From assembly GCA_017540455.1 (NCBI GenBank), contig JAFYAZ010000004.1, positions 1 to 43,892 on the forward strand: a stretch of 43,892 nucleotides of DNA, given 5' to 3'. This stretch comes from Bacilli bacterium. Its GTDB lineage: Bacteria > Bacillota_I > Bacilli_A > RFN20 > CAG-826. Positions 1-43,892 of this stretch are shown here, in pieces. Positions within the stretch are counted from its first letter, which is position 1, and every line of letters starts with the position of its first letter. The translations under genes were made by a program, and so were the position numbers. The notes below the pieces were generated by a model. It was not told the DNA's origin, made no database searches, and saw nothing but the letters and a program-made list of their open reading frames with translations.

Positions 1-671
1 CCGATCCAGTTGCGTTGCATCTCAAGGGTGCTCTTTGGCCAATCTAAGCCTTCGAGATCTTTCTCAAGACGGTCCGCATAAGCGGTGATCTTTAGGATCC
101 ATTGGCGCATTGGCATGCGGATGACTGGGAAGCCACCGCGCTCAGACTTGCCATCGATGACCTCTTCGTTAGCGAGGACGGTGCCAAGCTCTGGGCAATA
201 GTTGACTGGGATGTCGTCGACATAAGCGAGGTCATGTTTATACATCTGGAGGAAGATCCACTGGGTCCATTTGTAGAAGGATGGATCGATGGTGGCGATT
301 TCCTTGCTCCAGTCATAGGAAAGACCTAAGGTCTTGATCTGCTCTTTGAAGTGAGCGATGTTCTTGCGGGTGAAGCCTTCTGGGTGCTCGTTGTTCTTGA
401 TGGCGAATTGCTCAGCAGGAAGACCGAAAGCGTCCCAGCCCATCGGGTGAAGGACGTTAAAGCCCTGCATCCTCTTCATTCTGCAAAGGATGTCAGTCGC
501 GGTATAACCCTCTGGATGTCCGACGTGAAGTCCTTGTCCCGAAGGATAAGGGAACATGTCGAGGGCGTAGTATTTTGGTTTTGAGAAATCATGGACGTCA
601 CATTTGAAAGTCTCGTGCTCGTCCCAGTATTTGGCCCATTTCTTCTCGATTGAGCCATGGTCGTATGACAT
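1..671 (-). CDS. leuS: Leucyl-tRNA synthetase, N-terminal part (runs off window)
   Basis: Class I aminoacyl-tRNA synthetase that charges tRNA-Leu in the cytoplasm. Only the first 223 codons lie in the window; the gene continues past base 1, so the editing domain and KMSKS loop are not visible. The start ([12 protein letters not shown]) is typical of bacterial LeuS. The HIGH-type ATP signature reads LHVGH at residues 48-52, inside a [19 protein letters not shown] stretch, and [12 protein letters not shown] follows. The ATG ends at base 671 with a GGGAGG Shine-Dalgarno just upstream. It starts 16 bases after the glgA stop on the same strand, so it is probably the last or next gene of the glycogen operon. 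The family call is certain; joint regulation with glg is inference. Confidence 0.97.
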
Positions 672-687
672 ATATGGTGTCCTCCCA

Positions 688-2118
688 CTAGGAAGCGAGA
701 GAATGGTAGATCTTGAGGTACTCGCTAGCGGAATTCTTCCAGCTATGGTCACACTTCATCGCATTCTTCACGCAAGTCCAGAAAGCCTTCTTATCGGCGA
801 AGAGCTCTCTAGATAAGCCCACGGCATAGCCGAGGCCTGAATCATTATAATCATTGAAACCGATTCCGTCAGCCACTTTCAGGTTGTCTTTGTTGTAACC
901 AACAACGGTATCGGCCAGACCGCCGGTAAAGCGAACGATCGGAAGGGTACCATAACGCTTGGCGATCATCTGGGAGATTCCGCATGGCTCAAAGAGGGAA
1001 GGCATGAGGAAATAATCGCATCCCGCATAGATCTTATGGGCGATGGCGTCGTTATAGCCGATATAGATGCCACAGGTATCTGGGTATTCGCGTCTTAGCT
1101 GCTCGCACTTCTGCTCAAGCTCATATTCGCCTGAGCCAAGGATGACAAGCGATGCTCCCATTGCCAAAGCACCTCTCATGTTATTGATCATGATGTCGAT
1201 GCCTTTTTGCCAAGAGAGGCGTGAGACGAGGCCATAGACTGGTCCGCCTTTGTTTGTGATATGGAAGGAATCAAGGAGGTCTTTTTGGTTGGCTTTTTTG
1301 CCTTCTTTAACGGTTTCGACGTCAAAATTCCTTGCAATTCCTTTGTCTTTTGCTGGATCCCACTCCTCGGTATCGATGCCATTGGCGATGCCAGTGAAGT
1401 CATAACGCCTAAGCTCAAGGTCTCTATCTAAGCCTTGGCCATGCTCGAAAGTGAGAAGCTCATTTCGGTGGGTTGGCGAGACGGTTGTGATCTTGTCGGC
1501 ATAGACGATTCCGGCTTTGAGGGTGCTCACAAGGCCATCTAAGCGGACGCGACCGGTGTCATAGAGGGAGTCGCTAAGATTGAAGAAATCGTTAAGGAAG
1601 AAACGATCGAGGAAGCCTTTGAAAGCTGGGTTATGGATGGTGAGGACACTCTTCATGTTCTTGTAGAATGGGTCGGCTGGTTTCCCCTCTTTGAGGAGGC
1701 AAGGAACCATGGCGCTTTGCCAATCGTGGACATGAACGATGTCGGCTTTGAATTTGAGTTGTTTGAGGGCCTCTTTGGCGGCTAAGGCGAAATAGGCGAA
1801 TCTTTCGCCGTCATCGTCATAGCCATAAAGATGGTCACGATAGAAATATGGGTCGTTCTCGACGAGGTAGAAAGTGACCCCATCGATCTTGGTCTCATAG
1901 AGAGTCGTTTCCTGTTGTCTCCAGGACATCTTTACTGTGTAAGAGACCTTTTTGGTGGCTTTGAGATTCTTTCTTTTGATGGCGCCGTAGTAAGGAATGA
2001 CGACAATGACTTCGTTGCCTTCCTTGACGAGCTCTTTGCTTAAAGCAAAAACGACATCGGCGAGGCCGCCCGATTTACATAAGGGGTTGCTCTCGCTGGC
2101 AAGCATCGCGATCTTCAT
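688..2118 (-). CDS. glgA: Glycogen synthase (ADP-glucose type)
   Basis: Transfers glucose from ADP-glucose to growing alpha-1,4-glucan chains in the cytoplasm (GT5 family). The 476-residue length is normal. The N-terminal substrate motif reads KSGGLADV, where many enzymes have KTGGL. The C-terminal Rossmann half carries the [19 protein letters not shown] segment followed by TGGLADTV, the catalytic Glu and glucosyl-donor site of the family. The start ATG overlaps the glgD stop by four bases (ATGA), which implies translational coupling. With glgC and glgD it forms a synthesis module. No branching enzyme or phosphorylase gene is in the window, so those must be elsewhere. Confidence 0.97.
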
Positions 2119-3239
2119 ACTTTCGCTCCTTGCTTGATATAGATGACATCATCCTTGTCGCCTTGGATTTTGTGGCGAGCGGCAACGGTGCTGTACTTAT
2201 CGATGACGACGTCGCTCACTGCGCTATTCTCTTCGAGAACGCAGTTGCTAAGGACGATGGAACGCTGGACCTTCGCGCCTTTCTTGACCTTGACGCTACG
2301 GCAGATGATGGAATCCTTGACGGTTCCTTCAACGACGCAGCCATTGGAGACGAAGCTATTGGAGACATCGCTTTCGGTGCCATAGATGGCTGGCGGGGTG
2401 TCGTGGGTGCGGGTGAAGATCGGCCAATCCTCTTTGAATAATTCTTCGTATGGCTTTCTCTTGAGAAGCTCGAAGGAATATTCGACGTAATGGGCAAGGC
2501 TATCGAACCTTCTGGCATAGCCAGTGTATGGGACACAATGGATCTTGGTGCCAAGGAAATCGTTTCTTGCGATGACTGCGAGATATTCGGCGATGCCCCA
2601 AGAGGAATCGACTCTGTTGCCGTGGTTAATCATCTCGACTAAGGTCTCACGGTTGATGATCCAGATCTGGAGGGAGACTTTGGCTTTCTTGGCGTCGCCT
2701 TTGTTCTTATGGACGTCTTTAAGATAGCCATTTTCATCGATGTTTAAGACATCGGCGCCGATGAACTCTTTGTTCGCATCATCGATCTCTTTATAGACGA
2801 TGGTGATCTTCTCTCCCCTCTTCTCATGCTCTTCGATGAATGGGCGCAGGTCGATGGAAGCAACGATCTCTGGGGCTTCGAAGACAAGGAGGGAGGCGTT
2901 GGATTCATAAAGGACCCAATCGTTCTCTTTGATGTTGTTGATGTCGGTGTTGTAGGCAGGATTGAGGATACCTTTCTCGTTATAGAAGATGGTGTCTCTT
3001 CCGGTCTTGGTGTTGTTGACCCAGGACATCATGTTTCCCATGTGTTTAAGCAGGGAACGCTGGTGATTTTTGACAAGGACGTTGACGTTTTGGATGCCGG
3101 AATTGGTGAAATTCGACATGGCAAAATCCATGAAGGCATATCTTCCTAAGAAGGAGGTTGAGGCCAATGGACGGTTGGAGGTGAGCTCGCCAAGCTCTGG
3201 GGAGTTATGGCAATTGAGAAGGGCAATGATCTTGTTCAT
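2115..3239 (-). CDS. glgD: GlgD, regulatory subunit of glucose-1-phosphate adenylyltransferase
   Basis: A 374-residue paralogue of GlgC that in Bacilli forms a heteromer with GlgC and raises its activity. It has the nucleotidyltransferase fold in front (GRYAFMDFAMSNFTNSG near residue 32 matches the GlgC GKYRIIDFPLSNC block) and a C-terminal left-handed beta-helix of hexapeptide repeats. The N-terminal GGxGTRL loop that binds nucleotide in GlgC is absent: the chain begins MNKIIALLNCHNS. A regulatory rather than catalytic subunit is therefore the best reading. Its start overlaps the glgC stop by one base (TAATG). Confidence 0.94.
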   Translation of the reverse strand: MNKIIALLNCHNSPELGELTSNRPLASTSFLGRYAFMDFAMSNFTNSGIQNVNVLVKNHQRSLLKHMGNMMSWVNNTKTGRDTIFYNEKGILNPAYNTDINNIKENDWVLYESNASLLVFEAPEIVASIDLRPFIEEHEKRGEKITIVYKEIDDANKEFIGADVLNIDENGYLKDVHKNKGDAKKAKVSLQIWIINRETLVEMINHGNRVDSSWGIAEYLAVIARNDFLGTKIHCVPYTGYARRFDSLAHYVEYSFELLKRKPYEELFKEDWPIFTRTHDTPPAIYGTESDVSNSFVSNGCVVEGTVKDSIICRSVKVKKGAKVQRSIVLSNCVLEENSAVSDVVIDKYSTVAARHKIQGDKDDVIYIKQGAKV

Positions 3240-4378
3240 TATCTTTTACCTGCCTTTTCGTTAACAACCAAAGCGATGCCGTCTTTCTCGACATTCACTT
3301 TCTCGCCTTTTTCGATGAGGGTATTCGGACCGATGATGGCATCGGTGACCACCGAATCATTATCGATGAAGGCGCCATTCATGACGACGGAGTTGGTGAC
3401 CTTCGCGCCTTCTTCGATGACGACGTCGCCGGAGATGACGCTATGGTCGACTTCGCCAAGGATGATTGAGCCTTGGTTGATGAGGGAATCTTTGACTTTG
3501 GCGGTCTTGCCGATGAATTGAGGGGTGCCGTGGATATCTTCGCTAAGAATCTTATTCTTACCTTGGACGGTGTAGATGTTGATCTCTGGGTCTCCCGAAA
3601 GAAGAAGGTCCATGTTCGCCTGATGGAGGGAGGCGATGGTTCCGACGTCTTTCCAGTATCCGTTATATGTATAGGCGACGAGCTTCTTCTTATTCTTGAG
3701 CATCGTTGGGATGATGTTCTTTCCGAAGTCGTGGTCGCTATCTTCGAGGGCGTGGTCCTTGATGAGGTAATCGCGGAGGACGCTGTAGGTGAAGATATAG
3801 ATGCCCATTGAGGCGAGGTTGCTCACTGGTTTCTTTGGCTTCTCGACGAACTGGACGATGTTGTCTTCTTTGTCGGTCACGAGAATGCCAAAGCGGGAAG
3901 CCTCTTCCATTGGGACTGGGTAAACGCTGATCGTGCAATCGGCGCCCATGTCAATATGCTTCTTAAGCATCGCATTGTAGGTGCAGCTATAGATATGGTC
4001 GCCCGAAAGGATGAGGACATATTTCGGATTGACTCTCTCGAGCCAGTCTAAGTTCTCATAGATGGCGTCTGCCGTGCCGGCGTACCAGCTTGAACCTTCC
4101 TCGGTCTGCTTTGGGGTGAGGACGGATGTGACGCTTCTGACGCCGTTAAGGCCCCACTTCTCGCCGTTGCCGACGTAAGTGTTGAGCTCGCTCGACTCAT
4201 ACTGGGTGAGGACGCTCACGGCATTGATGCCGCTATGGGCGCAATTTGAAAGCGGAAAGTCGATGATTCTGTACTTACCGCCATAACTGACGGCCGGTTT
4301 CGCCACCTTCTTGGTTAAAGCCTGAAGACGGGTACCTTTGCCACCAGCGAGAATCATCGCAGCTAATGTGGTACTCAT
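3239..4378 (-). CDS. glgC: Glucose-1-phosphate adenylyltransferase, catalytic subunit
   Basis: Makes ADP-glucose from ATP and glucose-1-phosphate, the committed step of bacterial glycogen synthesis. Near the N-terminus the nucleotide loop is intact (AMILAGGKGTRLQAL), followed by GGKYRIIDFPLSNCAHSGI. YAGTADAIYENLDW and LSGDHIYSC are the central substrate motifs. The C-terminus is a hexapeptide beta-helix. The 379-residue length is standard. It is the first gene of glgC-glgD-glgA-leuS, with a GGAGGG Shine-Dalgarno placed well before the ATG. It diverges from rpmB, and the shared intergenic region holds an AT-rich inverted repeat that could be a control site. Confidence 0.97.
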   Translation of the reverse strand: MSTTLAAMILAGGKGTRLQALTKKVAKPAVSYGGKYRIIDFPLSNCAHSGINAVSVLTQYESSELNTYVGNGEKWGLNGVRSVTSVLTPKQTEEGSSWYAGTADAIYENLDWLERVNPKYVLILSGDHIYSCTYNAMLKKHIDMGADCTISVYPVPMEEASRFGILVTDKEDNIVQFVEKPKKPVSNLASMGIYIFTYSVLRDYLIKDHALEDSDHDFGKNIIPTMLKNKKKLVAYTYNGYWKDVGTIASLHQANMDLLLSGDPEINIYTVQGKNKILSEDIHGTPQFIGKTAKVKDSLINQGSIILGEVDHSVISGDVVIEEGAKVTNSVVMNGAFIDNDSVVTDAIIGPNTLIEKGEKVNVEKDGIALVVNEKAGKR

Positions 4379-4410
4379 ATGTTCCCTCCGAACAATTTAG
4401 TTTCGTTAGG

Positions 4411-4448
4411 AATATATTAACATATATTGGTCACTTTATGATGGTGAA
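4411..4448 (-). promoter_or_regulatory. Candidate glg promoter with AT-rich inverted repeat
   Basis: Read on the minus strand, TTCACC (4443-4448) and TATATG (4421-4426) are 16 bases apart and make a plausible sigma-A promoter. An inverted repeat, AATATAT-TAAC-ATATATT (4411-4428), covers the -10 region. The arms are perfect but contain only A and T, so chance is a real possibility. No known regulator is recognised. Confidence 0.4.
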
Positions 4449-4479
4449 TGCGCGAAATTTTCTTAAACGGAGAAAAAGT

Positions 4480-4508
4480 TTGCCATACGTTAGTATAGGT
4501 GATATATT
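4480..4508 (+). promoter_or_regulatory. rpmB promoter
   Basis: TTGCCA at 4480-4485 and TATATT at 4503-4508 are separated by exactly 17 bases, a strong match to the sigma-A consensus. Transcription would start near 4515, leaving a leader of about 29 bases that contains the rpmB ribosome binding site. Confidence 0.75.
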
Positions 4509-4543
4509 TTAATCCGCGATTTCTCGCAGCAGAGGTGAAAACT

Positions 4544-4753
4544 ATGTCAAGAAAATGCCCAGTTACCGGTAAAGGCCCAATGAGCGGCAACAACAGATCC
4601 CATTCCGTCAGAGCGACCCGTCGTCGTTGGAATGTCAATATCCAGACCTACAAAGTCAACATCAATGGCAAGATGGTCGAAGTCAAAATGTCCGCTCGCG
4701 CTTATCGCACTCTCAACAAGTCGATCAAGGCCAAAGACGAAAAGGCTGAATAG
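4544..4753 (+). CDS. rpmB: Large ribosomal subunit protein bL28
   Basis: A 69-residue basic protein of the 50S subunit. The N-terminus MSRKCPVTGKGPMSGNNRSH is diagnostic for bL28, followed by a cluster of basic residues and WNVNIQ. The ATG at 4544 is preferred over an upstream in-frame ATA-type start at 4499, because it has a GAGGTG Shine-Dalgarno seven bases upstream and matches the family start. The gene is monocistronic, with its own promoter and a strong terminator, and diverges from glgC. Confidence 0.97.
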   Translation: MSRKCPVTGKGPMSGNNRSHSVRATRRRWNVNIQTYKVNINGKMVEVKMSARAYRTLNKSIKAKDEKAE

Positions 4754-4775
4754 TTTTTACCGATTATTGATTTTT

Positions 4776-4806
4776 AAAAAGGCCCTGCAAAACGGGCCTT
4801 TTTTTG
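4776..4806. terminator. Bidirectional intrinsic terminator between rpmB and the membrane-protein gene
   Basis: The stem AAAAAGGCCC / GGGCCTTTTT (4776-4785 and 4794-4803) closes an eight-base loop, and T runs lie on both strands. It sits between two convergent genes, rpmB (ends 4753) and the membrane-protein gene (ends 4815), and can serve both. Confidence 0.88.
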
Positions 4807-4814
4807 TTGTTTCG

Positions 4815-5501
4815 TTAGGAAATTATTAGGTAATTGCATAAGCCTGCGAAGAACCAGGCAAGGGCTGAGAGGAAGATGATGATCCACTCACTGAAGGCGA
4901 GGACGAATGGCTTAGGCCTCTTTAAGGATGAGCCTCCATCTTTACCCACCACTTTCTCTAACTGCGCCCAATTCTTGAGGCGTGGGTTGATAAGGATGAA
5001 GACAACCGTGAGAGAGATGACAAACTGCATGATCGAGAGGACAAAGACCGCGGTCTCTTTCTCGGACACCTTACTTAAATTAAGGAAGATGAGGCCGTTA
5101 AGGCTAGCAAGAAGGAAGAGGCCCAAACCCATCAAATAGAAACGGGTGAGGTGAATCCTTTCTCTCGAAGCGGTCAAGGTATGAATCCTTATTATTAAGA
5201 AGAACATCGTGACGGTGAGGGTTGCTGAAAGGACGAGGAGCCCGATCATATCGGCCGAAGTGTCAGAGTAATTGACGAACATCGAAACGTTTATGAGAGC
5301 TTCGGACGCCAAGAAAACGATGAGGGCGTAGAACCCAACCGAGTTCTTTTTCTTTTCGTAAGCCTCATATGGGAAGCCAGTCAGAAAAGAGAGCTTCTCA
5401 GGCTTGCTCGTCATTAAACCGCCCCAAGAAAAGAGGAGATACACAAGAAAAACGATTGGCGGAAAGATAAGAGCAAATTGCGCTAACTCAACGTTGATCA
5501 T
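4815..5501 (-). CDS. Six-helix membrane protein of unknown function
   Basis: A 228-residue protein that I do not recognise. Hydrophobicity by eye gives about six membrane helices, near residues 8-28, 55-78, 84-106, 122-142, 150-172 and 205-227. A soluble loop rich in Lys and Ser (KVVGKDGGSSLKRPKPF) precedes the last helix. No signal peptide or catalytic motif is visible. Its start overlaps the rpe stop by one base (TAATG), so it is the last gene of the long operon that begins near 10780. The neighbours give no clear functional clue. Confidence 0.8.
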   Translation of the reverse strand: MINVELAQFALIFPPIVFLVYLLFSWGGLMTSKPEKLSFLTGFPYEAYEKKKNSVGFYALIVFLASEALINVSMFVNYSDTSADMIGLLVLSATLTVTMFFLIIRIHTLTASRERIHLTRFYLMGLGLFLLASLNGLIFLNLSKVSEKETAVFVLSIMQFVISLTVVFILINPRLKNWAQLEKVVGKDGGSSLKRPKPFVLAFSEWIIIFLSALAWFFAGLCNYLIIS

Positions 5502-6175
5502 TATTTATTTAAGATTTTGGCTGCTCTGATTTCTGGGGTTTCGGCACCGAAAAGATAGGTTCCGGTGACAAGGATATCGGCGCCCGCTTTGATGGAAGCA
5601 GGCCCAGTTATGTCGTTGATTCCACCATCGACCTGGAGAAGGGCTTTGGAGCCGCTAGCTTTGATCATCGCTTTGACATCGGCGATTCTCTCGTAGGTCT
5701 CCGGGATGAATTTCTGTCCGCCCCAACCCGGTTCGACGCACATGACTAAGACAAGATCGACGTCGTTGAGGTATGGAAGAACGGCGTTCGTGGAGGTGTG
5801 TGGCTTGATTGAGATGCCGGCATAGGCACCGCCATCATGGATCTTCTTGATGGTCTCCCTCACCTCTTTCTCGCTTGGGCAAGCCTCAAGATGGAAAGTG
5901 ATGATGTTCGAGCCAGCCTTGATGAAATCATCGACCTTTTCCCAAGGTTTCTCGATCATGATATGGGTATCGTTAAGCATATTATGCTTATTGTGGACAT
6001 CTTTGACAAAATCAACGCCGAAAGACTCATTCTTGACGAATTTCCCATCCATGACATCGATATGGATGAGAGGCGCCCCAATCGATTCGGCTCCTGCCAT
6101 TCCTTCCCTGATGTGGAAAGGCGTGCAAGCAAGCAAAGATGGGGAAAGGCATGGGGTTTTGATCACAAGTGCCAT
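5501..6175 (-). CDS. rpe: Ribulose-phosphate 3-epimerase
   Basis: A TIM-barrel enzyme of the pentose phosphate pathway that interconverts ribulose-5-phosphate and xylulose-5-phosphate. All family blocks are present in order: SPSLLAC, HIDVMDGKFV (catalytic Asp), DTHIMIEKP, HLEA, VEPGWGGQKF (phosphate loop) and QVDGGIN (second Asp). The 224-residue length is standard. It follows prkC with a one-base gap. In many Firmicutes rsgA lies between prkC and rpe; here it is absent. Confidence 0.96.
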   Translation of the reverse strand: MALVIKTPCLSPSLLACTPFHIREGMAGAESIGAPLIHIDVMDGKFVKNESFGVDFVKDVHNKHNMLNDTHIMIEKPWEKVDDFIKAGSNIITFHLEACPSEKEVRETIKKIHDGGAYAGISIKPHTSTNAVLPYLNDVDLVLVMCVEPGWGGQKFIPETYERIADVKAMIKASGSKALLQVDGGINDITGPASIKAGADILVTGTYLFGAETPEIRAAKILNK

Positions 6176-6176
6176 A

Positions 6177-7055
6177 TTACTTAAAACCGAAGAGTCTCGC
6201 TAGAAGTCCCTTCTTCTCCTTGAAATTGTCCTTGTCCGAGAAGGCTTTGAGAATGTCCTCACGCATTAAGAATGCGTTGGCGTACCTCTCCTCTGGCCTC
6301 TTACGGCAGGCTTTGACGATGATTTTATCGAGCGACTTCGGGATGGAGGCCAGATACTTGCTTGGCTCCGGGAAGTGCTTTTTGATCTGAGCTATGGCGA
6401 CGTCCTCTGGGGTGGCTCCATCAAATGGGATGGTGCCGGTCAAAATCTCGAAGAAGATGATGCCCATTGAGTAGATGTCGCTAGCGACATTGGCAGGTTC
6501 ACCCATGAGAATCTCCGGGGCGCAGTAATAGACGGTGCCGGTTATGGCGTCGCCTGAGGTCTTCTCCCCTATTTTGCTAGAGATTCCGAAGTCGGTGATT
6601 TTGACACTGCCATCTGGAAGGTAGAAAAGGTTATCTGGTTTTAAGTCTCTATGAAGGAGTCCATGCTCATGGATGTAGCTGACACCTTCGGTGAGCTGAA
6701 GCATGACTTGGCAGGCTTCTTGTGGCGAAAGGTTATGGCCGCTTACGAGATTGAGCTTGTCGCGGAGGGTTCTTCCATCGACGTACTCATTGGCCATATA
6801 TGGTCTTCCATCGATGGTGCCATGACCGAAGACTTTGACGATGTTTGGGTTATTGAGGGATGCGCTAGCGATGCATTCATGCTCAAAACGCTCGACGTTC
6901 TTTGGGTTGTCCATCATGTCTTCGCGCATGATCTTGAGGGCAACGGTCTTATGGAGGACAACGTCAAAAGCCTCATAGACATCGGCCATGCCGCCATGGG
7001 CGATCCTACCGGTTACTCTGTAACGGTTATCTATCTTTTCTCCAATCTCAATCAT
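6177..7055 (-). CDS. prkC: Serine/threonine protein kinase, PrkC-type, kinase domain only
   Basis: A Hanks-type protein kinase of 292 residues. Seen: glycine loop AHGGMADVY near residue 20, VALK lysine at 41, catalytic HRDLKPDN, metal-binding DFG, and APEILMGEP. Bacillus PrkC continues past its roughly 270-residue kinase domain into a membrane helix and extracellular PASTA repeats. Here the chain stops right after the kinase with a basic GLLARLFGFK tail, so it should be soluble and unable to sense muropeptides directly. An upstream in-frame start at 7103 exists, but the ATG ending at 7055 matches the family (MIEIGEKIDNRY) and overlaps the prpC stop by eight bases. PrpC is the likely opposing phosphatase. 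Confidence 0.93.
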   Translation of the reverse strand: MIEIGEKIDNRYRVTGRIAHGGMADVYEAFDVVLHKTVALKIMREDMMDNPKNVERFEHECIASASLNNPNIVKVFGHGTIDGRPYMANEYVDGRTLRDKLNLVSGHNLSPQEACQVMLQLTEGVSYIHEHGLLHRDLKPDNLFYLPDGSVKITDFGISSKIGEKTSGDAITGTVYYCAPEILMGEPANVASDIYSMGIIFFEILTGTIPFDGATPEDVAIAQIKKHFPEPSKYLASIPKSLDKIIVKACRKRPEERYANAFLMREDILKAFSDKDNFKEKKGLLARLFGFK

Positions 7056-7797
7056 TGCTGATACACTCCCAAAGGGCGATGGCGATGTTATCGCTTCCCC
7101 CATTGCTATTTGCGATCGCTATAAGCGAATCGGCTTTCTGATCGCACCTCTCATCGGTGCTGAGGATATTCGCTATCTCATCTACCGGAACCTGGTTATA
7201 TAAGCCATCTGAGCAACAAAGGATTGTCTCTCCTTGATAGTCGAATTCATTGAAGGCAAGGCTAAGCGACGGGAAGATGCCTAAGGCATTCATGAGGACG
7301 TGCCTATCAGGATGCGATACCGCTTCATCTTCGGTGATCTTGCCAGTCGAGAGAAGGAAGTTCACATAGGTCTGATCTTCGGTGAGTTGCTTCAAGGCGT
7401 TCTTCTTGATGAGCATGTAGCAACGGCTGTCGCCGATGCAGCATGTATAAAGTCTGTTATCAGAGATAAGGGCGCACACCAAGGTGGTTCCCATGCCTTT
7501 GGCATCAGGGTTATTCTCAGCGTACTCATAGATGGCCGCGTTGGCTTTCTTGGCCGCTTTGGTGAACCAGTTTCTGTTGGTGTAGGCGAAATGGTGTTTC
7601 CTCTTATGGCGGAAGGCATCGACCAAGGTTTCGATGGCGATTTGCGAAGCAAGGTCGCCTTTGTTGGCGCCTCCCATGCCATCGCAGACGACGAGGAAGA
7701 CCTCGCCATTGACGTTCATCGCGACCTGGGCTTTGTCATCGTTATGGGTTCTCACCATTCCGATATCGGTTTTGAAAGCGTACGAACCGTGTCTCAT
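7048..7797 (-). CDS. prpC: PP2C-family protein serine/threonine phosphatase
   Basis: A Mn/Mg-dependent phosphatase that reverses phosphorylation by the adjacent kinase. The 249-residue chain carries the PP2C metal-site blocks RTHNDD, VCDGMGGANKGD, GMGTTLV, GDSRCY, CSDGLYN and GGSDNIA, and is soluble throughout. It starts one base after the rlmN stop with an AGGA Shine-Dalgarno, and overlaps prkC at the other end. The rlmN-prpC-prkC order is conserved in Firmicutes. Confidence 0.96.
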   Translation of the reverse strand: MRHGSYAFKTDIGMVRTHNDDKAQVAMNVNGEVFLVVCDGMGGANKGDLASQIAIETLVDAFRHKRKHHFAYTNRNWFTKAAKKANAAIYEYAENNPDAKGMGTTLVCALISDNRLYTCCIGDSRCYMLIKKNALKQLTEDQTYVNFLLSTGKITEDEAVSHPDRHVLMNALGIFPSLSLAFNEFDYQGETILCCSDGLYNQVPVDEIANILSTDERCDQKADSLIAIANSNGGSDNIAIALWECISND

Positions 7798-7798
7798 C

Positions 7799-8848
7799 TT
7801 AGTTCCTACCTTTCAGGACGTACTTGGCGCGAAGCTGGCCGCAAGCCGCATCGATGCCAGTGCCCCACTCCTTGCGGATGGTGCAATTGATGCCGTGGTT
7901 ATTGAGATAGAGGGAGAAGGCTTTGGTGTCTTTATCAAGCGATCTCTCGAATGGTTTTTCTTTGACCGGGTTGAGCGGGATGAGGTTGACGTAGCAAAGG
8001 ATGCCGCGGAGTCTTTCCGAGAGTTCCTTCGCGCATTCGATGGTGTCGTTCACGCCCTTGATGAGAATGTACTCGAAGGTGACGCGACGGCCGCTCTTTT
8101 CGATGTATTCCTTGACCGCGTCAAGAAGGACGTCCATGTTATACGCCCTAGAGACAGGCATGAGCTCATTCCTGATCTTGTCGTTTGGAGCGTGAAGCGA
8201 GATGGCCAAATTGACCTGAATGCCTTCATCGCCATAACGCTTGATGCCTGGAACAAGGCCGCAGGTGCTGACGGTGATGTGTCTGGCGCCGATCGCTAAG
8301 CCTTTGGCTTCGTTCATGATGTGGATGAAGCTAGAGACGTTATCGTAGTTGTCAAATGGCTCACCGGTTCCCATGACGACGATGTGGGAGACGTTTTCCC
8401 CTTCTTCGTAAAGGATCTTGTTCATGACCATGACTTGGCCAGTCATTTCGGCTGAGGTGAGATTTCTTTCCCTCTTGAGGAGTCCAGAGGCGCAGAAAGC
8501 GCAGCCCATGGAGCAGCCGATTTGGGAGGAGACGCAGATGGCGTTGCCATAGTCATAGCGCATGAGGACGCATTCGACTTTGGCCCCGTCTTCCATTTCA
8601 ACTAAGAGTTTGATTGTGCCATCAGAAGCCACTTGTTTTGTGAAAATCCTTGGCAAATCTAACGTATATTCCTCTTTCAGGACATCACGAAAAGATTTGG
8701 AGATATCCGTCATGGAATCGAAATCCGTCACTTTCTTGACGTAGATCCATTGGTAAAGCTGGGTGGCGCGATACTTCTTCTCGCCTCTCGCTAACATCTC
8801 CTCTTCAAGGGCTTTAAGGGTATATCCAAAGAGGTTCTTTTTCGGCAT
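7799..8848 (-). CDS. rlmN: Dual-specificity 23S rRNA (A2503-C2) / tRNA (A37-C2) methyltransferase
   Basis: A radical-SAM enzyme that adds a C2 methyl to A2503 in 23S rRNA and to A37 in some tRNAs. The [4Fe-4S] motif reads CSMGCAFCASG (CX3CX2C). The GTGEP SAM motif is present, and the C-terminal CGQL segment carries the second catalytic cysteine used in the methyl-transfer intermediate. The start is taken as MPKKNLFGYTL at 8848; the longer ORF from 8890 overlaps the upstream gene and lacks family similarity. It lies one base after the RsmB-like stop with no clear Shine-Dalgarno, so coupling is likely. Confidence 0.96.
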   Translation of the reverse strand: MPKKNLFGYTLKALEEEMLARGEKKYRATQLYQWIYVKKVTDFDSMTDISKSFRDVLKEEYTLDLPRIFTKQVASDGTIKLLVEMEDGAKVECVLMRYDYGNAICVSSQIGCSMGCAFCASGLLKRERNLTSAEMTGQVMVMNKILYEEGENVSHIVVMGTGEPFDNYDNVSSFIHIMNEAKGLAIGARHITVSTCGLVPGIKRYGDEGIQVNLAISLHAPNDKIRNELMPVSRAYNMDVLLDAVKEYIEKSGRRVTFEYILIKGVNDTIECAKELSERLRGILCYVNLIPLNPVKEKPFERSLDKDTKAFSLYLNNHGINCTIRKEWGTGIDAACGQLRAKYVLKGRN

Positions 8849-8849
8849 T

Positions 8850-16112: not shown

Positions 16113-17289
16113 CCTTCTTATCGAACTCGAGGCCGTCCTCGAGTTTTTTCCATTTGCTGTAGATGAAATAATCACCCATCGCGTCGGCGTATCCTTTAGG
16201 ATATGAGCCTTCCATGCAAATGTGATCGGCGTATTTCTCCTTGAGTTCTTCAAGGTTGTTTTTGTAATTGAGTTTGTTCTTTCTCGAGGTTGAAAGAGCG
16301 TAGTACTTCTCCCCTGTCATATCCTGACGGTTCTCGTTATAGGCGATCACGTCAGCGTAGATCTCGTAGCAAGAAAGCGAATTAGCGAAGTTGATGAGGT
16401 CTGGGGTATTTCCTCCAGCTGGCCTCATGTTGCACTCAAGGCCATAGATGCCGTCTTTGGTGACGAAGAATTCGATATGGAAGAACCTCTTCTTGATGCC
16501 GAAGGACTTGATGACCTTCCTTCCCATCTCATCGAATTCTTTGGTGTCGAATAACTCCGATGGAAGGGAGATTGGGTTGTTATAGTAGCAATCGTCTTCG
16601 TTGTACTGCACCATCTCAGCGGTTGGGGTATCGAAGATATCGGTCGTCGAGAAGACGACGTTGCTGTCGTTGTCGCAGATGCCGTCATAAGAGACGATCG
16701 TGCCTTCGATGTATTCTTCCATGATGTAGGTCTCGCCAAGTCGCTTGGCTAAGAACTTCTCCATGGCTTGCTCATCTTCGAGTTTGAAGGAATCGGAAGC
16801 GCCGACACCGACGTTAGGCTTAACGAAAAGCGGCCATCCGACTTTAGAGGCGAATTCCTTCGCTTTGGCTAAATCATCTGGTCCATTGACGAGGATGTAG
16901 CGCATGGTCTTCACCCCGGCGTCCTGGAAGCAGGCTTTCATTGCGCTTTTGGCTTTGATCTTGAGCATGTCGCCTGGGAGGAAGCCATTTTCGACCATCA
17001 TGTCTTTGCGGAGCTTCGCATCCTCTTGGAGCCACCACTCATTGTTGCTCTCAAGGTAGTCGATTGGGCCGTAGTTCTTTTCGTAGTAACGGCAGACATC
17101 GAGCATGTTGCTATAGACCGACATATCATGGACTTGCATGTATTCGGTCAAGTTGGCCTTCAAAGAATCGTTCAATGAAGAATATGGAGCGTCTCCGATG
17201 CCTAAAACCCTGATGCCTCTTTTGTTCAAAGACTCAACGAAGTGGAAGTAGCAATCTGGGAAGTTCGGAGAGATAAAAATAAAGTTCAT
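16096..17289 (-). CDS. ATP-grasp carboxylate-amine/thiol ligase of unknown substrate
   Basis: A 397-residue cytoplasmic enzyme with the ATP-grasp layout: N-terminal Rossmann-like pre-domain (MNFIFISPNFPDCYFHF), then the lysine-bearing strand GWPLFVKPNVGVGASDSF, the adenine-contact segment YIMEEYIEG, and the metal-binding ExN (GLECNMRPAGGNTPDLIN). Such enzymes make an acyl-phosphate and join it to an amine or thiol. The substrate cannot be told: no peptide or cofactor genes are adjacent, only the ATP synthase operon upstream and a convergent lipoprotein. The start ATG has no Shine-Dalgarno; TACAAT is six bases upstream, predicting a leaderless mRNA. Confidence 0.85.
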   Translation of the reverse strand: MNFIFISPNFPDCYFHFVESLNKRGIRVLGIGDAPYSSLNDSLKANLTEYMQVHDMSVYSNMLDVCRYYEKNYGPIDYLESNNEWWLQEDAKLRKDMMVENGFLPGDMLKIKAKSAMKACFQDAGVKTMRYILVNGPDDLAKAKEFASKVGWPLFVKPNVGVGASDSFKLEDEQAMEKFLAKRLGETYIMEEYIEGTIVSYDGICDNDSNVVFSTTDIFDTPTAEMVQYNEDDCYYNNPISLPSELFDTKEFDEMGRKVIKSFGIKKRFFHIEFFVTKDGIYGLECNMRPAGGNTPDLINFANSLSCYEIYADVIAYNENRQDMTGEKYYALSTSRKNKLNYKNNLEELKEKYADHICMEGSYPKGYADAMGDYFIYSKWKKLEDGLEFDKKVREKN

Positions 17290-17295
17290 AAGGAC

Positions 17296-17301
17296 ATTGT
17301 A
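17296..17301 (-). promoter_or_regulatory. Leaderless-type -10 box of the ATP-grasp gene
   Basis: TACAAT on the minus strand is six bases from the ATG at 17287-17289, placing the predicted transcription start on the A of the start codon. No good -35 is seen. No hairpin terminator is visible between atpC and this gene, so read-through is also possible. Confidence 0.5.
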
Positions 17302-17365
17302 AAAGAAAAAATTACGATTTCTTTATGAAACCTCTTACATTGAAAAAATATTTGTTTTGCGGGGG

Positions 17366-17718
17366 TTATTGCTTGAGTTTGGCTGAGGCGACTTTGACGT
17401 CTTCCTCATCTTTTTCAAGGGTGAGAGGCCTGCCTTGAATGAGCTTGAGGGCCTCTTCTTCGGAGTCCGCCGGAAGGGCGGTCTCACTTAGTACGACGAT
17501 CTGGTCGTCAGGTTTGACTTCCACCGCTCCATGCCACAAAGCGAAAAACTCGCTTCTGCCATGCGACGTGATTTTGCAAACGCCCGTTGGCCTAAGCTCG
17601 CCGACGACTGGGGTGTATCCCCTCATGATGCCCATAGGGCCTCTTGTGGTTGGGAGATAGACCTCGTCGCACTCGCCTTCGTAGGCGATTCCGTTTGGGG
17701 TGAGGATGAGAAGTTCCA

Positions 17719-17719
<1 letters not shown>
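17366..17719 (-). CDS. atpC: ATP synthase epsilon subunit, short form
   Basis: The central-stalk subunit of F1. The N-terminal beta-sandwich is complete (ELLILTPNGIAYEGE, GPMGIMRGYTPVVGEL, about residues 1-83). The chain has only 117 residues; usual epsilon subunits have 130-140 with two C-terminal helices that can insert and inhibit ATP hydrolysis. Here about one helix plus a charged tail remains, so inhibition is probably weak. It is the last atp gene and its start overlaps the atpD stop by one base. Confidence 0.93.
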
Positions 17720-19152
<1,433 letters not shown>

Positions 19153-20013
19153 TTATTCGTGGGCATTTGCCCCGCCCACCACTTCGGTGATTTCCTGAGT
19201 GATGGCGTTTTGTCTGGCTTTGTTGTATTCGATGTTGAGTTTCTCAAGTAACTCATCCGCGTTGTCGTTGGCGTTATCCATCGCCGTTCTTCTTGAGGCT
19301 TGTTCGCTTAGCTCGCTCTCGAGCAGGCGTCCGTAGAGCACGCTTGTGAGGTAATCAGGCATCAGCGAATGGATAAGGGTCCTAGGCTCCTCGTCGAAGA
19401 TCGGAGGGCAGAAGGATTCGTTCTTCCACTTCTTCGGGGTGATTTGGACCGGAAGGAACTGGAAGGTGAGCGGGGTGAAGGTTATTGAGTTGATGTAATG
19501 GGTGAAGATGATGCAGATGTTTTTGTACTTCCTGCTATTGAATTCATCCTTGAGTTTGAGACAGAAGGAACGGAGCTTCTCCATATCGAGATCGAGGTCC
19601 ACTTCCATAAAATCCCTGACAATATTGAGGTATTTTTCATTTCTCTCGTAGTGATGGATGGCTTTTGAACCAATCGGAACGATGTAGTCCGTAGGCTTAA
19701 TCATCGCGTCAGCGTACTTGAAGAGATTGCTGTTATAGGCACCGCATAGACCCATATTTGAGGAGATGACGATATAGAGGGTTGGGAGGTCGCCTTTGTT
19801 GAGGCAGCCATAGTGAGACATCGTCTCTTTGTCGTGGCTAAAAAGCATCGCCATGAGGTTCTGGTATTCTTCGATGTAGAAGTTGCTCTTCTCAAAGGCA
19901 TCCTTGAGACGTTTGGTTTTGACCGTGGCGATGAGTTCCATCGCCTTGGTGGTCTTCTCCGTCCCTTGGATGGCTAAGATCCTATGTTTGGTTTTGCTTA
20001 ATGAGCCAGGCAT
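19153..20013 (-). CDS. atpG: ATP synthase gamma subunit
   Basis: The central shaft of F1, 286 residues. The N-terminal helix (about 1-55; RILAIQGTEKTTKAMELIA is the usual contact block) and the C-terminal helix (RRTAMDNANDNADELLEKL, then ITQEITEVVGGANA) form the coiled coil that turns in the alpha/beta ring. The middle region (about 90-200) is more divergent than in model species. It lies two bases after the atpA stop. Confidence 0.95.
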   Translation of the reverse strand: MPGSLSKTKHRILAIQGTEKTTKAMELIATVKTKRLKDAFEKSNFYIEEYQNLMAMLFSHDKETMSHYGCLNKGDLPTLYIVISSNMGLCGAYNSNLFKYADAMIKPTDYIVPIGSKAIHHYERNEKYLNIVRDFMEVDLDLDMEKLRSFCLKLKDEFNSRKYKNICIIFTHYINSITFTPLTFQFLPVQITPKKWKNESFCPPIFDEEPRTLIHSLMPDYLTSVLYGRLLESELSEQASRRTAMDNANDNADELLEKLNIEYNKARQNAITQEITEVVGGANAHE

Positions 20014-20015
20014 CC

Positions 20016-21542
20016 TTACTTAGTCTCTCCCTTTTTGAGTTCGTAGGTTTTCTTGTATTCCTTGATGGCTTCGGCGAGTTTGTTCGTAAGTTCATCATTG
20101 AAGGCTTTCTTTTCGGTGAGTTCGTCGATGATTTCCTTATGTGAATCCTCGATGTACTGATACATCTCAGAAAGGAATGGGTTGACCTCTGGAAGAGAGA
20201 GGTCATCGAGGAACTTTCTGTTGACCGCGAAGAGTTCGATGATCTCGCGGATCATGTTCATTGGGGCCCAGTTGACTTGCTTGAGGGCTTCGGTGACGAC
20301 CGCACCATGGGTGAGGATACGCTTGGTCTCGGCGTCGAGATCACTTCCAAACTGTGAGAAGCTAAGGTTCTCACGGTAGTTGGCAAGCTCGATCTTTAAG
20401 GATGAGGCGACTTGCTTCATGGCTTTGATCTGAGCGCTGGAGCCAACACGGCTGACGGAAAGACCGGAATCGACAGCAGGACGCTGGCCGGAAGCGAAGA
20501 AGTCGCTCACTAAGAAGATCTGACCATCGGTGATGGAAATGATGTTCGTTGGGATGTAGGCGCTGATATCGCCAGCCTGGGTCTCAACGATTGGCAAAGC
20601 GGTGATGGAGCCACCGCCATAGTCTTTGGAGAGTTTGCAAGCTCTCTCTAAAAGTCTGCTATGGAGATAGAAGATGTCGCCTGGATAGGCTTCACGTCCT
20701 GGGGCTCTTCTCAAGAGAAGAGAGAGGGCGCGGTATGCGACGGCGTGTTTGCTTAAATCATCGAAAACAATGAGGACGTCCTCACCGTTTTCCATCCATT
20801 CCTCAGCCATGGCCATGCCCGCGAATGGGGCGACATATTGCTGAGGGGCTGGCTCGGAGGCGCTTGCGTTGATGACGGTGACGTAATCGAAGCAGCCTCT
20901 GGCTTTGAGTTTGGCGACGATTCCGGCGACGGTTGAGTTCTTCTGGCCGATCGCGACATAGACGCACTTAACGTTCTTGCCTTTCTGATTCACGATGGTG
21001 TCGATGGCAATGGAGGTCTTGCCAGTCTGACGGTCGCCGATGATGAGCTCACGCTGACCACGGCCGATCGGAATCATGGAATCGATGGCTTTGATGCCGG
21101 TTTCGAGAGGGGTATTGACGGATTTTCTGGTCATGACGCCAGGAGCGATTCTTTCAATTGGACGCGTTTTTGCATAGGATATTGGTCCAACTTCGTCTAA
21201 AGGAAGGCCTAAAGGAGAGACGACTCTTCCTAGTAATCCATCCCCTACTGGGACCTCAACGACCTTGTGGGTGCGTTTGACGGTATCGCCTTCTTTGATT
21301 TGCCTATCGCTTCCTAAAAGGACGGCGCCGACATCATCGAGGTTGAGGTTCATGACCATGCCATAGACGTCATTAGGGAAAAGAAGAAGCTCGCCGAGCA
21401 TGGCGTTCTTTAGACCATAGATGGTCGCGATGCCATCGCCAACAGCGATGACGGTGCCTACGTCGCTGCTCTCGACAAGGTTCTCATATCCCTTGATCTG
21501 CTCCTTGATGAGAGAGCTTATCTCACTTGGATTAAGTTTCAT
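20016..21542 (-). CDS. atpA: ATP synthase alpha subunit
   Basis: The non-catalytic nucleotide-binding subunit of F1, 508 residues. Walker [15 protein letters not shown] near residue 170 and the blocks [10 protein letters not shown] and [18 protein letters not shown] are canonical. The start [20 protein letters not shown] is family-typical, with an AGGA-type ribosome site. The standard position after atpH is kept. Confidence 0.98.
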
Positions 21543-21554
21543 ATCTTTCCTCCG

Positions 21555-22091
21555 TCAGTTTTTGAGAAGATTGCTACGCAAACGCTCAATCTTCCCAAGG
21601 ATGGTCCCGTCAAAGACTTTGTCATCCACATATACTTTCACGCCGCCGATAAGACGATGGTCGACGTGGTTTTCGAGCTCAACCTTCGAGGAGAGTCTCT
21701 CTCCGATTGATTTCTCGATTTTTTTGATTTCAGCTGCAGAGAGTTTCTCCGCCGAATAGACGATTCCTTCCTTGATGCCGCTAAACTCATTGCAAAGGTT
21801 ATTGAATGAGGAAGCGATGGCCTCGAAATGGATGATCTCATGCTTCAGCATCAAGAGTTTCAAGAAAGCCGGAATCTCTTTGTTTGCTAATCCCCCAAAG
21901 ACCTTGTCGACGAGGGCGTTAAGCGATTCCTCAGGTAACGAATATGAGGAAAGGGTTTCCAAAAGCTCAGGGTTATCCCTGAAGAGAGCAAGAACTTCCT
22001 TCATTTCCTCTTGGAAAGAAGACACCTTCTTCTTCTCTAAAGCCAGCTCATAAAGGCCAGCCGCGTATGCGTTTGCTTCCGCTCCCCTCAT
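21555..22091 (-). CDS. atpH: ATP synthase delta subunit
   Basis: The peripheral-stalk subunit connecting the b subunits to the top of F1. The 178-residue chain is helical at the N-terminus (AYAAGLYELALEKKKVSSF). The conserved C-terminal block reads DHRLIGGVKVYVDDKVFDGTI at about 146-166, matching the family's (L)IGG(V/I) motif region. It starts nine bases after the atpF stop. Confidence 0.95.
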   Translation of the reverse strand: MRGAEANAYAAGLYELALEKKKVSSFQEEMKEVLALFRDNPELLETLSSYSLPEESLNALVDKVFGGLANKEIPAFLKLLMLKHEIIHFEAIASSFNNLCNEFSGIKEGIVYSAEKLSAAEIKKIEKSIGERLSSKVELENHVDHRLIGGVKVYVDDKVFDGTILGKIERLRSNLLKN

Positions 22092-22100
22092 TTATTCTCC

Positions 22101-22649
22101 TTATTCGTCCACGCTGTCGACGAATTCATCGACGAGTTTGGCGTTATCCTCTTTGTTCACTTCACGGCCAAGGACGGCTTTCGAGGCATCAAGGGCGACA
22201 TTGACGATTTCTTCTCTGATGGCGCGACGTGATTTCTCTTCGGCCTGAGCGATGGCTTCATCGGCCGCTCTTTGGCGGGCCTCGGCTTGCTCATTGGCGT
22301 TTTTGATGATGCTTTCGGCGCTAACTTCGGCGTCGCTTTTGGCTTTGGCGATGATATCCCCTGCCTCTTTGCGGGCCTTGGAAATCATGACATCGCTTTC
22401 GGCGACTTTCTTTTCATACATGGCTTTGGAAGTCTCGCTGTCGCGAATGTTCTTCTCCACGTAGTTCTTTCTGGCGTCGAGGTATTTCTTCACCGGCTTA
22501 TAGGCGATGAAATAAAGGAACACGAAAAGGACGATTAACGCGAGGAGGTTGATGAGCAAGCTCCAAAAGTTAGGGAAGAGTTTGTTCAAAAAGTCCTCAG
22601 CGGTAAAGGGAGGCGCAGAATCGTATACTTTGATTCTTAGTCCGTTCAT
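22101..22649 (-). CDS. atpF: ATP synthase b subunit
   Basis: The peripheral-stalk subunit of Fo, 182 residues. One N-terminal membrane helix (about 27-52, NFWSLLINLLALIVLFVFLY) is followed by YKPVKKYLDAR and a long charged Ala/Glu/Lys-rich coiled coil that dimerises. There is one b gene, so a homodimer is expected. It lies between atpE and atpH. Confidence 0.95.
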   Translation of the reverse strand: MNGLRIKVYDSAPPFTAEDFLNKLFPNFWSLLINLLALIVLFVFLYFIAYKPVKKYLDARKNYVEKNIRDSETSKAMYEKKVAESDVMISKARKEAGDIIAKAKSDAEVSAESIIKNANEQAEARQRAADEAIAQAEEKSRRAIREEIVNVALDASKAVLGREVNKEDNAKLVDEFVDSVDE

Positions 22650-22666
22650 CCTAAAAGGTCCCTTGC

Positions 22667-22921
22667 TTAGATAGCGGCGTTAAGAGCTGGAAGACCCATC
22701 AAGAAGATGATGAGAATGGCGACGACGAGAGCGTAGATGGCGGTTGACTCATCAAGAGCAACGGCGACGATCATGTTCGAACGAAGTTTGTCAGCCATTT
22801 CTGGGTTTCTGACCATACCGTCGATGGAGTGGCAGCAGATTAAGCCCTCACCGATGGCGGAGAGGCAGCCCATGCCAACAGCGATGGCGGCTGCGATTGC
22901 ACATAAACCAGCATTGATCAT
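22667..22921 (-). CDS. atpE: ATP synthase c subunit with a two-carboxylate ion site
   Basis: An 84-residue hairpin of two membrane helices that forms the rotor ring of Fo. The polar loop RNPE lies at 38-41. On the outer helix the ion site reads E58-S59-T60 with Tyr63, the same ESTxxY pattern as the Na+-binding c subunit of Ilyobacter tartaricus (E65, S66, Y70). On the inner helix the position matching its Gln32 is Glu25 (IGEGL). A Glu/Glu pair plus Ser and Tyr resembles the two-carboxylate Na+ rotor described for Fusobacterium nucleatum. Na+ coupling is inferred from these residues and not proven. Confidence 0.93.
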   Translation of the reverse strand: MINAGLCAIAAAIAVGMGCLSAIGEGLICCHSIDGMVRNPEMADKLRSNMIVAVALDESTAIYALVVAILIIFLMGLPALNAAI

Positions 22922-22955
22922 AATTTTTCCTCCTTATGAATTGTTGGTATTGACC

Positions 22956-23855
22956 TTATCCTTCGATCACTAACGGCCTATTCTCGCTAAGAGGAAGAGC
23001 CTCTTCCTTCTTTTCAGGCGAGGCGGCAGGCATTTCTTGCGAAATCCAAATGGCCGAAAGCGATGAGAAAACCAGGGTTTGGATGAACCCCGAGAATAAG
23101 GAGAAGTAAGAATTGAGGACGCCGACAGGGAATGGGGCGAGGAAGACGCTCGTCCAGCCTGGGTTGTTCCAGAAAGATGAGGTACCGATGGTGCCGACCA
23201 CTCCAAAGGCGTCGAAGATTCCGCTGGATGCGGAGCTAAGAGCCCATTGGACCAAGCCGACAAGGATGGTACCCGATAAGCAGTTGCCGAATAGACGCAT
23301 CGTGGTTGAGACGATTGGCGCCCACATGGTGATGAGGTTGACAGGGAGGAAGACGAAGATTGGCTCCACATAGCGATGGAAGTAACCAAGCTTCGAATAC
23401 TTGAGTCCCTGGAATTGGATGATCGCGAACATGATGATGGCAAGGCAAAGAGGGCAGGCCAGCCAATCAACAAGGCTTGGAAGTCCGAAGAGGGAAATGT
23501 TGAAGCCGATGAATAGATAGGCGAAAAGGGTCCAGAAATAGCCACCCCAACTGACATGGGTTTCGCCCATGTTCGAGGAAGCGAAGTTGTTGCACATGTT
23601 GTAATAGAGCTCCGCGAAGAACATGATGCCCTTCGGTTTTTGGAGATACTCTTTGCGCTTAAGGGCGATTCTTGCCCTGATGCCCACCACAATGCCGATG
23701 ACGGCAAGGATGGCCATAACGAAAAGCGAGCTCACCAATGGTGCGTCTATGGAAGCCCAGCCATCCCAATGGAACATCGATTCCACTTTGTCGCTAAAAG
23801 AATGGGATGTTGCGCTGGTGACTCTTTCTAAGGTTAGGACGCTTAACGAATTCAC
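22956..23855 (-). CDS. atpB: ATP synthase a subunit
   Basis: The membrane stator of Fo that holds the ion half-channels, 299 residues with about six helices. The essential arginine is in TTMRLFGNCLSGTILVG (about residues 186-202). The C-terminal helix is TLVFSSLSAIWISQE, followed by an extra soluble tail of roughly 25 residues (PAASPEKKEEALPL) not usual in the family. The start overlaps the upstream atpI-like stop by four bases. Confidence 0.95.
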   Translation of the reverse strand: MNSLSVLTLERVTSATSHSFSDKVESMFHWDGWASIDAPLVSSLFVMAILAVIGIVVGIRARIALKRKEYLQKPKGIMFFAELYYNMCNNFASSNMGETHVSWGGYFWTLFAYLFIGFNISLFGLPSLVDWLACPLCLAIIMFAIIQFQGLKYSKLGYFHRYVEPIFVFLPVNLITMWAPIVSTTMRLFGNCLSGTILVGLVQWALSSASSGIFDAFGVVGTIGTSSFWNNPGWTSVFLAPFPVGVLNSYFSLFSGFIQTLVFSSLSAIWISQEMPAASPEKKEEALPLSENRPLVIEG

Positions 23856-24283
23856 CTGACGGCCCTCTTGGACTTAAGCCCGCGGATAACAAGGAGGACC
23901 TGGATTGGGAGAAGCCCGACGAAGGTCATCCAGAAATTGAACATATCAAAACCACCGAACCAATCGGTCCAGGTGCAAATGGCGCCGATAACGAGAACGG
24001 CGATATAGATGAGGAATCTCAAAGCGACGTAGAGAATGATCTTGGTTGGCCTTGGGTTTGGCTCCTCTTCCGTTGGGAGAAGGGCTTCGCTCATCTTGAT
24101 GATGGTGAAGAAGGAAAGGATCTCGGCGAGAGTGCCTAAAAGCCAGCCCATCGGATAGGAATAGCCTTTGTCCTCGTAGAAGAAGAAAAATGGGCAAAGT
24201 CCGATGAAGCCAACTACGCCGATGACTATGAGCCAGAAGAGGGTTCTCTGGTGTTCGTTTAATTTGAGATATTTTTCTACCAT
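23852..24283 (-). CDS. AtpI-like membrane protein at the head of the atp operon
   Basis: A 143-residue protein with four membrane helices (about 15-36, 44-66, 82-103 and 112-134). It occupies the atpI position before atpB. AtpI helps assembly of the c ring or Mg2+ handling in some species. Sequence similarity to AtpI is weak by eye, so the call rests mainly on position and topology. It is the first gene of the operon and overlaps atpB by four bases. Confidence 0.65.
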   Translation of the reverse strand: MVEKYLKLNEHQRTLFWLIVIGVVGFIGLCPFFFFYEDKGYSYPMGWLLGTLAEILSFFTIIKMSEALLPTEEEPNPRPTKIILYVALRFLIYIAVLVIGAICTWTDWFGGFDMFNFWMTFVGLLPIQVLLVIRGLKSKRAVR

Positions 24284-24308
24284 ATTTCCAAAAAGGGGAT
24301 ATTGAACT

Positions 24309-24335
24309 AGTATACTTTACTTCCCTAATAGGGAA
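24309..24335 (-). promoter_or_regulatory. atp operon promoter with a perfect palindrome
   Basis: TATACT on the minus strand (24309-24314) is the likely -10. Bases 24321-24335 form a perfect 7+1+7 palindrome, TTCCCTA-A-TAGGGAA, lying over the spacer and -35 region. No good -35 is present. The arrangement suits repressor or activator binding at the ATP synthase promoter. No regulator is known to me for this site. Confidence 0.55.
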
Positions 24336-24342
24336 AATGCCA

Positions 24343-24397
24343 CAAAAAAAGAGAGGCTATTTCTTGGTTTCCTAACTAAGAAATACGACCTTCTCTT
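24343..24397 (-). terminator. Terminator of the glpK-addB-addA-DUF5677 operon
   Basis: The minus strand forms AGAGAAGG-TCG-TATTTCTT, a loop, then AAGAAATA-G-CCTCTCT followed by seven T. There is a small internal bulge. It begins at the stop codon of the 24397-25539 gene. Confidence 0.75.
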
Positions 24398-25539
24398 TAC
24401 TTTTCGTCTTTTTCAGCCGAGCCTGACTTGACCATTCCGTCTAATCTGGCTTTTTCGAACTTGTAGCAGGAAAGGAGTTCTCCGTAGTAGAGACTTTGCA
24501 TCTGGAGGTACTGTTTTTGGGCCTCTTCTGGGATGTTTGCGAAGTAGAGTGTCTTGAAGATCTTCTCGAGTCTGAAGAATGATTCGTAGAGATTGAGGAT
24601 GGTGACGAGGTAGAAATAGGTCTTACGGCTGTAGATGAGAAGAGGCGAGGAATGGGCGATCTCGCTCGACATCTCATAGACCTTTGAGTATTGGCGGAGG
24701 TTGGCGCATCTTTCAACGCCGTCGCGGAAATTGAATTTGAAGTCTGGAATTCTGCCCATCTTCACATCCAGAATCGCGGAGAGCCAACCATATTCGATGA
24801 AACGCTTCATGTCCTTCGATTTGAGGTCGTTCTCTTTCATGCCTTCTTTGATGGAGGCGAAGACTTGATCGGTTTCTTCTTTGGAGGAGAGACCGCCGCG
24901 GAAGGCCACCGCATATTTCATGTGGGCGACATAGGCGTCCATTACTGGCTTGCCATAAGAGACCAAAACCTGAAGGATGCATTCATTCTCATGAAGGGTC
25001 CTCCAAGTGGAAAAGGCCTCGGTTTCGTAGCCGTTTTCTAAAAGATTGACGATGCATTGGGCCATCGAAAAGCCCTTCTTCATGACATCGATGACGAGGG
25101 TCTCATTTGGGTTACCCTGTGGGTAGCGGGAGAGCATGCCAAGGACGAAGTTGAGATATAGGGTAAGGGTTGAGATAGTTGGGGTGAAACGGTTCGAGAA
25201 GTTTTGGTTGCGGTAGGCCAAATGCTCATTCATGTAATATTTGTCGAGAGTAAGCGAAAGAAGGAGCTGCTCATACTTCTCATCTTTGATGAGTTCGGCC
25301 TCTTTCTTCTCTGGATGGGTGATGAGATAGAAGGAATGCTCATTGACGAGATAAAGAAGAACCTGGAGAGGGTTGAGGTTCATTTTGCTGACGAAAGAAG
25401 ACTCCTCTTTGATGGCGTCATCTGACTCTAAAGAGTCAAGGAAGGCCTGATAGAGAAAGTCGAAGTTCAGACTCTTTGGGGCGTGAATGGTCTCAAGGAG
25501 CTGCGCGAAGTTTTCTTTCGTGATCTTGTTCTCTGGCAT
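24397..25539 (-). CDS. DUF5677-like helical protein of unknown function
   Basis: A 380-residue, largely helical cytoplasmic protein. The block AFSTWRTLHENECILQVLV (about 177-195) and a later YEMSSEIAHSSP (about 290-301) resemble the Arg/Glu and Ser/His signatures of DUF5677-type proteins, found in many bacteria without known function. No membrane segment, nuclease or nucleotide motif is evident. It starts five bases after addA, so it is probably cotranscribed with addBA. A TAGAAT seven bases before the ATG lies inside the addA stop region and may be chance. Confidence 0.65.
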   Translation of the reverse strand: MPENKITKENFAQLLETIHAPKSLNFDFLYQAFLDSLESDDAIKEESSFVSKMNLNPLQVLLYLVNEHSFYLITHPEKKEAELIKDEKYEQLLLSLTLDKYYMNEHLAYRNQNFSNRFTPTISTLTLYLNFVLGMLSRYPQGNPNETLVIDVMKKGFSMAQCIVNLLENGYETEAFSTWRTLHENECILQVLVSYGKPVMDAYVAHMKYAVAFRGGLSSKEETDQVFASIKEGMKENDLKSKDMKRFIEYGWLSAILDVKMGRIPDFKFNFRDGVERCANLRQYSKVYEMSSEIAHSSPLLIYSRKTYFYLVTILNLYESFFRLEKIFKTLYFANIPEEAQKQYLQMQSLYYGELLSCYKFEKARLDGMVKSGSAEKDEK

Positions 25540-25544
25540 ATGGA

Positions 25545-28500
25545 CTATTCTACTACTTTTAGCATGTTATCCGAAATCGAAAGGAGATATGTTTCGGCTT
25601 TCAGCTTGAAAACCCTCTCGACATATTGCTTATATAGCTTCAATTGCCTGTCATAGGCTTCGTCATCAAGCGACTTGGTTTTGTAGTCGACAATTATGGC
25701 TTTCTCCCCTGCTTTAACGAGAAGAAGGTCAATGGAGCCGCGGACATTATTAACGTCGTCGATGAAGGCGTATTCGTGGAATTCCTTATATCCTTCGAGA
25801 TTTTCAAAGATTGGATGTTTGAAGAGGGCTTCGACCTTCGTTTTCTCTTTTGCGTCTTGGATGAAGGAGGCGTCCTTATCTTTAAAGGAGACCAATTGGA
25901 GAAGACGGTGCATATGGGAACCGTATTGAGCCGCGGCTTCGTTGATTGGAGTGAGGGAGGTTTTAGAGGCCCTCTCTTCCTGTATTGTTTCGGCCTTAAT
26001 ATCAATCTTTTCTATTCTCGGCGTTTGGAATGTCCCTTGATCGCCTCCGCTATCTCGTTTAAGCGGGGCTGGCTCGCCCGTCACAGCATCCTTGTAATCA
26101 AGGACGCTGGTTAAGATAGGTTTGCCGACACAAGCCAAGAACTGGCTGAAGGTTTTTGGAATGACCACGCTGTATTCCGTTTTCCCTTTGGGATCGGTTT
26201 TGGTTCTTACGAGAATAGTTTTTCCTGAACCATCGACTTGAACCGGTTCAAAAGAGTCACCGCTATTGGCTGGAGCGATAAATACGATCTGATTCGAGGC
26301 ACGAGTGAGCTCAACATAGAAGAGTCTCACGTATTCGCTAGCACCTTTGGAGGTCTCATCTTCTTTGAAAAGGGAATATAGGAAATTGCCAGAATAATCA
26401 TCGGTCCTGTTTTTTGGCAAAAGGATGCCGTATTTCTTGGAGACAGGATAGAATCCGGTCGCATCATCGTTATTGAATCTACGAACGAGATTTGGGCAAT
26501 AAACAATCGGGAATTGAAGACCTTTTGAGGCGTGAATTGTCATTAGCTTTACAGCATTATCCCCGACAAAATCCGGCTGAATTTCTTTTTTGAGGTCATA
26601 TTTAACGAGGCTTTCGAAGTTCTCAACATAAGCCTTATAATCGACCCCCATCATCTCAGCGTTAAGGGCATCTTTGAGGAAAGAGGTGATGGTTTTGAAG
26701 TTCGCTTTGACGTTTCCGATTTTTTGAAGTTTGGAGACGAATCCATATTTCTCGATGAGGAAAGAGACGGCTTTGTAGAGGTCCATCCTTAACAGTTCAT
26801 CTTTTATCTTCCTCATCTCTACCATGAGGGCGTCGTTTTTATAGGTGTCTTTCTGAAGCTCGTCAAAAAGTTTATCGTCGTCTTCCTCATAAAGGTAGCT
26901 GCGTTTTATTGAGGCATAGCAATGCTTCGCCGCGGTCTCATCATCAAGGACTAAAGGCAGCTTGAGAAGTCTCATGAACACCATATTGATGTCATCGTCG
27001 CTCAGTTCGTTTCCCACCGTGGCGACAAGAGGAATCTGAGCCTTGCCGAAAATCTTTTTATATGTGTTGAATTGGCTCTTGGTCGGCATAAGAATTGCGA
27101 AGTCACCCCAGCTAACTGCTTTTGGCCCTTCTTTCAAATTGACTGTGAATCCAGTTTTAACCTTTTCGATTATGTCGTTTGCCACCGCTCTCGCTTCGAG
27201 TTCGGCCTTTCCAAGATTCTGGTCCAAATCATAGGTAAGCATCGTGGCTTTGAATTCAGGTTTTTTGGCGACATCAAATTGGGTGTTGTTCCCAAAGACA
27301 AGAGCCTGCCCAACCTTATAATCCACCTCACCTATCTCTTTGCTCATGATTCTCTCAAAAAGAGCGTTGACGCAATCAATTACTTCAAGGCGGGAACGAT
27401 AGTTATTTTGGAGGAAGATGGCTTCGCCACCTTTGTCCTTGTTATCACCTTTGTCCTTTTTATAGTCAGCAAGTTTTCCTGCAAAGATATCCGGATTAGC
27501 GTTTCTGAAGCGATAAATGGATTGTTTGATGTCCCCTACCATGAAGAGGTTGTCGTTTGCGATTTTGCTGATGAAATATTCCTGAAGGTCGCTCGAATCC
27601 TGATACTCATCGATCATGATGAATTTGTACTTGTTTTTGATGTCCGAAAGGATTGCTTCATTATCAAGGAGTCCCCTTGCTAAAGCGGCGATGTCACTGA
27701 AACTATATGCGTTCTTCTCCTTTTTGAAATCACGCATCTTGTTGCTGACTTCTTCTGCTATATCGACGAGGACTTCGGCATATTTCTTGGTCTCAAGAAT
27801 CCTCAGCTCTTGGTCTTTTGGATCGCCATTGAGTGAGAGCGAATCTTTGACCTCTTTGGTTAAGGATCTTGCGACACCCTTATCGAACTTATCCTCGTCG
27901 GAGAACTTATGGGCACCAGAACTTGAGAATCCTTTGCCAACTTCAATACCGTTAATCGTTGTGGTTCTGTCGGTTTCAGCTAGTTCTTCCTCAAGTTTAA
28001 GTCGCTCATAGAGCTTCTGATAATCTCCAAGGTCCTTCCAAGTCGAAAGATAATCGCGGTCCTTGATGACATAGGCGTCAGCGCTGTTCAACAAAAGATA
28101 ATGGGCAGCACGAAGCTTTGAGTTGTACCGCTCGTAATACTCTTTCTCTTTGTCTTTAAGGAAGGTCGATTCGTATATTTTCTCCTTCATTTCTTTGAAG
28201 AAGTCTTTCTGGCTTGGAGATAGTTCGCTCAAGCGAAGGATATGCAAGACATATTCGGTCAATATGTCGTCGTCCCTGAGAGTGTAGACCTCCACCATTT
28301 CTTTGAAAGTAGGCTTCATCTCCTTGTATCTTGCAGAAAGAACCTCTTCTATAAATTCTCTTTCCTTGGTATCAAGGAAGGTTTGCTCGGCGATGGTGAC
28401 GCTTGGGTCAATGCCTATCTTGAAGGCATATTTCTTAACCAGTTTCAAAAAGAACGAATCGAAGGTGGTGATGTCTGCATATTCGACTTCGCTAGCGATT

Positions 28501-28724
28501 TTTGGGAGAGCCTCCCTAGTCCTGGTTTTCATCTCGGCTGCCGCTTTATTGGTAAACGTCAAAACGAGAAGCTGATCAATGGTTGCGTCACCACTGTCCA
28601 CAATCTCTTTGATGCGCTCGGTCAAAACAGCGGTCTTGCCGCTTCCTGCGCCAGCACTCACAAGGAAGTTACCCTTGCGCGTGTTGATGGCTTCTAATTG
28701 TTGTTTATCCCATTTAGCCGGCAT
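25545..28724 (-). CDS. addA: ATP-dependent helicase/nuclease subunit A (AddA/RexA)
   Basis: A superfamily 1 helicase and nuclease that processes double-strand breaks with AddB. Walker A reads SAGAGSGKTAVL near residue 24; the Walker B/motif II is MIDEYQDSS; motif III/IV follows as GDIKQSIYRFRNANP. The C-terminal RecB-like nuclease has GSIDLLLV, then VDYKTKS and QLKLYKQ. The start MPAKWDKQQLEAINTRKG at 28724 gives 1059 residues, somewhat short of the usual 1200, and is chosen over 28760 because a GGGGAG site lies seven bases before it and it matches the family start. It overlaps addB by 11 bases. Confidence 0.96.
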   Translation of the reverse strand: MPAKWDKQQLEAINTRKGNFLVSAGAGSGKTAVLTERIKEIVDSGDATIDQLLVLTFTNKAAAEMKTRTREALPKIASEVEYADITTFDSFFLKLVKKYAFKIGIDPSVTIAEQTFLDTKEREFIEEVLSARYKEMKPTFKEMVEVYTLRDDDILTEYVLHILRLSELSPSQKDFFKEMKEKIYESTFLKDKEKEYYERYNSKLRAAHYLLLNSADAYVIKDRDYLSTWKDLGDYQKLYERLKLEEELAETDRTTTINGIEVGKGFSSSGAHKFSDEDKFDKGVARSLTKEVKDSLSLNGDPKDQELRILETKKYAEVLVDIAEEVSNKMRDFKKEKNAYSFSDIAALARGLLDNEAILSDIKNKYKFIMIDEYQDSSDLQEYFISKIANDNLFMVGDIKQSIYRFRNANPDIFAGKLADYKKDKGDNKDKGGEAIFLQNNYRSRLEVIDCVNALFERIMSKEIGEVDYKVGQALVFGNNTQFDVAKKPEFKATMLTYDLDQNLGKAELEARAVANDIIEKVKTGFTVNLKEGPKAVSWGDFAILMPTKSQFNTYKKIFGKAQIPLVATVGNELSDDDINMVFMRLLKLPLVLDDETAAKHCYASIKRSYLYEEDDDKLFDELQKDTYKNDALMVEMRKIKDELLRMDLYKAVSFLIEKYGFVSKLQKIGNVKANFKTITSFLKDALNAEMMGVDYKAYVENFESLVKYDLKKEIQPDFVGDNAVKLMTIHASKGLQFPIVYCPNLVRRFNNDDATGFYPVSKKYGILLPKNRTDDYSGNFLYSLFKEDETSKGASEYVRLFYVELTRASNQIVFIAPANSGDSFEPVQVDGSGKTILVRTKTDPKGKTEYSVVIPKTFSQFLACVGKPILTSVLDYKDAVTGEPAPLKRDSGGDQGTFQTPRIEKIDIKAETIQEERASKTSLTPINEAAAQYGSHMHRLLQLVSFKDKDASFIQDAKEKTKVEALFKHPIFENLEGYKEFHEYAFIDDVNNVRGSIDLLLVKAGEKAIIVDYKTKSLDDEAYDRQLKLYKQYVERVFKLKAETYLLSISDNMLKVVE

Positions 28725-31203
28725 CGCTAGACTCCCCTTCCTCCTCTTCTTGATCGTCATCTAAATCAGGATTCAGGACGGATTTGCTGAAGCTTTCGAT
28801 GACGATATTCTTTTTGTCTATGAAGCAAACGTCATGGAAAGAGCATTGGCTGCATGCATCATGTTTGTTCTTCACGACGGTTGGTTTGATCTCAAAGTTG
28901 CCTTTCTGGATGGCCTCATCCGATTCCTTGATGATCTCTTGGGCTCTCTTGGCCAAATCTTCGAACTCGCTTTCGGTTTTATATTTTGGGAATTCTCCAC
29001 GTGGATACAAAACGCCAGGACTCTTAACTGAACAACCTGCGAAGATTTCGCTATTGCTTGTGAGACAAGGTTCAATTGTCCTAAGGAAGCTCAAGTCTCC
29101 AAGAAATAGGCCATCTAGCCTCAATTCCTGTTGGTCTAGTTTTTTAATCGGCTTTCTCTCTTTATTCGTCAGTTTGTAAGGCAAAACAGGAGAGATGAAC
29201 AGACCAGCGATTTTTGCATTATCGAACGAAGCTTTTCCTTTCTCCTTTTCTTTCTCCAAAGCGAAAGCATAAAGAGGAAGCTGTAACGATAAGCCATGGC
29301 TGCTATTGAAGAGAGCCTCATCAAACGATGTCGAGCCGGTCTTGTAGTCGACTATGAAAGCATACTTTTCTCCATCGTAATCAAAGGTGATGACCTTGTC
29401 ATATCTTCCAGTGATTCCGTATCCACCGAGATTGATGTCGAATTTCTCCTCTGGCATGAATTTCGGGTTCTGTAGTTTATCCTCATAGAGTCTCTGGAAT
29501 TCAAGGGAGCTGCGGCAATAACTGCGGAGATTCTCCATGATGGCTTTTTCTTTGTCGTTGAAAGGCGTCTTAACATCGTGTGGGTTTGCATTTGGATCCG
29601 GTACTTTGCCCTGCTCCATTTCCATGGCCTGCGTATAGGCATTATCAAAGTTGTAAGAATGGTCTGTACGATACGTCTCAAGAGTCTTGTGAAAGACATT
29701 ACCTATCCTGATTACGAAGGCTGTCGGCGAATCATCGGCATGGATGATGTTGCTCATCAGATATTTGAATGGGCAAGAACGGTAGTTCGCTAAACTAGAG
29801 GCGGAATAACACCTTTTCGTCGCTCTCTTAGCGCTCTTCCCTGTGTATTCGTTTTTGTATTTGCGATAATCCTGATGATCCGAGATTTTTTCGTAAGCTC
29901 TCAGCCTCTTGTCGCTTAAGTTGTAATTCTCATATTCATCTTCGAGGGCGGCATAAAGGAATCCGCCTTTGTCATGGGCATACTCATATGGTCCGTTCTC
30001 ATCCTCTGCTACAGGATTGGAGGTCATCTTCATTTCACATTGCTTAGCGAAGCCAGAGAGGAAATGATGGGATTCGAAACCAAGTTCGAAGAAAGTGATG
30101 AGCTTAACGTTCGCGTTCGAAACGAGCTTGCCGATCCTATCACTTTCTCCTAAAGAAATATCCTTTGAGGTCTCTAGACCAATAAGCTTCTTTTCCTTGT
30201 CGCTAAAGAATCCTGACTCGGTGGCAACGGAAGGATACTGCCCCATTGCAAAGTTGAGGCAATAAACATGTCCATCAAGCGGGCAAACGGGATCCTTAAG
30301 AACCTCAATAACATTCTTTTGTTTCTCTTCAAAAGCTTCTTTTTCTTTAGCAATATCATCATAAATTGAGATGGTTTTTGCTGGGTCTTTTTCGAAAACG
30401 ACCGCAAATTCGCGGGCAAATCTCTCTATGGTGTCGGCATCTTTTGAATCAGGGTATTTCTCCCTCATGATACGAATGGCCTCTTCCAAACCCTTAGCCT
30501 CAAAAGCGTTTCTAAAGGTTTTGTATACGCCCATATCAAAAAGTCTTTCCCTAACGCCAAAGTTAATCGTGATGCCGTAGGCTTTATTGAACTCATGGAT
30601 TAGAGGAGCGTAGTCCGAAGTCAGACCATAAACATATATGTTCTCGATTGGGGTTTTGTTTACATCGATGTCATAACAAATCTTGTTATAGACGAAATGA
30701 AGTTCTTCATATGGGTCGAGAAAGATGTTGACCGTTTGACTTTTCGGATCAACGCTGTCCTCGACTTCGTGATCGATTTCCATCTTTCCTGAGAGGCTTC
30801 CGAGATATTCTGAGATGATTGATGCTTCGCGGTAATATCCGCTGATGAGGATATGAGAACCAATAAAGGTCCTTTCAGGATATGCCGTTTTGAAAAGAAG
30901 GTGATCTTTGATGAGTTCATCCCTGAGATCAGCATATTTTTTAACTTCTAATCCTTTGTCGAAATCAGGAGCGCAGAAGGCCGCAAGCAGATCTTTTGCG
31001 ATTAAGTACTTATAGCCTTTTCCTAAAAGGAAACGAAGCGCCCTGTCGTCATAGTTGTAGTCGAAAAGTGCCTTCATCTCTGGAAGGGTCATGACGGTCA
31101 GGTCAAGATAAGGTTTCTCGTTCTTCTTGCGAAGATAGTATTCCTTCCTGGATGGATGGGCGATGACTATGTTCTTGATGTTTTCGCTGAATAGATAGGG
31201 CAT
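28714..31203 (-). CDS. addB: ATP-dependent nuclease subunit B (AddB/RexB), short form
   Basis: Partner of AddA. The C-terminal nuclease has GRYDKVITF and VDYKTGSTSF. The iron-sulfur staple is complete: one Cys in NYRSCPFKYLM and three in CSQCSFHDVC (CX2CX5C). The chain has 829 residues, while Bacillus AddB has about 1160. The N-terminal Walker A loop of Bacillus AddB is absent (VIAHPSRKEYYL stands there), as in streptococcal RexB. It starts nine bases after glpK with no Shine-Dalgarno. Confidence 0.93.
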   Translation of the reverse strand: MPYLFSENIKNIVIAHPSRKEYYLRKKNEKPYLDLTVMTLPEMKALFDYNYDDRALRFLLGKGYKYLIAKDLLAAFCAPDFDKGLEVKKYADLRDELIKDHLLFKTAYPERTFIGSHILISGYYREASIISEYLGSLSGKMEIDHEVEDSVDPKSQTVNIFLDPYEELHFVYNKICYDIDVNKTPIENIYVYGLTSDYAPLIHEFNKAYGITINFGVRERLFDMGVYKTFRNAFEAKGLEEAIRIMREKYPDSKDADTIERFAREFAVVFEKDPAKTISIYDDIAKEKEAFEEKQKNVIEVLKDPVCPLDGHVYCLNFAMGQYPSVATESGFFSDKEKKLIGLETSKDISLGESDRIGKLVSNANVKLITFFELGFESHHFLSGFAKQCEMKMTSNPVAEDENGPYEYAHDKGGFLYAALEDEYENYNLSDKRLRAYEKISDHQDYRKYKNEYTGKSAKRATKRCYSASSLANYRSCPFKYLMSNIIHADDSPTAFVIRIGNVFHKTLETYRTDHSYNFDNAYTQAMEMEQGKVPDPNANPHDVKTPFNDKEKAIMENLRSYCRSSLEFQRLYEDKLQNPKFMPEEKFDINLGGYGITGRYDKVITFDYDGEKYAFIVDYKTGSTSFDEALFNSSHGLSLQLPLYAFALEKEKEKGKASFDNAKIAGLFISPVLPYKLTNKERKPIKKLDQQELRLDGLFLGDLSFLRTIEPCLTSNSEIFAGCSVKSPGVLYPRGEFPKYKTESEFEDLAKRAQEIIKESDEAIQKGNFEIKPTVVKNKHDACSQCSFHDVCFIDKKNIVIESFSKSVLNPDLDDDQEEEEGESSDAG

Positions 31204-31212
31204 TTATTAGAC

Positions 31213-32694
31213 TTAATGTTTTGGTTTGTAGGCTCTCGTCGCTTTAACGGCTTCGACCCAGCCTTCATAGAGGGATTCGGCTTCCGCCTTCTCCATCTTT
31301 GGGGTGTAGCGTTTGGCTTCTTTGTGACTAGCAAGGATGTCTTTATAGTCAGTGAAGAAACCGCAGGCAAGTCCAGCTAGATAACCAGCGCCTAAGGCTG
31401 TGGTCTGAATGCACTTCGGAAGAGAGACTTCACACTGGAGGATATCGCTTTGGAATTGCATGAGTAAGCAGTTGGCGGACGCTCCACCATCGACTCTTAA
31501 CGTCTTAAGTGAGAGACCGGAATCCTTGACCATCGTGTCAAAGACGTCTCTAGACTGATAAGCGATGCTATAGAGCGTGGCTCTGGTGATGTTATGACGA
31601 TCGGCGCCACGGGTTAATCCGAAGATCGCGCCACGGGCATCATCGTCCCAATATGGGGTGCCTAAGCCAACGAAAGCAGGAACTACATAAACGCCATTGG
31701 TGTCAGGCTTTCTTTGAGCGTATTCCTCGCACATGGAAGAATCTTTGAACCAATCCATCTCATCGCGAAGCCACTGCACTGCCGCTCCACCAATGAAGAC
31801 AGAGCCTTCAAGAGCGTATGTGGTCTTGCCGCCGATTCTCCAACCGACCGTGGTAAGAAGACCGTTCTTGGAGATGATTGGGTTCTCGCCGATATTCATA
31901 AGCATGAAGCAACCGGTACCATAGGTATTCTTGCTTTCGCCTTTGTCGAAGCAGCACTGTCCAAAGAGGGCGGCTTGCTGGTCGCCAGCGACACCATAGA
32001 TGTGGATGTGTCCGCGGAAGAAGCTGGCTTCTCCATAATCGGCAGAATTATCGAGAACCTTTGGAAGCATGTTTTTGTTGATGCCCCAAATAGCGCATAG
32101 CTCATCATCCCAATCCATCGTGAAGATGTTGAAGAGAAGGGTTCTTGAAGCGTTGGAGACATCGGTATAGTGATTGCCTTTGGTCATCTTATAGATGAGC
32201 CAGGAATCGACGGTACCAAACATAAGGTCGCCATTGTTCATCTTCTCTTCGGCGCCTGGGACCTTTTCCAAAATGAAGCGGATCTTCGAAGCGCTAAAAT
32301 ATGGGTTGATTCTTAAACCGGTCTTGGAACGGATGAGCTCATCTTTGTCCATGTAGCGTTGGCAGATATCTTGAGTTTGTCTAGATTGCCAAACGATAGC
32401 AGGATAGATGGCTTTGCCGGTCTTCTTGTCCCAAACGATCGTTGTCTCACGCTGGTTGGTGATGCCAAAGCCAGCGACTTGCTCATAAGTGATGTTGGCT
32501 TTGATCATGAGCTCGTTGATGACGTCAACGGCGCTGACCCAGAGTTGGTCAGGGTCTTGTTCAACCCATCCAGGCTCTGGATAGAGGCAATCAAGAGGGC
32601 GCTGGGCCATCTCAAGTTCTTCGCCTTTGTTGGAGATGAGAATAGCACGAGTCGAGGTCGTGCCTTGGTCGATAGCGATTATGTATTTTTCCAT
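31213..32694 (-). CDS. glpK: Glycerol kinase
   Basis: Phosphorylates glycerol to glycerol-3-phosphate. The 493-residue FGGY-family protein starts AIDQGTTSTRAILI and has the GITNQRETTIVWD, VDSWLIYKM and AGDQQAALFGQ blocks. Firmicute GlpK is activated by HPr phosphorylation of a His in an HFxG motif just before AGDQQ. Here that position is Ser224 (ASFFRGHIHIYG), so PTS control is probably lost, though a nearby His could confuse this. No glpF or glpD is adjacent; addB follows nine bases later. The ATG lies six bases after a perfect TATAAT with no Shine-Dalgarno. Confidence 0.97.
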   Translation of the reverse strand: MEKYIIAIDQGTTSTRAILISNKGEELEMAQRPLDCLYPEPGWVEQDPDQLWVSAVDVINELMIKANITYEQVAGFGITNQRETTIVWDKKTGKAIYPAIVWQSRQTQDICQRYMDKDELIRSKTGLRINPYFSASKIRFILEKVPGAEEKMNNGDLMFGTVDSWLIYKMTKGNHYTDVSNASRTLLFNIFTMDWDDELCAIWGINKNMLPKVLDNSADYGEASFFRGHIHIYGVAGDQQAALFGQCCFDKGESKNTYGTGCFMLMNIGENPIISKNGLLTTVGWRIGGKTTYALEGSVFIGGAAVQWLRDEMDWFKDSSMCEEYAQRKPDTNGVYVVPAFVGLGTPYWDDDARGAIFGLTRGADRHNITRATLYSIAYQSRDVFDTMVKDSGLSLKTLRVDGGASANCLLMQFQSDILQCEVSLPKCIQTTALGAGYLAGLACGFFTDYKDILASHKEAKRYTPKMEKAEAESLYEGWVEAVKATRAYKPKH

Positions 32695-32700
32695 GCTTAA

Positions 32701-32706
32701 ATTATA
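32701..32706 (-). promoter_or_regulatory. Leaderless-type -10 box of glpK
   Basis: A perfect TATAAT on the minus strand, exactly six bases before the glpK ATG (32692-32694). The predicted transcription start is the A of the ATG. The -35 is poor (TTCTAC at 17 bases). Confidence 0.6.
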
Positions 32707-32756
32707 GCCCTTTATGCGAGCGCGTAGAAGAGTCTCCTAGAACTAAGCGAAAAGAA

Positions 32757-32786
32757 AAAATCCACGGGGGTTTTGCCGTGGATTTT
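32757..32786 (-). terminator. Terminator of the giant-protein/yigZ/pepP operon
   Basis: An 11-base perfect stem, AAAATCCACGG / CCGTGGATTTT, with an eight-base loop and a T-rich tract on the minus strand. It begins nine bases after the pepP stop and is followed by the glpK promoter. Confidence 0.9.
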
Positions 32787-32794
32787 GATTCATT

Positions 32795-34081
32795 TTACCT
32801 GTTTTTCGAAGCAAGTCTCGCCTCGATTTCATCAATCTCTTTGACGATATCTTTGGTGAGGACCTCACAACCGTTTTTGGTGATGAGAAGATCATCTTCG
32901 ATTCGGACTCCGATGTTCTTCTCGGCGATGTATAAGCCTGGTTCATCGCTGATGACCATGCCTGGCTCAAGAGGGATCTTCTTGGATTCGGTTGAGAGAG
33001 GGGTTTTGTATGGGTCGTGAGTGTCTAAGCCAATAAGGTGGCTGACACCATGGAAGTAATACTTGGAGATGTCTTCCTTCTTCTCGATGATGCCGTATCT
33101 AAGGCATTCGCTGGCGAGGTATTCGATCGTGCGGTTCTGGAGTTCTTCAATGGTCAAACCAGGTTTGGCGATTGAGGCAATCATCTTGTTGCAGCCAAGG
33201 ACGATCGAGTAGATGAGTCTTTGATATTCGTCGAATTTGCCGTTTACTGGGGCGCATCTAGTGACGTCGGCGCAGTAATAGTTATGTCTTGAGCCAAGGT
33301 CGCAGAGTAAGAGGTCTCCGTCCTTCACCTGCCCTTGTGGGTTTGGGTAATGGAGAATGGCAGCATTTCTGCCAGCGGCCATGATGGTGTTGAAGGCGGT
33401 GCCTTGATAACCGCTTTCGTCGTTGATGGTGTGATGGAAGACGTCAGCGAGCTCATATTCCTTCTTGCCGTCTTTCATATTCGCCCAGATGGCATAAATG
33501 CCAAGCTTGGTGACTCTGATGGCTTCTCTAAGCTCTTCGACTTCACGGGCGCTCTTTCTTAGACGTAGGGTGGTGATAAGAGGGAAGGCATCGTTGACGA
33601 TGACATCGCTATAGGTGTTCTCGATGATGCGCTTCATCTCTCTTGTGTCTGTGTCGTCAGCAATCTTGATCTCGCGGTCAAGGTCGAGGTAGACGCGTTT
33701 GATCTCGCCATAGGCGTCTTCGCCAAGGATGAGGTCAAGCTTGGCTTGGAAAGAGATATTCGTCATGACGTTGCTGATGCCGCTGATGGCGCTAGCTTCG
33801 TCGCTCTTGAGTCTCTTGCCGTACCACTTCTCTTTTCTTTCGTCGAATGGGCTGATGAAAAGGAATTCCTTCATCTCGCCTTCGCTGTTAAGGAGAAGGA
33901 GGACGCTATCAGGCTGATCGATGCCGGTCAGGTAATAGAAATTGCGGTTGACCTCAAATGGATATCCTTCATCGGCGGATGAGACTTTCTCGACTCCGCT
34001 ATAAAGGATCATCACGCTTGGGGATTCCATCAAGTTGACGGCTCTTTGCCTTCTTTCGGCGTATTCGTTTGGACTGATCAT
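32795..34081 (-). CDS. pepP: Xaa-Pro aminopeptidase (M24 family)
   Basis: A pita-bread metallopeptidase that releases an N-terminal residue before proline. It is 428 residues, with an N-terminal creatinase-like domain (about 1-165; MISPNEYAERRQRAV start) and the catalytic half. Metal ligands appear in order as CDLGSRHNYYCADVTR (two Asp), HGVSHLIGLDTHD (His), EPGMVISDEPGLY (Glu) and GVRIEDDLLIT (Glu). There is no signal peptide, so it is cytoplasmic. It overlaps yigZ by four bases, and is the last gene of its operon. Confidence 0.95.
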   Translation of the reverse strand: MISPNEYAERRQRAVNLMESPSVMILYSGVEKVSSADEGYPFEVNRNFYYLTGIDQPDSVLLLLNSEGEMKEFLFISPFDERKEKWYGKRLKSDEASAISGISNVMTNISFQAKLDLILGEDAYGEIKRVYLDLDREIKIADDTDTREMKRIIENTYSDVIVNDAFPLITTLRLRKSAREVEELREAIRVTKLGIYAIWANMKDGKKEYELADVFHHTINDESGYQGTAFNTIMAAGRNAAILHYPNPQGQVKDGDLLLCDLGSRHNYYCADVTRCAPVNGKFDEYQRLIYSIVLGCNKMIASIAKPGLTIEELQNRTIEYLASECLRYGIIEKKEDISKYYFHGVSHLIGLDTHDPYKTPLSTESKKIPLEPGMVISDEPGLYIAEKNIGVRIEDDLLITKNGCEVLTKDIVKEIDEIEARLASKNR

Positions 34082-34683
34082 AATTGTCTTCTCCTTTTCA
34101 CCAAGGATTCTTTTTGGTTTTCTATTTCGATGTGGTTAGCATGCTTCTCTACTAGAGGCTTAACTATCTTAGCATCGCCAGAGACCTTTAGAGAAATTTT
34201 CTCTAAAAATGAGGCGTCGCTAATCGTGACTCCTAAGCGTTCGCATTCTTTTTCGAAGGAGGAATAGTCGCTATACCCCATGGAGAGGGTTGCTTCATAT
34301 CCTTCAACGAGGTCAGCCATGTCGGTCTCTTCCACCGCTTTCAGGCAAACATCGCGGTATGTTCTCGTGAGTCTTCCTAAGCCGAGCTTGGTTCCGCCGA
34401 AATAACGGACGACGACAAGAAGGACATGATCGACTTCTCTGCCTCTAAGGATTTCAAGAAGAGGAAGACCTGTGCTTCTAGCAGGCTCGCCTTCGTCGCT
34501 GCACCTTTCGAAAGGAAGGAGTCTTGCAGCGTAAGGGTAATGCGTCGCTTTCGGATACTCTTCCCTCACTTTAGCCAAAAGGCCTCCGATTTCCTTTTCG
34601 TCGTCGAAAGGAATCACGAGGCCGATGAAGCGAGATCCGAGGATCACGAATTCATGTATGTGTTTGGCGAAAGGATAGTTCAT
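34078..34683 (-). CDS. yigZ: YigZ/IMPACT family protein
   Basis: A 201-residue member of the UPF0029/IMPACT family. The N-terminal domain carries the signature SDEGEPARSTGLPLLEIL and the strongly conserved VVVRYFGGTKLGLGRL. The C-terminal half is a small alpha/beta domain. Eukaryotic IMPACT acts on translation control; the bacterial role is unclear. It overlaps pepP at its 3' end, and its start overlaps the giant gene stop by one base (TAATG). Confidence 0.93.
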   Translation of the reverse strand: MNYPFAKHIHEFVILGSRFIGLVIPFDDEKEIGGLLAKVREEYPKATHYPYAARLLPFERCSDEGEPARSTGLPLLEILRGREVDHVLLVVVRYFGGTKLGLGRLTRTYRDVCLKAVEETDMADLVEGYEATLSMGYSDYSSFEKECERLGVTISDASFLEKISLKVSGDAKIVKPLVEKHANHIEIENQKESLVKRRRQL

Positions 34684-37600
34684 TAGGCGCCTAAGCTCGT
34701 TGCGGCGTGCTTGAAGTAACCGGAAGCGCCAAATGGGGTTGGGTAGCTGGATGGCTCTGTGTAGAAGTGAGCGGCATCACTGGTACGGAGACACTCGTAG
34801 ATGGAACCTTCGTAGAAGGCCATGACGACATCGGCATAGGTCGAGGAAGCCGTGTAGCTTGAGAAGCCGTTAAGGATAGCGGCACAAGTCGGCTTGTTGG
34901 AGATCGAGAAGCTCTTGATGTTTTTCATGAGAACGATGAGCTTTTCTCTCATGAGTTCGATGAAGCCTTCGTAGTCAGCTGCGGATGGACGATAGACGCT
35001 GGTGAAGTTATGACCGCCGTTGAAGCGAGCGTTGCCAATCGCGAATTCTCTCATATCTTCGTAGAAGACTCTTCCGAAGCCGCTCTTGAACTTGCCTTCG
35101 AATGTGTTCCATTCGCAAGAAGCGCTAAGAGTGATGTACTGGGTGAGGGTAGTTCCGCTGATTGGGGCAGCTGGGACGCTGTCGATGCCATTGGAGAGCA
35201 TGACCATGCCCGCGGCTTTTCCGTTCTCATAGACGCCGTAGAAGTAAGCGACATCCATGACATTGGCATCAAGCCAATCAGTGACGTCAGCGATTTCAGC
35301 TTCGGTGAGGCAGTTCTGGTTTGTGCCAACGAAGATCTCGTAGAGGTCTTTGTAGACATTGGTCATATCCTCAGCGGTCTCGTCGTAGTTCGGGAGGTAC
35401 TTCGCGAGGTTGACGGTTGTTCCGCTGTTGTTGAACTTGAGGAGGTTAGAGAGGACGACGTCGCCACCGGTGTAAACACCGCTAGCGGCTTCTTTGTTAT
35501 CCGCGTCATAGACCTTGGTGTAGATGGAGTCGCCGTTCTTAGCGAAGTTGGCAAGAGCCGTAAGGTTATCGCCAGCGGCGAAGAGGGTGGCGATGGCCGT
35601 TGGGTTGGCGCCAAGATCCATGTAAGTGCCAGAGTCCTCATCGTAAAGTCTATCGACCAAATCGATGAAGGACTTGATGGCGCCCTTATGGGTGTTTGGA
35701 GCGGTGAGAGTATCAAGTCTCTCTTTGCTCATGCCGATCATGGCGTTCGTGTCGAAGCTGAGTTCAACCTTGGTCATGTTGGCGGCGCAAGTGACGCTTA
35801 AGGAATCGCCAAGGACGATGTCGGTGATGTCGTATTGCTTAACGCCTGCGCTCACATCGGTTGGGGCAACGATATGCGGCATGTTCGCCTTGAGGTAAGA
35901 AACCTCTGGAGCAACAGAGCCAGAATAGGTGATCTTAAGTGATTTCACAGGGGTTTTGACAGGGATTTCGAAGGTTGTGGCATTTGGAGCGTAGACAACT
36001 TTCGCAACCGAGTAATCGGTGAAATGGAGCTTGTTGGTAAGGAAGTCGGTAGCCTGGATTGGGATGATCTCACGAATCATATCGACTTCGTTGATGGCGT
36101 AAAGAAGCTCGCCAATCTCTTCTGGGGTGAGGTTCTCAAGGGTGTCGGTATCGACGCTGACGCTTGAGCCAGAGATGATGCCAAGGTCATAGGCCTTGCA
36201 AAGGAGACCGGCATCCTGAGTGTCGTTGATGATCAAATCAGCGAGCTCTTCTTCCCACATATCGTCTGGGTAAGAGGAAACCTTAGCCAAGAGCTTGGCT
36301 CCGCTCGTAGCGTATGTGTTGTCGATGGCGTCGTTGTAGCAAAGATCAGCGAGAGTTGAATCGTTGAAGACCTTGTACATGGCTTGTTTGAAGACGGTGA
36401 GGTCGGTCTTTGTGACGGCGATGTTGTCATCATCTTCAAGGGTGTAGCATGGTCCATCTTTGGAGAAGATATAGGACTCATTGAGGCTATCAAGGATGTT
36501 CCTGACCTTGGTGATGTTGGCTTTGCTCGAGAAGTCGGTGAGAGCTCCTGGGTCGTCGCTAATGAGACTGATAGTCTCAGTAAGGCCTAAGATCTCTTCG
36601 TTGTCGTAGTGCCTGTTATAATCTTCAGAGGCAAATCTAACCATTGAAGCAGGTTTGACGTAAGTGCCACTGCCCTCGTCATAACTTATGGCGTATGAGT
36701 AACAGTAATATGGGTTCGAACGGGTGAGCTTAACGTCAGCAAGAGTTACCTCGCCGAGGGCTTTGGTGATCGCATTTGGAACGGCGTCATAAGTCCAATC
36801 GCAATCGTTGAGGTAGACAAGCAAGTTGCTTAGATCGCCCGCACTCAAATCGGAAACTGGAGTGCTAGCAAGGTTATCGAGAAGCGTTGAGCTGGAAGTG
36901 AAGTTGACAAGGAGTGTCTTGATCGAGTTTTTGCCATCGCCATTGATGTTCTCGGTTGGGAGATTGTTCGCGTTGGTATTGATCAAAGCAACCTCTGGAT
37001 AATACTGGTTGGCAAGATACTTGGCTTTGCCAGCAGCATCATGGTAACTAGCAGAGAAAGCGTCATCTTTTGGAGAATTGGCGTCGTACATGAAGCCTTC
37101 AACCTTTTCGTTGGTGGTGAGGATCTTGACCATGAACTGCTGGAAGACGGTGTCCGCCGAACCTTCCTTCTTGCTATTGAAGATGTGGCTCTTCGCGAAG
37201 GTGGCGAGGAGGTCGGTGATGTCATCGATTTTCTCGGTTTGGATATGGGCTAAGTCGTTGATGTCGATGCCATCCGAAAGGGCACTGCCATAATGGATGA
37301 CAGAGGCAAGGTTGTAGCACTCATCTTCGCCATAGGCAACAGGAGCGTACTTATCGGTCGTGCTGCCTGGGACTAACGCGCTACCGGCATAGTAGAGGTT
37401 CGCATCATTGAGATTGAGACCAGAGCTGGCAAGAGAGGTGTTGACCGTCGAAAGAGCGGAATTAAGTTTCTCTGGGAAGCCAGGGTATAAGAGGCAGGAA
37501 TCATTGATATCAATGAAGAGGTCGGCAAGGATGTCTTCGCCGAATCTCGCTTCCTGGAAGTAAGCGTTGAAGTCGAATGAGGAATCAAGGTTGATGCCCA

Positions 37601-40600
37601 TGACGTGGAGGTCGTCGACGATTTCGACGAAGCGGTCGATTTCGCCATCCCATCCGCCTCTAGCGGCAACCAAACCTTTGAGGGTTGGATAAAGGGCTTC
37701 GGCTTTCTCCTCGCTTCCATACCAGCTGGTCTGCTTAAGGACGAAGACCATCTGCTCATCGAAAGCGCTGTACTCAATGTGAGCGGTGTCCTTCTGGTAA
37801 TCAGATAGGCCATTGAAGACCTGGCTGTCGGCAAGGGTCTTAAGAAGAGGAGCGATGAGGTGATTGGCATCGAGGTTCGAAATATCCTCGAAGGCGTGGG
37901 TGTCGATTGCGCCGCCAGCGCCAAGGAGACCGCTGACTGGGTCAGTGACGATATCAAGGATATCGGCAATCGAATCAGCGACTTCTAAACGCTCAGCGTC
38001 GTTGCAGTTATAGGCATACATGATGTTCGTGTTCTTGAATGTGTCGACTGAAGTCGAAAGGATATCGACGACGACCTTGAGAACTGCTGGGACACCGGTC
38101 TTTCCAAAGAGAACGGAAGAAGACATGTCGTGAAGGAGCGCGCGGAAGTATTCGACTTTGAATTTGCTAAGGTCGGCGGTATCGCCGTCTTCCATGAGGT
38201 TGAATGCGCCACTCGAAGCGAGGTTCCTGATGATTCTTCCGAAGAGTTCGCCTTCGTGAGCGAATAAGGCCTGCTTGGCTTGAACTGCGGCCAGGGAAGC
38301 TTCGTTCTCTAAGGCGTGGGCGGTAACGCGGGCCTTGAAATCGCTATAGTCTTCGCTTTCGGTTCCTGGGGCCGCCACAACTTGATATTTGACACCGTCA
38401 TAATCTTCGATGAGGTTGGTGAAATAAGTTCCCATTTTGCCTGCGCCTTTGAAGGCTTCGATGAGCTTCGAGGCGATGTAGTTAGGGAAGTTGTAATTAT
38501 ACGTGCCGTTCGCATTCGTTTTGACAAAGAGCTGGGAATTGGCAAGGTAATCGAACATGGATTCCATCATCTCTGGGTCGATCGACTCAAGATCCATGTT
38601 GGAAAGGTCGCCGAACTGAGCGGCGTATTTCGTCATCGTATCAAGGGCGCGTCCCTCAGCGGTCCAATCGGTGATGTCCTTGAAGGAAAGGGCAACGGTT
38701 TCGCCGCCGTCATTGACGTAAGTGAAGAGGTCAACGCTTCCGATAGCTTTATCGATCACGCTTCCAAGGACGGAAGTAAGGAGTTCGCTGCCATCGACTT
38801 TCGAGAAGAGTTCTTCGAAGTTGATCTCGGACATTGAATCAAGGGAGATGCTCTGAAGCGAGCCAAGGAGTCCCTTATCGCAGATATATTGGATGAGGTC
38901 GACGAAGCTCGAGACTTCGCCATTGGCGTCGAAGCCGTCATCGCAGATGATGCTTTCGAGGGTGGCATCAAGGTCCGTTACATCAAGCTCTAATGATGCG
39001 AAGATGGTCTTGAAGAGGCCGTAGAAGTTGTAATTCTTCTTTCCACCGACTTCTGGGTTGAGAATCTTGTTATCGGCAAAGCCGGCAAGGAGTTTGACTA
39101 GCTGTTTCTCATGGTTTGGAGTCTCAAGCGAACACATGTGCGAGAAGGTTTTCTCCATGACGGACATGTTGGTTCCGTTGACTTGCATGGCATAAGCAAA
39201 GCCAATGACGTCTTGGCAATCGGCAAGGATGTCGATGAGTTTGGCAAACTCGGATCCGAGGATGCTGTTGCCAGCGTTATCTTTTGGGGCGGTATCAAGG
39301 GTTAGATCATCGCCGAAGAGGCTCTTAAGAGCGCTATTATCACCAGAGAGGAAACCGGACAGGGCGGCTGGGAGGACTTTGGTGAAGACCTTCGAGTCGT
39401 CAAGGTTCCTGACACTGTTGGCAAGAGCGTGGAGTAGTCCATCCTTGGCGCCAAGGAATTTGCTACCGTCGCTAGGATCGAAGTATAAACCAGGCATCTT
39501 ATCGAAATTCTCGATAAGCTCTTTGCCGTCTTCTGATTCAAGGAGCGGAGTGAGGACATTGAACATGGCCTTGATTTCCGTCTTGATGGCGGTCTTCTTG
39601 TCGTCCATTGTCTCTTTGCTCTTTAGGTCATTGGAGAGATCGCTCAAATCGACAGCGTCGGCATCGGATAGGTTAAAGGCCTCGCTCATGCTCGATTCCA
39701 AGATCTTAAGGAAGGTTGGGATGGCGTTGGCAAGGAGGGTTGAATCGAACAAGCAGGTGTCGTCAGCGGATGCGCCTTCGGCTTCCTTGCCGTCGATCCA
39801 GTGTTCCATCTCGTCTTTGTTCTCGAGAACGACTGGAATAAGTTCTTTGAACATGTCCCCGGCTTGGTTAGATCCGCTGCTTGAAGGAGCGCTTCCACTT
39901 TCGCCTTCCGGAGTGGACATTTCCTTTACAGAATCGATAACGATTTTGATTAGTTGTGGGTCGATGGTGACAAGATGATAGAAAGAATCAAAAATCACCT
40001 GCAATTCGTGGCCGAAATCAATATCTTTGACCGCTTGTGGGATAGCGACGACGTATCCCCTTTCGCTTCTTTGGATATCTTCGGGGGTTAATTCTGGGAG
40101 GAGGTCTTTCACGCCGATTTTGATCGTGCCGTCATCTGGTGAAAGAGCTTCTTCTTCGTATTCCCTGACAGCTTGGACATAAAGGGCTGATCTGATGATG
40201 TCGTCGAAAACCTTCTTCTCACTGTTCGAGAAGATGTTGAAGAAGTCATCAAAGATGTCGCAGTATTCTGGTTTGAAGAGCTCGGCAATATCGTCTGATT
40301 CGCTGACAAGGTTGCCTTCCTCGTCGACGGCGTCGGAGATGATTCCGCTATTGGCGACGCTTTCCCAAAGGCTAGCGAGATCGTCAAAGGTCTCAGCTGG
40401 GTCATAGTGTTCGAAATCGATGCCTTCTTCAGTCATCACATATTGAGCGATATCCGGAAGGTTGAGAGCGAACTGGAGACCGAATGGGAGAATGGTTTGG
40501 ATGAGCTCAGAGCGTCCGATGCAGCGGATGGCGGTTGGAATGACATCTGAGGTCAATAAAGTCGCAAAGTTGAAGTGCTCTAAATTCTCTTCGGTGAAGA

Positions 40601-41540
40601 TACCGGCGTTAAGAGCGGTACCGGCAAGTTCGACGACGTTCTTAAGTTCGCGGAGAACGCTGATTTTCTTTTCGCCGGTTCCATCGACGTCAACGGTCGT
40701 GATGAAGTCGATCAAAGCGGCGTCGAAGGTAAGACCGGTCTCTGGATCGGTGTACCAGCCGAAGAATGTTTTGGAGAGGAGAGAATTCTCATAGGTGTCC
40801 ACCACATCTGTGAGGATGCCATAGAATTCGTCATTGGCTCTCATCGCGGCGTGGTTCTCGCCCTTTGGAATCTTGCTATAAGTCTTTGAGACGACGTTGA
40901 CGAGGGAAGTAAGAGGAGAGATGAACATCGCCAAGATGGCGGCGCTGACGAGGACTTCCTCGATGGCGGAGATGATTTTGAGTTTCTTGACCTTTTCGCC
41001 ATCTTCGTTTCTGGAGCTAAGGAAGTGCTTGAAGAGAAGATGCCAAAGGAGGGTGCAAAGAAGACCGCCGACGATCCAGATAACGAGAGCTTCGATGACT
41101 AAGAGAATGACGCAGACAAAGGATAAGATAAGGGCAGTCGCCAAACCTAATAAGGTTGTTGGGTCGGCTTCGATGCCGCTTGCCTGGAGAGCCTGAGTAA
41201 TGAGATTGACGCCGGTTTCCCTGATGGTGGTGATTGGGGCGGTAAGTTGAATTTCACCACCACCCATATTTAATGGGAACGATATTTCAGTTTTGCCGAT
41301 CCATCCGGTAACGCCTAAACCGACAAGGTCGACATCCGCCAAACCGTTGCCGATGAATCTAAGCGATAAGATGGCTCCGACGATAAGGAGACCCATGAAC
41401 ACTAAGCGGTAAGTGCCATATGCCCATCCGCGTCCAAGCCCGCGTAAAAAAGCAATGACTAAAATTGCTAAAACACCGATGAACACGCCTAATAAAACCA
41501 TGTTCATCACATTGATGACCGATTCTATGTTGAAATCCAT
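34683..41540 (-). CDS. Giant CvpA-like membrane-anchored protein with a huge extracytoplasmic region
   Basis: At 2285 residues this is the largest gene here, and no known protein is recognised over its length. The N-terminus has four hydrophobic stretches near 11-32, 43-63, 130-169 and 189-215, the CvpA layout. Basic loops (FLRGLGRGWAYGTYR; GEKVKKLK) lie on the predicted inside, which puts residues from about 216 to the end outside the cell. That region is acidic, mostly helical, has no C-terminal anchor, and has a Ser/Gly/Pro-rich linker (SAPSSSGSNQAG, near 545). A short LxxSxxF motif recurs six times between 713 and 1692. The ATG has GGAGG upstream. It is followed without gap by yigZ and pepP. 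A surface scaffold, adhesin or envelope-stress role is only a guess. Confidence 0.85.
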   Translation of the reverse strand: MDFNIESVINVMNMVLLGVFIGVLAILVIAFLRGLGRGWAYGTYRLVFMGLLIVGAILSLRFIGNGLADVDLVGLGVTGWIGKTEISFPLNMGGGEIQLTAPITTIRETGVNLITQALQASGIEADPTTLLGLATALILSFVCVILLVIEALVIWIVGGLLCTLLWHLLFKHFLSSRNEDGEKVKKLKIISAIEEVLVSAAILAMFISPLTSLVNVVSKTYSKIPKGENHAAMRANDEFYGILTDVVDTYENSLLSKTFFGWYTDPETGLTFDAALIDFITTVDVDGTGEKKISVLRELKNVVELAGTALNAGIFTEENLEHFNFATLLTSDVIPTAIRCIGRSELIQTILPFGLQFALNLPDIAQYVMTEEGIDFEHYDPAETFDDLASLWESVANSGIISDAVDEEGNLVSESDDIAELFKPEYCDIFDDFFNIFSNSEKKVFDDIIRSALYVQAVREYEEEALSPDDGTIKIGVKDLLPELTPEDIQRSERGYVVAIPQAVKDIDFGHELQVIFDSFYHLVTIDPQLIKIVIDSVKEMSTPEGESGSAPSSSGSNQAGDMFKELIPVVLENKDEMEHWIDGKEAEGASADDTCLFDSTLLANAIPTFLKILESSMSEAFNLSDADAVDLSDLSNDLKSKETMDDKKTAIKTEIKAMFNVLTPLLESEDGKELIENFDKMPGLYFDPSDGSKFLGAKDGLLHALANSVRNLDDSKVFTKVLPAALSGFLSGDNSALKSLFGDDLTLDTAPKDNAGNSILGSEFAKLIDILADCQDVIGFAYAMQVNGTNMSVMEKTFSHMCSLETPNHEKQLVKLLAGFADNKILNPEVGGKKNYNFYGLFKTIFASLELDVTDLDATLESIICDDGFDANGEVSSFVDLIQYICDKGLLGSLQSISLDSMSEINFEELFSKVDGSELLTSVLGSVIDKAIGSVDLFTYVNDGGETVALSFKDITDWTAEGRALDTMTKYAAQFGDLSNMDLESIDPEMMESMFDYLANSQLFVKTNANGTYNYNFPNYIASKLIEAFKGAGKMGTYFTNLIEDYDGVKYQVVAAPGTESEDYSDFKARVTAHALENEASLAAVQAKQALFAHEGELFGRIIRNLASSGAFNLMEDGDTADLSKFKVEYFRALLHDMSSSVLFGKTGVPAVLKVVVDILSTSVDTFKNTNIMYAYNCNDAERLEVADSIADILDIVTDPVSGLLGAGGAIDTHAFEDISNLDANHLIAPLLKTLADSQVFNGLSDYQKDTAHIEYSAFDEQMVFVLKQTSWYGSEEKAEALYPTLKGLVAARGGWDGEIDRFVEIVDDLHVMGINLDSSFDFNAYFQEARFGEDILADLFIDINDSCLLYPGFPEKLNSALSTVNTSLASSGLNLNDANLYYAGSALVPGSTTDKYAPVAYGEDECYNLASVIHYGSALSDGIDINDLAHIQTEKIDDITDLLATFAKSHIFNSKKEGSADTVFQQFMVKILTTNEKVEGFMYDANSPKDDAFSASYHDAAGKAKYLANQYYPEVALINTNANNLPTENINGDGKNSIKTLLVNFTSSSTLLDNLASTPVSDLSAGDLSNLLVYLNDCDWTYDAVPNAITKALGEVTLADVKLTRSNPYYCYSYAISYDEGSGTYVKPASMVRFASEDYNRHYDNEEILGLTETISLISDDPGALTDFSSKANITKVRNILDSLNESYIFSKDGPCYTLEDDDNIAVTKTDLTVFKQAMYKVFNDSTLADLCYNDAIDNTYATSGAKLLAKVSSYPDDMWEEELADLIINDTQDAGLLCKAYDLGIISGSSVSVDTDTLENLTPEEIGELLYAINEVDMIREIIPIQATDFLTNKLHFTDYSVAKVVYAPNATTFEIPVKTPVKSLKITYSGSVAPEVSYLKANMPHIVAPTDVSAGVKQYDITDIVLGDSLSVTCAANMTKVELSFDTNAMIGMSKERLDTLTAPNTHKGAIKSFIDLVDRLYDEDSGTYMDLGANPTAIATLFAAGDNLTALANFAKNGDSIYTKVYDADNKEAASGVYTGGDVVLSNLLKFNNSGTTVNLAKYLPNYDETAEDMTNVYKDLYEIFVGTNQNCLTEAEIADVTDWLDANVMDVAYFYGVYENGKAAGMVMLSNGIDSVPAAPISGTTLTQYITLSASCEWNTFEGKFKSGFGRVFYEDMREFAIGNARFNGGHNFTSVYRPSAADYEGFIELMREKLIVLMKNIKSFSISNKPTCAAILNGFSSYTASSTYADVVMAFYEGSIYECLRTSDAAHFYTEPSSYPTPFGASGYFKHAATSLGA

Positions 41541-41572
41541 AAAAATCCTCCGCTTATCTGCTTGGTATTTCT

Positions 41573-41602
41573 ATTATGGAATAGACAAGGCTTAATTTTC
41601 AA
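41573..41602 (-). promoter_or_regulatory. Promoter of the giant-protein operon
   Basis: On the minus strand TTGAAA (41597-41602) and CATAAT (41573-41578) are 18 bases apart. The start falls near 41566, leaving a leader of about 25 bases with a GGAGG ribosome site at 41547-41551. It overlaps the divergent promoter of the CPBP gene. Confidence 0.65.
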
Positions 41603-41609
41603 TTAAAAT
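41582..41609 (+). promoter_or_regulatory. Promoter of the CPBP-TraX-trxA operon
   Basis: TAGACA (41582-41587) and TAAAAT (41604-41609) are 16 bases apart. The ATG at 41617 is only seven bases after the -10 box, so the mRNA should be leaderless. The adjacent AGGA is too near the ATG (three bases) to serve well as a ribosome site. Confidence 0.6.
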
Positions 41610-41616
41610 AGGACGC

Positions 41617-42465
41617 ATGGAACAAAACAAATCAAGAACTTATATACATAACCCCTTTGAGAAGAAGGAATGTCCGAAGTGCGGTCATAAGTATGACGCT
41701 TTGCAGCCTGCTTGCCCAAAATGCCAAGAACCTTTTGAAACCGAGAGGGCCGTCCCTTTTAACAAAGTTACCTTCACAAACCCTTGGATTGAGATCGCTC
41801 TTTTCCTAACCGGATGGCTTGGGTTGAGGCTGGTGGTTTCGATTGTTGGCAAAATCCTTAGCGAGCTCATCAACAATGGAACCTTAGTGATGACAAATCT
41901 TGAGGCTAACAGCGCTTTGAATTTCATCACATACGGAACCCTTTTCCCGATCGTTTTAGCCATTGCCATTCTCTATCTTCCTAAAATCATTAAATCCTTT
42001 GCAAAACCTGAGATGCTCTGGGGCATTATGGTTTTCATCGTCGTCCTTGGATTCAACATCGTTTGGGGGACTATCACGAAAGAAATGGGTGCAAGCAACA
42101 ACGACAATCAAGAAAGAGTCGATGACATCGCCAAGATGAACCTTCCACTCAGTTTGTTGTTCCTTGGCGTTATCGGTCCAATCGTCGAAGAGTTCACTTA
42201 CCGCGTCGGTCTTTTCAACTTCACAAGAAGAATCAACCGTGTCCTTGGCTACGTTGTCTCAGCTCTCGTCTTCGGTCTAATCCATATGTCATTTGACGCT
42301 ACTAGCGACCCGCTTAGCGAATGGTTATCTTATCCAATCTATGTCTTCGCCGGGTTATCGTTTGCTTTCGCATATGAAAAATGGGGTTTAGGCGCTTCGG
42401 CTTTGGCCCACATCACCAACAACGTTTTTTCGCTTTTACTGGTCTATTATCAACAGGCACAATGA
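41617..42465 (+). CDS. CPBP-family intramembrane protease with N-terminal zinc ribbon
   Basis: A 282-residue protein. Residues 18-37 form a zinc ribbon with two CPKC knuckles (CPKCGHKYDALQPACPKCQ). About six to eight membrane helices follow. The catalytic signature of the CPBP/Abi family (Rce1-like) is present: PIVEEFTYRVGLFNF (Glu-Glu...Arg) and GLIHMSFD (His), with HITNNVF (His-Asn) as a third block. Substrates are unknown; relatives function in prenyl-protein processing or bacteriocin self-immunity. It is the first gene of its operon, overlapping the next gene by four bases (ATGA). Confidence 0.9.
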   Translation: MEQNKSRTYIHNPFEKKECPKCGHKYDALQPACPKCQEPFETERAVPFNKVTFTNPWIEIALFLTGWLGLRLVVSIVGKILSELINNGTLVMTNLEANSALNFITYGTLFPIVLAIAILYLPKIIKSFAKPEMLWGIMVFIVVLGFNIVWGTITKEMGASNNDNQERVDDIAKMNLPLSLLFLGVIGPIVEEFTYRVGLFNFTRRINRVLGYVVSALVFGLIHMSFDATSDPLSEWLSYPIYVFAGLSFAFAYEKWGLGASALAHITNNVFSLLLVYYQQAQ

Positions 42466-43370
42466 AAGAAAAATTTCAATTTCTCCAACAATTCCCGCTT
42501 AAATTGCTCGCAATTGTCTTTATGACGCTTGACCATGTCGGCGCCATGATGACGAGCCCAGACTTCTTCGCTTTGGGTTCAACTCCATCCAATGTCGGGT
42601 TTGTTTTCAGATGCATCGGAAGGCTTGCTTTCCCCCTCTTCATTTTCTTTTTAGCCGAGGGTCTCAATAAGACTCACGACAGGTTGAATTACGTCTTGAG
42701 ATTCGCCCTAATGTGGGCAGGCATCACGGTAGGTGAAATCATCATCCAGGCTATTAGGCCAGAGCTCATTTTGCCATCTGAAGCCTTCACCGATCTTCTC
42801 ATGTACGCATTATTCATCTATTTCATGGAGCACAAGAAGAAACCGCTCAAGCTTCTCGCCCTGCTTCCTCTTGCCTATATCGGGTTAAGCTATGCTTGCG
42901 ACCTAAGTGAAGGGTATGCGGCCCTAAATGGTCAGACCAGTGTCTGGTCATCATTCTTCCCAGAGTTCCTGAGAAGCGGGTATTCCCTCTATGGATTCAT
43001 CATGCTCATCGGCATCTACTACGCACCAAAGGTTGTGGATTTCTTCTTTAAGAGAACCATTGCCGCCTCCCCTGATGTCGAGATCGATATGAGTGAATGG
43101 ACAACTGGCCCTCGTTATCAAGGATTGCTTAATGCAATCGCAAACTCGGTGATCATTATTGTCACCCTCATCTTCTGGTTAATCGAAAGAACGAGCGGCA
43201 TCGCCGTTTTCGAGATGGGCACCCAAAGTTGGTGTCTTCTCGCCTGCGCCCTCATCTTCTGCTACAACGGCCAAAGAGGTTATGACAGAAAGTGGTTCCG
43301 CTACTTCGAGTACCTCTATTACCCAGTGCATCTCGTTTTGATTTTTGGGCTCTTTGCTTTATTCTTTTAA
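42462..43370 (+). CDS. TraX-family membrane protein
   Basis: A 302-residue protein with about eight membrane helices. The N-terminal block LKLLAIVFMTLDHVGAMM and the later GRLAFPLFIFFLAEGLNKT match the TraX family, in which plasmid-encoded TraX acetylates pilin; chromosomal members are believed to acetylate surface or cell-wall molecules, without proof here. The start is the ATG overlapping the CPBP stop; an upstream in-frame start at 42381 would overlap the CPBP gene by 85 bases and is rejected. The trxA gene follows after 24 bases. Confidence 0.9.
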   Translation: MKEKFQFLQQFPLKLLAIVFMTLDHVGAMMTSPDFFALGSTPSNVGFVFRCIGRLAFPLFIFFLAEGLNKTHDRLNYVLRFALMWAGITVGEIIIQAIRPELILPSEAFTDLLMYALFIYFMEHKKKPLKLLALLPLAYIGLSYACDLSEGYAALNGQTSVWSSFFPEFLRSGYSLYGFIMLIGIYYAPKVVDFFFKRTIAASPDVEIDMSEWTTGPRYQGLLNAIANSVIIIVTLIFWLIERTSGIAVFEMGTQSWCLLACALIFCYNGQRGYDRKWFRYFEYLYYPVHLVLIFGLFALFF

Positions 43371-43394
43371 CGTACCCATAGGAGGTAATTTCAA

Positions 43395-43703
43395 ATGTTA
43401 AAACACATCAAAGATTCAGCTGAATTCAATAATGAAACCGCGAAAGGCAAGGTCCTCGTCGACTTCTTTGCCACATGGTGCGGACCATGCAAGATGCTCT
43501 CCCCTATCCTTGAGAAGGTCGCATCCGAGCACGAAGATCTCACCGTCCTTAAGGTCGATGTCGACGAAGTCGGCGATGTCGCTACCAAGTACGGCATCAG
43601 AAGCATCCCAACCTTGATCCTCTTCGAAGATGGCAAGGCCGTCGATATGAAACTCGGCTTTATGCCTGAAGAGAGCGTTCTCCGTTTCGCCAAGCTTAAG
43701 TAA
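43395..43703 (+). CDS. trxA: Thioredoxin
   Basis: A 102-residue cytoplasmic disulfide reductant. The active site is WCGPC (ATWCGPCKML), and the cis-Pro lies in IRSIPTLILF. The length is standard and there is no signal peptide. The ATG has a strong AGGAGG ribosome site, unlike the leaderless-type genes. It is the last gene of the operon that starts at 41617, followed by a terminator. Confidence 0.97.
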   Translation: MLKHIKDSAEFNNETAKGKVLVDFFATWCGPCKMLSPILEKVASEHEDLTVLKVDVDEVGDVATKYGIRSIPTLILFEDGKAVDMKLGFMPEESVLRFAKLK

Positions 43704-43713
43704 CAAAAAATGA

Positions 43714-43745
43714 AGGGCAAGAATAAAATCTTGCTCTTTTTGTTT
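43714..43745 (+). terminator. Terminator after trxA
   Basis: A nine-base stem, AGGGCAAGA / TCTTGCTCT (one G-T pair), with a six-base loop, then a T-rich run. It lies eleven bases after the trxA stop. Confidence 0.85.
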
Positions 43746-43772
43746 ACCTTGTAAGGTTCCTTGTGGTATATT
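43743..43772 (+). promoter_or_regulatory. Promoter of the tRNA cluster
   Basis: TATATT at 43767-43772 is preceded by a TGG extension (43764-43766); TTTACC at 43743-43748 is 18 bases upstream. Transcription would begin near 43779, nine bases before tRNA-Asp. Confidence 0.6.
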
Positions 43773-43787
43773 CTTTCACGCAGCACT

Positions 43788-43864
43788 GGACCATTGGTGT
43801 AGCGGCCTAACATGTCTCCCTGTCACGGAGAAGATCACGAGTTCGAATCTCGTATGGTCCGCCA
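43788..43864 (+). tRNA. tRNA-Asp (GTC)
   Basis: A 77-base cloverleaf with an encoded CCA. The acceptor is GGACCAT / ATGGTCC; the anticodon stem is TCTCC / GGAGA around CTGTCAC, with GTC at 43822-43824; the T loop is TTCGAAT. The discriminator base is G, as expected for Asp. Confidence 0.97.
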
Positions 43865-43868
43865 GGCT

Positions 43869-43892
43869 GCGGGCGTAGTTCAATGGTAGAAC
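43869..43892 (+). tRNA. tRNA-Gly, 5' part only (cut by window end)
   Basis: GCGGGCGTAGTTCAATGGTA and the bases after it match the acceptor and D arm of bacterial tRNA-Gly. The anticodon is outside the window, so the isoacceptor cannot be given. It is four bases after tRNA-Asp, likely the same transcript. Confidence 0.85.

What the first reader, a model, noticed from the sequence alone, without database searches (positions are those of the whole stretch)
22667..22921. ATP synthase c subunit with Glu25/Glu58 two-carboxylate, Na+-type site
E58-S59-T60-Tyr63 matches the Na+ site of Ilyobacter (E65, S66, Y70), and the equivalent of its Gln32 is Glu25. A Glu-Glu pair is the arrangement reported for the Fusobacterium nucleatum Na+ rotor. 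In a Bacilli-type organism this suggests Na+ bioenergetics.
Basis: partly seen in the sequence, partly recalled or inferred. Interest (0 to 1): 0.7.

Follow-up and report, generated by a model that had tools for sequence, protein, structure and literature searches.

The report
Sodium-type ATP synthase rotor ring
An uncultured gut/rumen-type Bacilli bacterium carries an ATP synthase whose rotor has the full set of residues for gripping sodium ions, as in Fusobacterium, and its genome also carries two candidate sodium pumps, so it probably runs at least partly on a sodium current; this is the normal state for its whole bacterial class.

Summary
It encodes the 84-residue c subunit of a complete F-type ATP synthase operon. 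Aligned without gaps to the Fusobacterium nucleatum Na+ ring (3zk1), E25/E58/S59/T60/Y63 equal E32/E65/S66/T67/Y70, so every known side-chain ligand of the Na+ site is present.

It is not unusual for its lineage: 84 of 84 F-type c subunits in the order have the Glu-Glu site, and 47 of 47 sampled from the rest of the class have a Gln/Glu Na+-type site. A Glu pair alone does not prove Na+ coupling, because H+ rings with two carboxylates are known.

The motif ALDE(S/T)T(A/G)IY occurs only in c subunits of this lineage. In the DEST clade the a subunit has lost its half-channel Asp. Whether this matters functionally is unknown. Verdict: new member of a known kind; interest modest.

The parts
22667..22921 (-). 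atpE, F-type ATP synthase c subunit, 84 aa
   Evidence: TIGR01260 above cut-off; PF00137; aligns at constant offset to 3zk1 and 1yce
22847..22849 (-). codon of Glu25 (= Glu32 of F. nucleatum, Gln32 of I. tartaricus)
   Evidence: offset-7 alignment; invariant in 84/84 of the order
22733..22750 (-). codons of Glu58-Ser59-Thr60-Ala61-Ile62-Tyr63 (= E65-S66-T67-G-I-Y70)
   Evidence: E58 and Y63 invariant, 59 always S/T in the order
22751..22753 (-). codon of Asp57 (Ala64 in the F. nucleatum and I. tartaricus rings), a third acid next to the site
   Evidence: 32 of 33 in the genus; ALDE[ST]T[AG]IY found only in c subunits of this lineage; 0 of 47 in the rest of the class sample
22929..22935 (-). 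Shine-Dalgarno sequence AAGGAGG of atpE
   Evidence: sequence
22956..23855 (-). atpB, a subunit; essential Arg kept in MRLFGN; no acid at the two half-channel positions (T in CLSGT; S in YFSLFSGFIQ)
22101..22649 (-). atpF, b subunit
   Evidence: TIGR01144 above cut-off
21555..22091 (-). atpH, delta subunit
   Evidence: TIGR01145 above cut-off
20016..21542 (-). atpA, alpha subunit
   Evidence: TIGR00962 above cut-off
19153..20013 (-). atpG, gamma subunit
   Evidence: TIGR01146 above cut-off
17719..19134 (-). atpD, beta subunit
   Evidence: TIGR01039 above cut-off
17366..17719 (-). atpC, probable epsilon subunit, 117 aa
   Evidence: position and sequence; no family search run on it
23852..24283 (-). 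first gene of the operon, membrane protein, weak match to MG406 family (AtpI-like place)
   Evidence: NF033688, 25.6 bits, below its cut-off of 40

Best explanation
This is the rotor (c) subunit of an ordinary bacterial F-type ATP synthase whose ion site binds Na+ in the two-carboxylate manner of Fusobacterium nucleatum. At each interface between subunits, E58 (deprotonated), E25 (permanently protonated, acting like a Gln), S59 and the backbone carbonyl of residue 56 hold the Na+. T60 holds a water ligand, and Y63 locks E58 closed. The a-subunit Arg opens the site during rotation. At normal Na+ and pH the ring carries Na+ rather than H+. The Na+ gradient comes at least partly from the oxaloacetate decarboxylase, and possibly from Rnf, so the enzyme can make ATP. 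In relatives that lack both pumps it probably runs as an ATP-driven Na+ exporter. Shown: the sequence, the alignment, the conservation, the operons. Inferred: Na+ binding, Na+ use in the cell, direction, and the role of Asp57.
For: All side-chain ligands match 3zk1 at constant offset (ligand list in PMC3692424). S21/A22 match the Pro/Ser28-Gly/Ala29 water pocket, and T60 meets the polar-at-67 rule that separates predicted Na+ from H+ rings in PMC2359735. E25, E58, Y63 and S/T59 are conserved in 84/84 rings of the order. The profile hits Na+ rings before H+ rings: 4bem, 3zk1 and 1yce rank above cyanobacterial, chloroplast and Bacillus PS3 rings. The genome has a Na+ decarboxylase beta subunit (TIGR01109, 457 vs 190.6 bits) aligned over 300 residues to Salmonella OadB 6iva with Asp203, Ser382 and Asn412 present, beside oadA, a gamma-like gene, a biotin carrier and PEP carboxykinase. 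No V-ATPase c/K, cytochrome bd, NhaC-type antiporter, Mrp/Nuo or H-PPase family was found. 19 of 23 genomes of the genus at least 90% complete have Rnf, Oad or both.
Against: No biochemistry exists for this organism or its relatives. Two-carboxylate H+ rings exist, and Methanosarcina acetivorans uses both ions (PMC3692424). Asp57 next to the site is absent from the Na+ rings aligned, so the site is not identical to any tested one. Rnf here may not pump Na+ (Lys in RnfD). Four well-completed genomes of the genus have the same ring and neither Rnf nor Oad, so ring and pumps are not strictly coupled. The Gly motif of helix 1 is degenerate (G18, L20, A22, G24), so c11 is not assured.
Confidence: 0.8

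Rival explanations
1. Two-carboxylate H+ ring: E25 is protonated, E58 carries H+ in the cell, and the polar residues are an ancestral relic.
For: H+-driven enzymes with two carboxylates are named in PMC3692424, and the paper states that even Na+ rings are thermodynamically H+ selective. All RnfD of the genus that I read have Lys at the proposed Na+ site, so an H+-pumping Rnf cannot be excluded.
Against: S/T59 and Y63 are invariant in 84/84 of the order and in 47/47 outside it, which a relic would not be. T60 is polar, whereas PMC2359735 finds aliphatic residues there in predicted H+ rings. A Na+ decarboxylase is present.
Confidence: 0.1
2. Mixed ring: Na+ and H+ are both carried in the cell, as reported for Methanosarcina acetivorans, with the share set by pH and Na+ in the gut.
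For: Two-carboxylate precedent in PMC3692424; the extra Asp57 could shift either affinity.
Against: The ligand set equals that of F. nucleatum, for which the paper finds Na+ only; nothing in the sequence points specifically to mixing.
Confidence: 0.1

Closest known systems
Fusobacterium nucleatum F-type Na+ c11 ring (PDB 3zk1/3zk2, PMC3692424)
   Same: Every Na+-site side chain (E32/E65/S66/T67/Y70) at a constant offset of 7
   Different: Asp57 instead of Ala64; Leu56 instead of Val63 (backbone ligand only); less Gly-rich helix 1; ring size unknown
Ilyobacter tartaricus F-type Na+ c11 ring (PDB 1yce/2wgm)
   Same: E65/S66/T67/Y70 equivalents
   Different: Gln32 is Glu25 here; Asp57 instead of Ala64
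Two-carboxylate H+ rings (S. pneumoniae, M. tuberculosis; named in PMC3692424)
   Same: Acid on both helices
   Different: From general knowledge these lack the Ser/Thr-Thr pair after the main Glu; not aligned to them residue by residue here
c subunits of the rest of this class
   Same: Na+-type E-(S/T)...Y site in 47 of 47
   Different: Mostly Gln at position 25; none has Asp at position 57

Membership tests
F-type ATP synthase c subunit | two-helix hairpin of the ATP-synt_C family with a helix-2 carboxylate, in an F1Fo operon | tested here: met
   PF00137 E 2.4e-15, TIGR01260 above cut-off, all F1Fo neighbours identified except epsilon, which rests on position and sequence
N-type (alternate) F1Fo ATPase | match to the alternate-F1Fo models (TIGR03322, TIGR03306, TIGR03305) above cut-off | tested here: not met
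   32.5 vs 130.85; 34.5 vs 302.1; 588.7 vs 752 bits
Na+-binding F-type c ring | Gln/Glu32, Glu65, Ser/Thr66, polar 67, Tyr70 | tested here: met
   E25, E58, S59, T60, Y63
Two-carboxylate (F. nucleatum type) ring | Glu at position 32 as well as 65 | tested here: met
   E25 and E58; invariant in the order
Na+-coupled ATP synthase | Na+ protects from DCCD, stimulates ATPase, is transported | not testable with these tools
   needs purified enzyme or vesicles
c11 ring with Gly motif in helix 1 | GxGxGxG in helix 1; 11 subunits | tested here: not met
   motif degenerate (G18, L20, A22, G24; sequence); stoichiometry itself not testable here
Na+-translocating oxaloacetate decarboxylase (partner pump) | OadA, OadB with Asp203/Ser382/Asn412, OadG, biotin carrier | tested here: met
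   OadG and the biotin carrier are under their curated cut-offs
Rnf complex (partner pump) | RnfC, D, G, E, A, B with a 4Fe-4S input domain in RnfB | tested here: inconclusive
   C, A and E above cut-off, D below, G by position only; RnfB is 108 aa without the C-terminal cluster domain

The most novel reading that the evidence does not exclude
In one clade of gut Bacilli the ion path of the ATP synthase has been rebuilt. The rotor has a third acid, Asp57, packed behind the two-Glu Na+ site, and the stator a subunit has lost the Asp its relatives keep in the half-channel helix. The enzyme would then have a Na+ site and access channel with different affinity or selectivity from any ring studied.
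Probability: 0.25. Interest if true: 0.55.

Novelty: new member of a known kind. Interest (0 to 1): 0.3.

Why it matters
It supports predicted Na+ bioenergetics for an uncultured rumen/gut Bacilli order. PMC7301438 reads Rnf in related Tenericutes as a proton pump hindered by a single membrane; a Na+ ring and a Na+ decarboxylase offer a simpler account for this lineage, although this Rnf's own coupling ion is open. It also gives a natural series of rings (Asp, Val, Thr, Ala or Cys at one position beside the same Na+ site) and an a-subunit change in one clade, in which the effect of a third acid on ion selectivity could be tested.

Tried and rejected
Chance or misread frame: rejected. N-type ATPase: rejected by curated cut-offs. 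A second ion-pumping rotary ATPase in the genome: no other PF00137 match. Glu pair as a rarity: rejected, universal in the order. 'Ring coupled to Rnf/Oad': not strict, four genomes of the genus lack both. Asp57 paired with a partner acid or base in helix 1: none found; the strongest association is with Ile28 (44 of 44 D57 rings), which fits packing but is confounded by kinship. Asp57 directly replacing the a-subunit Asp: not supported, because most rings with D57 and T59 keep the a-subunit Asp. Seven pattern hits outside the lineage are not c subunits. A paper search for a third carboxylate in c rings gave nothing relevant. An automatic read-out of the a-subunit residue misplaced a few rows; redone with a stricter pattern. 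One row (L012) was misread as Gln at position 25 there; the alignment shows Glu.

Full report
What is there. The span 22667-22921 encodes, on the minus strand, the 84-residue c subunit MINAGLCAIAAAIAVGMGCLSAIGEGLICCHSIDGMVRNPEMADKLRSNMIVAVALDESTAIYALVVAILIIFLMGLPALNAAI. It has a good ribosome-binding site and lies in an operon with the order (weak MG406/AtpI-like)-a-c-b-delta-alpha-gamma-beta-epsilon, 24283 down to 17366. NCBIfam recognises c, b, delta, alpha, gamma and beta above their general cut-offs. The a subunit matches only below cut-off but aligns with solved a subunits around the essential Arg. The alternate (N-type) models score far below theirs. The genome (1.16 Mb, 48 contigs, 92% complete) has no other PF00137 protein.

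The site. Both single-sequence and profile comparisons align the protein to the Na+ rings of F. nucleatum (3zk1) and I. tartaricus (1yce) with a constant offset of 7. Hence E25=E32, L56=V63, D57=A64, E58=E65, S59=S66, T60=T67, Y63=Y70. PMC3692424 gives the Na+ ligands as Glu32, Glu65, Ser66, the carbonyl of 63 and a water held by Thr67 and the carbonyl of 64, with Tyr70 locking Glu65. All side chains are present. S21 and A22 also fit the Pro/Ser28-Gly/Ala29 water pocket, and T60 the polar-residue rule, of PMC2359735. With the profile, the top PDB hits are the Acetobacterium ring (4bem; organism from memory) and the F. nucleatum and I. tartaricus rings, ahead of the cyanobacterial, chloroplast and Bacillus PS3 rings.

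How general it is. In 84 F-type c subunits from 97 relatives, positions 25, 58 and 63 are E, E and Y without exception. Position 59 is S in the genus and mainly T elsewhere. In 47 c subunits from other orders of the class, position 25 is Q (mostly) or E, position 59 is S/T, and E58 and Y63 are invariant. The Na+-type site is therefore the rule of the class, and the Glu pair the rule of the order. An identical c protein occurs in a water-buffalo rumen MAG and a one-residue variant in a MAG of the RUG series labelled Erysipelotrichaceae (L156 and L164).

Sodium pumps. On contig C43 of the genome: PEP carboxykinase, oadA, an oadG-like gene, a biotin carrier, oadB and a BioY-BirA-like fusion. OadB aligns over 300 residues to Salmonella OadB 6iva. 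The residues that PMC7274780 shows to bind Na+ (Asp203 in GGADGPT, Ser382 in GVSAVPMAAR, Asn412 in MGPNV, placed by counting in the alignment) are all present. On contig C16: rnfC, D, G, E, A, B and an ApbE-like gene. The Rnf has two oddities. RnfD has Lys in GETCK, at the place of A. vinelandii Glu219, where C. tetanomorphum has Ala; this argues against a standard Na+ site in RnfD, although PMC12174285 also describes a Na+ path through RnfA-E. And RnfB is only 108 residues. So the decarboxylase is the firmer evidence for Na+ bioenergetics. No PF03030, PF00361, PF03553 or PF01654 protein was found in the genome (the draft is 92% complete, so absence is not proof). Of 23 genomes of the genus at least 90% complete (this one included), 19 have PF03116 (Rnf), PF03977 (Oad) or both. 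G004, G006, G011 and G029 have neither, yet keep the ring. There the enzyme probably works as an ATPase that expels Na+ (inference).

Asp57 lies directly before the main Glu, where the F. nucleatum and I. tartaricus rings have Ala and Bacillus PS3 has Val. It is present in 32 of 33 rings of the genus, in 12 of 51 in the rest of the order, and in 0 of 47 from the rest of the class. A scan of 84,980 species genomes for ALDE(S/T)T(A/G)IY found 59 stretches. 52 are c subunits, all in MAGs labelled Bacilli, Bacillales, Erysipelotrichaceae, Mollicutes, Candidatus Alloenteromonas, Candidatus Scatoplasma or uncultured Firmicutes or bacteria; the other 7 are unrelated frames. Other sequence contexts of an Asp there were not scanned. 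By helical geometry (100 degrees a residue) position 57 sits with the small residues 53, 61, 64 and 68, the face that should pack on helix 1 rather than on lipid, so Asp57 should be buried near the site; this is inference. In the a subunit the essential Arg is kept. The residue seven before the helix-5 Gln (His245 of E. coli by my own recollection) is Asp in nearly all T59 enzymes, but Ser, Thr, Gly, Ala or Asn in every DEST enzyme read. On an a-subunit tree the enzymes without that Asp form one branch of 34 (SH-aLRT 100), apart from two Asn cases far away, while Asp57 needs at least 7 changes. The two changes therefore overlap in one clade but are not a simple swap, and one branch is one event.

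Mechanism. Most likely (0.8): Na+ in the F. nucleatum manner, with E25 permanently protonated and E58 the carrier. Rivals: H+ ring with relic ligands (0.1), mixed ring (0.1).

Novelty. The ring is a new member of a known kind, in a lineage where it is universal. The third acid with the altered a subunit is a possible variant; I give 0.25 that it changes function.

Noticed in passing
L110:2654-2980 (own genome, contig C16); L113:7984-8301: RnfB is only 105-108 aa: one membrane helix and one 4Fe-4S motif, without the C-terminal cluster domain that receives electrons from ferredoxin in described Rnf complexes (PMC12174285). RnfB-sized open frames of 102-139 aa are the rule across the order, so this is a lineage trait, not a broken gene.
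   Followed up: partly
L110:5150-6295 (RnfD): RnfD of this genus has Lys where the A. vinelandii RnfD has Glu219 and C. tetanomorphum and A. woodii have Ala; two other families of the order have Thr. The ion carried is open.
   Followed up: partly
window 22956-23855 and relatives: The a subunit of the DEST clade lacks an acid at both usual half-channel positions (T and S here); relatives keep Asp at the second.
   Followed up: partly
L111:419-1690 (own genome, contig C43): One ORF of 423 aa joins a membrane part that looks like the biotin transporter BioY to a biotin ligase (BirA), next to the biotin-dependent Na+ decarboxylase. The BioY part is by eye only.
   Followed up: no
window 34683-41540 (-): A 2285-aa ORF with a membrane-anchored start and no assigned function; not searched.
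   Followed up: no
G004, G006, G011, G029: Genomes of the same genus, 93-97% complete, that keep the Na+-type ring but show neither Rnf nor Oad nor membrane pyrophosphatase nor Mrp/Nuo-type subunits.
   Followed up: no
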